Shown here one piece after another: positions 1-64,000 of a stretch of DNA of 64,000 nt. The notes below the pieces were generated by a model that was given only the letters and a program-made list of their open reading frames with translations, was not told where the DNA came from and did no database searches. Numbering within the stretch: the first letter of the stretch is position 1; each line of letters starts with the position of its first letter. The stretch spans positions 189,444 through 253,443 of the forward strand of contig CALXWX010000001.1 of NCBI GenBank assembly GCA_944392565.1. The letters run 5' to 3'. A program made the translations under genes and the position numbers. The DNA comes from an uncultured Alphaproteobacteria bacterium (lineage in GTDB: Bacteria; Pseudomonadota; Alphaproteobacteria; Rs-D84).

Positions 1-209
1 GTTGAACGAATAATATCATCAATTGGTTTTTCTAAATCTATTTGCTGGCGAATTTGTTCAGACGCATCCGTTATTTTCCAAATCATTTTGCGAACAAATG
101 TTATCACGCGCGCCAAGAAACGCGCAACATCTGGCCACATACGCGCCGGTATCACAACAACAGCAACCAATAATATTACTAAAAATTCCGCCCAACTGAT
201 TCCAAACAT
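1..209 (-). CDS. tatB: Sec-independent translocase subunit TatB-like, 3' end beyond window
   Basis: This frame is open from the ATG at 209 to the left edge, so only about 69 N-terminal residues are visible. It begins MFGISWAEFLVILLVAVVVI, the usual TatA/TatB start: a short periplasmic tip, one hydrophobic helix, a hinge containing P, then a basic amphipathic helix (DVARFLARVITFVRK). The acidic Glu at residue 8 is characteristic of TatB, which with TatC recognises twin-arginine signal peptides at the inner membrane. The start lies 3 nt after the lolA stop, so it is probably the last visible gene of the ftsI-recJ-nrnA-lolA run. The separate TatA is at 8265-8531. TatA and TatB differ little over this stretch, so the B assignment rests on the Glu and on tatA being elsewhere; tatC may follow outside the window. 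Confidence 0.75.
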   Translation of the reverse strand, partial: MFGISWAEFLVILLVAVVVIPARMWPDVARFLARVITFVRKMIWKITDASEQIRQQIDLEKPIDDIIRS

Positions 210-211
210 TT

Positions 212-829
212 TTAATCATAAAACGAATCGCCACCACTGGTACTGATTGTTCTGTGGTGCTGAATCTGAAAGTAATCTGACCCAAAACTTGTTTTTGGTT
301 TTAAATCATAAAATGCAACATCCGTTTTTGCCCCTGTGGCATCAACAACAGTCCAAGAATTTAATTTCACCGGATTTTTATCAAAAACAACCGTCATATT
401 ACCAATGCCCTCTTGCCCACGCAGGTTCATCTTTAATGAAAAAGTATTATCTGTGGCATTCGTTTCCATAACATTAATATCTGCATTTTTTAAATCGATA
501 TTTTTACGAATCAAAATTCCTGCGGGTGTACTGGTTAATGGCACCGTGGTAATTTGATCCAACGACCTGTCAAAGAAGTATAAATCATTTCCATCAGAAA
601 TTAATTGAATTGGCATATCATCATAATCCAATCGAACACGCCCCGGACGCAGCATAGAAAAAGTCCCGCGTTCTTGTGCGCCATTTGCCGTCTGAACAAA
701 TGTCCCAGCCAGTCCCGTTATTGAATTCAAATATTTTTCAGCCGCATCAACATAATCTGAATTAACTGCCGCATATGCACCACCCGCTATTAATAATCCG
801 CAAAGTGTGACAAATAAACTTTTTATCAT
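212..829 (-). CDS. lolA: Outer-membrane lipoprotein carrier LolA
   Basis: A 205-residue protein with an N-terminal signal peptide (MIKSLFVTLCGLLIAGGAYA, cleavage probably after AYA). The mature part matches LolA: an early YL..I..L.GTFVQ segment, then RGTFSMLRPGRVRLDY and a DGNDLYFFD strand, typical of the half-barrel that shields lipoprotein acyl chains. LolA ferries lipoproteins across the periplasm from LolCDE to the outer membrane; the lipoprotein maturation enzyme Lnt is also in the window as a fusion. Its ATG overlaps the nrnA stop by 4 nt, so it is translationally coupled to the upstream repair genes. Length is normal for the family. Confidence 0.88.
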   Translation of the reverse strand: MIKSLFVTLCGLLIAGGAYAAVNSDYVDAAEKYLNSITGLAGTFVQTANGAQERGTFSMLRPGRVRLDYDDMPIQLISDGNDLYFFDRSLDQITTVPLTSTPAGILIRKNIDLKNADINVMETNATDNTFSLKMNLRGQEGIGNMTVVFDKNPVKLNSWTVVDATGAKTDVAFYDLKPKTSFGSDYFQIQHHRTISTSGGDSFYD

Positions 830-1782
830 TTTATTTCCCCCCTGAACAGTTCCAAAACACGCGCACGAACATTTTCCAATGTATCACGAACAACCGCCCC
901 CGCGGCATACATATGCCCACCGCCCCCCAGCATTGTTGCAATTCCATCCACAGGATTTGCCCGACTGCGCAACGACACACTGATTTGCGTATCTTTTTGC
1001 TGCTTTAACATAATAATATATTCCACGCCGCGTATATGCCCCAACAGGTTTAATATCATATCACTGCGCCCATCCAGCTTTTTATAATCACTCTTTTCAA
1101 CCGTTGCCAATGCCACACGACCATGAAAAAAGAATTCTGCCCGCGATGCAACCGCCGCTTCTGTCAATACGGCTTTTCTTGGCTTATTATTTAACAAATT
1201 TGACAATTGTTCTATATTTACGCCATCATCAACCAATTGTGCCATTATACAAAGCGGCACACCACGACGCGCATATTTAAAGAACCCCGTATCCGTCAAA
1301 ATTGATAACGCAATTAAATCATTAATAATCGAATCGCACACCCATTTTAAATCATGCGCAATTTTAAATATAATTTCCCCTGTTGCCGCCGCAACAGTAT
1401 CGTTTAAGCATAAATCAGATACAGGCTCTTCATTTTTATGGTGATCAATTTCAACAACATATTCCGCGGAATTAATCATCGACATAACACCACCGATATT
1501 TACCACTGTTCCATAATCAACCAATATCGCCAAATCAAAATGCCCGACATTTTTAACATTACCAAAATAATGCATCGCGCCACGATTTGGTACATTATCC
1601 AGCATATCTGGGAAATTTCCATCATATACGCATAATGGTTTAACACCAAAATTTAATTCTATTAATCGCGCCAACGCCAATGCAGAACAAACCGAATCGC
1701 CATCTGGATTTTTATGCCCAGCAATAACAATGGATTTTGCACTTTTTATTTTTTCAACAAATATCTCTATATTTTTTTTCAT
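826..1782 (-). CDS. nrnA: DHH-family phosphoesterase, NrnA-like
   Basis: A 318-residue DHH/DHHA1 protein. The N-terminal DHH domain carries GHKNPDGDS near residue 22, LVDYG near 88 and EIDHHKNE near 112; these His and Asp residues bind the two metal ions. The C-terminal DHHA1 domain ends with the glycine-rich GGGGHMYAAGA near residue 287. The family (NrnA, oligoribonuclease/pAp phosphatase) degrades nanoRNAs and 3'-phosphoadenosine 5'-phosphate in the cytoplasm. The gene overlaps recJ upstream and lolA downstream by 4 nt each, so it sits in a tightly coupled operon. NrnA is more usual in Firmicutes and in lineages lacking Orn; which of the two activities dominates cannot be read from the sequence. 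Confidence 0.8.
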   Translation of the reverse strand: MKKNIEIFVEKIKSAKSIVIAGHKNPDGDSVCSALALARLIELNFGVKPLCVYDGNFPDMLDNVPNRGAMHYFGNVKNVGHFDLAILVDYGTVVNIGGVMSMINSAEYVVEIDHHKNEEPVSDLCLNDTVAAATGEIIFKIAHDLKWVCDSIINDLIALSILTDTGFFKYARRGVPLCIMAQLVDDGVNIEQLSNLLNNKPRKAVLTEAAVASRAEFFFHGRVALATVEKSDYKKLDGRSDMILNLLGHIRGVEYIIMLKQQKDTQISVSLRSRANPVDGIATMLGGGGHMYAAGAVVRDTLENVRARVLELFRGEIK

Positions 1783-3542
1783 AACGCTATATCTTCCACA
1801 AAGAATTGCGCACTGACACGACCGTTATAATCATTTTCTTTCAGTCTGCCCAACAGTTTTATTTTAGTGTTTACATTCGCATCGTCCAGTAAAAAATCGC
1901 CAACTGGTGTCCCCGCCAAATTAAATCCAACAAACGCCAATTGATTACCACTGCTGGTTGCGACCGCCCCACGCAAATGCGCACCGCCCCCCATTGTCGT
2001 TGCATATCGTAATGCGGCACCATTTAAAATCAATGTTGGTTCTGGATTTCCCTGACCGAATGGTGCCAGCGCACTTAACTTGTTCACTAATTTTAAAGTT
2101 GCCCCACCTGCATCAATTTCCGCATCGGCAAGAATCTCATTACTAACTGTTGTTCCATCTAACTGATTACGAACCGCACTTTCCAAAAAATCACAAAATG
2201 CACATTCATTTTGTACCGGCAATGAAAATCCGGCTGCTGCGGCATGCCCGCCACCTTCGGATATAATACCCGCTGCCAGCGCATCATGTATTATTTTTCC
2301 CAAATCAATCCCCGGTATTGAACGCCCAGAACCATTTATAACCCCATCACAACGCGTTGCAACACATGATGGCAAATTATATTTATCCTTTAATCGCCCG
2401 GCAATAATCCCCATAACCCCACCATGCCAATTATCGCCACAAACGAACAAACTGCAACGACCATCTTGGCATGATTTCTGTGCCATTTCATTTGCACGCA
2501 TCATTATTGCATTTTGAATATCTATTCGTTCTTGATTCATCTGGTGCAGTTTTTGTGCCAAATCATTCGCAATCAATGGATTATCCGTCAACAACAATTC
2601 CAACGCCGGCGATGCAGAATCCAGCCGCCCTGCGGCGTTTAATCGCGGTCCCAACGCAAAACCTGCTGCATATACAGACGGCTTTTTAATTCCTGCAACA
2701 TCCATTAATGTACGCAACCCCAGATTATTACGCAACCCCATGACTTTCAATCCGGTCGCAACAAACGCACGATTTAATTCGATCAATGGCATAGTGTCGC
2801 AAATTGTCCCCAACGCGACAAAATCCATATAATTCATCAAATCATTATTTCGCACTGCCGCTGCCATATCTGGGGATAAATTACGTGATTTTAGTTCCCG
2901 CCGCAATGCGACCAAAACCAAAAAAGCAACCCCAACACCCGCCAAGTATGTCAGCCCAGATGTATCATCTGACCGTTTTGGGTTAACAACCGCATCTGCG
3001 TTTGGCAATTCAGTATCTGGCGAATGATGATCTGTTACAACGACGCGCAATCCGCGGGATTTTGCATGTGCAACCTCTGCCACGCCACTGATTCCACAAT
3101 CAACAGTTATTATTAATTTAGCACCGGAATCTGCGATTTCATCAATGGCATTAATATTTAATCCATATCCTTCGCCTTCGCGCGTTGGCAAATGCCACAT
3201 AACATCTGCACCCAAAGATTGCAAATATTTAACAAATATCGCCGTTGATGTTATTCCATCAACATCATAATCACCATATATCGCGATTTTTTCGCCGTTT
3301 AAAATACTGTCCGCAATTATTTTTGCCGCCAAATCCATATCATGTAATACGGATGGATTTGGCATATATTCCTTGATACTGGGGTTCAAGAATTTTTCCA
3401 TGGCAGCCATATCACCAATACCGCGCGCCATTAAAATTGTTTGCAACAAGTTATCTGCCATCCCTGAACCAAAATCGGTCCCCGGATATTCTGCCACCGC
3501 CCATGTTCGCCCCAACATGGACTTTTCTACTACTGTTCTCAC
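1779..3542 (-). CDS. recJ: Single-stranded-DNA-specific 5'-3' exonuclease RecJ
   Basis: A 587-residue protein, close to the usual RecJ length. The DHH motifs are clear: YGDYDVDGITST near residue 88, ITVDCGISG near 145 and VVTDHHSPD near 170. The DHHA1 glycine-rich motif GGGHAAAAGFSL lies around residue 440, followed by an OB-like C-terminal domain. RecJ resects 5' ends of single strands in RecFOR-type recombination, mismatch repair and base-excision repair. Partners in this window include RecA, MutL and the RuvA/RuvC proteins. The gene follows ftsI after about 40 nt and overlaps nrnA downstream by 4 nt. Confidence 0.93.
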   Translation of the reverse strand: MRTVVEKSMLGRTWAVAEYPGTDFGSGMADNLLQTILMARGIGDMAAMEKFLNPSIKEYMPNPSVLHDMDLAAKIIADSILNGEKIAIYGDYDVDGITSTAIFVKYLQSLGADVMWHLPTREGEGYGLNINAIDEIADSGAKLIITVDCGISGVAEVAHAKSRGLRVVVTDHHSPDTELPNADAVVNPKRSDDTSGLTYLAGVGVAFLVLVALRRELKSRNLSPDMAAAVRNNDLMNYMDFVALGTICDTMPLIELNRAFVATGLKVMGLRNNLGLRTLMDVAGIKKPSVYAAGFALGPRLNAAGRLDSASPALELLLTDNPLIANDLAQKLHQMNQERIDIQNAIMMRANEMAQKSCQDGRCSLFVCGDNWHGGVMGIIAGRLKDKYNLPSCVATRCDGVINGSGRSIPGIDLGKIIHDALAAGIISEGGGHAAAAGFSLPVQNECAFCDFLESAVRNQLDGTTVSNEILADAEIDAGGATLKLVNKLSALAPFGQGNPEPTLILNGAALRYATTMGGGAHLRGAVATSSGNQLAFVGFNLAGTPVGDFLLDDANVNTKIKLLGRLKENDYNGRVSAQFFVEDIAL

Positions 3543-3583
3543 GCTATTCTCTTTTTTATTATCAAAATAATTATAATCAAAAA

Positions 3584-5197
3584 TTATTCAAATAGCAACG
3601 GCAGTATACTATCAAGAATTTTTCCCGTTGTTGGAACCGCATTCCATGCAGCTGTACGCCACCCAAATGTATCTTTTGTCCCATGCGGTTCATCCAAAAT
3701 CACCAAAATCGTATATTGTGGGGCGTTGACCGGGAAAATGCCAACAAAGGCAGTTAAATTTTTTCTGCTATCTGTATATTTAACTGCTGTTGCTGTTTTC
3801 CCACCGATTTGAATACCTGCGATTCGCGCTTGGCGTCCACTGGTTTCTTCGGCGACATGGAACATAATTTCCCGCAACCGCGCCGATATTTCATCAGACA
3901 ACACCCGTTCCCCTTGGACAACACCAACATCGCGTTTTAATAATGTTGGATAAATATAAATTCCACCATTTGTCATTGCATTTACCGCCAACAATAAATG
4001 CATTGGGGAAACTGCGATACCATGACCATACGCCATTGTTGCGCGTTCAACTGGTCCCCATTGCGACGGCAACAGCGGATGTTCTGTTTTTCCAAATTCT
4101 AAATCCAATGCGTTATCAAAATGCAATCGATTGAAAAATTCGCGTTGCGCGCCATCCGGCAAATCCAGCGCAATTTGCGCACTGCCCACATTACATGAAT
4201 ACAGCATAATTTCTTCAACTGTTAAATTCGGTCGCACTGGTTTAAAGCTGGCTAAATCGCGTATAGTTTCTGCCACACGCCCAAACTTATCGTAAACCTT
4301 GAATGGTTCCGCGACATAGTATTCTTTATTTATTCCATTTTCCATTGCCAATGCCGTATTAAATATTTTAAATATAGACCCCATTTCAAACACACCGCGC
4401 AATGGCATAAACATTCTATTTTTTGCCGGATCTATATTTAGATTTTCCGGATCAAAATCCGGCAAAGACACCATCGCAATCATTTCACCTGTACGCGAAT
4501 TCATCAACAACCCCATTGCTGCCTTGGCTTGATATTTTTGCATTGCCATGGACAATTGTTCATAAAACACCGACTGTATTCTGGAATCCAGTGATAAACG
4601 CAATGGATCTGTATTTTCCGATAAATAATCATCATATATTCGTTCCGCCCCCTCTAAACCATGCCCATCACTGCCAACGAAACCAACAACATGTGAAAAC
4701 AGTCTGCGCTTTGGATAGCGTCGCGTTTGTATTGATTCAATTTCCAAACCTTCTAATCTGGCTTGTTCAACAACCGCACGCGCAGCATCTGATGCATATT
4801 TTTTTACATATATAAATTTACGCCCAGAATTTACCAATCCCAATGCATCAGATAAACTATATTCATATGGCAATGCCTGATGTATTGCTGTGGCAACTGC
4901 ATCCCTATCCTTTACAACTGAATTTCGTAATATAATATGACCAGACATTATATTTTTCGCCAATATATCGCCATTTCTGTCAACTATATCAGCCCGTTGT
5001 ATAATCCATTTCCCATCAGCCCCTGAATTACGCGACCGATCTGTACCCTGAATTCCCAACAACAGCGTCCGCCCCACAAATATAACAAACACCACAACAA
5101 AGCATAAATAAATTATACGCAAACGCCGCCGCCCGATACGATCACCGAACGCACCGGCAAAACCATGCTTAAAAATATCTTTACCAACTTCGAACAT
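3584..5197 (-). CDS. ftsI: Division-specific peptidoglycan transpeptidase FtsI (PBP3-like)
   Basis: A 537-residue class B penicillin-binding protein: a basic cytoplasmic tail, one membrane helix at about residues 28-48 (IIYLCFVVVFVIFVG), a PBP dimerisation domain and a transpeptidase domain. The active-site SxxK is in FEMGSIFKIF and SxN is in YSCNVGSA. The third motif, normally KTGT, reads GGKTAT here, with Ala in place of Gly. FtsI cross-links septal peptidoglycan together with FtsW. A short FtsL-like gene ends immediately upstream (stop and start adjacent), the normal ftsL-ftsI order, but murE and the rest of the dcw cluster do not follow; recJ does. Assignment as FtsI rather than PBP2 rests on the FtsL-like neighbour and overall layout. 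Confidence 0.85.
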   Translation of the reverse strand: MFEVGKDIFKHGFAGAFGDRIGRRRLRIIYLCFVVVFVIFVGRTLLLGIQGTDRSRNSGADGKWIIQRADIVDRNGDILAKNIMSGHIILRNSVVKDRDAVATAIHQALPYEYSLSDALGLVNSGRKFIYVKKYASDAARAVVEQARLEGLEIESIQTRRYPKRRLFSHVVGFVGSDGHGLEGAERIYDDYLSENTDPLRLSLDSRIQSVFYEQLSMAMQKYQAKAAMGLLMNSRTGEMIAMVSLPDFDPENLNIDPAKNRMFMPLRGVFEMGSIFKIFNTALAMENGINKEYYVAEPFKVYDKFGRVAETIRDLASFKPVRPNLTVEEIMLYSCNVGSAQIALDLPDGAQREFFNRLHFDNALDLEFGKTEHPLLPSQWGPVERATMAYGHGIAVSPMHLLLAVNAMTNGGIYIYPTLLKRDVGVVQGERVLSDEISARLREIMFHVAEETSGRQARIAGIQIGGKTATAVKYTDSRKNLTAFVGIFPVNAPQYTILVILDEPHGTKDTFGWRTAAWNAVPTTGKILDSILPLLFE

Positions 5198-5509
5198 TTA
5201 TTGTTGTATGCCTTCACCTAATGTTTCACGGTTTGGCAAATCATTTATGTCTACTGATTTATGAAAACTGACCACTTCGGCATCTGGCGAAATACTGACC
5301 ACCAGATTGCGCAATATTTCTGGTCGAACATATGACGCAAAGTTTGCCTGGGCAACCGCGATTTCTTGCTGGGTATCAACAATTGCCGCACGCACGCGAT
5401 TTCGTTCATCATTTTGTGTGTCATAACACACCTGCAATGTCGACAACAGCATTGCGACAACTGCGATTGAAATCCAACCAACCCGAAACATTATTTCGCT
5501 TTCACGCAT
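5198..5509 (-). CDS. ftsL: FtsL-like bitopic division protein
   Basis: A 103-residue protein with a short N-terminus, one membrane helix (about residues 9-26, GWISIAVVAMLLSTLQV) and a periplasmic heptad-like stretch (NRVRAAIVDTQQEIAVAQANF) that could form a coiled coil. This size, topology and position directly ahead of ftsI match FtsL, which with FtsB and FtsQ controls septal synthesis. FtsL sequences diverge strongly, so identification is mainly by architecture and context. An alternative start at Met7 (position 5491) is possible; neither start has a clear ribosome-binding site. Confidence 0.65.
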   Translation of the reverse strand: MRESEIMFRVGWISIAVVAMLLSTLQVCYDTQNDERNRVRAAIVDTQQEIAVAQANFASYVRPEILRNLVVSISPDAEVVSFHKSVDINDLPNRETLGEGIQQ

Positions 5510-5553
5510 ATCTTTCCGCCAGATAAAATACCTAATATTTTATTTTAATATTA

Positions 5554-5922
5554 TCATAAATTTTGTAAAAAACGAATCATTGAATTAACCCCGCCCATGC
5601 GTCCCGTACCCAAATTCAGCCCCAGCGCAGAAAATTCGCCCCACAAGTCCATTTTTTTTATCTCGTCCGCACTTTTACCATCAACCATCGCGGTAATAAT
5701 TGCAACGATTCCGCGTACCAATGCCGAATCGGCGCGCCCATAAAATCGATTCCCATCACGGCAAATTTCCGCAAACGATGCACATCCAACAATTTCAGTA
5801 CATTGCGCAGATTCTGGCACATCTGGCATGTGCGCACCAAAATCCATAACCATATCCAATTTTTCAACCGGGTCAGATATCATTAACAAAATATTTTTCA
5901 TATCTGAATAATTCATATGCAT
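5554..5922 (-). CDS. sufE: Cysteine desulfuration protein SufE
   Basis: About 122 residues, SufE family. The acceptor cysteine lies in the conserved loop TEIVGCASFAEI, matching the GC.S motif where SufE takes persulfide sulfur from SufS. The C-terminal helices (LWGEFSALGLNLGTGRMGGVNSMI) also match. The start is placed at the ATG overlapping the sufT stop by one base (TAATG at 5922); Met3, six bases further in, is an alternative. SufE stimulates SufS and hands sulfur to the SufBCD scaffold. The order sufS-sufT-sufE is one operon; sufBCD is not in the window. Confidence 0.85.
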   Translation of the reverse strand: MHMNYSDMKNILLMISDPVEKLDMVMDFGAHMPDVPESAQCTEIVGCASFAEICRDGNRFYGRADSALVRGIVAIITAMVDGKSADEIKKMDLWGEFSALGLNLGTGRMGGVNSMIRFLQNL

Positions 5923-6236
5923 TACCATCCCTGCTCTGTTAAATCCAGTTCCAACCGCGCGGCATCCGACATACGCGATAAATCCCATGGTGGATCCCAG
6001 ACTAAATCAACATGAACATCACGCCCCCCAGATATCGCCATAACACTGTCATGAACCTGCTGTAATAATTCTTCCATCATGGGACATGTCGGACTGGTAA
6101 ATGTCATCTTTATATCAACGGCGTTATCCGATACAGATATATCATACACCAACCCCAAATCCCAAATATTAACCGGGATTTCCGGGTCATATACACTGCG
6201 TAAAGCATCTATAACATTTTCTTGCGTTAAATCCAT
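5922..6236 (-). CDS. sufT: SufT / MIP18-family (DUF59) iron-sulfur maturation factor
   Basis: A 104-residue DUF59 domain protein. It contains the family core SVYDPEIPVNIWDLGLVYDI and the cysteine segment MTFTSPTCPMMEEL, followed by VDLVWDPPWDLSRMSDAARLEL. SufT-type proteins help deliver Fe-S clusters to client proteins. The ATG at 6236 starts one base after the sufS stop, and its own stop overlaps the sufE start, so the three genes are coupled. An upstream in-frame Met would run into sufS and is less likely. Confidence 0.86.
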   Translation of the reverse strand: MDLTQENVIDALRSVYDPEIPVNIWDLGLVYDISVSDNAVDIKMTFTSPTCPMMEELLQQVHDSVMAISGGRDVHVDLVWDPPWDLSRMSDAARLELDLTEQGW

Positions 6237-6237
6237 T

Positions 6238-7347
6238 TTACTTAACCACACTATTTATTATATCCACCGCCGCTTTGGCATCATCCATCGTATTCCATGC
6301 ACCAACAGATATCCGCGCTGTACCGGTTAAATTCATTAATTTATGCAGCCAACCTGCGCACATATTCCCAACACGCAAACACAGCCCCCGCGCACCAACA
6401 GACGCACCAAAATCTAACGCATGCATTCCATCAATATAAAATGTCAGCAATGTTGAATCGCGCGGTGTTATTATTTTTATACGCGGATTTTCAGACAATT
6501 TATCATACATATACTTTATTAAATTTAAATCTGGACGATATCGCACCAATTCATCAATCGCCACCGGGAATCCAATAATTTGGGTTAATGGCAATGTACC
6601 TGCTTCAAATTTTTCCGGCGCATCATTTAACACCCATGTATCTGCACCTGTGATTTTGTTCACCATTCCGCCCCCAAATTTATCAGGATAAAATAAATCT
6701 GGATTTTTTATATACATAACCCCCACGCCAGTATCCGCACCAATCTTATGCCCAGAAAAACATATAAAGTCCGCCCCCCACGCACCTGCATCAATTGGCA
6801 TATGAACAACATACTGCGCCACATCAACAACCGTTATTACATTCGGATTTTTTTTGCGCGCCGCCGCAATTAAATCTGCGACCAGCACTGGCATGCCAAT
6901 AACATTTGACATGGCGGTTATAACAAAAACATCTGCATATGGAATATTATCCATATCATAATTAAATCCAGAATCCAATGGGCATACCGCAATTTCTGCA
7001 CCACCGGCAATCCATGGCATACGGGCGCTGTGATGGTCCAAATCAGACACTGCAACAACTGGTTTGCACGCCGTAAATTCCGGCATTGAATAAATCATAC
7101 GCATTGCACGGTTTAATCCATCTGTTGCACCCGATGTAAAAATAATATTATCTGATGCCCGTGCATTTATAAAACGCGCCACCTGACGCCGCGCATCCAT
7201 AATTTTTTCATCAACCGCGGCGGCGCGCGCACAAATTCCCCGTCCTGCATTTGCATAGTCATTCTGCAAAAAATCCATTTCTGCCCGAATAACAGATTCG
7301 GGTTTCAACGCACTGGCGGCAGCATCTAAGTATATGATTTTATTCAT
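6238..7347 (-). CDS. sufS: Cysteine desulfurase SufS (class V aminotransferase)
   Basis: A 369-residue PLP enzyme starting at the ATG at 7347 (MNKIIYLDAAASALKPESV, the usual SufS/NifS opening). The PLP-binding lysine is in the motif CFSGHKIGADTGVGVMY, and an HH pair that positions the cofactor is in SDLDHHSARMPW. The C-terminal loop carrying the persulfide cysteine appears as CLRVGNMCAGW. SufS removes sulfur from cysteine as a persulfide for Fe-S cluster assembly, with SufE as partner. A much longer open frame extends upstream of 7347 but runs antisense through the thioredoxin gene and carries no family sequence, so I reject it. The promoter region is shared with the divergent thioredoxin gene. 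Confidence 0.9.
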   Translation of the reverse strand: MNKIIYLDAAASALKPESVIRAEMDFLQNDYANAGRGICARAAAVDEKIMDARRQVARFINARASDNIIFTSGATDGLNRAMRMIYSMPEFTACKPVVAVSDLDHHSARMPWIAGGAEIAVCPLDSGFNYDMDNIPYADVFVITAMSNVIGMPVLVADLIAAARKKNPNVITVVDVAQYVVHMPIDAGAWGADFICFSGHKIGADTGVGVMYIKNPDLFYPDKFGGGMVNKITGADTWVLNDAPEKFEAGTLPLTQIIGFPVAIDELVRYRPDLNLIKYMYDKLSENPRIKIITPRDSTLLTFYIDGMHALDFGASVGARGLCLRVGNMCAGWLHKLMNLTGTARISVGAWNTMDDAKAAVDIINSVVK

Positions 7348-7423
7348 TTTATGTTTTCTCTTGCATTTTGTGGCGATTATAATACACTCTGGGCAAATAT
7401 CAACCAAGGAAGGAGAAAAAAAG

Positions 7424-7744
7424 ATGGCACTGGAACATGCAAATGACGCAACATTTGAATCGCTGTTGGGTTCAGGTATTGCATTGGTCGACTTCTGGGC
7501 GCCTTGGTGCGGTCCATGTCGTATGTTTGGTCCAATATTTGAATCTGCATCTGAACATGCCCCCGATGTAAAATTCATCAAATTTGAAATTGATGAATCC
7601 AACCGACGCACACCGGCAAAATTCGGCATACGCAGTATTCCATCTGTTTTGGCATTTCGCAATGGCGAATTGATAGAGGTACGAACCGGACTGATGGACG
7701 AAGAAACATTAATGAATTGGATAGGTGAACTAAAAGGATCCTGA
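7424..7744 (+). CDS. trxA: Thioredoxin
   Basis: A 106-residue thioredoxin with the active site in LVDFWAPWCGPCRMFGPIFE, the cis-Pro segment IRSIPSVLAFRNGE and a normal C-terminal helix. It reduces protein disulfides in the cytoplasm; thioredoxin reductase is at 39308-40213. The start at 7424 is set by a strong ribosome-binding site (AAGGAAGGAG) and by family length; the frame is open further upstream but that part overlaps sufS. A TATAAT hexamer at about 7379 may be the -10 element. It forms a two-gene operon with the DksA-like gene, whose ATG lies 1 nt after this stop. Confidence 0.93.
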   Translation: MALEHANDATFESLLGSGIALVDFWAPWCGPCRMFGPIFESASEHAPDVKFIKFEIDESNRRTPAKFGIRSIPSVLAFRNGELIEVRTGLMDEETLMNWIGELKGS

Positions 7745-7745
7745 T

Positions 7746-8174
7746 ATGGCAACAGAAAACTATAAAACAATTGAATTACCACCAAAATATGTGCCAAAAA
7801 AATCTGAACCATACATGTGTCCACAACATTTGGCATATTTTTATCATTTATTGACAGCACAAAAAGAAGAATTATTGCAAGATTCTGATTCCGTATTAAA
7901 CGCGGTTCGTCTGGCGGATAAAACAGAAAGCGCGGGCGTTGGTGACGAATCAGATAACGCAACATTTGAACAAGAAATCACAATGAATTTGCGCATGTCT
8001 GAACGCGATAATAACCTGCTGAAAAAAATAAATGCGGCGCTGGAACGCATTGAAAACGGCACATATGGATACAGTGTTGTTTCTGGGGACGAAATTGGTC
8101 TGTCGCGCATGCTGGCGCGTCCACTGGCAACCATGACCGTCGAAGAACAAGAAGAATACGAAAAACGGAAATAA
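7746..8174 (+). CDS. DksA/TraR-family protein lacking the zinc-finger cysteines
   Basis: A 142-residue protein. The coiled-coil region (about 30-105) and the segment NGTYGYSVVSGDEIGLSRMLARPLATM match the DksA zinc-finger region, followed by a helix (VEEQEEYEKRK). DksA binds RNA polymerase through the secondary channel and works with ppGpp. All four zinc-binding positions are non-cysteine here; the usual GYC is GYS. The only Cys is near residue 25 (YMCPQHL). Alphaproteobacterial DksA proteins with reduced cysteines are known, so this may be the functional DksA of the organism. It is co-transcribed with trxA and followed by two hairpins. Confidence 0.82.
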   Translation: MATENYKTIELPPKYVPKKSEPYMCPQHLAYFYHLLTAQKEELLQDSDSVLNAVRLADKTESAGVGDESDNATFEQEITMNLRMSERDNNLLKKINAALERIENGTYGYSVVSGDEIGLSRMLARPLATMTVEEQEEYEKRK

Positions 8175-8184
8175 AACAAAAATC

Positions 8185-8245
8185 AATACCCCGGAAAATC
8201 CGGGGTATTAAATTTCAAAATAAAAATGCTGATTTTTAATCAGCA
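8185..8245. terminator. Two hairpins between converging dksA-like and tatA genes
   Basis: First hairpin: an 11-bp perfect stem, AATACCCCGGA (8185-8195) with TCCGGGGTATT (8199-8209). Second hairpin: TGCTGATT (8227-8234) with AATCAGCA (8238-8245), followed on the plus strand by a T-rich run (CTTTTATTTTTTT). The second is a standard plus-strand intrinsic terminator for the trxA-dksA-like operon; the first could act in either direction. Confidence 0.8.
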
Positions 8246-8264
8246 CTTTTATTTTTTTACTGTC

Positions 8265-8531
8265 TTATTTACTTTTTTTTGCCGATGTTTTTTTAATTGG
8301 CGCATTTTTGATTTTTGCCGCCCCGACTTTTTTTACATCGCCATTTTCTTTTTTATTTAAACTTTTACCTGCATCATCTTTTTTTATCTGCTTGTTCTTT
8401 AATTCTTTTTTAAAAACATTTATTCCATCTGCCAGGTTTTTCATCATTCCCGGGATTTTATTATGCCCGAACAAAATCAAAACCAAAACAACAATTACCA
8501 GAATTTCTGCCCAACCAAAGCGTCCAAACAT
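8265..8531 (-). CDS. tatA: Sec-independent translocase subunit TatA
   Basis: An 88-residue protein beginning MFGRFGWAEILVIVVLVLIL, followed by the FG hinge (LFGHNKIPGMMKNLADGI) and an amphipathic helix. The FG dipeptide after the membrane helix is the TatA hallmark. The C-terminal tail is very Lys-rich. TatA oligomerises to form the Tat pore when TatBC binds a folded substrate. It is preceded closely by the SPOR-domain gene and is unlinked from tatB (1-209), unlike the common tatABC operon. Ribosome-binding site GAGGA is 7 nt before the ATG. Confidence 0.92.
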   Translation of the reverse strand: MFGRFGWAEILVIVVLVLILFGHNKIPGMMKNLADGINVFKKELKNKQIKKDDAGKSLNKKENGDVKKVGAAKIKNAPIKKTSAKKSK

Positions 8532-8548
8532 AATAAATCCTCGTTTTA

Positions 8549-9340
8549 TTATTTAGTTACATAACATTCCAAACCATTTGATTTGGCATTGCGACAAAAC
8601 GCATTCGCATCTGCCGATGTACCAAACCCAACACGCAATCTGTATGCCGTTGTGCCATTTTTCAACTGCGCCGCCAGAATTACAAATTGGCGCCCTGCAA
8701 ATAATGAACGATGTGCATTTTGTAATTGACGCTGTCCCGATTCTGCCAATGCACGCGTACTATACGACCCCAGCTGTGCATACCATGCCGATTTTGGTGC
8801 CTGTTGCACAGGTTTTGCCGCACGGCGCGCCGGCTGCGCTTTTTTCGCTGCGGGCTTTGCCGCTGGTTTTTGTGCCACCGGTTTTTCCGGATTAAATGTT
8901 ACATCTTTTCTGTCTTCGATTACACGCACTGGAACCCCTGGGGTTGTTGCCGGCTGGGGTGCCGCCACTGGTGCGGGCTGTGGCTGTGCCACAGGTTGTG
9001 GCACCGGTGCTGGTTGCGGTGCCGGCACAGGTTGTGGCACGGGCTGTGCGACATTCGCCGGCACATTTGGGACAGTCGCAACATTAACTGGCGCCCCCGC
9101 TTCACCTTCGACCATGATTGCCGGTCCATCTAAATCCACCTGCATTGTTGATGACGAATCCCCACCAATCGTACGAATAATAATATATGTCGCCAGAATT
9201 ATTACAACCACACCAACCGCCAACAACAACCATGGCTTTTTCGGGCGCGGTTGCGCGAACGGTGCCGCATCCGGCAGTGTATCCATCGAATCGGCATCAT
9301 CATTTAAATCTAACAGATCCAAGTTATCGTCATTATTCAT
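8549..9340 (-). CDS. SPOR-domain membrane protein
   Basis: A 263-residue protein starting at MNNDDNLDLLDL. An acidic cytoplasmic tail of about 45 residues is followed by one membrane helix (PWLLLAVGVVVIILATYIIIR), then a long Pro/Ala/Gln linker (repeats of the type PQPVPAP) to about residue 185, a basic Lys/Ala/Pro stretch, and a C-terminal SPOR domain (AWYAQLGSYSTRALAESGQRQL to NGLECYVTK). SPOR domains bind denuded septal peptidoglycan, so a role at the division site like FtsN or DedD is inferred. Start selection uses the GGGGGAT sequence 6 nt upstream. Confidence 0.85.
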   Translation of the reverse strand: MNNDDNLDLLDLNDDADSMDTLPDAAPFAQPRPKKPWLLLAVGVVVIILATYIIIRTIGGDSSSTMQVDLDGPAIMVEGEAGAPVNVATVPNVPANVAQPVPQPVPAPQPAPVPQPVAQPQPAPVAAPQPATTPGVPVRVIEDRKDVTFNPEKPVAQKPAAKPAAKKAQPARRAAKPVQQAPKSAWYAQLGSYSTRALAESGQRQLQNAHRSLFAGRQFVILAAQLKNGTTAYRLRVGFGTSADANAFCRNAKSNGLECYVTK

Positions 9341-9413
9341 CTGGAATCCCCCATCGTTCTTTGTGCATATTATATCATAAAAAACGACAATTAACAAAGA
9401 ATATCTGTACCAT

Positions 9414-9557
9414 TTATTCCGGCATTTGTCCAAAATTTGGCGGCACAATTAATTTATGATTTTCTTCGACAATTGGTTCGGTCTCGCACGAACCCGCACA
9501 TGCCGTTAAAACGATTGGCGCGATCAGTATTGCCAACAATAAAAATACTTTTTTCAT
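9414..9557 (-). CDS. Tiny predicted lipoprotein (47 residues)
   Basis: A short frame beginning MKKVFLLLAILIAPIVLTAC, which is a clean lipoprotein signal peptide with lipobox LTAC. The mature peptide is under 30 residues and contains CETEPIVEENHKLIVPPNFG. The ATG has AAGGAATGG upstream and a TATAAT hexamer at about 9584-9589 on the same strand, so it could have its own promoter. The HKLIVPPNF ending loosely recalls the N-terminal motif of the alphaproteobacterial BamF/DUF3035 lipoproteins, but it is far too short for that family. It lies between thrS and the SPOR gene. Function unknown. Confidence 0.65.
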   Translation of the reverse strand: MKKVFLLLAILIAPIVLTACAGSCETEPIVEENHKLIVPPNFGQMPE

Positions 9558-9590
9558 AATTCCATTCCTTTGCTTGTACACATATTATAA

Positions 9591-9611
9591 TGGCGCGGAC
9601 ACGCCGCGCCA
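9591..9611. terminator. GC-rich hairpin downstream of thrS
   Basis: TGGCGCGG (9591-9598) pairs with CCGCGCCA (9604-9611), an 8-bp perfect stem with a 5-nt loop. On the plus strand it is followed by TATTTTTTT, yet no plus-strand gene enters it; on the minus strand it lies 14 nt after the thrS stop but lacks a U-run. It probably terminates thrS transcription imperfectly, or insulates the lipoprotein promoter just beyond it. Confidence 0.5.
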
Positions 9612-9624
9612 TATTTTTTTGCGT

Positions 9625-11358
9625 TTATGCCGGCATTTTCACCGCATCTGTCATATCTGCGATAAATTTATCCAGCGCAACCGTTTCTTGTTTTTCAACG
9701 CCCAGTTTACGCAATGTAACCGTTTTATCCGCCATTTCTTTTTCGCCAACAACGGCAATGATTGGCGTTTTTGCCAACGATAATTCGCGGATTTTATAAT
9801 TAACTTTTTCATCGCGCAAATCAGCGCGTGCATACACACCCGCATCACGCAACGCATCAACAATTTCCAACGCATAATCACGATATTTTTCAGATATCGG
9901 CGTCACAACAACTGGCTCCGGCGACAACCACAACGGCAAATTTCCCCCCGTTGATTCCAACAATATCCCCATAAAGCGTTCAATTGATCCCAACATTGCA
10001 CGATGCAACATAATCGGGCGATGTTTTTCGCCATCTTCACCGATATAGGACAAATCAAACCGTTCCGGCAAATTCATATCCAGTTGCACTGTACCACATT
10101 GCCATGTACGCCCCAGCGCATCTTTCAAATAGTTATCAATTTTCGGTCCATAAAACGCGGCATCCCCTGGGGCAATTTCATATTCGATACCATTGGCATC
10201 CAACGCATGCTTTAACGCGCCTTCGGCTTTATCCCAAATTTCATCAGACCCGATACGAAATTCTGATTCTTTTCTGGTTGCCAGTTTCATAGAAATATTA
10301 GTAAACCCAAATTTCGCATAAATATCCTTGATAAAGCGCAGGATTTTTACAACCTCTTCTTCCAGTTGCTCTTCGGTACAGAAAATATGCGCATCGTCCT
10401 GGGTAAATTCGCGCACACGCAGCAACCCAGACAGTCCGCCTGCTGCCTCGTATCTATTCACCTTGCCAAATTCTGCCAGATACATCGGCAAATCTTTATA
10501 CGACTTAATCCCCTGCCCAAACACCAACATCCCACCCGGACACGACATCGGCTTTACACAGAATGTTTTTCCATCCTGGGTTTTTCCAGAATAATTGTGT
10601 TCACCATATTTCGCCCAATGTCCACTGCGTTCCCACAGCGATCTGTCCATAACAGACGGGGTTGATATTTCCTGATACCCGGCGCGTTCTTGGCGATGGC
10701 GAATATATTCAATCAGTTTGCGATAAATTTTATACCCCTTGTCATGCCAAAACACCGCACCCGGCGCATATTCTGGTTCAAAATGGAATAAATCCATATC
10801 TTTACCCAATTTACGATTATCACGGGCAGCTGCTTCTTCCTGCATTTTCAAAAACGCGTCCAGTTCATCTTTGGTCGCAAACGCATCAACATAAATGCGT
10901 TGCAGCATTTTATTTTTTGCATCGCCCTTCCAGTATGCACCGGCAACATTACGAATTTTAAACGCGTCCCGTGGCAAATCTTTGGAACTTTCCACATGCG
11001 GTCCGCGACACAAATCAACAAAATCACGGAAAGTATAAATTGATAAATCTTCCCCTGCGGCATTATATTCATTCAACCATTCCATTTTATACGGCTGGTC
11101 TGCGAATAATTGTTTTGCCTCGTCCAGTGATACATTACGCTGTTCAAACCGACCATTTGATTTAATTAATTCACGCATTTCGCGTTCGATTTTTGGAAAA
11201 TCATCTTCGGAAAATCGGTGTTCTGTATCAAAATCGTAATAGAACCCATTTTCAATAGCGGGTCCCCCCGCAAATTTAACATCTGGATATAATTTTTTCA
11301 CCGCCGCCGCCAAAACATGCGCCAGCGAATGCCGTACAGTTTCAATTGGATATGACAT
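9625..11358 (-). CDS. thrS: Threonyl-tRNA synthetase without TGS domain
   Basis: A 577-residue ThrRS. The N-terminal TGS domain is absent: the protein begins directly in the editing domain with VRHSLAHVLAAA (the HxxxH editing motif). The editing-site cysteine is in LCRGPHVES. The class II catalytic core follows, with zinc ligands Cys in KPMSCPGGMLVF, His in FTQDDAHIFC and His in PIMLHRAMLGS; the usual NCPGH is SCPGG here. The anticodon-binding domain ends the protein. ThrRS charges tRNA-Thr. Start choice is limited because no in-frame Met extends it into a TGS domain. A Thr-rich leader peptide (11439-11495) and a strong promoter lie upstream, suggesting attenuation by threonyl-tRNA level. Confidence 0.95.
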   Translation of the reverse strand: MSYPIETVRHSLAHVLAAAVKKLYPDVKFAGGPAIENGFYYDFDTEHRFSEDDFPKIEREMRELIKSNGRFEQRNVSLDEAKQLFADQPYKMEWLNEYNAAGEDLSIYTFRDFVDLCRGPHVESSKDLPRDAFKIRNVAGAYWKGDAKNKMLQRIYVDAFATKDELDAFLKMQEEAAARDNRKLGKDMDLFHFEPEYAPGAVFWHDKGYKIYRKLIEYIRHRQERAGYQEISTPSVMDRSLWERSGHWAKYGEHNYSGKTQDGKTFCVKPMSCPGGMLVFGQGIKSYKDLPMYLAEFGKVNRYEAAGGLSGLLRVREFTQDDAHIFCTEEQLEEEVVKILRFIKDIYAKFGFTNISMKLATRKESEFRIGSDEIWDKAEGALKHALDANGIEYEIAPGDAAFYGPKIDNYLKDALGRTWQCGTVQLDMNLPERFDLSYIGEDGEKHRPIMLHRAMLGSIERFMGILLESTGGNLPLWLSPEPVVVTPISEKYRDYALEIVDALRDAGVYARADLRDEKVNYKIRELSLAKTPIIAVVGEKEMADKTVTLRKLGVEKQETVALDKFIADMTDAVKMPA

Positions 11359-11438
11359 AATAAACGCCTCTACTTGTATTTTAAATTATGAATTTTTGTT
11401 AATTATTACATTGAACGCGCAAATGCGCAAATAGAAAT

Positions 11439-11495
11439 CTATACCCCCGCGGGGGTTGTAGTTGTTGTTGTCAAAAAATAAATAAATCTATTCAT
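11439..11495 (-). CDS. Threonine-rich leader peptide of thrS
   Basis: A 19-codon frame encoding MNRFIYFLTTTTTTPAGV then TAG. Six consecutive Thr codons (ACA ACA ACA ACT ACA ACC) are followed by CCC GCG GGG, so the run leads straight into the self-complementary CCCCCGCGGGGG (11444-11455). It lies about 80 nt ahead of the thrS ATG, behind a good promoter, with only a few bases of 5' leader. This is the layout of classical attenuator leader peptides such as ThrL: ribosome stalling at Thr codons when charged tRNA-Thr is scarce would change downstream folding and raise thrS expression. A U-tailed terminator is not obvious, so the downstream mechanism is inferred. Confidence 0.78.
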   Translation of the reverse strand: MNRFIYFLTTTTTTPAGV

Positions 11496-11505
11496 AACGC
11501 CATAA

Positions 11506-11534
11506 ATGATAGTACTTAATTAAATAAATGTCAA
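11506..11534 (-). promoter_or_regulatory. Sigma70-type promoter of the thrS leader
   Basis: On the minus strand a perfect -35 TTGACA (11534-11529) is followed by a 17-nt spacer and a -10 TATCAT (11511-11506). The expected transcription start is near 11499, only about 4 nt before the leader-peptide ATG at 11495. It sits immediately after the trhA stop codon, so thrS need not depend on the upstream operon. Confidence 0.8.
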
Positions 11535-11539
11535 TCTGA

Positions 11540-12286
11540 TTAAAAATCAATTATGCAACCAAACAGAACTGCAAAAAAGAAACACACACTGCCCCCAATT
11601 ACAAACAAATGCCACACGGCGTGCGAAAACTTTAACCGCCGCCACAGATAAAATATAACACCAATTGAATATGACAATCCACCCGCCAATATAAACCACA
11701 ATCCACGCGGTGGAATATTATGCAGCATCGCCGGCAATATAAATAACAGCGTCCATCCCATAATTAAATACAGAACAACAATCCATTTTGGCTGGCTGCG
11801 CGGACGACGAATTTTCATAATCGCCCCAATTATTACAATTGCCCATAATATCCCAAATACGGTCCAACCCAATGCCCCACGCAAATTGACCAATAAAAAC
11901 GGCGTATATGTACCCGCAATTAATGCATATATGGCAACACTGTCCCAAACCTCAAAAAAGCATTCACCCCGCCGTCCAATTGTTGCATGGCACATTGTTG
12001 ACCCAAAATACAGCGTTATCATCGTTGCACCAAAAATCGCGCACGATACCACCGCCCATGGATTATGCGCCAACGCCGCAAACACAACCAGCAATGTTAA
12101 CGCCGCAATTGCCAAACCAATACCAATTCCATGGGTTAAAATATTTAATGCTTCTTCTGATTTTGTACTGGGTCTTTCCCAACGAAACAATCCCGTTGCC
12201 CGCAAGAAACGCAACAACCGCCCCCCACGCACATCAGATTTAACCGCTTTTAATTGTTGGCGTACAATCTGTTTTGTTTTTGTCAT
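11540..12286 (-). CDS. trhA: Hemolysin III / TrhA (PAQR-like) membrane protein
   Basis: A 248-residue integral membrane protein with about seven hydrophobic helices in the C-terminal 200 residues. It has family motifs: SEEALNILTHGIGIGLA at the first helix, TLYFGSTMCHATIGRRGE, and a last helix FSHAVWHLFVIGGSVCFF with the conserved His. The His/Ser/Asp set resembles the metal site of PAQR proteins. Family members are linked to membrane homeostasis; the hemolysin name is historical. Its start overlaps the gltX stop by 4 nt, so it is part of the GNAT-gltX-trhA operon. Confidence 0.85.
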   Translation of the reverse strand: MTKTKQIVRQQLKAVKSDVRGGRLLRFLRATGLFRWERPSTKSEEALNILTHGIGIGLAIAALTLLVVFAALAHNPWAVVSCAIFGATMITLYFGSTMCHATIGRRGECFFEVWDSVAIYALIAGTYTPFLLVNLRGALGWTVFGILWAIVIIGAIMKIRRPRSQPKWIVVLYLIMGWTLLFILPAMLHNIPPRGLWFILAGGLSYSIGVIFYLWRRLKFSHAVWHLFVIGGSVCFFFAVLFGCIIDF

Positions 12287-13860
12287 TTTATTATATCCCC
12301 AATTCGTGCCCCAACCCGGTCCGCACCCATTACCTGCATAATTGAATACAGATCTGGGGTGTTTGTGCGCCCCGTCACCGCCACACGCAGATTCATGGCA
12401 ACATCACCATTTTTAACACCCGCATTTGCGGCAATCGCAACAATTTTGTTCCACCAAGTATCCTTGTCATCGCAAATATCAAATGTTTCCAAAAACGCGC
12501 GCAACAAATCATGATTAAACGCGTATTCAGTATTTGGCACGAACAAGTCATCCCAGAAATAGGACACTTCATCCAAAGTCTGTTTCCATGTAATAAAATC
12601 TTTACGAATCCGTTTTGGATTATCGCGTTCAATTGCCAAAATATTTTTCAGATATTCTGAATTACCACCGATTCGCGCCGCCCATATCGAATCGTATTCC
12701 ATCGCCCACGATGAAACGCGCCGCACTAATTCCTCAACCGACATTGTTCCAATAAATTCACGCGCCCACCATTCCAACTTTCTCATATCAAACAGCGCGC
12801 CCGACATTGGGATTTTCTTTGGTCGCAATTGGTATTCCCAAATATTTTTAACCTGACCTTTGTTTTTTGCCTCTTCATATCCAGATGCCGCAATATTGAA
12901 TAAATATTCCAACACAGCCTCACTCGGCCAACCATCGGCCAAAAAGTACGCAACATTTGCCTCTGGATCATGACGCTTTGATAATTTTCGCTGTTTTCCA
13001 GTATCCGCATCAATTTTATCAATTGTTGATGTATGAATATACATCGGCGGCATCCATCCCATCATACGAAACAATTGTACATGCAATGGAAACGATGGCA
13101 ACCATTCTTCACCACGAACAACATGTGTTGTACGCATAAAATGGTCATCACACAGATGCGCGAAATGATATGTTGGCAAACCATCATTTGATTTAATTAA
13201 AACAATATCTTCGTTATTTTCCGGGAACCCGATTGAACCACGCACTGCATCTTTACAGAAAATTCGCTGTTGTGGATTACCGGTCGAATATAAACGAATC
13301 GATGGCACATCACCCGCGTCCAGACGGCGAATTATCTCTTCTTCTGTGATATCGCGATCGCGCGCAAATTCACCATAAATTCCGGTGGCAAATCCCGCAG
13401 CCTTTTGATTTTCACGAATGCGCGCCATCTCGTCCGCGGTCAAAAAGCACGGATACGCCAGCCCACGCGCCAATAGATCCGCCGCCACACTGTGATAAAT
13501 ATCGCGCCGCTGGGACTGGTAATACGGTCCATATTCTGGGACATCATTATACTGCAATCCGAATCGCTGCATTGAATTTTTTATAATTTCTACGGCATCT
13601 GCAACCTCGCGCTTGGTATCCGTATCTTCGATACGCAACATAAAGACACCACCCGTATCATACGCCAACTTGCAATCAATCAATGCCTGGTACAGCCCAC
13701 CAATATGCATATATCCCGTTGGACTGGGGGCAAAACGCGTAACAAACGCACCATCCGGCAAATTGCGTGGCGGGAATTTTTCTTCCAATTCCGCCAAAGT
13801 ATATTTTGGCGCGCCGCCCAACACCCGTGCAATTAAATCAGCCGATAAACCATTACGCAT
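12283..13860 (-). CDS. gltX: Glutamyl-tRNA synthetase
   Basis: A 525-residue class I synthetase. The HIGH-like motif is in FAPSPTGYMHIGGLYQAL, preceded by about 33 extra N-terminal residues (a hydrophilic helix-like extension). The KMSKS-like motif is KLSKRHD. The eukaryote/alpha-type variation FNIAASGYEE and a C-terminal anticodon-binding region follow. It charges tRNA-Glu. The N-terminal extension is unusual; an internal start is unlikely because the ATG at 13860 overlaps the upstream GNAT gene by 8 nt in the tight operon. It is unclear from sequence whether it is discriminating or charges tRNA-Gln as well. Confidence 0.9.
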   Translation of the reverse strand: MRNGLSADLIARVLGGAPKYTLAELEEKFPPRNLPDGAFVTRFAPSPTGYMHIGGLYQALIDCKLAYDTGGVFMLRIEDTDTKREVADAVEIIKNSMQRFGLQYNDVPEYGPYYQSQRRDIYHSVAADLLARGLAYPCFLTADEMARIRENQKAAGFATGIYGEFARDRDITEEEIIRRLDAGDVPSIRLYSTGNPQQRIFCKDAVRGSIGFPENNEDIVLIKSNDGLPTYHFAHLCDDHFMRTTHVVRGEEWLPSFPLHVQLFRMMGWMPPMYIHTSTIDKIDADTGKQRKLSKRHDPEANVAYFLADGWPSEAVLEYLFNIAASGYEEAKNKGQVKNIWEYQLRPKKIPMSGALFDMRKLEWWAREFIGTMSVEELVRRVSSWAMEYDSIWAARIGGNSEYLKNILAIERDNPKRIRKDFITWKQTLDEVSYFWDDLFVPNTEYAFNHDLLRAFLETFDICDDKDTWWNKIVAIAANAGVKNGDVAMNLRVAVTGRTNTPDLYSIMQVMGADRVGARIGDIIK

Positions 13861-14413
13861 TTTTATTTTCCTTTTCCCATTCCGACTTTAATTTTGAATA
13901 CACGAACACATCGCACAGTTTGCCACGAAACATATAACTTTGACGACGTACCCCTTCGCACAGATACTTGTTGCGTCGTGCCACAGATTCACTGCGTGAA
14001 TTTTTCGTGTCCATAATAATTTCGATTCGATTTACGTCCATATTTTCGAACGCTAATTTTTCCATTGCCTGGACGGCCCGCGTCATAATTCCGCGACCAT
14101 TGTACTTTTTAGACAACCAATATGCAATCTCGGCAATTTTATTTTTCCCAGAACTGATATCGACACCAACACTGCCCACTATTTCACCATCATAAATAAT
14201 GTAATAAGAACCATTATCTGTTTTAGACACCTTGTACATGTGTATGTACATATCTTCTGGGCAATTTGATACATCAATCCAATCCAAGAATTCAGATAAA
14301 AATTCACGTTCAGAATCAACAATTTCAAATATTCTTCGCGCATTATCAAATGACGGATTGATTTTTTCCAAGACAAAATCATCACACTGAATGCGTTTTG
14401 GAAATTCGAACAT
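13853..14413 (-). CDS. GNAT-family N-acetyltransferase (RimJ/RimL-like)
   Basis: A 186-residue protein with the RimJ/RimL layout: an early REFLSEFLDWID segment, the central strand GEIVGSVGVDISS, then AEIAYWLSKKYNGRGIMTRAVQAM (acetyl-CoA pyrophosphate loop around GRG) and the N-rich strand-helix MDVNRIEIIMDTKNSRSESVARR. Such enzymes acetylate N-terminal amines of ribosomal proteins or small molecules; the substrate cannot be inferred. First gene of the operon with gltX and trhA. Its start faces the divergent trmB start 46 nt away, with AAGGG before the ATG. Confidence 0.83.
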   Translation of the reverse strand: MFEFPKRIQCDDFVLEKINPSFDNARRIFEIVDSEREFLSEFLDWIDVSNCPEDMYIHMYKVSKTDNGSYYIIYDGEIVGSVGVDISSGKNKIAEIAYWLSKKYNGRGIMTRAVQAMEKLAFENMDVNRIEIIMDTKNSRSESVARRNKYLCEGVRRQSYMFRGKLCDVFVYSKLKSEWEKENKNA

Positions 14414-14424
14414 TTTATAAACCC

Positions 14425-14453
14425 TTGTTTTGTTAACTTTTGAATTTTATACT
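14425..14453 (+). promoter_or_regulatory. Promoter of trmB, leaderless
   Basis: TTGTTT (14425-14430), 17-nt spacer, TATACT (14448-14453). The trmB ATG begins at 14460, seven bases after the -10, so transcription would start at or next to the start codon. There is no room for a ribosome-binding site. The same 46-nt gap also holds the divergent GNAT promoter. Confidence 0.65.
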
Positions 14454-14459
14454 AAATAT

Positions 14460-15092
14460 ATGGAAAAACAAGAACTAAGAACATTTGGTCGCCGTCATGG
14501 CAAAAAATTATCAGCACGTCAAACGATGCTGATTGACCGGGTTTTACCGACAATTTCACCAACAAATTTGCCGGCAAATACCGGCAAAATCCTGGAAATT
14601 GGTTTTGGTGCGGGTGAACATTTACGCGAAATTGCCCGGCAAAACCCGGATAAAACAGTAATTGGCGCCGAACCATTTATGAATGGCGTTGCATCCCTGT
14701 TGTCGGCAATTACGAACGAATCGAATGTTGTTCGCGACGAATATAAAAATATCAGAATTTTTGCCGATGATGTGCGCGATTTTTTGCGCCAAACCGATTC
14801 GCAATTTGAACAAATTTGGATTCTGCACCCCGACCCCTGGCCAAAGGCACGACACGAAAAACGCCGCCTGTTGCATGCCGATTTTTTAAAAAATTTATTA
14901 AATTATCTGACCCCAGATGGCGAAATCATCATCGGCACTGACCACTGGGAATATTTTGATTGGATTGTTGAAAACGCAAAAAATGCCGGATTACATGCAT
15001 CCACACCAGATATAGATACCATTCATACCCGCTATCAAACTAAAAATATGGCTGGCACATCGGCACCAAAATATCTGATTATCCGCGCTTAA
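14460..15092 (+). CDS. trmB: tRNA (guanine-N7-)-methyltransferase TrmB
   Basis: A 210-residue class I SAM methyltransferase. The SAM loop is KILEIGFGAGEHLREIA; the acidic residue after strand 2 is in VIGAEPFMNG; the TrmB signature is WILHPDPWPKARHEKRRLL with the catalytic Asp/Pro segment. It makes m7G46 in tRNA. I start it at 14460 (MEKQELRTFGRRHGK): the preceding ten in-frame codons overlap the -35/-10 promoter. The product appears leaderless. The 3' end overlaps the convergent gene by 4 nt. Confidence 0.92.
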   Translation: MEKQELRTFGRRHGKKLSARQTMLIDRVLPTISPTNLPANTGKILEIGFGAGEHLREIARQNPDKTVIGAEPFMNGVASLLSAITNESNVVRDEYKNIRIFADDVRDFLRQTDSQFEQIWILHPDPWPKARHEKRRLLHADFLKNLLNYLTPDGEIIIGTDHWEYFDWIVENAKNAGLHASTPDIDTIHTRYQTKNMAGTSAPKYLIIRA

Positions 15093-15754
15093 CTAACAAA
15101 AAACATTGTATTTTTGCATAAATTTGGCTGTATTAATCGCGTCAACCTGACAACCTGGTCAATACGCATTGGATTTAATCCGACAGCAAACTGTAATTTT
15201 CCATCATATTCACCATCCCATGCATTTAACACTGCATAAATTCGACCAACGAAATCAGACCGATCCCCAGTATCACGCGACAGCGCCAACATCACACCAT
15301 TTGCACGAATTTTCTTTAACCCAGAAAACAAATGCCCCCAATCAAACGGACCAACATCACAAATATCAATACCAATAATTAAATCTTTGTTAAAAAACAG
15401 ATCATCACGAATCATATATAATTGTGAAACAAATGCATCAATATCTTTGAATCTGATAAAAATTTGCGCCCCATCTGCACCCTGCTTAAATACAGAATTT
15501 ACATTTTCTGTTAAATCAGACACACTATCTGCCGATACCGCATCCATATAAAAGCGGGTAAAAATTTTTATATTCTTATTTTCCAACCATGGCCATATTA
15601 TCGGCACACTGTCAGATACAACAGATATTGCACGCATATTATCGGCAATAACCTGTTCGACCACATGTGCCAAATCCGCAGAATCCAACCCCGCCGGACA
15701 CCACATCGCTGTACCGCATTCCAAACATCCAAGAATATTACTATCATTAATCAT
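15089..15754 (-). CDS. Unrecognised 221-residue cytoplasmic protein
   Basis: I do not recognise the family. No signal peptide or membrane segment is visible. The sequence alternates predicted strands and helices (AISVVSDSVPIIW, IKIFTRFYMDA, GAQIFIRFKDID, DLIIGIDICDVG, GVMLALSRD, LQFAVGLNP), suggestive of an eight-fold beta/alpha barrel somewhat like small aldolases, but I see no convincing catalytic lysine. Two cysteines are close together near the N-terminus (CLECGTAMWC), a possible metal or redox site. It overlaps trmB tail-to-tail by 4 nt. Its start lies close to the plus-strand promoter of the next gene. Confidence 0.6.
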   Translation of the reverse strand: MINDSNILGCLECGTAMWCPAGLDSADLAHVVEQVIADNMRAISVVSDSVPIIWPWLENKNIKIFTRFYMDAVSADSVSDLTENVNSVFKQGADGAQIFIRFKDIDAFVSQLYMIRDDLFFNKDLIIGIDICDVGPFDWGHLFSGLKKIRANGVMLALSRDTGDRSDFVGRIYAVLNAWDGEYDGKLQFAVGLNPMRIDQVVRLTRLIQPNLCKNTMFFVS

Positions 15755-15782
15755 TACACTTTTTACTTTATCACAAATATGT

Positions 15783-15788
15783 TATAAT
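15783..15788 (+). promoter_or_regulatory. -10 element of the 15.8-17.9 kb operon
   Basis: A perfect TATAAT ends 9 nt before the ATG at 15798, so the transcript would have a 5' leader of about 3 nt. No clear -35 hexamer is present (TTTACT or CTTTTT at odd spacing). Confidence 0.5.
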
Positions 15789-15797
15789 AAAAAGCAA

Positions 15798-16760
15798 ATG
15801 AGAATCCGTTTTGATAACATATTACTGGGAATATTATGGATGCTGGCAATGACACTGGGCGCCAGTTTCTGGTTCAATACCGTATATGGTTTTGACATAT
15901 TTTCTGCATCCCATTGGCAATACTTATCATATATGCAGGCTGGTCGCACCCCCGTTCGTATTGGATTTTATATATCAATGGTTATCATAATATTTGCAAC
16001 AATATTTGGCATGTATTTGGTTATGCGCCCACGCACCAGAAAAATTAAATTACCAATAATCAAAACATCAAAACCATCTGGCATACAAGGTCCCAATGTT
16101 ATAACCAATAATAATACCCCATCGAATGCGACAATAAAAACATCTGAATTTCAAAACCCCGATTCGTCGACACTGGACATATTGCCATCAGAAACACAAA
16201 TACCAAACAACACACAAAATAAAAATGCACCAAATGCGGATGCCCGCCCACCACGGCTGGTTTTACCAATGTCGAACAGAAATTATATTTCAACGCCACC
16301 ACAACAAACCCAACCGTCGCAAAACATAACACAAAATTCTGTGCAAAACGATCGGTCCGAACTGCGCGAAATTTTCGAATCCGCCGGATATGTGGTAAAG
16401 TCTGCCCCACAGATAAATGGTATCCAGATTGCACTGTTGGCAATTGGCACAAACGAAACATTGTGGATTGGTGGCGTTGGTATCAAGACAACTGATATGC
16501 GAACCGCCATAGACAGACTGCAACAAATATTTTCCGACACACTGGACGAAACATATATAAATGTTAACGGTTTTGTCGTTAATGCCCCAGATGCTGCAAC
16601 ATCAGAATTCCAAGACATATTAATGTTTAATTCAATATCTGATTTACGCCAATATATGCGCGGCGTACCAAATCCACCACTGTCACCTGATGATGATGGA
16701 ATGTTTGATGCATATTCGCAATATATTGATGCTGTTATAAATCATATAGGATTACTATGA
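15798..16760 (+). CDS. Two-helix membrane protein with disordered linker and alpha/beta C-terminal domain
   Basis: A 320-residue protein of unknown function. Two membrane helices at about 7-27 and 55-76 are followed by a long Asn/Thr/Pro/Gln-rich, low-complexity linker (about 85-180) and a folded C-terminal domain (about 185-320) beginning SELREIFESAGYVVKSAP. The topology places the C-terminal domain in the cytoplasm if both termini are inside. The pattern of a helix, GYVV strand and ALLAIG/LWIGGVGI strands resembles restriction-endonuclease-like folds in layout only; I do not see a complete catalytic set. First gene of a four-gene operon; its stop overlaps the next start by 4 nt. Confidence 0.7.
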   Translation: MRIRFDNILLGILWMLAMTLGASFWFNTVYGFDIFSASHWQYLSYMQAGRTPVRIGFYISMVIIIFATIFGMYLVMRPRTRKIKLPIIKTSKPSGIQGPNVITNNNTPSNATIKTSEFQNPDSSTLDILPSETQIPNNTQNKNAPNADARPPRLVLPMSNRNYISTPPQQTQPSQNITQNSVQNDRSELREIFESAGYVVKSAPQINGIQIALLAIGTNETLWIGGVGIKTTDMRTAIDRLQQIFSDTLDETYINVNGFVVNAPDAATSEFQDILMFNSISDLRQYMRGVPNPPLSPDDDGMFDAYSQYIDAVINHIGLL

Positions 16761-17266
16761 CACAACTGACACATGACAGTGCTGAAAAAAAATTATCTGA
16801 TATGGGCATGGGTGATATGCCTGTAACGGAATACCGCCCTGTAAATCCATGTGTTTGTGCTGATTGGTTTTTACAATATAAAAAATTATGTCGCGAATTT
16901 ATAAAAACATTAACAGATTCTGTCGATCAATTGGCAATGTTAAATCTGACCCAGGATGAATTTTTAGCATTAATAATGGGACGTGCAATTCCACCAAACA
17001 TGTCTTTCAGATTTCGCATTCCATTAACATTGGGTGGGACACTGGACACAGATAATATTTTCATGTGTCGAACATTTCCACATTCACACCAACTGGATAT
17101 TTTTTTAATTAATCAATATGGCGCTGATACAATATGGTTGCCAAATCCAACATCCAAGGTTTATGTTCCATCATATAATACATCTGGTGGTGATGGCGGC
17201 AATGCAACCAGCGACCGATTAAGTCAGATTGCCGCGCAAATTATAGCATCGCGCGGAATGGAATAA
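16757..17266 (+). CDS. Unrecognised protein with a possible degenerate HNH-like core
   Basis: A 169-residue soluble protein, family unknown. The central segment RFRIPLTLGGTLDTDNIFMC followed by TFPHSHQLDIF resembles the beta-beta-alpha layout of HNH nucleases (strand with PLSxGGxxxxDN, then H..H), but the first catalytic His is replaced and the match is by eye only. The C-terminus is Gly/Ser-rich before a final helix. Translationally coupled (4-nt overlap) to the membrane protein upstream and followed 14 nt later by the SUKH-like gene, so a joint role is likely. Confidence 0.65.
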   Translation: MTQLTHDSAEKKLSDMGMGDMPVTEYRPVNPCVCADWFLQYKKLCREFIKTLTDSVDQLAMLNLTQDEFLALIMGRAIPPNMSFRFRIPLTLGGTLDTDNIFMCRTFPHSHQLDIFLINQYGADTIWLPNPTSKVYVPSYNTSGGDGGNATSDRLSQIAAQIIASRGME

Positions 17267-17280
17267 GATACGGAAAAAAC

Positions 17281-17715
17281 ATGACATGCACAGAATTTTT
17301 ATCATCAATAAAATCATATAATGCGCAAATTGCGCCCCCCCCAGATTCATCTGATATAATTCTGGCAAATACAAATTTACAAAACATGCGCGCTGCGATG
17401 TTGCCAAATTTTATGATTGAATTATATTCACAATGTGGCGCAATTGTACTGGATTGTGGATATATTTTTGGACCAACAGAAATTGCGCGCAACAAAGATT
17501 ACCCTGTGCCAGACATCGTCAGCATAAACAAAAAATTAATCGGGATATCACAAATTAATAATAAAACTGTATTTGGTCGAAATGATTTATTTTGGTTTGC
17601 ATTTGACGCATTTGGCAAATGCGAAATGCTGGATAACATTTCATTAACTGTTATGCGAAAATACGATGACGCATGGCGCGCAATGTACGATTGTTTAATT
17701 GCAGGAAAACTATAA
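17281..17715 (+). CDS. SMI1/KNR4 (SUKH/YrhA-like) family protein
   Basis: A 144-residue protein resembling the SUKH superfamily, especially YrhA-like members: the region MLPNFMIELYSQCGAIVLDCG corresponds to the LPxxYxxFLxxxNG core, and KLIGISQINNKTVFGRND then FWFAFDAFG corresponds to the later IG...D.F.Y strands, with a terminal helix around YDDAWRAMYDCL. SUKH proteins are often immunity proteins against toxins but also have cellular roles. No toxin is adjacent. It is followed by the RHH gene with TAATG overlap. Confidence 0.6.
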   Translation: MTCTEFLSSIKSYNAQIAPPPDSSDIILANTNLQNMRAAMLPNFMIELYSQCGAIVLDCGYIFGPTEIARNKDYPVPDIVSINKKLIGISQINNKTVFGRNDLFWFAFDAFGKCEMLDNISLTVMRKYDDAWRAMYDCLIAGKL

Positions 17716-17918
17716 TGACAAAATTATCCGTATCTTTATCTGGTCATCACACCAGTATTTCACTGGAACCAGAATTTATTGATGCACTGCATAAAATTGC
17801 ACAACGCGAAAACAAATCAATCGCATCAATTATCGAAAATATTGATGCAAAACGAAAACCTGACACAAATTTATCATCCGCGATTCGGGTATGGATATTA
17901 CAAAAATTTATGCATTAA
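17715..17918 (+). CDS. Ribbon-helix-helix (RHH_4) DNA-binding protein
   Basis: A 67-residue protein matching the RHH_4 pattern common in alphaproteobacteria: GHHTSISLEPEFIDALHKIA, then IASIIENIDAKR and LSSAIRVWILQ. These small dimeric proteins bind DNA through the N-terminal strand. The ATG at 17715 overlaps the previous stop by one base (TAATG). As last gene of the operon it may regulate that operon, though RHH_4 proteins also occur alone; target unknown. Confidence 0.85.
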   Translation: MTKLSVSLSGHHTSISLEPEFIDALHKIAQRENKSIASIIENIDAKRKPDTNLSSAIRVWILQKFMH

Positions 17919-17924
17919 AAAAAC

Positions 17925-17963
17925 GCTGTATATGCATGTTTTACTGCACATACAGCATTTTTA
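17925..17963. terminator. Convergent terminator between RHH gene and the ybeY-lnt fusion
   Basis: GCTGTAT (17925-17931) pairs with ATACAGC (17950-17956), continuing through TGCA/TGCA with one mismatch and an 8-nt loop. T-rich sequence follows on the plus strand and A-rich sequence precedes it, so it can serve both directions. Confidence 0.75.
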
Positions 17964-17970
17964 CAAACAA

Positions 17971-19983
17971 TTATTTACGCATCTTTACCCAATACATTGT
18001 CAAAACACATAAACACGAAAATGCTAATATAATTATCAACCATCCATCACGACCAATTGAACGATACAGTGTTTCATGCGCACCTGAAACGACCGCATCT
18101 ACATACCCGGCGCGCCCAATTGGAATCATTGATGCAATTGTACCATCTGATTTTATAAATGCACTGATACCCGAATAGTTTGCCCGAATAATTGGCAAAC
18201 CTGCCTCAATTGCATAACGACGCACCATATCCAAATGTTGATATGTTCCCGGCGTTCGCCCAAACCATGTGTCATTTGTTATATTTATTATTGCATCAGG
18301 CGCGGTATCTTTTGGCACCACCGAATCAGAAAAAATTATTTCATAACATATCGCCGGCGCGAATGAAAAATCATTTCCATTTATATTAACATGAATAACA
18401 TCTGGTCCGCCGCCTGGCGTCAATTGTCCTGGGGTTGGAATAATATCCCCAAACGGTCGATATTCACCAAATGGCACCAAGTGTGATTTGCTGTAAATTG
18501 TTTGTATATCACCATTTGGTAATACAACCGCCATAGAATTAAATATATTATCGTCCGCATATGATGTCGCACCTAAGATAATATTTTTATCCAATGCATC
18601 CGCCAATGAAATATTATCACCATCAACGATAACAAATGGATACGATGTTTCCGGGAAAACGATTAAATCTGGATTCCCCGGCGCACCCGCCAAATCCATC
18701 AATGCATGAATATTCGCAACTGCATTTCGCATTGCATCTTCGCGCGAATGCGATGCCTTTTGCGCAGCGCTGCGTGCGGGTTGAACAATTCGAATAACCG
18801 GCGACATATTATTATTTGCCCCAGACAATTCAATATTTCTATATCCCACAAACAACCCAATTCCACCAAGAATTATAAATATAAAAAATATTAACCAACA
18901 CGATTTATCACGCAACCTGGTTAAAACTTCAACCAATGCAGCAATTCCACCAATAATAATAAAACTTAACCCCAATGCCCCCCACAACGACATTGAATTT
19001 GCCAGCCCCAGCCACGGCATCGCAATATTTGCAATCGGATTCCATGGGAATCCTGTAAACAACCATTCACGCAACCATAAGACAAACACCCATGTCGCGG
19101 CAAACAAAAACGGTCTGCATGCCGGAAATGTGCGTATACACGAAATTACAATAAATGGCACAGAAAATATAATCGCTCCCACCAACCCAATTCCAATTAA
19201 TGCCGGAATGGTCCATATTGCAAACTGTGTCGCCAGTTCTGGCACCACATAAATAGAATTTAAAACCCACCAAAACATTGCCATGGCATATGCTGCACCA
19301 AACGGTGCCGCGCGTAAAAATGCACGCCATGCACTGATTTTATTTTCACCACACACCGATAACTTATATGCCACCGCAATGGCAATTAATGTCGCCCACC
19401 ACATATTAAATGGCGCAAATCCCAATGCAGCAATTGCACCCAACGCAAACATTATTATTGCACGAACAACGCCGCCCGTTGGAATTTTAAATTTATGCAG
19501 ACGCGACAAAAATTTTTGTCCTGGACAACATGATAAATCGCTGCATACGGCAGAATCCTGCACATAGGGATTTTTTATATCTAATTTTTTTAATATTTCT
19601 ATCTCTTTATTTTCCATTATTTCTGCATCATCATCATTTATATGATCATAGCCTTGCAGATGCAGCATTCCATGCACAACCATATGCGCCGCATGATCAA
19701 CAACAGATATATTTTCTGTATCTGCTTCACGCAAAACTGTATCCAATGATATATAAATATCCCCCAACAAAACATCATCACCCAATTCAAACGACAACAC
19801 ATTTGTTGGCTTATCAATACCGCGATATTTTTTATTCAACGCATGTATTTCCGCATCATTGGTCAATATAACAGAAACCTCTGCATCTTTGGATACATGC
19901 AATGCCGCCGCATTTGCAATCTGTACAAAATTAATTTTATATTTACGCCACCGCGCATCATTATAATTAACATATACTTTCAT
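17971..19983 (-). CDS. lnt: YbeY endoribonuclease fused to apolipoprotein N-acyltransferase (Lnt)
   Basis: A 670-residue fusion. Residues 1 to about 150 are YbeY, with the metal-binding motif VVHGMLHLQGYDH and LSFELGD. After a short cysteine-containing linker (CSDLSCC), residues about 165-670 are Lnt: a multi-helix membrane region, then a nitrilase-like periplasmic domain with the Glu in VFPETSYPF, Lys in YSKSHLVPFGEYRP and Cys in APAICYEIIFSD. YbeY matures 16S rRNA; Lnt adds the third acyl chain to lipoproteins. No stop or frame break separates the parts. In related bacteria ybeY, a corC-like gene and lnt are neighbours, so loss of the middle gene could have created the fusion. Both active sites look intact. 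Confidence 0.88.
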   Translation of the reverse strand: MKVYVNYNDARWRKYKINFVQIANAAALHVSKDAEVSVILTNDAEIHALNKKYRGIDKPTNVLSFELGDDVLLGDIYISLDTVLREADTENISVVDHAAHMVVHGMLHLQGYDHINDDDAEIMENKEIEILKKLDIKNPYVQDSAVCSDLSCCPGQKFLSRLHKFKIPTGGVVRAIIMFALGAIAALGFAPFNMWWATLIAIAVAYKLSVCGENKISAWRAFLRAAPFGAAYAMAMFWWVLNSIYVVPELATQFAIWTIPALIGIGLVGAIIFSVPFIVISCIRTFPACRPFLFAATWVFVLWLREWLFTGFPWNPIANIAMPWLGLANSMSLWGALGLSFIIIGGIAALVEVLTRLRDKSCWLIFFIFIILGGIGLFVGYRNIELSGANNNMSPVIRIVQPARSAAQKASHSREDAMRNAVANIHALMDLAGAPGNPDLIVFPETSYPFVIVDGDNISLADALDKNIILGATSYADDNIFNSMAVVLPNGDIQTIYSKSHLVPFGEYRPFGDIIPTPGQLTPGGGPDVIHVNINGNDFSFAPAICYEIIFSDSVVPKDTAPDAIINITNDTWFGRTPGTYQHLDMVRRYAIEAGLPIIRANYSGISAFIKSDGTIASMIPIGRAGYVDAVVSGAHETLYRSIGRDGWLIIILAFSCLCVLTMYWVKMRK

Positions 19984-20001
19984 TTTTCATTCGCTTTAAT
20001 A

Positions 20002-21882
20002 TCAAGACATGACTTTGTTCTTTTCAACCACATTTACAAAATTAATTGCATTATGTTTATCCGCCTGCTCTATCTTTTGAATTCCGGCACGCATTGCTGT
20101 AATTTTTTCGCCCAACTTTTTTTGCAATTCTTCAGAAAAAGCGTTGTATTGATTTCCACTAAATTTTTTAGCTAATTCCAAATTCCGCATTGCCATAACA
20201 TAATGTTCATGCCGCTGTCCAGCGTCTTTACTTTTATCCCCCAGCGCAGCCCGACACAATGCAGCATTATAATATGTATACCCACGAATATCGTTTGGCA
20301 TTCCATTAAAATATTTTGATTCTATTAAATCTTGCACTACACGCAATCCGTTTTCATATTGTCCCATTTTGTAATAGCATAACGATAAATTACTGTATGC
20401 GATATAAAGTTTAGGATCTTTATCCAACGCCGCCTTGAATTTATTTATCGCTTTTTTATAGTCTTCGTTGAAATACAAATCTTCGCCCTCTGCATTCAAT
20501 TGCTGTGCCATGGTTAATTTTTCTGGCGCTGGTCTGTCAATAAAATCTTCGAAATTAACTGTGACATCCCCTATTTTCACATACCCATTCGCAATTAAAT
20601 CAACCTGTTCATTTGTAAGATATTCTCTTATTGGTTTTTGTTTGGTACCTTTTGTGACACGATACCGTGGCATTTGTAACAAATCACCCAAATTATCGAT
20701 ATGACGGACAGCCTTGGCACGTGCTTTCGGTGAATTGCTGTCATATACCAACAATCCATCTGGCACATATTCATCCATCATATATGGGGCGCCTGCAATA
20801 GAATTTAATAAATCTTGGTCAGAAACATTACCCAAATAATACGATGCCAACACACCAAACTTATACGGCAATCCCCCCCAACTGGTACCCTTTATTGCGG
20901 CAAAAGCACGAACATAGGCATTTGCGATATCCTGGGGCGTTTGTCCTGCATTAATGGCGCGTGTAACAATATGCCCCGTGTTACCTGACGCCCAGGTGTT
21001 TTCCCCTTTGTTATATCCAGCCACAGCCAATATAACAAATAACCTGGCATTCATCGGCACCTTGATATGTTGTTTAATTTTTGGATACACTTTTTCATAT
21101 AACCATGCCGATGCCAAATCGCGGCTTTGCTCTTTGGTAATTCTAAATCCGTTTCCGACATGCTGATTCAACACACGCGCAGCAAATTTACGATGTATTT
21201 CATCCATCAAGGCAAATCCCATACCAATTGTTTTTGTACCGCGTCCAAAATTATCATCATAAATTTGTTCGATATATTCTTCGCTGGACACCAAATGAGC
21301 CAACACATAAGGATGTACCGCATCCACCATGCGTTGCCATTCTTCATCAGATGCACGCGGATTTAACACTACATCTTCGAACGCCATTGTATTTCGTTTT
21401 ACATTCCGCCATTCTTTGAACTGTTCTATTTTATCCGGCACAACTTCTGTACCTAAATATCCGCCACCGGCAACCAACCCCAATCCAAACAGCCACAAAA
21501 TATGCGCCGATAAATTCGGATATTTTTTTGCAAAACTGGATAATTTTTTTGGCTTGCCGCGTTTATTTTTTCCGACATTTAACTGTGCAAATTTTTCTTC
21601 CATTTTGCGCAACGCCGCATTATCCAGCGTCAACCACCGCGCCAGCATTAACAGAAATTGCGCCCCACCCGCCGCCAGCCATGCCGCGCCCTTGGCGGTC
21701 CGCAGCCCCATAATCGCCGCCGCATCTTTTATTTCAGCGTTTTCGTCAATTTGATTTGCCGCATTTTTTGCAGTACGACGCGCACGAATATATTCAGCTG
21801 GATTTTTTTCGGCAATTTTCTGGCGCAATTTTTTTGCTGCTTCCTCTGGCGTTGCGACAATTTTTCTAAATTTTTCTGCCAT
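20002..21882 (-). CDS. Membrane-anchored GH24 lysozyme-like protein with TPR repeats
   Basis: A 626-residue protein, not a named family that I recognise. A basic N-terminal region (1-60) precedes hydrophobic segments at about 66-85 and 127-146. Residues about 190-340 resemble GH24 (phage-type) lysozyme: E201, Y208 and D210 in SSEEYIEQIYDDNFGRGTKT fit the E-x6-Y-x-D spacing, followed by TIGMGF, which corresponds to the TIGYG motif after a loop two residues longer than usual. Residues about 455-560 contain TPR-like helices (EDLYFNEDYKKAINKFKAALDKDP). This suggests a periplasmic peptidoglycan-cleaving or peptidoglycan-binding protein with a protein-interaction tail. It overlaps the MucR-type gene (TAATG). 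Retained GH24 residues suggest activity, but this is inference. Confidence 0.72.
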   Translation of the reverse strand: MAEKFRKIVATPEEAAKKLRQKIAEKNPAEYIRARRTAKNAANQIDENAEIKDAAAIMGLRTAKGAAWLAAGGAQFLLMLARWLTLDNAALRKMEEKFAQLNVGKNKRGKPKKLSSFAKKYPNLSAHILWLFGLGLVAGGGYLGTEVVPDKIEQFKEWRNVKRNTMAFEDVVLNPRASDEEWQRMVDAVHPYVLAHLVSSEEYIEQIYDDNFGRGTKTIGMGFALMDEIHRKFAARVLNQHVGNGFRITKEQSRDLASAWLYEKVYPKIKQHIKVPMNARLFVILAVAGYNKGENTWASGNTGHIVTRAINAGQTPQDIANAYVRAFAAIKGTSWGGLPYKFGVLASYYLGNVSDQDLLNSIAGAPYMMDEYVPDGLLVYDSNSPKARAKAVRHIDNLGDLLQMPRYRVTKGTKQKPIREYLTNEQVDLIANGYVKIGDVTVNFEDFIDRPAPEKLTMAQQLNAEGEDLYFNEDYKKAINKFKAALDKDPKLYIAYSNLSLCYYKMGQYENGLRVVQDLIESKYFNGMPNDIRGYTYYNAALCRAALGDKSKDAGQRHEHYVMAMRNLELAKKFSGNQYNAFSEELQKKLGEKITAMRAGIQKIEQADKHNAINFVNVVEKNKVMS

Positions 21883-22262
21883 TACTTTTTCCCTTTTATT
21901 TTATTGCGCCCCAGTCCTGTTTTTTTTGCAATTTTAGATCGCCGCGCGGCATAATTTGGCGCAACAAACGGATAATCATCTGGCAATCCCCATTTTTCAC
22001 GATACTGCTGTGGCGTCATATTAAATTTGCGTTTAATATACCGACGCAACATAATGTGCCATGTGCCATCTTCCAAACATTGAATCCTGTCAGGCTGAAT
22101 TGACGCAGCAATCTGCTGGCGACTGATTGACGCCCCACGCAAACTTTCCCGCGCGGTGCGAACTGCCTCTGCCATCGACAGCGCTGGATTTGCCGCAATT
22201 GCCGCCGCCGCCAGATTAGCAATCGCCAATGTAAGTTCAGAATCTTTGGTCGAATTAACCAA
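21882..22262 (-). CDS. MucR/Ros-family transcriptional regulator without zinc-finger ligands
   Basis: A 126-residue protein ending in the MucR signature region: SIQPDRIQCLEDGTWHIML, then FNMTPQQYREKWGLPDDYP and VAPNYAARRSKIAKKTGLG. Ros/MucR proteins are alphaproteobacterial regulators of exopolysaccharide, motility and virulence genes that bind AT-rich DNA as oligomers. Of the four Ros zinc ligands only the first Cys remains; the second is Asp and the His positions are Tyr/Phe. Zinc-less family members are known. The start is TTG at 22262, supported by GAGGAT 8 nt upstream; a TATAAT lies about 30 nt further up. Co-transcribed with the GH24-like gene. Confidence 0.88.
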   Translation of the reverse strand: MVNSTKDSELTLAIANLAAAAIAANPALSMAEAVRTARESLRGASISRQQIAASIQPDRIQCLEDGTWHIMLRRYIKRKFNMTPQQYREKWGLPDDYPFVAPNYAARRSKIAKKTGLGRNKIKGKK

Positions 22263-22342
22263 CTTGATATCCTCTTGTTTATTTACTAAAATTCATTATA
22301 TCACAAATAAAGATTAAATAAAATCAAAGTAAAATATAAAAA

Positions 22343-23626
22343 ATGCAATCTGAAAACAGACCACTTGCCGATTTAATGCGTCCAGCCACGATTGACGAAA
22401 TCGTGGGTCAGCGTCAATTATTGGGCGAAAACGGTCTGGTACGCCGAATGGTGGATAACCATAAATTATCAAATTTAATTTTATGGGGTCCGCCCGGATG
22501 CGGCAAAACAACAATTGCCCGCGCATTGGCAAAATCAGTCGATATGGATTTTGTTGCAATGTCTGCCGTTTTTTCTGGCACCGCGGATATAAAGAAAGCA
22601 ATGGATGCCGCGCGTATGAATCGTGAAATTGGTCGTGGAACATTGCTGTTCATTGATGAAATTCATCGTTTTAATAAAACGCAACAGGATACTTTATTAC
22701 CATATCTCGAAGATGGTACTGTTGTATTTATGGGTGCGACAACCGAAAACCCCAGTTTTAATTTAAATAATGCATTACTGTCGCGTTGTCATATCGGTGT
22801 TTTGCAATCACTGTCCAGTGAAGATTTATTAACATTAATGTCGCGGGCTGAAAAATTCCTGGGCAAGAAATTACCACTGGACGAAAATGCGCGCATACAT
22901 CTGGCGCAAATGTCTGATGGTGATGCCCGATTTTTATTAAACACGGTCGAATATTTAATAAATGCGAATTTTAAAAAGAAATTATCCCCAGACACATTGG
23001 ACAACGCGATACAAAAACGCGCACCATTATCAGATAAAACAGGCGATGAACACTATAATTTAATATCTGCAGTACATAAATCATTACGCGCCAGTGATAC
23101 TGATGCCGCCCTGTATTGGACGGCACGCATGATGACATCTGGGCAAGATCCAATGTACCTGTTCCGCCGTCTGGCGCGATTCGCAATGGAAGATATCGGT
23201 CTGGCGGATCCAAACGCTATGCAGATGGCACTGGCGGCGTGGCAATTATATGAACGCATGGGCAGTCCCGAAGGCGACCTGGCATTAACAGAATTGGTTA
23301 TATATCTGGGGACGGCACCAAAAAGCACGGCAAACTATCGCGCACAAACATCTGCATATCGCACCGCCCGCGAAACAGGCAGTCTGATGCCCCCAAAAAA
23401 TATATTAAATGCCCCAACCCGCATGATGAAAGACATGGGATATGGTGCCGGATACATATACGAACCAGATACCGCATCCGGATTCAGTGGTCAAAACTGT
23501 TTCCCAGAATCAATGCAACGACAAAAATTTTATTATCCAATTGAACGCGGATTTGAACGCGAAATTAAAAAGCGTCTGGAATATTGGGACGCATTGCGTA
23601 AAAAAATAAATTCAAAAAAGAACTAG
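22343..23626 (+). CDS. rarA: Replication-associated AAA+ ATPase RarA/MgsA
   Basis: A 427-residue AAA+ protein: Walker A GPPGCGKTTIAR near residue 50, Walker B LLFIDEIHRFNKTQ, sensor 1 MGATTENPSFN, and the C-terminal tetramerisation region with APKSTANYRA and DMGYGAGYIYEPD. RarA acts at stalled replication forks and with RecA, SSB and RecQ-like helicases. The start at 22343 follows an A/T-rich region with no clear ribosome-binding site. It shares an 80-nt divergent region with the MucR gene and converges with fabD, overlapping its 3' end by 4 nt. Confidence 0.92.
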   Translation: MQSENRPLADLMRPATIDEIVGQRQLLGENGLVRRMVDNHKLSNLILWGPPGCGKTTIARALAKSVDMDFVAMSAVFSGTADIKKAMDAARMNREIGRGTLLFIDEIHRFNKTQQDTLLPYLEDGTVVFMGATTENPSFNLNNALLSRCHIGVLQSLSSEDLLTLMSRAEKFLGKKLPLDENARIHLAQMSDGDARFLLNTVEYLINANFKKKLSPDTLDNAIQKRAPLSDKTGDEHYNLISAVHKSLRASDTDAALYWTARMMTSGQDPMYLFRRLARFAMEDIGLADPNAMQMALAAWQLYERMGSPEGDLALTELVIYLGTAPKSTANYRAQTSAYRTARETGSLMPPKNILNAPTRMMKDMGYGAGYIYEPDTASGFSGQNCFPESMQRQKFYYPIERGFEREIKKRLEYWDALRKKINSKKN

Positions 23627-24591
23627 CGTGAAAATTTATTTTCCAATTCAGTCAACATCGCACGAACATTTTTCAAATAATCTGTTGAACTGGCATGACA
23701 TCCAACATTTGCACGATTAATCAATCCGGTTAATACACGCCCCGGTCCCAATTCATATGCACATGTAATATTATATTCCGGAAATTTTTCCATAATTTCC
23801 AGCCAGCGTACCCCATGCGTCATTTGATCCGCCAATGCATCTTTTACATCTTGGGGATTGGACATAACATTTGCTGTTTGATTTGAAAACCAGTTTGTTT
23901 TTGGTGATTTCACATCTATATTTTCCAAACGACGCCGCAATAGATATTCTGCGTTCTGCATCAATGCACAATGTGCCGGGACTGATACATTTAATTTTTT
24001 TGCGATTCGCGCGCCGCGCGCATGCGCCTTGGCAACAATAACATCCAACGCTTCGTTCTGACCACTGATAACAAATTGATCACGCGCGTTATGATTTGAA
24101 ATTGCCGCGAATCCGTGGCCACTGGCGGCGATTAATGTTTGTTCAATTGCACGCTTGTCCAGCCCAACAATACATGCCATACCACCACCATTTTTATCAA
24201 CCATTGACATATATGTTGAACGCGCAGATAACAAATTCACTGCATCTGTCATAGACAAACTGCCCGCACATTGCAGTGCAGAATATTGCCCCATCGAATG
24301 TCCAACAATTGCATACCCAATATTATACAATGGTATATCATTAAAATGGTGTTCTATGATTCTGGCAATTGACACAGAATGCGCAAATGTCCCCAACGAT
24401 GTTGCATCTGGTCTATTTAGTTCGGTCTGGGGACCATCAAAACAAATTTTTGCAATATCTTTGTGTGAAATATCAGACACCTGTTCAAAAGTATGACGAA
24501 CAACCGGATATTCATCATATAAATCTTTTGCCATACCAACCCGTTGGGCGCCCTGACCGGGAAAAACAAATGCTATTTTTTCTGTAATCAT
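23623..24591 (-). CDS. fabD: Malonyl-CoA:ACP transacylase FabD
   Basis: A 322-residue acyltransferase. It starts MITEKIAFVFPGQGAQRVGM (FPGQG motif), has the nucleophile Ser in VGHSMGQYSALQCAG, the Arg in SARSTYM and the catalytic His in VSVPAHCALM, and a C-terminal ELGPGRVLTGLI. It loads malonate onto acyl carrier protein for fatty-acid synthesis. It is a single-gene unit here, without fabH, fabG or acpP nearby. Its promoter places the transcription start at the ATG, so the mRNA is probably leaderless. Confidence 0.92.
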   Translation of the reverse strand: MITEKIAFVFPGQGAQRVGMAKDLYDEYPVVRHTFEQVSDISHKDIAKICFDGPQTELNRPDATSLGTFAHSVSIARIIEHHFNDIPLYNIGYAIVGHSMGQYSALQCAGSLSMTDAVNLLSARSTYMSMVDKNGGGMACIVGLDKRAIEQTLIAASGHGFAAISNHNARDQFVISGQNEALDVIVAKAHARGARIAKKLNVSVPAHCALMQNAEYLLRRRLENIDVKSPKTNWFSNQTANVMSNPQDVKDALADQMTHGVRWLEIMEKFPEYNITCAYELGPGRVLTGLINRANVGCHASSTDYLKNVRAMLTELENKFSR

Positions 24592-24598
24592 AGCGACA

Positions 24599-24626
24599 AT
24601 TATGACACCAAAATTAAAAATGTCAA
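24599..24626 (-). promoter_or_regulatory. fabD promoter, leaderless
   Basis: Minus strand: TTGACA (24626-24621), 16-nt spacer, CATAAT (24604-24599). The ATG at 24591 begins 8 nt after the -10, so the transcript would begin at or next to the start codon with no ribosome-binding site. Confidence 0.7.
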
Positions 24627-24639
24627 TTTATTATAACAT

Positions 24640-24664
24640 AAAAAATCCCTGCATTACACAGGGA
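24640..24664 (-). terminator. Intrinsic terminator after the 24.7 kb barrel gene
   Basis: On the minus strand CCCTG (in TTTCCCTG) pairs with CAGGGA across a 7-nt loop, followed by TTTTTT. It lies 19 nt after the stop of the outer-membrane gene and just ahead of the fabD promoter. Confidence 0.75.
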
Positions 24665-24682
24665 AATTCAACACAAAAAGAA

Positions 24683-25408
24683 TTAAAACAATATATTTAC
24701 ATCCAAACCAACCTGTAATTCATCACTTTCGAATTCGTAATCCAAATGTCCGGCATATTGCGTGCGCCCATATTGACGAACAATTTTTCCACCCAACCAT
24801 TCTTGGTCATAATGCGGATTGGTTGCCTTGCGCAGTGTAAATTGCGCGCCCAAACGCCAATCTTCGGTTATGCGAAAATATGCCTCTGGGACAAAGTCAA
24901 TATACGCCATACCGCGCGCATCATCAAAAATCCAGTTTGATTGGATTGTCGCCGCCAATGTCATCCCTGCCCATTGACGACCAAAACGATATCCCGCATA
25001 ATATGTTGAATCCGCATAATATGGCGTTCTGACATGCGATGAACCACCAAACTTTAATCCAAACAATACATCAGAAATTATATGCGCACTGTTTCCGGAT
25101 GCCACCCCAACACGATAAACACCGCCTAAATCAATTGCGGAAAATCCATCTTCGGAACCATCAAAATCCTGTTGGAAATGAACATTTGCCGCAATTGTCA
25201 AACGATTATTTATCCCATACGATAACCGTTCACCCAAACTTAACACATTATCCCAATATGTCAGTGTTGTTTCTGATAAAACTTCGCCAATTGCCTGCAT
25301 ATACAGCGGATCTGATGTATCGCGTTCTAAAACATCTGCCCGCGCCCCAGAAATTGTTGGCATAATTCCAATAATCGCAATTAAAAAACCATATAAAAAT
25401 TTACGCAT
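24683..25408 (-). CDS. Predicted outer-membrane beta-barrel protein (241 residues)
   Basis: Signal peptide MRKFLYGFLIAIIGIMPTISG with cleavage near ARA, then repeated amphipathic strands rich in aromatic girdles (YAGYRFGRQWAGMTLAATIQ, YIDFVPEAYFRI). It ends EFESDELQVGLDVNILF with a C-terminal Phe, the usual BAM recognition signal. I do not recognise a transport family. It lies next to a larger barrel protein (25511-26716) with similar style, but each has its own start context and terminator. Ribosome-binding site GAGG is about 8 nt before the ATG. Confidence 0.75.
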   Translation of the reverse strand: MRKFLYGFLIAIIGIMPTISGARADVLERDTSDPLYMQAIGEVLSETTLTYWDNVLSLGERLSYGINNRLTIAANVHFQQDFDGSEDGFSAIDLGGVYRVGVASGNSAHIISDVLFGLKFGGSSHVRTPYYADSTYYAGYRFGRQWAGMTLAATIQSNWIFDDARGMAYIDFVPEAYFRITEDWRLGAQFTLRKATNPHYDQEWLGGKIVRQYGRTQYAGHLDYEFESDELQVGLDVNILF

Positions 25409-25468
25409 TCTCTCTGCCTCGCTTTATTTATTGTTCTATCCGCAATTCTTACTTTAAAGATTCGACAA

Positions 25469-25493
25469 TTTGGGTCCCATACCGGGACCCAAA
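25469..25493. terminator. Hairpin after the 25.5 kb barrel gene
   Basis: TTTGGGTCCC (25469-25478) pairs perfectly with GGGACCCAAA (25484-25493), a 10-bp stem with a 5-nt loop. It follows the barrel gene stop by about 17 nt on the minus strand; there is no strong U-run. Confidence 0.6.
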
Positions 25494-25510
25494 TCCATCA
25501 AATTTATGTA

Positions 25511-26716
25511 TCAAAATGAAAAGATTGCCTGTAATCCGATTGTTGCCTCGGAATAATTGTCTATATGTGCCGTCCCCATATGAACGAACGCCCCAGTATC
25601 ATAATCTGTTCCCCAATACGACAAATCTTTACCATCTGCGGAATCATACACCGCCATTTTTCCATACAGATTTAATGCGAACCAATCATTTGGTTGCCAA
25701 CCAATTGCGGCTTTCAGCCCTAACTGATTATGCCAATCGTAATTACCAAATATTGCTTCGAAATTCAGGGTCCAATCTTCATCTAAAACACTGAATATCC
25801 CCAATCCACCCTCAATATAAAACACACTATTTACATCTGTATTATATGCCAAGAACAATGTTGCTGGTGTTCCATCTTCGGTGACACCGGTAATTCCATT
25901 ACCATATGAATTACCATCAAAATCAACATACCAACCACGTGCCAGCCCATATATTGTGGATGAACCAACCTTGTACCCTGCTTTTAAATCTAAAATAACA
26001 TTGTTGGATATGTCATGTTGGTATTGATAATACGCAGACAATGTCGCAATCCAATCCGTTGTATCGGCAAAGCGCCACTGAACACCCAACCCAAACAAAT
26101 TAAACCCATTGTCATCCATTGAATCATCGGGCGCGGTTGACCAATCAAATTTGTATTCTGACATATCATATTTTGCCATTGCCAATACAGCAAATCGGTC
26201 GGTAATACCATAACTGAAATCTTCTTTGATAGAAAACTGACCCATATCCCATTTACCATTTGGATCAGACACAGTACCATCGCCCAGCGGACTTAACAAT
26301 ATATCATACGAATTCATCGTATATGATAAATCCGTCACCGAACCAAAATCCCCCGCCAATGGCTGAAAGAATGGATGTGCCAAATAATATTTGCGTTTCA
26401 GTTCACTGCGATATGTTTCTGCCCGTGTTGTCCGAACAGTTGCCGATGAATCGCCGCCCGCATATTGTTTATACAACGCGCTGCGATTTGCCGGTTGCGT
26501 ATAATAAATATTTTTTGCATCTGCCGCATCATATGTTCTGGTTGATGTACGCGTTTCATACTTTTCATAGTTAACATTTGTACGCTCGCGCACAGCAGGC
26601 ATACCTGTTAAATCGGCACTGGATGCCGCACGCGTACCCGAATTAGTATCCGCCATCGCCGGCACTGCTGAAATTAATGCCGCCGCAACTGCAAATAATG
26701 ACATCTGATATTTCAT
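25511..26716 (-). CDS. Predicted outer-membrane beta-barrel protein (401 residues)
   Basis: Signal peptide MKYQMSLFAVAAALISAVPAMA, then a roughly 90-residue hydrophilic, Thr/Arg/Tyr-rich region (about 25-115) before the barrel. The barrel region has alternating aromatic strands (DWIATLSAYYQYQHDI, FYIEGGLGIFS, WFALNLYGKMAVYD) and ends ATIGLQAIFSF with a terminal Phe. No family recognised; perhaps a porin-like or adhesin-like protein. Strong ribosome-binding site AAAAGGAG and a TATAAT upstream indicate high expression. Confidence 0.75.
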   Translation of the reverse strand: MKYQMSLFAVAAALISAVPAMADTNSGTRAASSADLTGMPAVRERTNVNYEKYETRTSTRTYDAADAKNIYYTQPANRSALYKQYAGGDSSATVRTTRAETYRSELKRKYYLAHPFFQPLAGDFGSVTDLSYTMNSYDILLSPLGDGTVSDPNGKWDMGQFSIKEDFSYGITDRFAVLAMAKYDMSEYKFDWSTAPDDSMDDNGFNLFGLGVQWRFADTTDWIATLSAYYQYQHDISNNVILDLKAGYKVGSSTIYGLARGWYVDFDGNSYGNGITGVTEDGTPATLFLAYNTDVNSVFYIEGGLGIFSVLDEDWTLNFEAIFGNYDWHNQLGLKAAIGWQPNDWFALNLYGKMAVYDSADGKDLSYWGTDYDTGAFVHMGTAHIDNYSEATIGLQAIFSF

Positions 26717-26787
26717 TATAAAATTCTCCTTTTAATATAAATTATATCATAAAAACCCCATATAAAAAAGAATTAAAAGCAAAAAAG

Positions 26788-26805
26788 AAAAACCGCCATA
26801 TGGCG
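26788..26805 (-). terminator. Intrinsic terminator of ftsK
   Basis: CGCCATATGGCG (26794-26805) is a perfect palindrome 8 nt after the ftsK stop on the minus strand, followed by a T-rich stretch (GTTTTTCTTTTTT). Confidence 0.7.
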
Positions 26806-26812
26806 ATTATTC

Positions 26813-29080
26813 CTATAATATATGCCGTTTATTATTTGCATCTGGCGGACTGACTATACCCTCTTCTTCCATTCTTTCCATAAATCCGGCGGCTTTATTA
26901 TAGCCAATTCCCAATCTGCGCTGGATATATGAAATTGTCGGCTTTTTATCACGCAAAACAACTTCTTTTGCCTGGGTATATAAATCAGAATCCTTGTCTG
27001 CCTTTGCCTGGGCGGCACTGGACACACCACCGACGCCAACCGCGCCCCCATCTTCACCATCGGTCACGCCATCTGCATATTCTGGTGCGCCCTGGGCGCG
27101 CAAGAAATCACCAACCCGGTTCATTTCTTCATCTGATATAAACGCGCCATGTATACGAACCGGAACGCGTCCAGCCTCGCTAAACAGCATATCCCCGCAC
27201 GATAACAACTGTTCTGCGCCCTTTTCACCCAGTGTTGTCATTGAATCAATTCGGCTGCGCGCCTGGAACGAAACGCGTGTCGGGAAATTCGCCTTGATAA
27301 CGCCCGTAATTGTTGTTGCATCTGGTCGTTGTGTCGCCATAACCAAATGAATTCCTGCTGCACGCGCCTTTTGTGCAATACGCTGAACACATGCCTCAAC
27401 CTCTTTACGCGCCATACTCATCAGGTCGGCAACCTCGTCAATAATAATGACGATATATGGCATATCAGATAAATCAACTTCTTGGGTTTCAAACAGTAAT
27501 TCACCTGTTTCTTCATCTGTACCAACCGCAACCTGGCGTGTTAATTTTTCGCCTGCTGCGCGTTTCTGCCCAACGATTTCATTATAACTTTCTATATTGC
27601 GGGCATTCACCGTTTGTAATTGTTTATATCTATCTTCCATTTCGCGCACCGCCCATTTCAGTGCATTTACCGCCGCCCCTGGATCTAATTTTACAATCGG
27701 GGTTATCAAATGCGGAATATCATCCCAGAAACCAAAATCAACACCCTTTGGATCAATGATTACCAGTTTGCACTTGTCTGGCGTAAAATGATAAACAATT
27801 GACATAATAATAGATTGAACAAACACCGATTTCCCCGACCCAGTACGACCTGCGATTAACATATGCGGCATTTTTGCTAAATCAAAATACATTGGATGCC
27901 CGCCGATATCCACGCCCAATGCCAATGGAATTTTATATTTTGAATTTATAAAAGTATCATTATCGATCAAAGATTGGAATCTGACCGTCTGGCGCGTAAT
28001 ATTCACCATTTCAACACCAATCAGTTGAGTATTCGGAATATGCGCAATACGAATATTTTCTGTGGCCATGGCGCGTGTCATATCACTGACAGTCTTGCTG
28101 ATGTCAACCATACGCACACCACTGTCTGGCATAAATTCGTACAGTGTCACAATTGGACCGGGTCGAATACCAACAACCTTGCCATGAACACCGTATTCGG
28201 CAAAATGCACCTCCATCGCGGCGGCATTGCGTTTCAGTTCCGGTGTAATAATATTTTTACCAAAATTAGACCGTTCCAAAAATGCCGGATCCGGCAATTC
28301 ATATTCATGCACCCCAGAATCCAAATCACGACGCGCCGCACGCCGCACGCGCTTCTGCGTACGCCTTGATTTTACTTTTTCTGTTTTTGGTGTATCGTCA
28401 TCTGATTCTGCATCATCTGCGTCGTCTGAATCATCATATTCTTCGTCATCATCTGGGTCATCTGTATCATATTCGTTCGCATCTGCACCCGGCGACATCA
28501 AATGGAACACAGATAAAATCCAACGCACCCCACGCCAACATGTATACAGCGCGTTTTTTATATGGGCAAACTTTATATGCAATAACCTGGCGGATAATAA
28601 TAAAAACACACATATTAAAACAACACCAACCAGAATTCCCCATTTACCAATCAATGATGTAATGTCAACTGATGCCACCGCCCCGAACAACCCGCCAAAC
28701 GCATACGATGGGGCAATCAAACCCAATCCCGTCGCACCAACACACACGGCAACAAAGCACCGCAAAAAATTATATTCTGGCGCCGCCCCATCATCCCAGC
28801 GCATCAACCACGACAACCCCCAACGAATAACACATAAAATTAAAAACAATGCCGGGACAAAACCAATCATGTGCCGTAAAAAACCAACAATATTCCCCAT
28901 AACAGATTGATTACCAAATGTACTGGCTGCGCCAAACCCATCCAGATATGGATTATAAAAAACCAGCGCCCAAACTGCCCATAAACCAATCGCAATCAAC
29001 AGCCCACCAAATGCACGCTTTACAAATACGCGCAATGCGCCAGAAATCCGACTGGGTAAAAAATTAGATTCTTTTTCCAT
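26813..29080 (-). CDS. ftsK: DNA translocase FtsK
   Basis: About 755 residues, starting at MEKESNFLPSRISG. Four membrane helices occupy the first 180 residues. An acidic Asp/Glu-rich linker (about 205-235) and a basic patch follow, then the alpha/beta motor with Walker A IAGRTGSGKSVFVQ near residue 405 and Walker B VIIIDEVADLM, and a C-terminal winged-helix gamma domain (KPTISYIQRRLGIGYNKAA) that reads KOPS and activates XerCD. FtsK pumps chromosome dimers across the septum. The linker is short compared with E. coli FtsK. Earlier in-frame Met codons exist at 29107 and 29089 but lie in a likely promoter region. A XerC/XerD-like recombinase is at 37820. Confidence 0.93.
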   Translation of the reverse strand: MEKESNFLPSRISGALRVFVKRAFGGLLIAIGLWAVWALVFYNPYLDGFGAASTFGNQSVMGNIVGFLRHMIGFVPALFLILCVIRWGLSWLMRWDDGAAPEYNFLRCFVAVCVGATGLGLIAPSYAFGGLFGAVASVDITSLIGKWGILVGVVLICVFLLLSARLLHIKFAHIKNALYTCWRGVRWILSVFHLMSPGADANEYDTDDPDDDEEYDDSDDADDAESDDDTPKTEKVKSRRTQKRVRRAARRDLDSGVHEYELPDPAFLERSNFGKNIITPELKRNAAAMEVHFAEYGVHGKVVGIRPGPIVTLYEFMPDSGVRMVDISKTVSDMTRAMATENIRIAHIPNTQLIGVEMVNITRQTVRFQSLIDNDTFINSKYKIPLALGVDIGGHPMYFDLAKMPHMLIAGRTGSGKSVFVQSIIMSIVYHFTPDKCKLVIIDPKGVDFGFWDDIPHLITPIVKLDPGAAVNALKWAVREMEDRYKQLQTVNARNIESYNEIVGQKRAAGEKLTRQVAVGTDEETGELLFETQEVDLSDMPYIVIIIDEVADLMSMARKEVEACVQRIAQKARAAGIHLVMATQRPDATTITGVIKANFPTRVSFQARSRIDSMTTLGEKGAEQLLSCGDMLFSEAGRVPVRIHGAFISDEEMNRVGDFLRAQGAPEYADGVTDGEDGGAVGVGGVSSAAQAKADKDSDLYTQAKEVVLRDKKPTISYIQRRLGIGYNKAAGFMERMEEEGIVSPPDANNKRHIL

Positions 29081-29129
29081 CAACCGCATTCTATCACAAA
29101 AATGCAAATAAAGATAGCATGCACAAAAA

Positions 29130-29828
29130 TTAATTTAATACATCTGCGCCATGATGTTTTAACGCGGCTTTGGTAAAGTCAGCGACCACCATACCGATAA
29201 ACGCCCCCAAAATAACATCTGTTAACCAATGCGCCCCAACGCACACGCGCGACAATCCAATAAATATTGCCAGCGTCCATGTAAACCATTTTACACGCGG
29301 CGCCAACAATCCCAACATTACCAACCCCGCAAACGATGCAACCGTATGCCCCGACGGCATCGAATTAAACGCCCAATCAAACGATGGCGGAAAAAATCCG
29401 GTCATACCCAACGCCTCGTAAAACACGGGACGCGCACGACCAATAAAAACCTTTAACACCCAACCAATTAAACTGGCACTAACAACAGATGTCAAAACAA
29501 ATATTGCATAACTGTTTCTAACCTTTACCCAACAATCTTTAAAAAACACACTTATACTGACAGAATTTTTATTATCTCTGAACCGTGGTTTTGAATTTAT
29601 TGCTTTTTTAATATAAAAAACAACCAACACAATTGCCGAAACTGTTATCCACATTTCCGCACTGAATACCGCGCCAAACGACCGAAACAACCAACAATCA
29701 AAATTCCGCAAGAATAAATACAATGGTTTGTCAAACCACGCAATCCCCATAAATACCAAGATTGCCGTACTTACCACCCCCCATCCTAACCATTTCCATT
29801 TAATTTTATTATCTTTGGTCAAGAACAT
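29130..29828 (-). CDS. PAP2-superfamily membrane phosphatase
   Basis: A 232-residue membrane protein starting at MFLTKDNKIKWKW, chosen because GGGGAAG lies a few bases upstream; a Met 12 codons earlier lies inside the upstream gene. Phosphatase motifs are complete: KVFIGRARP, SMPSGHTVASF and SRVCVGAHWLTDV. About five membrane helices. Relatives dephosphorylate undecaprenyl pyrophosphate, phosphatidylglycerol phosphate or lipid A; the substrate is not clear. It overlaps neither neighbour by its chosen start by more than the 3' end of the S41 gene (stop and start interleave by 23 nt is avoided), and probably belongs to the secDF operon. Confidence 0.82.
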   Translation of the reverse strand: MFLTKDNKIKWKWLGWGVVSTAILVFMGIAWFDKPLYLFLRNFDCWLFRSFGAVFSAEMWITVSAIVLVVFYIKKAINSKPRFRDNKNSVSISVFFKDCWVKVRNSYAIFVLTSVVSASLIGWVLKVFIGRARPVFYEALGMTGFFPPSFDWAFNSMPSGHTVASFAGLVMLGLLAPRVKWFTWTLAIFIGLSRVCVGAHWLTDVILGAFIGMVVADFTKAALKHHGADVLN

Positions 29829-29850
29829 ATCACTTCCCCGTTTTTCTGTA

Positions 29851-31359
29851 TTATTCTTCTGCAACCAGCCTATTATAAACCTTGCTGTCCGTCAATATTT
29901 TAACCGCGACCGCCATCGATAACGCATCTTCATCTGCGCCACTGGTAATCACTGGACACCCCCGGCGAACAGATTCCGCATCAACATCCGGGTCTTGATT
30001 AAAATCTTTGGCATTAAAATCATTATTTATCACATTCAAGAAAAACGCATTTTGCTGATTTACCGACCTGATATTTGACAGGCAAACAATTGGAAATATT
30101 CCGCGTCCATCAATCTGGCGCCCTGTGCCTGTTTTTATCGATTTGTTTAATAATTCCAACGCACCACCGTTTTCCAAATTTATACGCGATGCGATTCGCG
30201 CACTGCCGGCGGTTGGTGTACCAACCAAAACACCGCGCGCATTTTCATAAAACGCGGCAACAATTGCCTCCGCCGTGCCACGGGTCATATTTGACATTAA
30301 AACAACAACTGGCGCATCTGTTGCGGCACTGCCACCCGGGACAACTTCTACTTCATCCATTGCTGTTTCGACAATTCGCATCACAGGTTTCGCCCCAATA
30401 AACAGCCCCGCCAATTTTGCCGCCGCCCGTTCATCATCACCCGTTGCCGCACGCAAATCCAAAATTATCCCGGACACATCAGAATATTTTGCCAATGCTT
30501 CATTAATAATAGATGCCGCATTATCAGAAACCTTGTGTACAACAATTTCCAATATGGCGCCCGCATCCGCATCACTGCGATGAACAACATCTGCATCCGC
30601 CAATACAATTGACGCACGGCGTAAAACGACATCTCTATCCCCACTGGGGGTTAACAATTTTATTTTTGCTGTCCCAGAATTAAACCCCGTCATAACCGCT
30701 GCCAATTCTGCATCCGACATATCTGCAACCGCGCGCCCATTTATTGCAACAATCAAATCCCCTGCACGCATCCCCGCGACATCCGCCGGCGAATCCTTGA
30801 ACACACCATCAACACGCCAATTACCGCGCGCATCACGCACACCCGTCAGACCAACACTGGTCAAAATTCGTCCATCTTCGGCAATTTCTGCGGCGCGCGA
30901 ATAAATATATCGACCATTTTCATCAATTCCGCGCATTAAACTGTCAACAACCAATTGATACATTTCACTGGTCGATGCCGCATGCAATACCGGATCGTTC
31001 GCGCGCAATTTTAAAACCAACGCTGTTGTAATTTCACCGAACGCATTCCAATCATTATCCGCCGGTCGTGGATAATTTGCAATAATTGCGTCTTTCCACA
31101 CCAAAACAACGCGTTCATCGGTGGCGGCAATATGTGCATTAGAGTTTAAATTTTCCAAACTTTCAATTGCCACATTTATATTTTTTCCGCCCCACTTTAC
31201 CCCATCCAGTTTTTCATAAATATCGGCAAAAGTTGCAGAAACATCAAAAACATTTAACCCATCTTGCACCGGTTCATCTTCAAAGAACAAACTGTCTGCA
31301 CACGCCGGCATTACCACCCAGGATAAAAACATACATGTAAATAAATTAATTATTCTCAT
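29851..31359 (-). CDS. Periplasmic S41-like protein with PDZ domain, catalytic dyad lost
   Basis: A 502-residue protein with a signal peptide (MRIINLFTCMFLSWVVMPACA), a hydrophilic N-terminal region, a PDZ domain (about 170-250; GVFKDSPADVAGMRAGDLIVAING) and an S41 (CtpA/Prc-like) fold. Where tail-specific proteases have the nucleophile (NxGSAS or TASASE), this reads SNMTRGTAEAIVAAF, with Gly in place of Ser; where the general-base Lys should be (FGKGTVQ) it reads TAGSARIA. Both catalytic residues therefore appear to be missing. I infer a non-proteolytic PDZ scaffold derived from a C-terminal processing protease. It follows secF with SD AGGGG and precedes the PAP2 gene. Alignment is by eye, so a shifted catalytic site is not excluded. 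Confidence 0.75.
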   Translation of the reverse strand: MRIINLFTCMFLSWVVMPACADSLFFEDEPVQDGLNVFDVSATFADIYEKLDGVKWGGKNINVAIESLENLNSNAHIAATDERVVLVWKDAIIANYPRPADNDWNAFGEITTALVLKLRANDPVLHAASTSEMYQLVVDSLMRGIDENGRYIYSRAAEIAEDGRILTSVGLTGVRDARGNWRVDGVFKDSPADVAGMRAGDLIVAINGRAVADMSDAELAAVMTGFNSGTAKIKLLTPSGDRDVVLRRASIVLADADVVHRSDADAGAILEIVVHKVSDNAASIINEALAKYSDVSGIILDLRAATGDDERAAAKLAGLFIGAKPVMRIVETAMDEVEVVPGGSAATDAPVVVLMSNMTRGTAEAIVAAFYENARGVLVGTPTAGSARIASRINLENGGALELLNKSIKTGTGRQIDGRGIFPIVCLSNIRSVNQQNAFFLNVINNDFNAKDFNQDPDVDAESVRRGCPVITSGADEDALSMAVAVKILTDSKVYNRLVAEE

Positions 31360-31397
31360 TTTTGTTTTCCCCTCCTATATCCTGGGCGGCAACACTT

Positions 31398-32267
31398 TTA
31401 TTTTTTATCACTATCGCGCAGGTTAAAGTGATACAGTATTACATTTGAAATATAAATACTGGTAAATGTTCCCATTACAACTGCAAAAGTCATTGCGATT
31501 GCAAAATCGCGCAATGCCGGTCCCCCAAACAAATACAATGCAACCATTGCCAGTATTGTGGACAACCCTGTCATAATCGTACGACGCATCATTTCATTTA
31601 CAGATAAATCAATTAAATCATCCATCGGCATTTTATGATATCGCTTTATATTTTCTTCGATTCGATCATAGTTTACAACCTTGTCATTAATGGAATATCC
31701 AACCCCCATCAAAATAACCGCAATGGCTGTTTGATTAAATTCCAATCCTGTAATGGAAAAGAATCCAAACATTATAACAAAGTCCAAGCACAACGAAATA
31801 AACGAACCGATTGCATATCCACCACGATAACGAACCCATACATACACAGACATTAATATAAAAGAAAACAAAACCGCCAATATACCACCACGGATTAATT
31901 CATTACCAATTTTTGGACCGACAATCTGCACCTGGGAATATTCAACATTGTCGCCTAAAATATTTTTAATTTCTGCGACACGCTGATTTTGCTGTGCGTC
32001 TGTTGCGCCTTTTGGTAAACCAACGCGTACCAAAATCGCCCCATCATTTCCAACAGACTGCAATTCCGGATTAAATTGTTCCAATTCAGTACGCATTTTA
32101 TCAATTGTATATTCTGCGGACAGTGGTTTAACCTCCATCGATATACCACCAGCAAAATCAATACCATAATTTAATCCACGCACAAACAACGATATTATTG
32201 ACAACGCAATTAACGCCCCCGCAATCCAGTACGATAATTTGCGATATTTCATAAATTTCAGTTTCAT
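31398..32267 (-). CDS. secF: Protein translocase subunit SecF
   Basis: A 289-residue protein with one N-terminal helix, a periplasmic domain and five C-terminal helices. Family motifs: LNYGIDFAGGISMEV after helix 1, and VGYSINDKVVNYDRIEENI in the cytoplasmic loop. SecF works with SecD and YajC to drive late steps of Sec export using the proton gradient. The start follows the secD stop by 12 nt. Order yajC-secD-secF is the usual one. Confidence 0.94.
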   Translation of the reverse strand: MKLKFMKYRKLSYWIAGALIALSIISLFVRGLNYGIDFAGGISMEVKPLSAEYTIDKMRTELEQFNPELQSVGNDGAILVRVGLPKGATDAQQNQRVAEIKNILGDNVEYSQVQIVGPKIGNELIRGGILAVLFSFILMSVYVWVRYRGGYAIGSFISLCLDFVIMFGFFSITGLEFNQTAIAVILMGVGYSINDKVVNYDRIEENIKRYHKMPMDDLIDLSVNEMMRRTIMTGLSTILAMVALYLFGGPALRDFAIAMTFAVVMGTFTSIYISNVILYHFNLRDSDKK

Positions 32268-32279
32268 AACCCAAATCCT

Positions 32280-33839
32280 TTACTTACTTTTTACAAATCC
32301 GATTTTTTTATTTTTGCCATTCATATACCAATCAATAATAACCTTGGACAATGAAACGCATGTAAATAATGTCGTTAACACCCCAACCGACAGCGTTACC
32401 GCAAATCCACGAATCGGACCCGCCCCAAATTGGAACAACACCAACGAACAGATTAAATTTGTCAGGTTTCCGTCCAATACAGCCTTCATAGAACGATGAA
32501 ATCCTGCCTCGACCGCATGCAATGGGGTTGCCCCGGCGCGTATTTCATCACGCATTCGTTCGAACGGCAAAATATTTGCATCGACCGCCATACCCAATGT
32601 CAATATTATACCTGCAATTCCGGGCAATGTCAGTGTCGCCCCCAAGAACGCAGAAATTCCAATAATCATTGCTAAATTTACCAGCAACACAAAACTGGCA
32701 ATGACACCAAATGTGCGATAGCAAAAAATCATAAATATCATAATAAATATGACACCCATAACAGACGCAATTTTACCCGCCGCAATTGTATCAGCCCCCA
32801 ATCCGGCACCGACCGACCGTTCTTCAATGACCTGTAATGGTGCCGGCAATGCGCCACTGCGCAATAATACCGCTAAATCTTTGGCGCCCTGTAATGTAAA
32901 TCCACCAGAAATTTGACCGCGCCCCCCCGGAATTGGTTCGCGTATTGTTGGTGCCGATAAAACAACATCATCCAACACAATTGCAAACCGTTCATTTACA
33001 TGTTCTGTGGTCAATCTGGCAAATTTACGCGCACCCGCGGCATCAAATACCGTTGTCACCACAGGCATATTATTTTGATCAAAATCCGCCTGGGAATCTT
33101 TCAATGATTCACCAGATACCTCAACATGTGTATAGACCGGGATTTTCTGATCTGGCGCATCCATATACGGCAAGAATTTTGTACCATTTGGCGCACGACC
33201 AGACGCCAGCTGTTCTGCCGTTATATCTTCATTTACCAAATGAAATGTCATCTTTGCGGTCTGACCAATCAATTCCTTGATTCGTTCTGGATTATCAACA
33301 CCCGGCAATTGCACCATGATGTATTTTCCACCCTGGCTTTGAATAGATGGTTCTTTAGTTCCCAACGCATCAATACGACGACGCACAATTTCAATACTGC
33401 GCGACAATGCATCTTGAACCATTTCATCTTTTGCCTTTTGCGAATAAGACAGCGACACATTTCGCCCATCAACAGAAATATCAACCGTATCACCAAAAAC
33501 ACTTCTTAAACGCCCGCGTGCCTTGGACACATCATCATCATTACGAACAACGAACGAAACAACACCGTCTTTGTTTCGCATATTTGAAAATCTGATAACA
33601 CCTTTATCCCTATCAATCAATGTGGCACGCGCATCTTCATACAGCTGGGCAGTCTTTTCATTCATCATTGTATCGGTATCAACCTCTAACAACAATTGCG
33701 CCCCACCCTTTAAGTCCAAACCCAATGGTATTGGTTGAATCCATGATGGAAAATACGGCGCCAAACTGGGCGCCATTGTTGGAACCGCCAATAACACACC
33801 AAATACAGCAACAAAAATTATCGCCAGTTTTTTAAACAT
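32280..33839 (-). CDS. secD: Protein translocase subunit SecD
   Basis: A 519-residue protein: first helix, then PLGLDLKGGAQLLLEVD, a long P1 periplasmic domain including RIDALGTKEPSIQSQG, and the C-terminal helices with LTLPGIAGIILTLGMAVDAN and RMRDEIRAG. The conserved Asp in GMAVDAN is part of the proton path. The start is placed at the ATG at 33839 (MFKKLAIIF) with AAAGGG upstream rather than two codons earlier. Cotranscribed with yajC and secF. Confidence 0.95.
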   Translation of the reverse strand: MFKKLAIIFVAVFGVLLAVPTMAPSLAPYFPSWIQPIPLGLDLKGGAQLLLEVDTDTMMNEKTAQLYEDARATLIDRDKGVIRFSNMRNKDGVVSFVVRNDDDVSKARGRLRSVFGDTVDISVDGRNVSLSYSQKAKDEMVQDALSRSIEIVRRRIDALGTKEPSIQSQGGKYIMVQLPGVDNPERIKELIGQTAKMTFHLVNEDITAEQLASGRAPNGTKFLPYMDAPDQKIPVYTHVEVSGESLKDSQADFDQNNMPVVTTVFDAAGARKFARLTTEHVNERFAIVLDDVVLSAPTIREPIPGGRGQISGGFTLQGAKDLAVLLRSGALPAPLQVIEERSVGAGLGADTIAAGKIASVMGVIFIMIFMIFCYRTFGVIASFVLLVNLAMIIGISAFLGATLTLPGIAGIILTLGMAVDANILPFERMRDEIRAGATPLHAVEAGFHRSMKAVLDGNLTNLICSLVLFQFGAGPIRGFAVTLSVGVLTTLFTCVSLSKVIIDWYMNGKNKKIGFVKSK

Positions 33840-33850
33840 AACCAAACCCT

Positions 33851-34165
33851 TTATTCAACACTTGCCACTGCGTTTTTATTAACTTCGATAACAACGCCTG
33901 GTGCAACTTCCATTTCTATTGTTTTTTCATTAATTTTTTTAATCGTACCATAAATGCCCGCCGCCATTATACGATTTCCAACCTGTAACGAATCCAGCAT
34001 TTTTTGATATTCTGCCATACGCTTTTTATTTGGACGCACCATAAATATATAAATAATTGCAAATATTACCAAACAGTATAACAGCATTCCCCACCAACTG
34101 CCTGCTGTATTGGCACCAGTTGCGGCTGTATTTACTGTATCAACAACTGCATTTGTTTGTTCCAT
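33851..34165 (-). CDS. yajC: Sec translocon accessory protein YajC
   Basis: A 104-residue protein with one membrane helix (GMLLYCLVIFAIIYIFMVRPNKKRM; the RP..KR motif directly after the helix is typical) and a small soluble domain (GNRIMAAGIYGTIKKI, then VIEVNKNAVASV). The N-terminus is Thr/Ala-rich. YajC associates with SecDF. Strong ribosome-binding site AAGGAG. First gene of yajC-secD-secF. Confidence 0.94.
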   Translation of the reverse strand: MEQTNAVVDTVNTAATGANTAGSWWGMLLYCLVIFAIIYIFMVRPNKKRMAEYQKMLDSLQVGNRIMAAGIYGTIKKINEKTIEMEVAPGVVIEVNKNAVASVE

Positions 34166-34261
34166 TGTAAATTCTCCTTCTTAAATAAAATATATTTATG
34201 TTGCCACAATAGTAAAAAAAGCCGATTATGTAAAGAAAAATAGTTATAAATTCGCGATAAT

Positions 34262-36025
34262 TCAGCACCGTTCAAACCAACCATCCATATCCGCAATTGG
34301 AATTATTTTATAAACTGGGCGCCCATGATTACATTCCCCACCCCGCGTTGTTTGTTCAATATCACGCAACAGTGCATTCATTTGACTCAAATCCAATTTC
34401 TGCCCGGCACGAACACTGTGATGACATGCATAATTTGCCAGTTTCAAATGCAACCGTTCACCCAGTTGCGCAGAATGCCCGTATACCCGAACCTCGTCCG
34501 CGATGGATTGAAATAAATCCGCCCAATTTAAATCCCAATCTGCTGGTTTTTCAAAGATTGCAATATCAGAATCACCAAACGCATCAATATGTAATCCAGA
34601 CGCCCGCATTTCATCAGCAATCGATAACACTGCCGCCACATCTTCGGGACGCAAATGAACAATTATTGGTGTTAATAATGGCTGAACCTTTATTGCATGA
34701 CGGCGCAAATGTTCATATGTAATTCTTTCATGTGCCGCATGCTGGTCAACAATAACCAAATTTTCACCACTTTCTGCCAAAATATACTTATTCCCAATTT
34801 GCCCAATTGCGCGCCCCAACGGATTATTTACATTATTATCAACATTATCTTTTTCATGGATAACACCAAAATCTGATTTGGTATCCGATTTTTCCATTAT
34901 TGGCAACGCGCGCAATTGCGGCGATGCCACGAACAAGAATGCTGAATCTGGTCCCATATGCCCAGCCTGGGGCGTCCCCATATTAAAATTCAATGTTTGC
35001 GTACGAACAATATTTGGATTGCTGATAACTGTGTCTTGTACAGCCCGATTATTCAGTGTTTGCGCCAACACATCACGCAGCACCTTTATAATAAAAGCCC
35101 GCACATGCGATGGTTCTAAAAAATGCACTTCGGTTTTTGCGGGCGACACATTAACATCAACCCGCCGCGGGTCAATTGTCAGGTACAACGCACATAACGG
35201 AAATTCGCGTGCATGCATAACATCCATGTATGCCGCCCGCAATGCACCAACCAAGACCTTGTCCTTGACCGGGCGCCCATTTACAAATAAATATTGATCA
35301 ATTGATGACGCGCGCCGCAATGTTGGTTCTGAAATAAAACCATGCAGTTCCATTGACGCATCAGACCCCGACCGCGCATCAACCGCCAACATCCGCCCAC
35401 GCACATCATCGCCCATAACCGCAATAATTCGTTCCAACATGTCCTGATTTTGTGGGAATCGCCATTTATTGTTTAATGTAAAACCAACATCTGTCCGCGA
35501 CATTGCCAACCGTTTCACAACATCAACCACGGACATCATTTCCGCCCTGTCCCCACGCAAGAATTTTAATCGTGCCGGCGTCCTAGAAAACAAATTTGCC
35601 ACCCGAATACGCGTTCCCGAATCCCATCCAGACGGACGCACATCCCCGGTCGTGCAATCCAATTGCCAACCGTTTTCATCCACCCCATTATATGTATCGA
35701 TTGTCATATCAGACACAGATGCAATTGACGGCAATGCTTCGCCACGAAATCCCATAAAATTAATATTTAATAAATCATCATCTGGTAATTTAGATGTTGC
35801 ATGGCGGGTTATACTGCGCCCCAAATCATCACGCGACATCCCGCACCCATTATCAATCACAGATATTTGTGTTCGCCCGCCATCAATAACATCAATAACA
35901 ATTTGATTTGCCCCCGCATCCAGCGCATTTTCAACCAATTCCTTGACCACACTGGCGGGTCGTTCCACAACTTCACCAGCGGCAATTTGATTTACTAAAA
36001 AATCCGGCAAAACGCGAATCGGCAT
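34262..36025 (-). CDS. mutL: DNA mismatch repair protein MutL (endonuclease type)
   Basis: A 587-residue GHKL ATPase: VELVENALDAGA-type motif I (VVKELVENALDAGAN), DNGCGMS motif II, GFRGEALPSI motif III. The C-terminal domain has the metal-binding endonuclease motif VDQHAAHERITYEHL and the ACHHSVRAG and CNHGRP segments. This indicates the MutH-independent, nick-producing form of MutL. The greA stop lies just upstream (7 nt), so greA-mutL is an operon. MutS is not in the window. Confidence 0.95.
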   Translation of the reverse strand: MPIRVLPDFLVNQIAAGEVVERPASVVKELVENALDAGANQIVIDVIDGGRTQISVIDNGCGMSRDDLGRSITRHATSKLPDDDLLNINFMGFRGEALPSIASVSDMTIDTYNGVDENGWQLDCTTGDVRPSGWDSGTRIRVANLFSRTPARLKFLRGDRAEMMSVVDVVKRLAMSRTDVGFTLNNKWRFPQNQDMLERIIAVMGDDVRGRMLAVDARSGSDASMELHGFISEPTLRRASSIDQYLFVNGRPVKDKVLVGALRAAYMDVMHAREFPLCALYLTIDPRRVDVNVSPAKTEVHFLEPSHVRAFIIKVLRDVLAQTLNNRAVQDTVISNPNIVRTQTLNFNMGTPQAGHMGPDSAFLFVASPQLRALPIMEKSDTKSDFGVIHEKDNVDNNVNNPLGRAIGQIGNKYILAESGENLVIVDQHAAHERITYEHLRRHAIKVQPLLTPIIVHLRPEDVAAVLSIADEMRASGLHIDAFGDSDIAIFEKPADWDLNWADLFQSIADEVRVYGHSAQLGERLHLKLANYACHHSVRAGQKLDLSQMNALLRDIEQTTRGGECNHGRPVYKIIPIADMDGWFERC

Positions 36026-36032
36026 TATGGAA

Positions 36033-36503
36033 TTAATCCTTGAATTTTACTTCTAATATTTCATATTCCTTTTCACCACTGGGCAATTTTACGATACATG
36101 TATCACCAACGCATCGTCCAATTAATGCACGCCCCACGGGCGATGTACATGAAATAACCTGGCGTCCATCTGATTCGATATCAGACAAAATCCGACACTG
36201 CATACGATTTCCATCTTCATCTTCGGCAACCACGCGCGCGCCAAACACAACCCTGTCACCAGACAAACTGTCAATATCGATAATTTGTGCATTATTTATA
36301 ACATCTTCGATAAATTGAATACGCTTGTCAATTTGACGCTGCCTTTCCTTGGCGGCGCTGTAATCCGCATTCTCAGACAAATCGCCCAAACTGCGCGCCC
36401 ATTGAACAGTTTTCAAGATTTCCGGTCGCTGAACTTCTTTTAAATCTTTTAATTCCTTAATCAGGCTGTCAAAACCAGCCCGCGAAATCGGTCTTTTTTC
36501 CAT
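36033..36503 (-). CDS. greA: Transcription elongation factor GreA
   Basis: A 156-residue protein. N-terminal coiled coil (about 10-75) includes SLGDLSENADYSAAKERQ with the acidic tip that enters the RNA polymerase secondary channel; the C-terminal FKBP-like domain ends TSPVGRALIGRCVGDTCIVKLPSGEKEYEIL. GreA stimulates cleavage of backtracked RNA. Ribosome-binding site AGGA lies 9 nt upstream. The promoter is shared back-to-back with lptF/G. Confidence 0.95.
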   Translation of the reverse strand: MEKRPISRAGFDSLIKELKDLKEVQRPEILKTVQWARSLGDLSENADYSAAKERQRQIDKRIQFIEDVINNAQIIDIDSLSGDRVVFGARVVAEDEDGNRMQCRILSDIESDGRQVISCTSPVGRALIGRCVGDTCIVKLPSGEKEYEILEVKFKD

Positions 36504-36526
36504 TTTACATATCCTATTTTTTCAAA

Positions 36527-36577
36527 ATTATACGCATTCATTTTAATTTTGCAATTGTCTATTTTCCAGGCTATACT
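36527..36577. promoter_or_regulatory. Back-to-back promoters sharing one palindromic -35 hexamer
   Basis: TTGCAA at 36549-36554 reads identically on both strands. Plus strand: 17-nt spacer then TATACT (36572-36577), leading to the Lpt permease gene at 36598. Minus strand: 16-nt spacer then TATAAT (36532-36527), leading to greA. Two polymerases could not occupy the same hexamer at once. Confidence 0.65.
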
Positions 36578-36597
36578 TTTCTGATTGACCAACAAAT

Positions 36598-37659
36598 ATG
36601 ATATTCAGACCAAAAATTTTGACCAGATTCCTGATGCGCCGATTTTTTTCCGGCGTTGGATTGGTAATGTTGGTTGTATGTGGGATAATAATGGCGGTCA
36701 CATTTGTTGAACGACTGCCATCAAATCCAACCGCACTGGCGGCATTGGCAGAATCATGGACCCGATTATTAGAATACGTCCCCTTGTTTTTACCATTGGC
36801 GGTATTTATGGGAACATTACTGGCATCATATAACCTGACAAAATCCAGTGAAAATATTATTGTCGCCAGTGCGGGTCTGTCCCCATATCAAATGGCGCGT
36901 CCTTTTTTAGTTGGCGCGGCATTAATTGGTATTGTTGCGACAACAATTATAAATCCATATTCTGTCAGCCTCAGCACCAAAAACATAACATCCGATCATC
37001 TGGTATTAATTGATAATTCTATTTGGTTGCGCGAATCGTCTGAAAATGGATATATAACAATGAATGCCACAGGCATGCATAAATCTGGCAACATATTATT
37101 ATTTGATAATGCAACCATATATGTCCAGAATGCACAATTTAAATTAATCCAACGGGTCCAGGCTGCGACAATAACCCTGTCAAACAGTGGTATGAATGCC
37201 ACGGGCGCAACAACATGGGATACAAATGGCATTCCAAAAAAACAAGACTGGCATATCAATACATTATTAACCCCACAAACTGTACTGGATCGATATTTAC
37301 AACCAGACCAAATATCATTTTGGGAATTGCCAGAATTTATACAAAAAATGCGTGCAATTGGTGTACCTGTCCGCGGTCATCTGGTACAGTTTTGGACATT
37401 GCTGTTTTTGCCACTGACAATGATTGCCATGGCAACACTGGGGGTTGCATTTTCACAAACGCGCCAGCGCCGCAATTACAGTTTTGGCGTAAAATTTGGA
37501 ATGGGAATTATAACATGCTTTGCGGTTTATTTTCTGGTAAATATGTTCAGTGCATTGGGTGCAACAGGCGTTGTTCCGCCATTACTGGCAATAATTGCAC
37601 CACCATTAATAATAATTGCGGGCGCTGGGGTTTTCATAACCAGCTTTGACACAATATAA
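36598..37659 (+). CDS. LptF/LptG-family lipopolysaccharide export permease
   Basis: A 353-residue protein with three helices in the first 110 residues, a periplasmic beta-jellyroll-like domain (about 115-265) and three C-terminal helices; typical YjgP/YjgQ topology. N-terminal ILTRFLMRRFFSGVGLVM and the segment FLPLAVFMGTLLASYNLT fit the family. It would pair with another family member and LptB to extract LPS from the inner membrane. Only one copy is present here, whereas lptF and lptG are often tandem; the partner must be elsewhere. It starts an operon with a tiny membrane protein and xerC/D. Confidence 0.82.
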   Translation: MIFRPKILTRFLMRRFFSGVGLVMLVVCGIIMAVTFVERLPSNPTALAALAESWTRLLEYVPLFLPLAVFMGTLLASYNLTKSSENIIVASAGLSPYQMARPFLVGAALIGIVATTIINPYSVSLSTKNITSDHLVLIDNSIWLRESSENGYITMNATGMHKSGNILLFDNATIYVQNAQFKLIQRVQAATITLSNSGMNATGATTWDTNGIPKKQDWHINTLLTPQTVLDRYLQPDQISFWELPEFIQKMRAIGVPVRGHLVQFWTLLFLPLTMIAMATLGVAFSQTRQRRNYSFGVKFGMGIITCFAVYFLVNMFSALGATGVVPPLLAIIAPPLIIIAGAGVFITSFDTI

Positions 37660-37691
37660 TAACAACACAAAACGAAACACGGGGGACACAA

Positions 37692-37823
37692 ATGCCACTG
37701 CGTAAAAAGAACACAAAACGAAATAAAATAATAATATGGACACTGATTGCCGTATTAGTCATATTAATGATTGTATCATTCCCTGTATCCCAACATATGA
37801 CGGAAATTGTTTTGTATCCATGA
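37692..37823 (+). CDS. 43-residue basic single-helix membrane protein
   Basis: A short frame starting MPLRKKNTKRNK followed by one membrane helix (IIIWTLIAVLVILMIVSF) and a short tail ending EIVLYP. It has GGGGGA 6 nt before the ATG, and its TGA overlaps the recombinase ATG in ATGA, the classic coupling arrangement, which argues that it is translated. Positive-inside topology places the N-terminus in the cytoplasm. I do not recognise a family. Confidence 0.65.
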   Translation: MPLRKKNTKRNKIIIWTLIAVLVILMIVSFPVSQHMTEIVLYP

Positions 37824-38680
37824 ATTATATAGATGTTTTTTTAGAAGCATTATCTGCAGAACGCGGACGCAGCAAAAAAACACTGGAAAGCTATTCCAGT
37901 GATTTGCATCATGCGGATGAAATTTTACCAAATGGTTTGATGGGCGCGACCGCAAATGATATACAGCAATATTTATCAAACCTGCCCGATCGTGCATCAT
38001 CAATTGCACGCCACGCCAGTGCATTGCGCGGGTTTTATAAATTTTTAATGCTGGAAAAAATAATTACGGAAAATCCAACGGCAAACCTGGAATTACCAAA
38101 ACGCACACGCACATTGCCGAAATTTTTATCGGTTGACGAAATAGAATTATTAATATCATCAGCGGGTGATACAAAAAATTCAACCAGATTACGCGCAATG
38201 CTGGAACTGGTTTATGCATCTGGATTACGCGTTTCTGAATTATGCGAATTACCAATGACAGCAAACCTGGGTGATAAATTATTAATTCATGGCAAAGGTG
38301 CCAAAGAACGCATTGTCCCCATGCACGAACGCGCACAAAATGCATTGCATAAATGGCTGGAAATACGCGGCGACAATCCATCAAAATATATATTCCCATC
38401 AAATGGAAAAACAGGACACATAACACGCGATGGATTTTTTAAAATATTGAAAAAATGCGCTGTATTGGCGGGCATTGAACCAACCCGCGTCAGTCCACAT
38501 GTACTGCGCCATTCATTTGCATCACACCTGTTGGCGGGTGGTGCAAACCTGCGTGCGATACAAACAATGTTGGGGCACGAAGATATTTCAACAACACAAA
38601 TTTATACACATGTACTGCCCGAAAAATTAAAAGAAACCATGCGGGCGCATCATCCACTGGGACATATGGGGGATAAATAA
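37820..38680 (+). CDS. Tyrosine recombinase XerC/XerD
   Basis: A 286-residue recombinase starting MNYIDVFLEALSAERG. The SAM-like N-terminal DNA-binding domain (1-90) is followed by the catalytic domain with Arg in YASGLRVSELCEL, Lys in HGKGAKERIVPM, HxxR in PHVLRHSFASHLL, His in TMLGHEDISTTQ and the nucleophile Tyr in QIYTHV. Size and spacing fit chromosomal XerC/XerD, which resolve dimers at dif with FtsK. I see no dif site or second recombinase here and cannot separate XerC from XerD by eye. Start coupled to the upstream small ORF. Confidence 0.88.
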   Translation: MNYIDVFLEALSAERGRSKKTLESYSSDLHHADEILPNGLMGATANDIQQYLSNLPDRASSIARHASALRGFYKFLMLEKIITENPTANLELPKRTRTLPKFLSVDEIELLISSAGDTKNSTRLRAMLELVYASGLRVSELCELPMTANLGDKLLIHGKGAKERIVPMHERAQNALHKWLEIRGDNPSKYIFPSNGKTGHITRDGFFKILKKCAVLAGIEPTRVSPHVLRHSFASHLLAGGANLRAIQTMLGHEDISTTQIYTHVLPEKLKETMRAHHPLGHMGDK

Positions 38681-38682
38681 TA

Positions 38683-39189
38683 ATGATAAAAAAATGTGAT
38701 CATCCGGGATGCACCAAGGCCGGCACATGCCGCGCGCCCAAAACGCGTGATTTGCGTGAATATTGGTGGTTTTGTCGCGAACACGCAGCAGAATATAATA
38801 AAAATTGGAACTATTATGCCGGTATGACCCCCGATGAAATAGAGGCAGATTGGGAAGCGCAAACATTCGGCGCCCCATTAAAAGATAAAGACACCGCAAA
38901 TCGGGATGCCACAGATTATATGAATTTCATAAATGATTTTATAACCGGACGCAGTGCGTTTGATCGCACCCCGCCCAAAAGCACCAATAACATGCCACGC
39001 ACAGTTGTATCGGCATTAAAAGTATTCGGTCTGCCCATCACAGCCAGTTGGCGTGAAATTTCGGCGCGCTATCGCGCACTGGCAAAACAACACCATCCCG
39101 ACACAGCAAAACACAAAAATGCTGCGGCAGAATTTGCCCGGATTTCCGCCGCATACGATGTATTGAAAAAACATTTTGGGAAAAAATAA
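38683..39189 (+). CDS. Alphaproteobacterial J-domain protein with N-terminal zinc-like motif
   Basis: A 168-residue protein. The N-terminus has a Cys/His cluster (KKCDHPGCTKAGTCRAP, then FCREHAAEYN) that could bind zinc; the C-terminal 65 residues form a J-domain (ALKVFGLPITASWREISARY, then ALAKQHHPDTAKH with the HPD signature, and FARISAAYDVLKKHF). J-domain proteins stimulate DnaK; this two-part architecture is common in alphaproteobacteria. Follows xerC/D by 2 nt. Converges on trxB across a folded element. Confidence 0.87.
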   Translation: MIKKCDHPGCTKAGTCRAPKTRDLREYWWFCREHAAEYNKNWNYYAGMTPDEIEADWEAQTFGAPLKDKDTANRDATDYMNFINDFITGRSAFDRTPPKSTNNMPRTVVSALKVFGLPITASWREISARYRALAKQHHPDTAKHKNAAAEFARISAAYDVLKKHFGKK

Positions 39190-39215
39190 TTATTAAATAT
39201 TAAAAGTATATTTAT

Positions 39216-39320
39216 AAATCAATTAGAACCGTGCAGATATGCCGCGGTTGATAGCGGCAGTGTACTGAACGCTACACGACCAGCGCCAACCGCCAGCAGA
39301 TGCGTGGTTATAATTGATTT
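39216..39320. other. Long folded element between the J-domain gene and trxB
   Basis: AAATCAATTA (39216-39225) pairs perfectly with TAATTGATTT (39311-39320); after one G/A mismatch AACCGTGCA (39227-39235) pairs with TGCGTGGTT (39301-39309) using two G-U pairs. This 19-pair stem encloses two hairpins: TGCCGC/GCGGCA (39240-39245 and 39254-39259) and GTGTA/TACAC (39260-39264 and 39273-39277). In addition GCGGTTG (39244-39250) is complementary to CAACCGC (39287-39293), allowing a pseudoknot or alternative fold. The outer right arm overlaps the last codons of trxB. It could be a bidirectional terminator with insert, a dispersed palindromic element or a structured RNA. Confidence 0.6.
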
Positions 39321-40213
39321 AGATATGCGATGGCGTCCATTGCCGCACTGCACCCCGTTCCAACCGCGGTTGCGATTTGCATTTTTATTTCTGATTCAAC
39401 ATCGCCGGCAACAAACATTCCTTTTGGCATTTCTGATGGAATCAGACGCCCCATGTTATCGCGCTTGACATCTTCGGTTAAATAATCTGTGTTTGCCTCA
39501 TGCCCAATGGCAACAAACAAACCATCACAAATAATTTCTTTATCGTCCGTTGTTGTAACAACCAACCTGTCATCTGATGTTTTTGCAATCTTTTTTAAAT
39601 CTGTATTGAACAAGCATTCAATATTTTCGCGTTCTGCGACACGGTTGCGCAATACAGCCTCGGCTCTGGTAAATGCGCCCTTGCGATAAACAATCTTTAC
39701 ATTTTTTGCAATATCGGCTAAATACAACGCATCATTCAACGCAGAATTTCCGCCCCCCAACACAATTACTTCTTTTTCAGAATAGAAAAATCCATCGCAT
39801 GTTGCACAATAAGAAACCCCCTTGCCGAACAATTCGCGCGCGCCATCTATCTCTAACTTGCGCGGTGATGCACCCGTTGCAATAATAACTGTTTTGCCGA
39901 CATAACGATTATCATCATCACATAAAACATTAAATCCACTTTCTGCATCACCTGCAATACTTTTTGCAGAAACAAATTTTATTTCTGCGCCAAATGTTTC
40001 CGCCTGTTTTTTCATAAATTCAGACAGTTCCAAACCACTGCCTGACCAACCCGGATAATTTTCCAATACGGCAATCCCCGCAGTCTGTCCCCCCAAACGG
40101 TCCCCGCCTAAGACCAATGTTTTTTTCCCGGCACGCGCGCAATACAATGCCGCGGTTAATCCCGCCGGTCCCGATCCCAAAATAATAACATCATTCATAA
40201 TGATATCATTCAT
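39308..40213 (-). CDS. trxB: Thioredoxin reductase
   Basis: A 301-residue FAD/NADPH enzyme: FAD motif ILGSGPAGLTAALYCARAG, redox pair CATC in VSYCATCDGFFYSEKEV, NADPH motif VLGGGNSALNDALYLADI and C-terminal FAD motif GMFVAGDVESEIKMQIATAVG. It reduces thioredoxin (7424-7744). The start at 40213 has AGGAG upstream; a second in-frame Met five codons later (MNDVIILGSG) repeats the first words of the protein and is an alternative. Confidence 0.95.
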   Translation of the reverse strand: MNDIIMNDVIILGSGPAGLTAALYCARAGKKTLVLGGDRLGGQTAGIAVLENYPGWSGSGLELSEFMKKQAETFGAEIKFVSAKSIAGDAESGFNVLCDDDNRYVGKTVIIATGASPRKLEIDGARELFGKGVSYCATCDGFFYSEKEVIVLGGGNSALNDALYLADIAKNVKIVYRKGAFTRAEAVLRNRVAERENIECLFNTDLKKIAKTSDDRLVVTTTDDKEIICDGLFVAIGHEANTDYLTEDVKRDNMGRLIPSEMPKGMFVAGDVESEIKMQIATAVGTGCSAAMDAIAYLNQL

Positions 40214-40306
40214 AATAAAACTCCTGTAAATTATACGATTTATTTCGCGCCCAGAATAACATAATCAACACAAATTCGCAAATAATTTTGCGATCACAAC
40301 AAAATC

Positions 40307-40335
40307 TTGATTTTAAACACCATATATTTTAGTAT
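40307..40335 (+). promoter_or_regulatory. Promoter of the serS leader
   Basis: TTGATT (40307-40312), 17-nt spacer, TAGTAT (40330-40335). A TATATT three bases further on is an alternative -10. Expected start about 40342, some 5 nt before the leader-peptide ATG. Confidence 0.6.
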
Positions 40336-40346
40336 ATTATTCAAAC

Positions 40347-40406
40347 ATGAAAAGATTCATTTTATCTTCATTAAAATCATCATCCCCGTTTGGGGTGCGT
40401 CTTTAA
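40347..40406 (+). CDS. Serine-rich leader peptide of serS
   Basis: A 20-codon frame encoding MKRFILSSLKSSSPFGVRL then TAA. Five of 19 residues are Ser (TCT TCA, then TCA TCA TCC), and the last Ser codon runs into CCCC-GTTT-GGGG (40384-40395), a 4-bp GC hairpin. The C-run can alternatively pair with GGGGG at 40444-40448, closer to serS. The frame lies 90 nt ahead of the serS ATG behind a promoter, with almost no 5' leader. The design parallels the thrS leader (cognate codon run, C/G hairpin, Pro-x-Gly-Val end), which strongly suggests attenuation by seryl-tRNA level. No classical U-tailed terminator is evident. Confidence 0.75.
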   Translation: MKRFILSSLKSSSPFGVRL

Positions 40407-40496
40407 TATATTTCTATATTTTTATAATTGCGCTTGGGTTTTTGGGGGTCTAAGATAAAAACAATCGATATTTTTATACCAAAAGGGAACAAAACC

Positions 40497-41777
40497 ATGT
40501 TGGACATCAGATTTATTCGTGAAAATCCAGATACTGTGAAAAACGCATGCCGCGTCAAGGGATTTGACGACCATGTGGATGAAATCTTGGCACTGGATGC
40601 GCGTGTACGCGAATTAAAAACAATTACACAAAACATGACGGCGGAAAAAAATAAAATCACACGCGAAATTCCCACCGCCGCGGATAAAGCACCATTAATT
40701 GCGCGTTCAAAACAAATCAGCGACGAAATCGCCGCCGATATGGCAGAACTGGCGGAAAAAGACGCAAAATTAAACGACCTGATGCATCGCGTACCACAAA
40801 TCCCAGATGCGTCCGCACCAATTGGCGCAGATGACAGTGCAAATGTCGAAATGCGCCGTGTTGGCACCCCGCGTGAATTTGACTTTACCCCACGCGCGCA
40901 ATGGGATTTATTGGATTTAAATGGTTGGTGGATGCCTGAAAAAATCGCACAAATATGCGGCACACGCACATATTGCCTGGTTGGCGAAGCAGCGGAATTA
41001 CAACTGGCGATTGAAACATATGTGATTCAAAAATTAATATCGCGCGGATTTACATTTATCGAATGTCCATCTATTACAAAGCCACAAACGATATTTGATG
41101 CGGGGCATTTTATGGGCGCCGACCAATCAATCATGAATAATGATGTATTTATGTTGGCTGGCACAGACCGATGCCTGGCGGGAACCGCGGAAATTATTTT
41201 AAATTCACTGCACAGTGGTGAAATACTGCCCGAAAGCGCCCTGCCAATAAAATACGCCGGATTTTCGCCGTGTTTCCGCAAAGAAGCCGGCGCCGCCGGT
41301 CGTGACACCCGTGGTCTGGCGCGCTTTCACCAGTTTAACAAGGTTGAACAATATGTATTCTGCAAACCCGAACAGTCGGACGAAATGCACGAACATTTGT
41401 TAAACAATCTGTGCGATGTAATTGCGGATCTGGAATTGCCATATCGCGTAATTGCAAATTCCACGGGCGATATGGGATTTAACAAGGTAAAGATGAACGA
41501 TGTCGAAGCATGGGTCCCATCCGAAGGCGCATACAAAGAACTGGGCAGTTGTTCATCCATCGGCACATTCCAGGCACGGCGCACAAATACGCGCTATCGT
41601 GAAAATGGTACAAATGAAGTAAAATTCTGTGCAACATTAAATAATACCGGTATCGCCGTACCACGCGCACTGGTGCCATTGTTAGAAAATCATCAAAATG
41701 CAGATGGCAGTGTTAATATCCCCAAGAAACTGCAACCATTAATGGGTGGTCGTACAAAAATTGGTGGAAAACATTAA
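40497..41777 (+). CDS. serS: Seryl-tRNA synthetase
   Basis: A 426-residue class II synthetase starting MLDIRFIRENPDTVKNACRV, the usual SerRS opening. A long antiparallel coiled coil (about 30-100) binds the tRNA-Ser variable arm. Motif 2 is in FSPCFRKEAGAAGRDTRGL, and the serine site and motif 3 include ELGSCSSIGTFQARR and LNNTGIAVPRALVPLLE. It charges tRNA-Ser and tRNA-Sec. The ATG has AAAAGGG 8 nt upstream, so translation of serS itself is SD-led, unlike its leader peptide. Terminator follows directly. Confidence 0.95.
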   Translation: MLDIRFIRENPDTVKNACRVKGFDDHVDEILALDARVRELKTITQNMTAEKNKITREIPTAADKAPLIARSKQISDEIAADMAELAEKDAKLNDLMHRVPQIPDASAPIGADDSANVEMRRVGTPREFDFTPRAQWDLLDLNGWWMPEKIAQICGTRTYCLVGEAAELQLAIETYVIQKLISRGFTFIECPSITKPQTIFDAGHFMGADQSIMNNDVFMLAGTDRCLAGTAEIILNSLHSGEILPESALPIKYAGFSPCFRKEAGAAGRDTRGLARFHQFNKVEQYVFCKPEQSDEMHEHLLNNLCDVIADLELPYRVIANSTGDMGFNKVKMNDVEAWVPSEGAYKELGSCSSIGTFQARRTNTRYRENGTNEVKFCATLNNTGIAVPRALVPLLENHQNADGSVNIPKKLQPLMGGRTKIGGKH

Positions 41778-41811
41778 AGAAACCGGCAAATGCCGGTTTC
41801 TTTTTATTTTT
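41776..41811. terminator. serS terminator
   Basis: AAAGAAACCGGCA (41776-41788) pairs perfectly with TGCCGGTTTCTTT (41791-41803), followed by a T-rich tail. It starts in the serS stop codon and reaches the stop of the convergent gene at 41804; A/T-rich on both sides, so bidirectional. Confidence 0.85.
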
Positions 41812-42256
41812 GTTTTTGCGATTTTACCGCAAATTTTTCCGGGGATAAAAATGGATAGTATAAATCTTTTAATATATTCCCGGCATTTTTGTATTTCATC
41901 GATTTTAACGCATTTAATAATTTCTTTTGTGCCTGGGCGCGTTGATATTCATATTTATTATATAATTCACCCATGCTGTTCACAACAGAACTGTATGTCC
42001 AATATGCCGAATTATCGCCACCCAAAACAAATCCGGTCGCCATATCTGGACTTTCAAATCCCGCTGCAACGCGCGCATTATAATCTGCATACTTTTTTGG
42101 ATTTGCAGCAATTGTGCGAACCATATTTATCGCATTATTAATTGCATTTAATTCAAATTTATCCTTGGCATGCGCCGCGCGCTTGCCCAGAAACTTTTGG
42201 CATTCTGCGAAAAACGCCTGTAATGTTGCATCATAATCTATCATTGTTTTCCACAT
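41804..42256 (-). CDS. Unknown alpha-helical protein, possible third member of a local family
   Basis: A 150-residue, mostly helical, basic protein with no signal peptide. The segment NAINMVRTIAANPKKYADYNA resembles the YI..I...P.KYF segment of the two adjacent genes, and YWTYSSVVNSMGELYNKYEYQRAQ aligns roughly with their NxxRLFYxFC region; similarity is weak. It follows the 42262 gene by 5 nt. An alternative start at Met5 (42244) has GGAAAA in front. Function unknown. Confidence 0.65.
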   Translation of the reverse strand: MWKTMIDYDATLQAFFAECQKFLGKRAAHAKDKFELNAINNAINMVRTIAANPKKYADYNARVAAGFESPDMATGFVLGGDNSAYWTYSSVVNSMGELYNKYEYQRAQAQKKLLNALKSMKYKNAGNILKDLYYPFLSPEKFAVKSQKQK

Positions 42257-42261
42257 TAAAT

Positions 42262-42825
42262 TTAACGTTGCTTTTGTTGCTTTTTCTGTTCTTTAACCAT
42301 AACATTCATTGAACGCGAAAACGCATCACGAGATACAATATCTGCGATTGCGCGAATTTTATCTGATAATTCTATGATTTTCTGTACAGCACTATGCACA
42401 CCTGCCCTGCCTGCAACAGATTTACTGGTTTTACCATATTCCCAATTTTGAACCGCGGCACAGAATTGATAAAACAATCTGTTAACATCGCTATTATTTA
42501 TAAATGCCCATTCCGCACGGCTCATAACACACCCTGTTGGATCTTGAACAATATAATATGTTGCAACCCGTGGGTTTAATCCGTATCTTTTTGCATATTC
42601 CGCACCCCGCCGCCGCCACTGGCGTTGCGTCGCAGCGCGTGAAAAATATTTTTCTGGGGCTTCTGATATCTCATCAATATACCGCGCACTGCGCAATGCC
42701 GCCATTCTTTCTTGCTGGGTCAATACATTCCAATTTCGTTTTACATTATTCCGTGATATGAACGAAAAATGTTTAAATGTACGCTTTATAATTTTATAAA
42801 CTTCGGCATCACTTAATTTTTGCAT
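42262..42825 (-). CDS. Unknown protein, tandem paralogue A
   Basis: A 187-residue basic, helical protein. It shares with the upstream gene (42861-43319) the opening MQKL, then FKHFSFISRNNVKRNWN, KYF after ARYIDEISEAPE, and NRLFYQFCAAVQNWE followed by a Ser/Ala segment and a final helix. No known domain recognised; no signal peptide. The C-terminus is a Lys/Gln tail. It is separated from its paralogue by 35 nt and probably co-transcribed with it and with the 41804 gene. Confidence 0.7.
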   Translation of the reverse strand: MQKLSDAEVYKIIKRTFKHFSFISRNNVKRNWNVLTQQERMAALRSARYIDEISEAPEKYFSRAATQRQWRRRGAEYAKRYGLNPRVATYYIVQDPTGCVMSRAEWAFINNSDVNRLFYQFCAAVQNWEYGKTSKSVAGRAGVHSAVQKIIELSDKIRAIADIVSRDAFSRSMNVMVKEQKKQQKQR

Positions 42826-42860
42826 ATTTTACTTATCCTTAATTAAAAAATATCAATAAC

Positions 42861-43319
42861 TTAATGTTGAAGTTTTTTTACAGCACTTGCCATCACTGGG
42901 ATATTCGCATCAAACATCATTCTTTTTATACGATTTGATAACGCTTTGATGTTCTTTTGTTCCGCATGAACCGCCGATGTTTCACCATCACGCACACATT
43001 CCCACTTTTGCACTGCATCACAAAACCGATAAAACAATCGCCCCAGCGGTTCATTATACAATAATGCCGATTCAGAATTAAACAATACCTCTGTCATTGG
43101 TTTTATATTTCCAACATACACATTTTCCTGTGCAAAAAATCGCCCCGGTATTGCCGCAACCAAATCTATATATTTCACCCCCATATTTGCGGCATTCTGT
43201 TCTGACAAAGAAAATTTATTCCAATTATTCTTGATATTTTTACGCGCCAACAGCGCAAAATTTTTAAATCCAAATTGTATAACCGCATAAATATCATCTT
43301 TCTTTTGTAATTTTTGCAT
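42861..43319 (-). CDS. Unknown protein, tandem paralogue B
   Basis: A 152-residue protein clearly homologous to 42262-42825: MQKL, FKNFALLARKNIKNNWN, VKYIDLVAAIPGRFF, NEPLGRLFYRFCDAVQKWE and a terminal SNRIKRMMFDANI...V helix. A stretch of about 30 residues present in paralogue A (a basic RQWRRRGAEYAKRYG region) is missing here. First gene of the three-gene minus-strand unit; AAGGATAA lies before the ATG. Function unknown. Confidence 0.7.
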   Translation of the reverse strand: MQKLQKKDDIYAVIQFGFKNFALLARKNIKNNWNKFSLSEQNAANMGVKYIDLVAAIPGRFFAQENVYVGNIKPMTEVLFNSESALLYNEPLGRLFYRFCDAVQKWECVRDGETSAVHAEQKNIKALSNRIKRMMFDANIPVMASAVKKLQH

Positions 43320-43404
43320 TAATTATCCTTTACATTTTATAACCACGTCATTATAGACAAAAATATAAAAATGGCAAATTTTTTTATAAAAAATATTCCA
43401 ATAT

Positions 43405-43433
43405 TTGTTGAAATGACAAATTTATAGTATAAT
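43405..43433 (+). promoter_or_regulatory. typA promoter
   Basis: TTGTTG (43405-43410), 17-nt spacer, TATAAT (43428-43433). Expected start near 43440, giving a 5' leader of about 40 nt that contains a seven-codon frame MKKSAKL (43442-43465) whose stop lies just before the typA ribosome-binding region. Confidence 0.65.
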
Positions 43434-43481
43434 CTATCTGTTATGAAAAAATCAGCAAAATTATAAGAAGGCGCAAAAGTT

Positions 43482-45320
43482 ATGGTTATGAAAATTCGCA
43501 ATATTGCAATTATTGCCCATGTTGACCACGGCAAAACAACACTGGTCGATAATATGTTAAAACAGTCAGGAACATTTCGCGAAAATGAAAAAGTTGCCGA
43601 ACGCGTTATGGACAGTGGTGATATTGAACGCGAACGCGGCATTACAATATCGGCAAAACCGACATCAATTCAATGGCACGATTACAAAATCAACATTGTT
43701 GACACCCCCGGTCACGCTGATTTTGGCGGTGAAGTAGAACGCATTTTATCAATGGTTGACGGCGTTGTTTTATTGGTTGATGCCGCCGAAGGACCATTGC
43801 CACAAACTAAATTTGTATTATCCAAGGCATTAAAACTGGGGCTGCGTCCAATTGTTTGCATAAACAAAATTGACCGTGCAGATGCCCGCCCAGATGAAGT
43901 TTTAACCGAAACATTCGACCTGTTTGATAAATTGGGTGCAACAGATTCACAATTGGATTTTCCATATCTGTATGCATGCGGGCGCGACGGTTGGGCGATA
44001 CGCGACCTGAATGACGAACATCGTGATTTAACCCCACTGTTCCAATTGATTATCGACCATGTACCGGCACCCGACTGTAATGGCACGCGTTGCCAAATTG
44101 ACGCACCATTTTCTATGTTGGCAACCACACTAGAAGCAGACCCATATGTCGGCAGAATATTAACCGGAAAAATCGAATCGGGTACCGTGCGTGTCGGACA
44201 ATCGGTCAAGGCAATTAATATGCGCGGTGAATTTGTCGAAAATGCCAAAATAACAAAAATCATTGAACATCGTGGTATTGAAAAAGTATCACTGGAATCT
44301 GCATCGGCGGGCGATATTGTTGTCGTTGCCGGATTTTCCAAGGCAACCGTATCAGACACCCTGTGCGATGCATCTGTAAATGACCCGATACCGGCAATGC
44401 CAATTGACCCACCAACATTGACCATGACATTTTTCGTAAACACATCACCACTGGCGGGACGGTCTGGTAAAAAATTAACATCACGCATGATTGGCGAAAG
44501 ATTATTCAAAGAAGCCGAAACAAACATCGCCCTGCGTGTTACACAAAGCGCAAATAACGAAGCATTCGAAGTATCCGGACGCGGTGAACTGCAACTGGGG
44601 ATATTAATTGAAACAATGCGCCGCGAAGGTTTTGAACTCAGTGTATCCCGCCCACGCGTTGTCATGCACGATGGTGAAAACGGCGAAAAATTGGAACCAA
44701 TCGAAGAAGTCGTTATCGATGTTGACGATGAATTTTCCGGCGTTGTTATTGAAAAAATGACCAAGCGCAAGGCAACCATCACAGAAATGAAGTCATCTGG
44801 CGGCGGGAAAACGCGTATTGTATTTTCTGCGCCATCGCGTGGATTAATCGGATATCTATCTGAATTCCGTACCGATACACGCGGCACCGGCGTAATGAAT
44901 CGCGTATTTTCTGGATATGAACCGTACCGCGGTCCAATTGTCCAATATCGCCCCGGGGTCTTGGTATCAATGGAAAGCGGTGTTACAACAACATACGCCC
45001 TGCATAACCTGGAACCACGCGGGGTACTGTTTGTCGGTCCCCAGACCGAAGTTTATTCTGGTATGATTATCGGCGAACACAGCAAAGAAAATGATTTAGA
45101 GGTAAATCCAGTCCGTGGCAAAGAATTAACAAACATTCGTTCTGTTACATCGGATGAAAAATTATTTTTGGCACCACCCAGAAAAATGTCTCTGGAAGAA
45201 GCACTGTCATATATCCAAGATGATGAACTGGTCGAAATAACACCGGCAACAATCCGTCTGCGTAAAAAAGAACTGGACAGCAACATCAGAAAAAAGACAC
45301 GAAAGAACAGTGAAATCTAA
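43482..45320 (+). CDS. typA: Ribosome-binding GTPase TypA/BipA
   Basis: A 612-residue translational GTPase. G1 is IIAHVDHGKTTLVDN, switch region RERGITISAKP, G3 VDTPGHADFGGEV, G4 NKIDRADARP. EF-G-like domains II, III and V follow, and the BipA-specific C-terminal domain (GLEPRGVLFVGPQTEVYSGM). TypA assists 50S assembly and growth at low temperature or stress. An intact GTPase centre is present. Its stop overlaps the GTG start of the next gene by 11 nt, coupling it to the glycosyltransferase block. Confidence 0.95.
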   Translation: MVMKIRNIAIIAHVDHGKTTLVDNMLKQSGTFRENEKVAERVMDSGDIERERGITISAKPTSIQWHDYKINIVDTPGHADFGGEVERILSMVDGVVLLVDAAEGPLPQTKFVLSKALKLGLRPIVCINKIDRADARPDEVLTETFDLFDKLGATDSQLDFPYLYACGRDGWAIRDLNDEHRDLTPLFQLIIDHVPAPDCNGTRCQIDAPFSMLATTLEADPYVGRILTGKIESGTVRVGQSVKAINMRGEFVENAKITKIIEHRGIEKVSLESASAGDIVVVAGFSKATVSDTLCDASVNDPIPAMPIDPPTLTMTFFVNTSPLAGRSGKKLTSRMIGERLFKEAETNIALRVTQSANNEAFEVSGRGELQLGILIETMRREGFELSVSRPRVVMHDGENGEKLEPIEEVVIDVDDEFSGVVIEKMTKRKATITEMKSSGGGKTRIVFSAPSRGLIGYLSEFRTDTRGTGVMNRVFSGYEPYRGPIVQYRPGVLVSMESGVTTTYALHNLEPRGVLFVGPQTEVYSGMIIGEHSKENDLEVNPVRGKELTNIRSVTSDEKLFLAPPRKMSLEEALSYIQDDELVEITPATIRLRKKELDSNIRKKTRKNSEI

Positions 45321-46158
45321 ACGATTATTTTTAATTGCTGGATACAGTGCGCACAATATTATTGATGCATCATTGGAATATATGGTGCGCACTTTTTCAC
45401 GCATGGGCGATGTTATATTTGTAATGGACAGCGATGCATCAAAACAACAACTGGAAAAAATTCAAGATTGTGTTTTACATGCCACCGCCACGCGCCATGG
45501 CGAATATGATTTTGGTTCATACAAACGCGCATACATGTATGCGCGCGATGCGCGCATTTTACCGCGCTATGATTTCGTATATATGATAAACGATTCGGTA
45601 TATGGTCCATTAAAACCAATTGAAAAAATATTATCCGATATGGAATCATCAAATAATGATGCATTTGGTTTGGTAAAAAATCCACATCGCGACCATCCGC
45701 ACATTCAATCATGGTTTATTGGCATGCGAAAAAATGTATTCTTGTCCACATGGTTTGATGAATTTATGAATTCAATAACCCACCAATCGGACAAGGGTCA
45801 AATCACAAAATTATATGAACAAGGTTTCACCGCCCTGTTATCAACCAACAATATAAAATGGGGCTGTATATGCACGATTTCTGGGCGCGGCGTATATAAT
45901 AATGTAAAAAAATTATATAAAATGGGCATTCCATTTATAAAAAAGGCGTCGTTCACCCGACATAATGGTTGCCTGGGGCGACAAATATTATATGTATTAA
46001 ATCATTGTGATACAGATGCGCGCACGGCAATCTTGTCTGGTGCGCGAAAAACATTTGGTGAAGAATATATAAACTGGCTTTTAACAAAAAATCCGTTTAA
46101 AATATTATCCAGAAACATGAAATATTTTTTTCATAAAATTCGTACAGAAAAATTATGA
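45310..46158 (+). CDS. RgpF-like (rhamnan synthesis F) glycan-synthesis protein
   Basis: A 282-residue protein starting with GTG (VKSKRLFLIAGYSAHNI). Features of the RgpF family: DFGSYKRAYMYA, then FVYMINDSVYGPL and HIQSWFIGMRKNVF. These proteins extend rhamnose-containing or other surface glycans. The GTG start lies inside the end of typA (11-nt overlap) in another frame. The stop overlaps the next ATG as ATGA. Sugar specificity unknown. Confidence 0.75.
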   Translation: MKSKRLFLIAGYSAHNIIDASLEYMVRTFSRMGDVIFVMDSDASKQQLEKIQDCVLHATATRHGEYDFGSYKRAYMYARDARILPRYDFVYMINDSVYGPLKPIEKILSDMESSNNDAFGLVKNPHRDHPHIQSWFIGMRKNVFLSTWFDEFMNSITHQSDKGQITKLYEQGFTALLSTNNIKWGCICTISGRGVYNNVKKLYKMGIPFIKKASFTRHNGCLGRQILYVLNHCDTDARTAILSGARKTFGEEYINWLLTKNPFKILSRNMKYFFHKIRTEKL

Positions 46159-47003
46159 ACACAAAAACAACAAAATTAAAAAAAATAGCCGCCATAACAA
46201 TGGCGCGTAATGATAATTTTTTCCTGACGCGCTGGATAAAATATTACGGCAATGAAATTGGATACGAAAATTTGTACATATACTTGGATGGCACCGACCA
46301 AGAAATTCCAAAAAACGCAGGCGCAACACATATAACAAAATTACCACACACCGATATGTCGCGTACCATTGGTGATAAATACCGAATCGGATTAATGAAT
46401 GATTTATCACGCGAACTATTAAAAAAATACGATATTGTAATTGGCTGTGATTGTGATGAATTTTTAATTGTTGACCCCAAAACAAATCAAACATTAGCAG
46501 AATATTTATCAAAAATAAAAATTAAAAATACTGTATCTGGATTGGGTCTGGACATCGGTCAAAACATGAATACAGAACACGAACTAGATATAAACGCCCC
46601 ATTACTGGAACAACGCGAATATGCACTGTTATCCACACGATATACAAAACCTGTAGTAAAAAAAGTGCCATTGGATTGGGGGCGCGGTTTTCACAGTATT
46701 AATGGTCATAATTTTCATATTGATAAAAATTTATACCTGTTGCACTTTGGTGCAGTCGATATGAAAATGTTGGAACGCAAGGCCACGGCGCGTGGCGCGG
46801 ATTGGTTAAACCATCTGCACAGACGCGGCAATGGCACAATAACCGCGGTCAGCACCCTGCCCGCAAGAAAAGAAAAATGGCTAAAAATTGCGCGCATTAT
46901 TCAAACATATGCGCGTCCAATATATGCATTAGATAAACCCGGCATGTTGGGAATGAAACGCGTTGCTAAAATTCCATCACGATTTAAAAAATCTGGGATA
47001 TAA
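46155..47003 (+). CDS. Glycosyltransferase, Glyco_tranf_2_4 (GT2/GT92-like) type
   Basis: A 282-residue protein. The N-terminus IAAITMARNDNFFLTRWIKYY and YENLYIYLDGTDQ fit the family, and the metal-binding motif is in VIGCDCDEFLIV. It ends in a basic tail. Such enzymes typically decorate lipopolysaccharide or capsule. Coupled to the preceding RgpF-like gene by a 4-nt overlap; converges with the next gene. Confidence 0.8.
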   Translation: MNTKTTKLKKIAAITMARNDNFFLTRWIKYYGNEIGYENLYIYLDGTDQEIPKNAGATHITKLPHTDMSRTIGDKYRIGLMNDLSRELLKKYDIVIGCDCDEFLIVDPKTNQTLAEYLSKIKIKNTVSGLGLDIGQNMNTEHELDINAPLLEQREYALLSTRYTKPVVKKVPLDWGRGFHSINGHNFHIDKNLYLLHFGAVDMKMLERKATARGADWLNHLHRRGNGTITAVSTLPARKEKWLKIARIIQTYARPIYALDKPGMLGMKRVAKIPSRFKKSGI

Positions 47004-47012
47004 AAAACAAGG

Positions 47013-48032
47013 TTATGCAATAAAGTTCTGAATCCGCCGCCAATATCGACGCGCACGCGTACTTGGCGGGTTATCCATAATTCCATGACCATATAACTTT
47101 CTAATAATTTTTTTTGCTGCAATTATATCTTTTGAATTATCTAATTCACGAACCTTGCGCATAATTATAATAATAAACGACCATAAAAATTCGCGTTTAT
47201 AGTATTCAAATTCTATGGCTGAGGCTTTTTCAGAATACAAATCATAAACATATGTCAGTCCAACTGCTAATGATTCAATCATACGCAACACCTTGGAACT
47301 GTTTAATACAGATGCTGCATTCGGCATATAAAAATATAATGGCAATTTTGTAATAACCGTTCTGGGACGCCGCAATAAAATTGTCGACCACCATGGAAAA
47401 TCTTCCATAATAATACCATTAATAAATGGTGTATTTTCAACCAATTCACGCCGATACAATCCCAACACAGGAAAACAATGTCGTCGCACCGGACGCCGCA
47501 CACCAAAACCGCGATTGCGTTCTGTACAGTGCATTAAAATATTACCTGTTTCCCAAAATCGAACACGCGTTTTATCATATACAATATTTCTTTTTGGCGG
47601 CAGCAATTTTGTAATATCATGCCCAGCGCGCATCATTTTTCGCGCAAATTTATGAAATGCTTCATCAAAACGAAACAACGCCATTTCTGCACTTTCATGC
47701 CCGGCAATATAGTGCATTATTTCCAATGTTTGCGGATGAATAAAATCATCACTGTCAACAAACATTACATAATCACCATTCACATGTTGCATACCAACAT
47801 TACGGGCATCTGAAATACCACCATTTTTTTTATTTATGATTGTAAAACGCGCGTCCCGCGCCGCATATTCTGCCAAGATTGCTGCTGAACTATCCGTACT
47901 GCCATCATTTACACAAATTGCCTGCCAGTCTGTGAAAGTCTGTTTTATCAAACTATCCAGACACCTGGGCAAGAATTGTGCTACATTATACACCGGAATA
48001 ATAATTGAAATCACCGGTTTATTTTTTTGCAT
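47013..48032 (-). CDS. GT2-family glycosyltransferase (paralogue 1)
   Basis: A 339-residue GT-A enzyme starting MQKNKPVISIIIPVYNVAQF. Nucleotide-binding and DxD motifs: QAICVNDGSTDSS and YVMFVDSDDFIHPQ; NGGISDARNVGMQ lies between. The C-terminal half (about 110-339) has no known name but matches the neighbour 48019-49056. The frame stays open upstream of 48032, but that part overlaps the neighbour and has no family sequence. The start overlaps the upstream gene by 14 nt. Acceptor and donor unknown. Confidence 0.85.
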   Translation of the reverse strand: MQKNKPVISIIIPVYNVAQFLPRCLDSLIKQTFTDWQAICVNDGSTDSSAAILAEYAARDARFTIINKKNGGISDARNVGMQHVNGDYVMFVDSDDFIHPQTLEIMHYIAGHESAEMALFRFDEAFHKFARKMMRAGHDITKLLPPKRNIVYDKTRVRFWETGNILMHCTERNRGFGVRRPVRRHCFPVLGLYRRELVENTPFINGIIMEDFPWWSTILLRRPRTVITKLPLYFYMPNAASVLNSSKVLRMIESLAVGLTYVYDLYSEKASAIEFEYYKREFLWSFIIIIMRKVRELDNSKDIIAAKKIIRKLYGHGIMDNPPSTRARRYWRRIQNFIA

Positions 48033-49056
48033 GATTACATGTCCCCTTGATAAATTCACGAATATTCCCGCGTAACCGCCGCGCCCAGCGATATGGCGGC
48101 ATGTCCAGCGCACCAATTTTATCCAATTCGCAAAAACGCCGACGCGCACTTTCCAAGTCATCTTTATTATCTAAATACCGCACCTTGCGAAATGCCCACT
48201 TTACAAAATACCACTTAAATTTTTTTGACCATTGTTGCATTTGATATTCTGTTGCATATTTTTTATATCGCACAAATGCATCTGTTATCCCATCACACAG
48301 ACTGTGCAGAATACGCAATTGCTTTGCCGATAAAACAATTCCACCAAAATTTGGCACATAAAAATATAATGGCAACGGTGCAATTGTTATACGCGGATTT
48401 TTCAGCATAACTGCCGACCACCATGGGAAATCTTCGAATAAAATCCCCTTGATAAACGGTGTATCTGCAATCAATTCACGCCGATACATATTTTTCCAAA
48501 CCTGGCAATGCTTTATCAGCCATTTGCGCTTTGGATTAAATGCATTATGCGCCCGTTCTGTTGCATACGCATAAACATCATCGGTCACCAATGTCTTTAT
48601 TCCCGCCAGATTATAATGCTTATCCATACGCGACGGAATAACATCATCTGTTGACAGCCCCAATTTATGCCGCACCATCAATTGCGGGCGATAAATTCTG
48701 TCATATGTAAAAGACACAATATCCGTTTTATCACGCGTCGCTAAAAAGTGTGCAATTTCCATTGTTTGCGGATGAATAAAATCATCGCTGTCCAGATACA
48801 TTATATAATCACCCGTTGCATGACGCATACCTGCGTTTCGCGCATCAGACAACCCCCCATTTTCTTTTGTAATAATTTTAAATCGCGCGTCCCGCGCCGC
48901 ATATTCTGATAATATATCTGCTGAATTATCTGGACTGCCGTCATTTACACAAATTGCCTGCCAATCTGTAAAAGTCTGGTTTAAAACACTGTCCAGACAT
49001 CTGCGCAAATATTTTTCAACATTATATACAGGGATTATTATTGATATCGCCGGCAT
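48019..49056 (-). CDS. GT2-family glycosyltransferase (paralogue 2)
   Basis: A 345-residue enzyme starting MPAISIIIPVYNVEKYLRRC. Motifs: QAICVNDGSPDNSADIL, NGGLSDARNAGMRHATGDY and IMYLDSDDFIHPQ. The N-terminal 110 residues are nearly identical in pattern to those of the adjacent downstream gene, showing a tandem duplication. I place the start at ATG 49056, with GGGGGAA upstream, rather than the GTG one codon earlier. It follows the capsular-type gene by about 20 nt. Confidence 0.86.
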   Translation of the reverse strand: MPAISIIIPVYNVEKYLRRCLDSVLNQTFTDWQAICVNDGSPDNSADILSEYAARDARFKIITKENGGLSDARNAGMRHATGDYIMYLDSDDFIHPQTMEIAHFLATRDKTDIVSFTYDRIYRPQLMVRHKLGLSTDDVIPSRMDKHYNLAGIKTLVTDDVYAYATERAHNAFNPKRKWLIKHCQVWKNMYRRELIADTPFIKGILFEDFPWWSAVMLKNPRITIAPLPLYFYVPNFGGIVLSAKQLRILHSLCDGITDAFVRYKKYATEYQMQQWSKKFKWYFVKWAFRKVRYLDNKDDLESARRRFCELDKIGALDMPPYRWARRLRGNIREFIKGTCNHAKK

Positions 49057-49077
49057 CACATTCCCCCATGGTTATAT

Positions 49078-49986
49078 TTATTCTTTATACATTTTATTAA
49101 TCATTACATCCGCAAAACTGCCTGGCACTGGATTATCAGAACCACGATATGTTAACTTTTGAAAAAATGCGCCACTGGTTACATCATCAAAAGTTTTTTG
49201 ATCAAACGGCTTATTTTGATACGACCACCACAACATATGTGTTGGATCCTGGTCAACATGCGGCATTTTTGCAAAATATTTTTTTGCACGCGGATCGTTC
49301 ATAACCAGCGTCTTGAACAATAATTGATGCATAAAGTAATCAAAGCTGTGATTTTCATGCATCCAATAATCCAAAATCATCGCACGCCACGCCGCCAGCA
49401 AATATGCACCGCGCCGCGCACGAATAAAACAATTCTGCATAAAACTATACGGACTGCCAACATTTTTGCCTGCCATATAAACAAAGAAATCTTCTTTTAC
49501 AATCCAGTCTGGAATTGGTGCGGTTGCGAATCCGGTTGAATCCAACCAAAATCCGCCATAGTTATATAATAATTCAACCCGACAAATATCTGCAAAGTGG
49601 GCATTTTTAATTTTACCCTGGCGTCTTTTTTCCAATATAACATCTGGCAACTTTATATATTTCGGCAAAGTCTTTTCATCCAATACAACTAATTCTTGCC
49701 GACAATTCTTGCGCACACTGCGATAACACGCTTTAACCAACGCTGGGGCATTTTCTTCGCCTTGCAACCAAATTGTAAAGATTTTTTCATTTTTATCATC
49801 TTTTACAACCGGCTGTTCCACCACCGCGGCGGCGGCGGGCAAGTATCGTTTAAAATATCGGGGGATTATACGCGAAATAACATCACTGCGAACTGCACGC
49901 CGCGTTACCCGATCGCGCCAAAACCAGTTTAATACATGTCCGCGTAATATTACATCAGACATCGCCACAATTCGCGCAAAATTCAT
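49078..49986 (-). CDS. Capsular polysaccharide synthesis-type (GT32-like) glycosyltransferase
   Basis: A 302-residue protein matching the Caps_synth/GT32-like pattern: KIFTIWLQGEENAPALVKACYRSV, then HFADICRVELLYNYGGFWLDST with the donor-binding Asp motif, and NCFIRARRGAYLL. These enzymes transfer sugars in capsule or O-antigen assembly. First gene of the minus-strand part of the glycan block; the ATG has AAGGGGG upstream. recA lies upstream and ends about 17 nt away, so read-through from recA is plausible. Confidence 0.8.
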   Translation of the reverse strand: MNFARIVAMSDVILRGHVLNWFWRDRVTRRAVRSDVISRIIPRYFKRYLPAAAAVVEQPVVKDDKNEKIFTIWLQGEENAPALVKACYRSVRKNCRQELVVLDEKTLPKYIKLPDVILEKRRQGKIKNAHFADICRVELLYNYGGFWLDSTGFATAPIPDWIVKEDFFVYMAGKNVGSPYSFMQNCFIRARRGAYLLAAWRAMILDYWMHENHSFDYFMHQLLFKTLVMNDPRAKKYFAKMPHVDQDPTHMLWWSYQNKPFDQKTFDDVTSGAFFQKLTYRGSDNPVPGSFADVMINKMYKE

Positions 49987-50003
49987 AAATCCCCCTTTAA
50001 CTA

Positions 50004-51095
50004 TTATTCATCAGATGCCGAATCAATCGCATCGCCCACCACATCATCATCTGCGGGACCAGTTGTCATTTCTTCGGCAATACCGCTGGCACGCGCCATA
50101 ATTTTATCCAGCAATTCTTTTTGAACATCTTCGTGTTCTTTTAACCACTGGCGTGCATTATTTTCACCCTGACCCATTCGTTCATTATTATATGAATAGA
50201 AACTGCCCGCCTTTTCAATTAAATCATATTTCACACCCATGTCCAGAATTTCACTGATGCGTGAAATACCTTCGCCATACATGATTTTAAAGTCAACCGT
50301 ACGGAATGGTGGCGCAACCTTGTTTTTCACCACCTTGACCCGGGTTTCATTACCAATAATATTTTCTTTATCTTTAATTTGCCCCGTGCGACGAATATCC
50401 AGGCGAACCGATGCATAGAATTTTAATGCATTTCCACCCGATGTTGTTTCTGGATTTCCGAACATAACACCAATCTTCATACGAATTTGGTTAATGAATA
50501 TCAACAGCGTATTACTGCGCGATACCGAACCCGCCAATTTTTTCAAACTTTGCGACATCAAACGCGCGGTTGTTCCAACGAACGAATCGCCAATATTTCC
50601 TTCTAATTCTGCCTTGGGTACCAGTGCCGCAACCGAATCGATAACAACAACATCAACCGCCCCCGACTTAATCAGCGTATCAGCAATTTCCAACGCTTGT
50701 TCCCCAGAATCCGGCTGGGATATAATCAGGTTTGCAACATCCACGCCCAGTTTTTTTGCATATGATGGATCCAGCGCATTTTCTGCATCGATGTATGCGC
50801 ATGTGCCGCCTTTCTTTTGTGCCTCTGCCACGGCATGCAATGCCAGTGTTGTTTTACCGCTGCTTTCCGGACCATAAATTTCAACAATACGCCCACGCGG
50901 ATATCCACCAATCCCCAGTGCAATATCTAAACCCAACGAACCGGACGAAATCGCCTCTATATTCTGTTGCGACCCATCACCCATTTTCATGATGGCTTCT
51001 TTGCCGAATTGTTTTTGAATTTGTGCCAATGCAGATTCCAACGCCGGATTTTTTGCCGCGGCGCCCGTATCTTTAACTGCCTCTTTCTTTGCCAT
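50004..51095 (-). CDS. recA: Recombinase RecA
   Basis: A 363-residue RecA: Walker [32 protein letters not shown], loop L1 [16 protein letters not shown], Walker [34 protein letters not shown] with loop L2, and an acidic C-terminal tail. It mediates strand exchange and LexA cleavage. I see no obvious LexA box in the 90 nt upstream. Lon/RuvA/RuvC and AddB partners are elsewhere in the window. Ribosome-binding site AAAGGGG. Confidence 0.97.
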
Positions 51096-51184
51096 AAAAA
51101 TCCCCTTTACTTTTCAGGAAAATAATACAATTTATTTACCCGCCACGCAATGAAAATAAAGTTATTGCCCAGTATGTACAAAAA

Positions 51185-52369
51185 TTATTTCTTTGCGACA
51201 ACAATCATCGCCGCCAACGCCCCAATCACCGCAGTTACACCCCACACCGCCGATGTTCCACCAAACGCCGCGATACACGCCGCCCCCAACATTGGCGCAA
51301 TAATATTTGGCAAATTAACACTGGTACGAAATATTCCATAATATTTTGTTTGCTCTGCTTTTTTTGTCCCATCAAAGAATAATAAATCATGCACAGATTC
51401 CATCAATGCCCCCGATATCTGCCACATAACAAAAATCGCCAACAATGGATAGCCTGTCACAAATGTTGCCAACGCTGAAAATATGGCAAAAGAAACGAAC
51501 CCTGCAACCAGCCATTTTTTCTTGCCATATCTGCGGACCAGCCGCGCCATCATTTCCGACAATATTAAATATGGAATAATCCCCAATGTTAATACCCAAC
51601 CCAACACATCTTTGGAAAATCCATTTTCAATAACAACAATCGGCACATATAAATATCGCATTGCACGCAATGAATAATACCCAAAGTTCACCGCATATGC
51701 GCGCGGCATTCCCGGGTGGCGAAAGAAAGCAATTGCATTTTTCCACAATGATTTCGCTGTTTTGCGTGGATCAACAGGTTTTATTTTTTTATCTTGCTGA
51801 ACAATTCTGAAATATTTAAACACCCCCCAACCTGCGAAATAAATCAATGCCGATGCAAAGAATGCCGCCCGATTATCATATTGATTTGCAATTGCAACCG
51901 CAATCATCGGTGCAAACAGCGCCCCCACATTCATCCATAAATGATACCGGGAATTTAAACGCGCCATACCAATTTTTCCCGAAAAATCAGACATAAACAG
52001 CGGTATTAAAACCCCAACCAGCGTTATTGCGATTCCGGTTGTATAATCCAGAATAATAAAAGTACTGGGACGGATAGAAAAACTCATCATCGCATAACAT
52101 ATCGCCAGCATCAGCATTGAAAAATAAAACACGCGAACCTTTGAATACCGACGAAACAGTTCATTTGCGAACAATCCGACAATCATACAAAACGCGGCAT
52201 AAATTCCGACATATACACCAACGACCGCCGAATTCATAAAAATTTCCATTAAAACCAGTGAATACACCGCATTATAAATACCATCTGCGAACCCAGTAAA
52301 TAACCCCAGGTTTGCAAACGAAAACCCGCTGACGCCACTTTTAACAGAAATATATTTATCCCGTGCCAT
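51185..52369 (-). CDS. MFS transporter
   Basis: A 394-residue protein with about 12 hydrophobic helices and the usual central cytoplasmic loop (QQDKKIKPVDPRKTAKSLWKN, around residue 190-205). No signature identifies a substrate; the A-type motif is weak (GLFANELFRRYSKVRVFY). It stands alone between recA and secB, with A-rich sequence upstream of its ATG and a secB terminator before it. Function unknown. Confidence 0.78.
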   Translation of the reverse strand: MARDKYISVKSGVSGFSFANLGLFTGFADGIYNAVYSLVLMEIFMNSAVVGVYVGIYAAFCMIVGLFANELFRRYSKVRVFYFSMLMLAICYAMMSFSIRPSTFIILDYTTGIAITLVGVLIPLFMSDFSGKIGMARLNSRYHLWMNVGALFAPMIAVAIANQYDNRAAFFASALIYFAGWGVFKYFRIVQQDKKIKPVDPRKTAKSLWKNAIAFFRHPGMPRAYAVNFGYYSLRAMRYLYVPIVVIENGFSKDVLGWVLTLGIIPYLILSEMMARLVRRYGKKKWLVAGFVSFAIFSALATFVTGYPLLAIFVMWQISGALMESVHDLLFFDGTKKAEQTKYYGIFRTSVNLPNIIAPMLGAACIAAFGGTSAVWGVTAVIGALAAMIVVAKK

Positions 52370-52407
52370 GCGCGCGTATTATATCATAAAAACACCAAAA
52401 ATAAAAA

Positions 52408-52430
52408 CCCCACGAAACAATTTCATGGGA
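52408..52430 (-). terminator. secB intrinsic terminator
   Basis: Minus-strand CCCA-T-GAAA pairs with TTTC-G-TGGG around a 3-nt loop, with one internal mismatch, followed by GTTTTTATTTTT. Confidence 0.7.
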
Positions 52431-52457
52431 TTTATATGCATATATATAATATGTATA

Positions 52458-52913
52458 TTATTTATTATTTGCCGGCGCGGCGGTTTGATTTTGTTTCTGT
52501 CTGTCTTCATACAGTTTTGCAAAATCAACCGGCTGCATAACAAATGCCGGGAAACCAGATTCTGCGGTCATACGCGTAATCAGCGCGCGTACAGACGGGA
52601 ACAGCAATGTTGGGACATCAATTAACAATGCGCGTTTTTTCGCTTCTTCGTCTTTTTCTTCGCCCATCTGAACCAAACCTGAATATGTTGATTCAATCAA
52701 GAATATAGATTTATCACCATCATTTAATTTAGAATGAACCTTGGTAATTAAATCAACCATGAATAAATTGTTTTCTGCGCCCTTGATTTGAATATCAATA
52801 TTTATTTCTAATTTTGCCTGACCGTTATCATTTTTAAAGAACAATTCCGGCACATTTGGGCTTTCAAAAGAGAAATCTTTTAAAAATTGTGAAATGATGT
52901 TAAATTTTGCCAT
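52458..52913 (-). CDS. secB: Protein-export chaperone SecB
   Basis: A 151-residue SecB: FLKDFSFESPNVPELFF opening, EINIDIQIKG, YSGLVQM and the C-terminal ALLIDVPTLLFPSVRALITRMTAESG then FPAFVMQPVDFAKLYEDR. It binds unfolded preproteins and passes them to SecA. Alphaproteobacterial SecB commonly sits near mltA, as here (divergent). Own terminator downstream. Confidence 0.95.
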   Translation of the reverse strand: MAKFNIISQFLKDFSFESPNVPELFFKNDNGQAKLEINIDIQIKGAENNLFMVDLITKVHSKLNDGDKSIFLIESTYSGLVQMGEEKDEEAKKRALLIDVPTLLFPSVRALITRMTAESGFPAFVMQPVDFAKLYEDRQKQNQTAAPANNK

Positions 52914-52995
52914 TGCGTTTACTCCTTTTTTTCCGCATCATTTTATGGTAATATAACATTATTGATACAGATTTACAAGTGGGGGGACCAATAAA

Positions 52996-54099
52996 ATGTT
53001 ATCTGGGGTAAAAAATATGCTGTTGCGCATAATGGGGGTTATATCATGTGTTGCGGCATTAACATCATGCGATTTGTCGACCCCAACCCACCACGGTGAT
53101 AATTCTGTAATTCCATCAAATTTAAAACGGGTATCATACAATGACCTGCCCGGTTGGCGTGATGATGATGTCAGATACGCATTACAGGCATTCCGTAATT
53201 CATGCCGCGCCCAAATTCAATACACTGGTCGTGTTGTCCCAGACCGCGAATTATTTGCTGAAAAATGCCGCATGTTGCCATCTGCATCGGCGGATGTTGC
53301 AACCGTACGCGCATGGTTTGAATCAAACTTTCAACCATACCAGGTATTTGACAATTCTGGCAATGACCGCGGATTATACACCGGATATTATTCACCGGTA
53401 ATCCCGGGTTGCCGCACAAAAACGGCACAATGCAACGAACCATTAATGGGCGTACCAACTGATGGTCGTAATTACAAGGGTGTGCCAAAGAAAACAATTG
53501 TTGAACAACAAATTGGTCGTCCATTATATTGGGCAAACATTGTTGATGTACAAAACATCCAGATTCAGGGCAGCGGCATGGTCCAACTGGACGATGGAAC
53601 ATTGGTAAAATTAAACTTTGCCGCGGTAAACGACATGCCATTTAAATCAATTGGCGAACAATTGCGCGCACGCGGCATACGCCCACCAAACGGATATTCC
53701 GCGGACGCCGTATGGCAATATTTAAAGCAAAATCCAACATTGGCCCGGGAAGTCATTTATAACAATCCGCGTTATGTGTATTTTTATGAATCCGTTCCAC
53801 CGGATGTAATTGGCAAATTGGGAACACCATTGTCCAAGATTCGTTCAATTGCAATGGATGACGATATTTATACATTGGGCATGCCGGTATATATTGACAC
53901 CAACCTGTCCGATGGTCGCCGGTTCAGTCGCCTGATGATTGCCCAAGACACCGGCAGTGCGATAAAGGGCTGGATACGCGCCGACATATTCTTTGGCAAG
54001 GGTGATGAGGCATATCAATTCGCCCACGGTCAGCACGCCCAGGGTCGCATGTATATCCTGATGCCCAAAGAATATTCATATGTCAAACCAACAGAATAA
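52996..54099 (+). CDS. mltA: Membrane-bound lytic murein transglycosylase A
   Basis: A 367-residue lipoprotein: signal peptide with lipobox AALTSC near residue 24. The MltA core includes DRGLYTGYYSPVIPGCRT, a double-psi barrel and the 3D domain with AQDTGSAIKGWIRADIFFGKG, where the Asp of AQDTG is the catalytic residue. It cleaves peptidoglycan with formation of anhydro ends. GGGGGGA before the first ATG supports this start. The stop lies inside the next gene (20-nt overlap). Confidence 0.93.
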   Translation: MLSGVKNMLLRIMGVISCVAALTSCDLSTPTHHGDNSVIPSNLKRVSYNDLPGWRDDDVRYALQAFRNSCRAQIQYTGRVVPDRELFAEKCRMLPSASADVATVRAWFESNFQPYQVFDNSGNDRGLYTGYYSPVIPGCRTKTAQCNEPLMGVPTDGRNYKGVPKKTIVEQQIGRPLYWANIVDVQNIQIQGSGMVQLDDGTLVKLNFAAVNDMPFKSIGEQLRARGIRPPNGYSADAVWQYLKQNPTLAREVIYNNPRYVYFYESVPPDVIGKLGTPLSKIRSIAMDDDIYTLGMPVYIDTNLSDGRRFSRLMIAQDTGSAIKGWIRADIFFGKGDEAYQFAHGQHAQGRMYILMPKEYSYVKPTE

Positions 54100-54412
54100 G
54101 AAAATATTTACACGCACTGCCCGCCCCCAAACAATTGCCGGGGCGATGGGCGGACTGTTGCGAATATTCGGCGTGCGCGCATCTGATTCTGATTTGGTTG
54201 CGCGTTGGACGGAAATAATGGGATCTGAAATCGCGAACATTGCAAACATTGCCGCAATAAAAAAAATGCGTGACGGACGATTTAATATAACACTGCGCCC
54301 AACAAATCCGGCATTTACATTGCAATTATCATATATGTCCGATGAAATAAAAAATAAAATAAATAAATATTTCGGTCGCGATGCGGTCGCAAAAATCAGT
54401 TTTCGAAAATAA
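54080..54412 (+). CDS. DciA-family (DUF721) helicase-loader protein
   Basis: A 110-residue protein with the DUF721 pattern: VRASDSDLVARWTEIMGSEIANIANI (a W..IVG-like segment) and a KH-like beta-alpha region LRPTNPAFTLQLSYMSDEIKNKINKYFG. DciA proteins assist loading of DnaB in bacteria without DnaC. Starts within the end of mltA with 20-nt overlap. N-terminal Arg/Lys-rich tail. Assignment is by motif and size. Confidence 0.75.
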   Translation: MSNQQNKKIFTRTARPQTIAGAMGGLLRIFGVRASDSDLVARWTEIMGSEIANIANIAAIKKMRDGRFNITLRPTNPAFTLQLSYMSDEIKNKINKYFGRDAVAKISFRK

Positions 54413-54427
54413 TCACTGGAAAAATAA

Positions 54428-54550
54428 AACACCACACCCAGTTCCCCTCCCAGCGATTCCACAGGTGTCGCCGCCGAATAAGTGAAAAAATGAAGCACTG
54501 TGCCAAGTTCCTCTCTATGGAGGGGTGCCGCGCAGCGGCGGGGTGGTCAG
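54428..54550. repeat. GC-rich palindromic intergenic repeat
   Basis: Between dciA and the next terminator lies a GC-rich stretch unlike the surrounding sequence. It contains ACCACACCC and CCCCTCC on the left, mirrored by GGAGGGG and GGGGTGGT on the right, with GCCGC-GCA-GCGGC forming a hairpin in the right half. This GGAGGGGTGCC...GGGGTGGT pattern resembles dispersed palindromic repeats seen in many uncultured bacterial genomes. Short frames across it (54500-54739, 54525-54785) read as RGG-rich peptides and are artefacts of the repeat. Confidence 0.6.
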
Positions 54551-54607
54551 AGAATACAAGAAAGTGCTACATCTTTATTCGCCCTTGTCATTACCATGCA
54601 CCACAAT

Positions 54608-54635
54608 AAAAAATCGCCCAAACAGGCGATTTTTT
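54608..54635. terminator. Bidirectional terminator between dciA and the 54.6 kb membrane gene
   Basis: AAAAAATCGCC (54608-54618) pairs perfectly with GGCGATTTTTT (54625-54635) across a 6-nt loop. A-run on one side and T-run on the other make it active in both directions. Confidence 0.85.
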
Positions 54636-54912
54636 ATTTCATCATTTTTCTTTCCCACCATATGGCAATTGCCGGTACCAAAAATAAAACAACACCGGTC
54701 AATCCCCATACCGCCAATGTACCAATTGACGACAAATAAAACATTGGTGCTGACAATCCTGTTAACACAACGCCCAAGAAAATAAATCCCGGGATGAATG
54801 TCAACAGCCACACAATAATTGCCAAAATTGTATTAACCGCAAAGGCGCGCATCAATGTACGCTGTATCGACAACATTTTCATTTCATGCATTTCAATATA
54901 TTCTTTTTTCAT
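54634..54912 (-). CDS. Small membrane protein, three hydrophobic segments, unknown
   Basis: A 92-residue protein starting MKKEYIEMHEMKMLSIQR, chosen because AAAGGGGGC precedes this ATG. A charged N-terminus is followed by hydrophobic segments at about 27-45, 48-65 and 70-88. No family recognised. It ends in a basic ERKMMK tail. It lies downstream of ruvC on the same strand with a 51-nt gap. Confidence 0.6.
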   Translation of the reverse strand: MKKEYIEMHEMKMLSIQRTLMRAFAVNTILAIIVWLLTFIPGFIFLGVVLTGLSAPMFYLSSIGTLAVWGLTGVVLFLVPAIAIWWERKMMK

Positions 54913-54963
54913 TTTTGCCCCCTTTGACTGGTCATAATAATTATACCATAAAAACACAATATA

Positions 54964-55440
54964 TCAAAATTTGAATCTGGTCATATTGGCATGTGTCAGC
55001 GCAATTGCAATCGCATCACTTTCATCCGCGGTTTTTGGGTTTGCCGCCGGTAATAACATACGCACCATTTTATATACTTGCTCCTTATCCGCATGCCCCG
55101 CCGATGTCAGTGCTTTTTTTATAACATTTGGTTCATATTCAAAAATCGGAATATCACGATTTGCCACGGCAACAATTGATGCCGCACGCGCATGCCCCAA
55201 CGCCAGCGTTGTTTGTGGATTTTTATTTACGAATGTAATTTCAATGCTGCACGCGTCTGGCGAAAATTTATCACACAATTCATCCACCCCACGAAAGATA
55301 ATTGCCAATCGCGCTGGCAATGGTAATGCCGTCTTTGGTAAAATTACACCACTGGCAACATAACGATATTGCGCACCATTTACATCAATCACTGCCCACC
55401 CTGTATGCAACAGCCCCGGATCAATTCCCAAAATTCGCAT
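54964..55440 (-). CDS. ruvC: Holliday junction endonuclease RuvC
   Basis: A 158-residue protein. Catalytic acidic residues: Asp in RILGIDPGLLHTGWAVID, Glu in CSIEITFVNKNPQTTL, and the DESDAIAIAL pair at the C-terminus, with KKALTSAGHADKEQV before it. It cuts Holliday junctions with RuvAB. RuvA is encoded divergently at 56295; ruvB is not in the window. yebC lies upstream with a terminator between. Confidence 0.93.
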   Translation of the reverse strand: MRILGIDPGLLHTGWAVIDVNGAQYRYVASGVILPKTALPLPARLAIIFRGVDELCDKFSPDACSIEITFVNKNPQTTLALGHARAASIVAVANRDIPIFEYEPNVIKKALTSAGHADKEQVYKMVRMLLPAANPKTADESDAIAIALTHANMTRFKF

Positions 55441-55482
55441 TTATATCACCATATATTTATATACATATATAATATATAAAAA

Positions 55483-55500
55483 GTGCCGCATATGCGACAC
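55483..55500 (-). terminator. yebC intrinsic terminator
   Basis: On the minus strand GTG-T-CGCAT pairs with ATGCG-G-CAC (one mismatch), followed by TTTTTATATATT. It separates yebC from ruvC. Confidence 0.7.
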
Positions 55501-55525
55501 CTTTATTTTTACCAAATGACCGAAA

Positions 55526-56242
55526 TTACGCGGCTGCGGTAAAGACCCGCTGCACATCGTCATTATCGTCCAACGCATCAACCAGTTTTTCAACCTTGGC
55601 ATATGTTTCATCATCCAAATCCATTGGCATATTTGGAATCCATGTTAATTCTGCTTTTTCTGGTTCGCCCAGTTTATCCGACAACACTTTTTGCACAGTC
55701 ATAAAATCATCTGGTTTCGTTGTTATGATAAAGCCTTCTTCATCTGATTCCAGATTATCGGCATTTGCATCCATAATGATTTCCATCATTTCATCTTCTG
55801 TTTTGCCAATTGATGCCGGATAGAAAATCTGACCAGCGCGTGTGAACATGAAAACAACGCTGCCCTCTTCACCCATATTACCGCCATTTTTGGCAAATAT
55901 ATTACGAACCTCTGGCACAGTGCGGCGTGGATTGTCGGTTAATGCCTCTACAATAACTGGGACCGCACCCGGACCATACCCTTCGTACCGAACGGCAACA
56001 TAGTTTTCTGTATTTGCGCCCGATGCCTTGTCAATTGCGCGTTTAATATTGTCATTTGGCATCGAATTCTTGCGTGCATTCAGAATCGCCAGTCGCAAGC
56101 GCGGGTTATTATCCGGATTTTTATCACCCAACTTTGCCGCCATTGTTATTTCACGCGCCAGTTTAGTAAACAAACCACTGCGCGCGGCATCCACTGCACC
56201 CTTTTTGTGCTGAATATTATGCCATTTGCTGTGTCCACTCAT
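55526..56242 (-). CDS. yebC: YebC/PmpR-family protein
   Basis: A 238-residue protein: MSGHSKWHNIQHKKGAVDAA opening, ARKNSMPNDNIKRAIDKASG and YEGYGPGAVPVIVEALTDN. YebC-family proteins act as transcription regulators in some species and, in others, help ribosomes through difficult proline motifs. Usual neighbour of ruvC. Three-domain alpha/beta structure expected; length normal. Confidence 0.93.
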   Translation of the reverse strand: MSGHSKWHNIQHKKGAVDAARSGLFTKLAREITMAAKLGDKNPDNNPRLRLAILNARKNSMPNDNIKRAIDKASGANTENYVAVRYEGYGPGAVPVIVEALTDNPRRTVPEVRNIFAKNGGNMGEEGSVVFMFTRAGQIFYPASIGKTEDEMMEIIMDANADNLESDEEGFIITTKPDDFMTVQKVLSDKLGEPEKAELTWIPNMPMDLDDETYAKVEKLVDALDDNDDVQRVFTAAA

Positions 56243-56294
56243 AATTTGACCTTTTATATATCTTGGATTAAAATTACTGACAAAAGGATAACAA

Positions 56295-56870
56295 ATGATT
56301 GGAAAATTGCAAGGAATTGTTGATTACGCCGGCGATGATTTCATTATCTTGATGGCGGGACCCGTGGGGTACAAGGTTTTTACCCCCGAATACCTGACCC
56401 CGAAAACAACCGTATCATTATGGATTGAAACCGTTGTACGCGAAGATTCCATTCGTCTGTTTGGTTTTTCCAGTCTGCAATCACAAAACCTGTTTGTACA
56501 GTTAACCGGGGTATCTGGCGTTGGCGCGCGTATTGCCATGGCAATCATGCGAACGATACAAGCCGACACATTAATGTCAGCAATTGCCACGGGTGATGCC
56601 AAGACAATCGCCACCGCCCCTGGCGTTGGGAAAAAGGTCGCAGAAAAAATTATCGTCGAACTTAAAAATAAAATTGCCGGCACCACATTCAGCTTTGCAT
56701 CTAACGCGGCATCTGGCGCCCTGCCCGATTTGCTGGCAGCACTGGAATCATTGGGATACCGCAGACTGGATATCGTGGACATGGCGCAAAAATTGGTCGC
56801 CGCAAACCCAGATACAGATGTATCCAAACTGGTACCAATGGCACTAAAAGAAATCAGTGGGAATAAATAA
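56295..56870 (+). CDS. ruvA: Holliday junction branch migration protein RuvA
   Basis: A 191-residue protein: domain I OB-fold (MIGKLQGIVDYAGDDFIIL), domain II helix-hairpin-helix (FVQLTGVSGVGARIAMAIM and TAPGVGKKVAEKIIVELKN), a flexible linker and a C-terminal domain III that contacts RuvB. AAGGA precedes the ATG. Followed 2 nt later by mnmE rather than ruvB. Divergent from yebC. Confidence 0.94.
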   Translation: MIGKLQGIVDYAGDDFIILMAGPVGYKVFTPEYLTPKTTVSLWIETVVREDSIRLFGFSSLQSQNLFVQLTGVSGVGARIAMAIMRTIQADTLMSAIATGDAKTIATAPGVGKKVAEKIIVELKNKIAGTTFSFASNAASGALPDLLAALESLGYRRLDIVDMAQKLVAANPDTDVSKLVPMALKEISGNK

Positions 56871-56872
56871 AT

Positions 56873-58183
56873 ATGAACAATAATGACATAATTTTTGCCC
56901 TGTCATCAGGACACGGAAAATCAGGGGTCGCCGTAATTCGTGTATCGGGCGATGATTTACGCGACCTGTTTTTAAAAATTACAAATCGTAAATCCGCAGA
57001 TGCACGCCATGCATATTTTGCAAATATGCGCGATAATTCCGGTGATTTAATTGACCAGGTTATCGCGATATACTTTGCCGCGCCACACTCGTTCACCGGC
57101 ACAGATATTATTGAAATACATTCCCATGGCGCACCGGCGGTAATTGAAAAAATATTTGAATATTTGCACGCCAACAACGCCCGCATGGCAATGCCTGGGG
57201 AATTTTCACGACGCGCATTTTATAATAACAAAATGGATCTGGCTGATATTGATGGTCTGGCGGCATTGCTGGATGCCCAAACCGATGCCCAGCGTAAATC
57301 CGCACTGGCATCCATGATGGGCGGGGACAGCGAAATATACAACGCATGGCGAACCCAGATGATTGAAATTTCCGCATACGCGGCGGCGATGCTGGATTAT
57401 GCAGATGATGAGTTACCCACAAACATCGGTCAAACAATCCGCGAAAAAACAAAAACATTATACGACGAAATCAGTGCGGCCATTTCGCGCTATACAGCGG
57501 TTCGCGCCATCCGCAGCGGTTTTAATGTTGTATTGGCGGGCGATACAAATGTTGGTAAATCATCATTGTTTAACGCAATTGTCGGATCAAATCGCGCAAT
57601 TGTATCAGATATCCCTGGCACAACCCGCGATGTCGTATCAACCAATTTGGACATTGGCGGATACATGGTAAATTTATCAGACACGGCGGGACTGCGTACA
57701 ACAGATGACACAATTGAACAGATTGGAATTGCCCGCACAAAATCTGAAATTGAAAACGCTGATATAATAATAAATGTATACAGCACAGAAAACAATCCGC
57801 GTATTCCAAAAACAATAAAGCCAAATGAAATTTATGTAATAAATAAATCAGATTTAAATCCGAACACAAAATTCGATAACGCAATATATACATCCACAAA
57901 ATCTGGCGTGGGCATTCGTGAATTAACCACCACCCTGTGTGATAAAATATCAGAAATTGCAAAAACCGCTGAAAATGGTGTTGCGGTCAATGCCCGCACC
58001 CGCGATTTGTTGGTAAATGCCGCCGATGAATTAAAATCTGCACTGGATGCACCGGTGGAAAATTATGACATATTTTCCGAACATACCCGCCGCGCCGCAG
58101 ACGCCATTGGTCGAATCCTGGGGACCATCACCGCCGCGGATGTCTTGGACGCTACATTTTCACAATTGTGTCTGGGCAAGTAA
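56873..58183 (+). CDS. mnmE: tRNA modification GTPase MnmE
   Basis: A 436-residue protein. N-terminal formyl-tetrahydrofolate-binding domain (MNNNDIIFALSSGHGKSGVAV... with PGEFSRRAFYNNKMDLADIDGLAALLDAQT), inserted G domain with G1 LAGDTNVGKSSLFNA, G3 DTAGLR, G4 NKSD, and the C-terminal FCIGK-like end reading LCLGK. With MnmG it makes the cmnm5U34 modification in tRNA. Complete. Co-transcribed with ruvA. Confidence 0.95.
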   Translation: MNNNDIIFALSSGHGKSGVAVIRVSGDDLRDLFLKITNRKSADARHAYFANMRDNSGDLIDQVIAIYFAAPHSFTGTDIIEIHSHGAPAVIEKIFEYLHANNARMAMPGEFSRRAFYNNKMDLADIDGLAALLDAQTDAQRKSALASMMGGDSEIYNAWRTQMIEISAYAAAMLDYADDELPTNIGQTIREKTKTLYDEISAAISRYTAVRAIRSGFNVVLAGDTNVGKSSLFNAIVGSNRAIVSDIPGTTRDVVSTNLDIGGYMVNLSDTAGLRTTDDTIEQIGIARTKSEIENADIIINVYSTENNPRIPKTIKPNEIYVINKSDLNPNTKFDNAIYTSTKSGVGIRELTTTLCDKISEIAKTAENGVAVNARTRDLLVNAADELKSALDAPVENYDIFSEHTRRAADAIGRILGTITAADVLDATFSQLCLGK

Positions 58184-58261
58184 TTTATCAAACAAACAAA
58201 ATAACCGCATGAAAACACACAATATTTTATTAAATTACAAAATTACTTTAACTTTATATTA

Positions 58262-58300
58262 TGAATAAAAAATCGGGGCATTCGCCCCGATTTTTATTCA
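58262..58300. terminator. Bidirectional terminator between mnmE and acyl-CoA synthetase
   Basis: AAATCGGGGC pairs with GCCCCGATTT around ATTC, extended by GAATAAA/TTTATTC arms. About 80 nt of A/T-rich sequence with no gene separates it from the mnmE stop. Confidence 0.85.
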
Positions 58301-59874
58301 TGTCTATCTGGATATTTACCTTCTATCAAATTCTGTCGCACAACATGATGTTTTACCTTTTGCGTGCTGGTTGTGGGCAAATCATCTGTTGTCATGGCAA
58401 AGTGTGTCACCCATTTATACGATGCAACTTTTTTATTTGCCTGGGCAATGGCATTACCCAATTTTTCCAGTGTCATATCCGGTTCAACACTAAACACACC
58501 GTATGTCACGGTTTTATTTTTAACCCGATGTTCAAACACTGCAACATTTTTTACCCCTGGAATTTCCATAAACAGAGCTTCCAATTCATCAGGATAGACA
58601 TTTTTCCCAGAATCCAGAACGATAACCTGTTTTTTACGACCGGCAAAATGTAATTCGCCGTTTTTATCCATCGACACCATATCCCCGGTATTAAAGAATC
58701 CGCGTTCGTCAAACACCTGTTCATTTACAGCCTGGTTATTTAAATATCCACCAAACACTTGATGACCACGAACCCACAACACCCCAATGCCGTCTTCATT
58801 TTTATCACGAATTTCGCATTCATTGTTTGTAGTGGGTCCCCCAAAGGCGAACGGGAATCTCTTCTTGGTCGGTTTTGAAATACAGATTGGTCCAACCGTT
58901 TCAGTTAACCCATATCCCTGAATAAATGTCAGCCCCAACCGTTCATAGAATGTTTCCACCTCTGGCTTGGTTGCGGCGCCACCGGCAATCAGCAATTTTG
59001 CCCGCCCACCAAACACCGCCAAAACAGGTTCTTGGACTTTTTTAACCAATTTACCCAAACCAATTTTTTTCAATGTTTTGCCATACTTTAACACTATGGA
59101 CGCCAGCCACCATTTATGTTGTGCCTTGATATTTTCAATTATACGATTACGCAACACTTCCCACAAACGCGGCACCGCCGGTATCACATGTGGGCGATAT
59201 TGCTTGAAATCTGCCATAATTTCTTTTGGATTGATACTGGGCTGCAACAATACCCCGGCGCCATAGTGCAATGTTGCCAATAATTCAACCGCAAATCCGA
59301 AAATATGATACATTGGCAAGAATCCATACATAATGAATCCCGGTTTAATCCATTCATGCATATCTTCCAGTGAATTTGCACATTCGATTAAATTAAAGTG
59401 TGTTAATGGCACAACCTTTGGTGTACCGGTTGATCCCGATGTAAATGACATCGTTGCCACATCCAGTGATTCCACCTTGGCCGGTTTTAATTTTGGATCT
59501 ATTTTTCCATCTTTCTTGGTTATATCATAAAACTTGAATTTTTTTGTTTTATAAAAGAACGACGGTTCCGCACATACAATGTGGCAATCGGTTGTTTCCG
59601 TCATGTTATCGTATTCAAACGGCGTCAGATTCGTATCCAACAGCAACGCCACACCGCCCAGATACCATATTGCAAACAGTGTTATTGGAAATTCTGGGAT
59701 ATTGTGTGCCAAGACCCCAACAACATCGCCCTTTTTAACACCCGCCGCATGTAATGACGCCGCACGCGCCTTTACCAAATCAATAAAACCGGTGAATGTA
59801 ACATTCTCACGCACCAGAAATAAATTGTCTGGATGTTCGGCAGTTGTCCGTTCCAGCAATTGATACATATTCAT
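58294..59874 (-). CDS. Long-chain acyl-CoA synthetase / AMP-binding enzyme
   Basis: A 526-residue ANL-family enzyme. P-loop motif MSFTSGSTGTPKVVPLTH, the YGLTETVGPICISKP segment, GFFNTGDMVSMDKNGELHFAGRKK and a C-terminal domain with DDLPTTSTQKVKHHVVR. It activates a carboxylate (probably fatty acid) via an acyl-AMP. FadD-like overall; the substrate pocket cannot be assigned. The ATG has AAGGGAA upstream. Single-gene unit, divergent from xthA. Confidence 0.84.
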   Translation of the reverse strand: MNMYQLLERTTAEHPDNLFLVRENVTFTGFIDLVKARAASLHAAGVKKGDVVGVLAHNIPEFPITLFAIWYLGGVALLLDTNLTPFEYDNMTETTDCHIVCAEPSFFYKTKKFKFYDITKKDGKIDPKLKPAKVESLDVATMSFTSGSTGTPKVVPLTHFNLIECANSLEDMHEWIKPGFIMYGFLPMYHIFGFAVELLATLHYGAGVLLQPSINPKEIMADFKQYRPHVIPAVPRLWEVLRNRIIENIKAQHKWWLASIVLKYGKTLKKIGLGKLVKKVQEPVLAVFGGRAKLLIAGGAATKPEVETFYERLGLTFIQGYGLTETVGPICISKPTKKRFPFAFGGPTTNNECEIRDKNEDGIGVLWVRGHQVFGGYLNNQAVNEQVFDERGFFNTGDMVSMDKNGELHFAGRKKQVIVLDSGKNVYPDELEALFMEIPGVKNVAVFEHRVKNKTVTYGVFSVEPDMTLEKLGNAIAQANKKVASYKWVTHFAMTTDDLPTTSTQKVKHHVVRQNLIEGKYPDRHE

Positions 59875-59944
59875 AATAAAAATTCCCTTGTGTTTTTTAT
59901 ATTGGACAGATTATATTATATCCACCAAGGAAAAGATTGCAAAC

Positions 59945-60715
59945 ATGAAAATACTAACACTAAATATCAACTCTATCCGCGCCCACGCAGAAAGCTTTAT
60001 CGATATTTTGCGCGCTGGAGAATATGACACAATTCTGGTCCAAGAATTAAAGGTTGAAACCGCGGGTTTTCCCCACAACCTGTTTGATGAATATGGATAT
60101 AATGTAAAGGTTTTTGGTCAAAAATCATGGAATGGCGTTGCAACATTTTCAAAATATTCAATCGAAGATACCACCATTGGCATGCCGAATTATTCTGACC
60201 CAAACGCGCGATTTATCGAATGCGTTATTGATGGACGCGTGCGTGTTATAAATGTTTATATGCCAAATGGCGACACGGTTGATTCACCAAAATTCCCATA
60301 CAAACTGGAATGGATGCGCGCATTTACAGATTATATTTCACAATATATAAATTCACCTGAACCTGTAATTATTGGCGGTGATTATAATGTCGCCCTGACT
60401 GATGCTGATGTATGGAAACCATCAAACTATGTTGGTATTGCAATTGCGGCACCGGCGGCGCGGGAAATAATGCAATCATGGTTGTCTGCTGGCTGGACTG
60501 ATGTGTGGCGCAAAATGCACCCCGACACAATTGATTACACATGGTACGGATATCGTGGCCGTGATACAATTGGGAACAAGCAAGGATTGCGCCTGGATTA
60601 CTTTCTGGCAAACCCGGCGGCAATGCAATTGATTAAGTCATGCGAAATTGATATGAACCCGCGTTTGGCACCCAAGCCCACCGACCATTGTGGATTGGTA
60701 TTGGAATTGGATTAA
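59945..60715 (+). CDS. xthA: Exonuclease III-family AP endonuclease
   Basis: A 256-residue EEP-fold protein starting MKILTLNINSIRAHAE. Motifs: ILVQELKVE (metal-binding Glu), IIGGDYNVA, the segment SAGWTDVWRKMHPD, RLDYFLANP and PTDHCGLVLELD with the catalytic Asp-His. It repairs abasic sites and 3' ends. AAGGAAAA precedes the ATG. Converges with addB (4-nt overlap). Confidence 0.92.
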   Translation: MKILTLNINSIRAHAESFIDILRAGEYDTILVQELKVETAGFPHNLFDEYGYNVKVFGQKSWNGVATFSKYSIEDTTIGMPNYSDPNARFIECVIDGRVRVINVYMPNGDTVDSPKFPYKLEWMRAFTDYISQYINSPEPVIIGGDYNVALTDADVWKPSNYVGIAIAAPAAREIMQSWLSAGWTDVWRKMHPDTIDYTWYGYRGRDTIGNKQGLRLDYFLANPAAMQLIKSCEIDMNPRLAPKPTDHCGLVLELD

Positions 60716-63222
60716 TCATCAACGCGTGCCAGGTCATCGTATATTTTATATTTTCTGTCGCGTGTCGGGCGATATTCATACCCCGCCCCACCCGCAGAAT
60801 ACATATTTACCATCTCTGTTGTTTTTGCAATCGCCGCGCGTATCATTTCAGCAGTTGTTGTTGCATCATATTTTATAGGCTTTACATCACCACTTTTTAA
60901 TTGCCAAAACAACATAATCGGCATTTGCGATTTTTCAGATGTTCGTATTGGGAAACCGCCAGATTGCAATATATACGCCTCTAACGGCAACTGTGGCATT
61001 GTACCATCCAGCAACTGTGCCTTGGTTGGTACGGTCCCGGTTTTTATATCCAACACGCCACCATCCCACACACGATCGGCACGCGCACGAATATTACGTC
61101 CGGCAATATTTACCATTCCCCCAATTTCTGCCACAGAATTCCCCAGCGCAGGCAGTTCCGTCGCAACCAGTGGGGCAATTTCTGTAAATCGCCGATGCCA
61201 GAAATGAAATAATACACTGTCGGCGCCTAATAATTTTTTTGCCGCACTGTCCATATCACGCACCAATGCATCTGGCGACCAATCACGCGCATTTTCAATT
61301 ACAGAATGCACCAAGTTTCCAAAATGCCGTGCATCTGGCATCGCCCAATAATCATCCAACACGCGCAAACGCAATATATGCTGTACATAGAACACATACG
61401 GATTATGAATTAATTTTTCCAGTTCTGTTACATAAACATCCGACCAATCCGCCGGCGGTGTTGGCACAGAATAATCCAATGGTCGCACATCAACAATATC
61501 ACGCGCACGCACCGAATTTAAAATATCTTTCCCCGTCGCTGTATCATACTGTCCACCATATACCGACACACGGGATAAAAACCGTGATTCTGATGTCTGG
61601 ACCCCGCCAGACACACGACTGCGCGTCCAATATACATCCGCCCCACACGACAAATTCATAAAATCCAGCGCCTGTAATGACACTTTTCTATCTGGCGATG
61701 GCAATCCAATTTTTTCCGCCAAATCACGCGGCAGCCATGCATTTTCATATCCCCGCGCCGGAAACATTCCATCATTTAATCCGGTCAGAATCACAACATC
61801 CGCCGTTTGCATACGCGATTCAATTGTTCCCAATACAATTACATTTGCATCCGCGTTCATTTCACCACGCACACCAACCGAACCAATTGCATCAAATAAA
61901 AACGCGCGTGCATCTGATAAATTCAAATGAATTCCAACCATATTTAATGATTCTGATAATTCTGATATTGCATTCCAAATTTGAACAGACGCGGCATCAT
62001 TTATATCAAAACCCGGTGAAAATTCAATTTCACCATCATCCACCATATGAACAATTGTCCGCATTAAATCATATCCAGAATTTTCATACAGCATATCAAA
62101 CTGTTGTTCATTATTACGCGCCAACCAATCATCAAACACATTTAATATCGCCCGCCCCACTGGTGTCATTGTTCCCGGCACGGCACCCGAAAAATCCGCC
62201 ACCAACCCGCGCGCCATAAACGCCGCCGCAATACGCTGATTCCCCGCCGCATCGGGTGTAATTACCAACACAGATTTATTATCATTAACCGCACGCGATG
62301 CAATTTCTGCAACAACATTTGCTTCTTCGCTTTCGCGTTCACATTCAATTAAATGACAATGCCCAACCGCACCACCATCTATATTTTTTATTGCCGTATT
62401 TCCAAATGCATTATTCATAAAATCAATTGCACTGCGCCCAACATCAATTGGAATTAAATCAGACGACGTCACCCCAATACGCGATAAAAATTTATATTCT
62501 GAATTATATGGATTTGTATTTAATTCAAAATCAGATTCTGCACCATCAATATGACCCGATAATATAATTCGTCCATTTGGCGCCAACGCAATTGCCGCCA
62601 TTAAATCCGCTGTTGCCGGGACACTGGCGGTTGATCCACAAACAATCACACACCCATATTGATTAATTTTTTTAATCCATGCGCGAATATCACGATTACG
62701 AACCTGGGCTTGTGTCAGCTTATCACCCGCAAATTCACGCTGGGCATGAGACAAGATATTCAGAATTTTTGCCTTGCGCTGAAAATGCATTGCATATTTT
62801 TCATCAACCAATTCTGCCCAATTTATAGATGCCGAATCAATCCCTTCATTTTCTAAATAGTCTTGCATTCGCAATAAATCATGCGCAACAGGCAATGCAG
62901 TTGGAATATTACCAATACTGGCATCTGCTGATAACAATTTCGCCAGCACCACAACACGCGCCGTATTTGAAATCATATCTGCATCGCCATCTGAATATTC
63001 GTCTTCATCATCACCTTCGCCCAATGCAACCAGCCTGGGTAAAATTATCCCATGCCCTGCGCGCGCAACCAGATATTTTTCCACAGTTCGCACCGCACGC
63101 CGACTGGGCAAAAAAATCAACATATCATCCAGTGCAACATTCGCATCATCAATAACGCACCCCAGCGCATCCAACATCCGCGCCGGATTTGTTGCATAAA
63201 AGATATTTTTATTTAATCCCAA
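60712..63222 (-). CDS. addB: Double-strand break repair protein AddB
   Basis: An 836-residue AddB. The N-terminal part (1-450) is a helicase-like, inactive fold; the C-terminal part is a PD-(D/E)XK nuclease with GNLVHSVIENARDW, then RADRVWDGGVLDIKTGTVP and QLPLEAYIL. AddB pairs with AddA to resect double-strand breaks and load RecA. addA is not in the window and may lie elsewhere. Start overlaps the engB stop by 14 nt. No Fe-S cysteine set is apparent. Confidence 0.85.
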   Translation of the reverse strand: MGLNKNIFYATNPARMLDALGCVIDDANVALDDMLIFLPSRRAVRTVEKYLVARAGHGIILPRLVALGEGDDEDEYSDGDADMISNTARVVVLAKLLSADASIGNIPTALPVAHDLLRMQDYLENEGIDSASINWAELVDEKYAMHFQRKAKILNILSHAQREFAGDKLTQAQVRNRDIRAWIKKINQYGCVIVCGSTASVPATADLMAAIALAPNGRIILSGHIDGAESDFELNTNPYNSEYKFLSRIGVTSSDLIPIDVGRSAIDFMNNAFGNTAIKNIDGGAVGHCHLIECERESEEANVVAEIASRAVNDNKSVLVITPDAAGNQRIAAAFMARGLVADFSGAVPGTMTPVGRAILNVFDDWLARNNEQQFDMLYENSGYDLMRTIVHMVDDGEIEFSPGFDINDAASVQIWNAISELSESLNMVGIHLNLSDARAFLFDAIGSVGVRGEMNADANVIVLGTIESRMQTADVVILTGLNDGMFPARGYENAWLPRDLAEKIGLPSPDRKVSLQALDFMNLSCGADVYWTRSRVSGGVQTSESRFLSRVSVYGGQYDTATGKDILNSVRARDIVDVRPLDYSVPTPPADWSDVYVTELEKLIHNPYVFYVQHILRLRVLDDYWAMPDARHFGNLVHSVIENARDWSPDALVRDMDSAAKKLLGADSVLFHFWHRRFTEIAPLVATELPALGNSVAEIGGMVNIAGRNIRARADRVWDGGVLDIKTGTVPTKAQLLDGTMPQLPLEAYILQSGGFPIRTSEKSQMPIMLFWQLKSGDVKPIKYDATTTAEMIRAAIAKTTEMVNMYSAGGAGYEYRPTRDRKYKIYDDLARVDD

Positions 63223-63766
63223 TTGTCGTCCTTAACGCGTCCAGTCCTGTTTTCTTTTCCGCCGATGTTTCCAAAATTTCTGGCACCATTGCGGGATGCA
63301 CCATATGATTTATTTCATGTTGCACCTGTTCGCGTACGCGTTTATCTTTTTTGGTGTACACAACCTGGTATGATATCCCGTTTTTATCACAAAAATCCAT
63401 CAAGTCTAAATCAGCCGGTCGCGCACCAATCCGCGAATCAATCAATATAAACAGCCGTCGCAATTGCCGCCGCGTCATTAAATATTCTTCCAACCTGTGC
63501 AACCAACGCAACGCATCCGCGCGCGCCACACGCGCATAACCATACCCCGGCAAATCAATAATCATTATTCTGTCATCTATATTAAATAAATTCAGTGTTT
63601 GCGTGCGTCCCGGCGTATTTGATGTACGGGCAACATTCGCCCCAACAACCGCATTTATCAATGATGATTTTCCGACATTACTGCGCCCAACAAATGCATA
63701 TTCTGGAAATTGTGTATGCGGCAAATCAGCAACCCTGTCAAACGCACCGACAAATTTAATCATCAT
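63209..63766 (-). CDS. engB: Ribosome biogenesis GTPase EngB/YsxC
   Basis: A 185-residue GTPase: FVGRSNVGKSSLINAVVG (G1), G2 region TSNTPGRTQTLN, G3 IIDLPGYGYA, G4 YTKKDK and G5 ETSA. It assists 50S assembly. The start is one of two adjacent ATG codons at 63766 or 63763, with GGGGGC upstream; both lie inside the end of the rsmI-like gene. A longer open frame upstream is rsmI overlap. Confidence 0.93.
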   Translation of the reverse strand: MMIKFVGAFDRVADLPHTQFPEYAFVGRSNVGKSSLINAVVGANVARTSNTPGRTQTLNLFNIDDRIMIIDLPGYGYARVARADALRWLHRLEEYLMTRRQLRRLFILIDSRIGARPADLDLMDFCDKNGISYQVVYTKKDKRVREQVQHEINHMVHPAMVPEILETSAEKKTGLDALRTTIGIK

Positions 63767-64000
63767 CGCCCCCTTTGTCCAGCATGCGCCGATATGCCTC
63801 TTTCTTGGATATTCCCGCACGCCGCGCCAAATCTGCCGCCGCAGATTTTGTAGAATTTGCCGCAATATCATTTACAATATCTGCAATTTCATCATCCGTC
63901 ATTTTTTTATCCGGCGCCGGTGCAACCACAATTACAATTTCGCCGCGTGGAGCATCTATGTGCATTAAATCTGCGGGATATCCGATAATTGCCTGCTCAT
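63756..64000 (-). CDS. rsmI: C-terminal part of RsmI, 16S rRNA 2'-O-methyltransferase, cut by the right edge
   Basis: The frame is open from the right edge. The visible end includes PRGEIVIVVAPAPDKK, the usual RsmI C-terminal GEIVLVI-type strand, then DEIADIVNDIAANSTKSAAADLARRAGISKKEAYRRML, the HTH-like tail of RsmI that contacts the ribosome. RsmI methylates C1402 of 16S rRNA. Identification rests on this tail only, because the SAM domain is outside the window. The 3' end overlaps engB. Confidence 0.75.
   Translation of the reverse strand, partial: EQAIIGYPADLMHIDAPRGEIVIVVAPAPDKKMTDDEIADIVNDIAANSTKSAAADLARRAGISKKEAYRRMLDKGGDDD

Follow-up and report, generated by a model that had tools for sequence, protein, structure and literature searches.

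In the 64,000-nucleotide stretch of alphaproteobacterial DNA that we analyzed (its whole length is referred to here as the window), the threonyl-tRNA synthetase gene thrS is encoded on the minus strand and is preceded by a short candidate leader ORF. A sequence-only reading had placed this ORF between trhA and thrS, and Pfam searches matched both neighbors, with the upstream gene belonging to the HlyIII family (trhA). The features of the locus are given below in the direction of thrS transcription.

11506–11534, minus strand: putative promoter P1, TTGACA – 17 nt – TATCAT, 11 of 12 matches (−35 at 11534–11529; −10 at 11511–11506)
11439–11495, minus strand: thrS leader ORF, MNRFIYFLTTTTTTPAGV, with ATG at 11495 and stop codon TAG at 11441–11439
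11454–11471, minus strand: six Thr codons within the leader ORF, ACA ACA ACA ACT ACA ACC
11443–11456, minus strand: hairpin 1, ACCCC-CGCG-GGGGT, inside the leader ORF; computed at about −8 kcal/mol
11416–11429, minus strand: hairpin 2, TGCGC-ATTT-GCGCG, 9 nt past the leader stop; its arms covary
11402–11430, minus strand: putative promoter P2, TTGCGC – 17 nt – AATAAT, between the leader and thrS
11367–11370, minus strand: thrS Shine–Dalgarno sequence GAGG, 8 nt before the ATG (sequence)
9625–11358, minus strand: thrS, threonyl-tRNA synthetase, 577 amino acids, start codon at 11358; Pfam tRNA_SAD, tRNA-synt_2b, and HGTP_anticodon

The promoter and the ORF described in the sequence-only reading were both present where it had located them, the latter comprising 19 codons including the stop codon (18 amino acids), with six consecutive Thr codons, the final ACC of which is also the base of hairpin 1. 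The leader ATG lies 10 nt past the P1 −10 box in the window and 6–10 nt past it in most of the 70 homologs described below, suggesting that the leader RNA probably has little or no 5′ untranslated region. Since none of 20,000 dinucleotide shuffles of the thrS intergenic region contained six consecutive Thr codons in an ATG-initiated ORF, the Thr-codon ORF before thrS exceeds chance expectation; a run of four such codons arose in two of the 20,000 shuffles.

ThrRS searches in genomes of Candidatus Enterousia (the name carried by several of the best ThrRS matches) and near relatives within the Alphaproteobacteria yielded 70 distinct thrS upstream regions. The frame, ATG, Thr codons, and stop of the leader were kept in all 70, a count that, like those below, does not represent independent events, as the regions are related by descent. 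At codons 0, −1, −2, −3, −4, −5, and −6 from the hairpin, Thr was encoded in 70, 70, 65, 57, 50, 50, and 18 of the 70 regions, respectively, so that Thr conservation declines from 100% at codon 0 to 71% at codons −4 and −5. In the last two Thr codons the first two bases were invariant, while third bases of Thr codons varied: codon −1 ended in A or G (59 ACA and 11 ACG), and all four third bases occurred at the Thr codons upstream of it. Because the third bases vary while Thr stays, this sequence pattern indicates that selection acts for threonine codons in the leader. The sequence-only reading had staked its proposal on finding the frame, with synonymous changes at its Thr codons, in related genomes, and this was the pattern seen throughout the set. 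P1, with a TTG-type −35 box, was recognized in 67 of the 70 homologs, and its spacer was 17 nt long in 62.

The perfect palindrome CCCCCGCGGGGG (11455–11444), which had been reported at the end of the frame, is present but is better read as a 5-bp hairpin with a free tetraloop. Hairpin 1 was found as ACCCC-N4-GGGG(T) in all 70 regions, with the last Thr codon inside it and the leader stop immediately past it; ACCCC and GGGG were invariant and the tetraloop was variable, so that the residue encoded there between Pro and Gly was Leu, Ala, Phe, Thr, Val, Lys, or Trp. Hairpin 2 begins roughly 6–9 nt past the leader stop across the genus. Its arm pairs were GCGG/CCGC (78%), GCGC/GCGC (94%), GCGA/TCGC (100%), GCAC/GTGC (100%), and GTGC/GCAC (100%), with mostly low off-diagonal values; the exception was three GCGT sequences that pair with GCGC through a G–T pair. 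This hairpin was missing in one species (L041). A role for hairpin 2 as a protein operator was disfavored, as its loop length varies and its arms covary. Rfam covariance models, including the T-box, gave no match in the window or in nine related loci, and a relaxed threshold (E up to 10) returned only chance-level matches in the same sequences.

In E. coli, thrS is autoregulated by ThrRS via a tRNA-Thr mimic in its leader. Control of this type, in which ThrRS would bind such a mimic and thereby block ribosome binding, would agree with the presence of conserved hairpins upstream of thrS here too, but is hardly credible for this locus: the hairpin 1 tetraloop and the hairpin 2 loops show free variation and nothing resembling an anticodon loop, both hairpins are at a considerable distance upstream of the start codon with none beside the Shine–Dalgarno sequence, and the in-frame Thr codons would be left unexplained. 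The enzyme itself also lacks the N-terminal TGS domain according to Pfam, its first residues already lying in the editing domain.

A serine counterpart of the leader, unmentioned in the sequence-only reading like hairpin 2 and P2, was detected upstream of the seryl-tRNA synthetase gene in the same window, with the following features.

40307–40335, plus strand: promoter-like pair before the serS leader, TTGATT – 17 nt – TAGTAT (sequence)
40347–40406, plus strand: Ser leader ORF upstream of serS, MKRFILSSLKSSSPFGVRL, with TCA TCC and CCCC-N4-GGGG
40383–40396, plus strand: Ser-leader hairpin, TCCCC-GTTT-GGGGT, with CCCC/GGGG paired and T–T at the base
40497–41777, plus strand: serS, seryl-tRNA synthetase; Pfam Seryl_tRNA_N and tRNA-synt_2b

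The Ser codons TCA TCC occupy exactly the same position before the hairpin as the Thr codons at thrS. A pattern search found the serS leader in 14 genomes of the genus, the others examined being without it (Ser-leader loci: L182–L187, L189, L196, L199, L202, L207, L208, L210, and L215). All 13 serS leaders compared codon by codon had TCA TCC followed by CCCC-N4-GGGG; 12 were exactly as in the window, and the 13th differed in the loop. Throughout the serS leaders only the last two cognate codons were kept, as at thrS, and similar promoter-like pairs preceded other serS leaders. Roughly half of the serS leaders close the hairpin with U–A where thrS has A–U, which at the sequence level represents a compensating change between the two leaders. 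Together, the conserved frame, the synonymous changes at the Thr codons, and the matching Ser leader at serS strongly support control of thrS by a cognate leader peptide.

Downstream of the thrS leader, a TTGCGN box followed after 16–17 nt by a −10 box was found in all 70 regions (TATAAT in 55, AATAAT in 14, and TAAAAT in 1). We read this pair as a putative second promoter, P2, that would bypass the leader. Its sequence overlaps hairpin 2, and it was kept although both the loop of hairpin 2 and the spacing between this hairpin and the −10 box vary in length. TTGC-type −35 boxes are common in the genome to which the window belongs. At one locus (L145), the hairpin at the place of hairpin 2 sits upstream of the P2-like −35 box and does not overlap it. 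The very strong conservation of P2 (TTG-16/17-TATAAT or AATAAT) could be taken to mean that the region is mainly the thrS promoter with upstream DNA elements and that the leader ORF is a side effect of DNA conservation. This explanation seems highly improbable, as it accounts neither for the third-base variation at the Thr codons and the conserved ATG and stop nor for the independent P1 and the Ser-coding version at serS.

Across the order, the motif ACNACCCCNNNNGGGGK occurred in 110 of 142 genomes, usually once per genome and before thrS. In other families, the thrS leaders MKLTQIFFFITTTTPLGE, MKENFVILHFSTTTTP, and MLIRKILFTTFTTTTPLGY were found, the second of which has its stop codon within the hairpin loop. 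These leaders precede thrS genes both with and without a TGS domain, and a link between the leader and TGS loss was rejected on this ground; the domain is absent from ThrRS throughout the genus, and across the order it has been lost in a scattered manner unrelated to the leader. No leader was found in the thrS upstream regions of several relatives or in a sister lineage whose ThrRS is about 60% identical (L084–L110), where the sole match (L093) was discarded as lying inside the upstream gene. In a distant genome of the class (L225, G073), MSWIVNKTTTRLTTTP precedes a ThrRS gene without TGS (reverse strand, near 1460–1580), with its stop codon in the loop of a CCCC-TTGA-GGGG hairpin. Another leader-like ORF, MKNIFFLIAIITTTPYGV..., with ACCCC-TTAT-GGGG, was seen in L240 (G265; reverse strand, near 1500); no gene was found directly downstream, and it is possibly a chance occurrence. 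When about 830 kb of the 939-kb genome were scanned for cognate-codon runs and for CCCC..GGGG hairpins in short ORFs, convincing cases emerged at thrS and serS only, and an Ala-codon version was looked for and not found.

The DNA itself shows the leader ORF with its cognate codons, both hairpins, the conservation of these elements, and the Ser version; from them we infer ribosome stalling and an output step. It is very likely that the leader acts in cis as a sensor of the cognate threonyl-tRNA supply for thrS. The P1 transcript would start at or just ahead of the leader AUG, and a ribosome would translate a short hydrophobic peptide before entering the Thr-codon run. When charged tRNA-Thr is scarce, the ribosome would stall on the last codons and its footprint would hold hairpin 1 open; with an ample supply of charged tRNA-Thr, the ribosome would run off and hairpin 1 would close. 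A ribosome footprint extends 12–13 nt ahead of the A site; whichever of the last three or four Thr codons occupied that site, the 5′ arm of hairpin 1 would be covered. The rise in Thr conservation towards the hairpin fits the need for a stall covering this arm and supports the occlusion model. For the output step, we tentatively propose, as plausible but not yet probable, that closed hairpin 1 causes RNA polymerase to pause or halt within the U-rich stretch next to it, that a stalled ribosome allows read-through into thrS, and that P2 provides a basal thrS level bypassing the sensor.

Several points count against this explanation. No intrinsic terminator was flagged on the coding strand between the leader and thrS in the window, so that a canonical terminator is missing. 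The U-rich tail past hairpin 1, in which the stop codon is embedded, holds 4–5 T in its best 8 nt in most sequences of the genus and is too weak for a standard terminator; it is well kept within the genus, weaker at serS, and not conserved in distant relatives. A search for a pairing that could take the place of hairpin 1 also found none, and the model leaves hairpin 2 without a role. Moreover, if the ribosome were tightly coupled, hairpin 1 would be hidden at any level of Thr supply.

Classical attenuators require a U-run terminator and a competing antiterminator. That such hairpins were overlooked here might be argued from the leader ORF with cognate codons, which is like those of the thr, trp, or his operons, and from the loose terminator threshold that 40 of the 70 regions just reached between the leader and thrS, mostly at hairpin 1. 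We consider this improbable, since nothing downstream pairs with GGGG in place of CCCC (the search for such an antiterminator partner found two independent hairpins only) and the covariation likewise supports two independent hairpins. The sequence-only reading had called for alternative RNA folds to be predicted, and no pairing replacing hairpin 1 emerged. Its description of the region as attenuator-like therefore stands for cognate leader control, given the conserved frame and the Ser version, but not for classical attenuation, given that neither an antiterminator nor a U-run terminator was found.

The same sensor could instead have another output: a ribosome stalled near the 5′ end would protect the thrS transcript from degradation or keep Rho away, and the two hairpins would affect how stable the RNA is, not whether transcription terminates. 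The lack of a U-run terminator and an antiterminator, the two hairpins near the 5′ end of the P1 transcript, and the lack of conservation of the U-rich tail in distant relatives are consistent with this alternative. We regard it as less likely but as a serious rival; against it, the U-rich tract directly past hairpin 1 is well kept in the genus and no specific Rho or nuclease sequence was identified. Taken as a whole, the locus is probably best explained by a cis-acting Thr-tRNA sensor with occlusion of hairpin 1.

More speculatively, the thrS and serS leaders may belong to a "direct occlusion" class of one-hairpin leaders, in which the last cognate codon forms the base of a fixed CCCC-N4-GGGG hairpin, an idea that we find possible but somewhat doubtful. 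If it is true, the stalled ribosome itself would be the antiterminator, and an alternative RNA fold would be unnecessary. The base before CCCC would then switch the amino acid sensed (ACC for Thr and UCC for Ser), with some species compensating for the switch at the closing pair.

The E. coli thr operon leader (thrL) and the leader of pheST, a synthetase operon, also carry a cognate-codon run in a short ORF. Both have a full antiterminator/terminator switch with a U-run, neither of which was found at thrS here. In Rhodobacterales, uORFC-8-2 upstream of cysS has tandem Cys codons in the first of two stems (PMC8632094). As far as the available section of that paper goes, it resembles the thrS leader in that a short uORF with cognate codons in the first stem precedes an alphaproteobacterial synthetase gene; however, its consensus ends in a U-run terminator, whereas the thrS and serS leaders lack a U-run. 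It also belongs to another order, carries Cys rather than Thr or Ser codons, and precedes another gene, and that section describes no second promoter corresponding to P2 (PMC8632094). According to the passages available, leader peptides precede thrS, alaS, trpS, and leuS in Streptomyces lividans, where thrL (MKRVRPFLETTPGFVPAR) is leaderless and has Thr-Thr-Pro, one hairpin, and no U-rich stretch, with termination unclear (PMC8079986). It shares Thr-Thr-Pro and the lack of a U-rich terminator with the thrS leader here, which is probably also (nearly) leaderless; it differs in that it has only two Thr codons and comes from RNA-seq of one strain of an actinobacterium, and those passages describe neither the CCCC-N4-GGGG hairpin nor the conservation seen here (PMC8079986). 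The trpL transcript of the alphaproteobacterium Sinorhizobium meliloti starts at the ATG and senses its amino acid via cognate codons, and this leader ORF probably has both features in common with the thrS leader, the latter being predicted to be (nearly) leaderless; in contrast, trpL precedes a biosynthetic operon, has mutually exclusive antiterminator and terminator structures, and makes the sRNA rnTrpL (PMC7298713). Our literature search, which mostly did not extend to subscription papers, turned up no published account of a leader before serS or of comparable leaders in this order. Because leader peptides before synthetase genes are already known in Rhodobacterales (cysS) and Streptomyces (thrS), we class the present leaders as a variant of known ones. 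They are set apart by a common hairpin design in which the final cognate codon is contained, by the use of this design for two different amino acids, and by the putative promoter P2.

With no antiterminator found, one may ask whether a stalled ribosome can serve as the switch by itself, and the presence of Thr and Ser leaders in one genome amounts to a natural swap experiment on amino acid choice. Bacteria with genomes below 1 Mb usually lose regulation. Enterousia metagenome-assembled genomes have been reported to lack amino acid biosynthesis pathways (PMC12306168). Even so, almost all genomes of these gut bacteria, tiny as they are, would retain a sensor that reads codons on behalf of a charging enzyme, and, judging from the two leaders, their cells probably sense each of the two amino acids, Thr and Ser, via ribosome passage through its codons.
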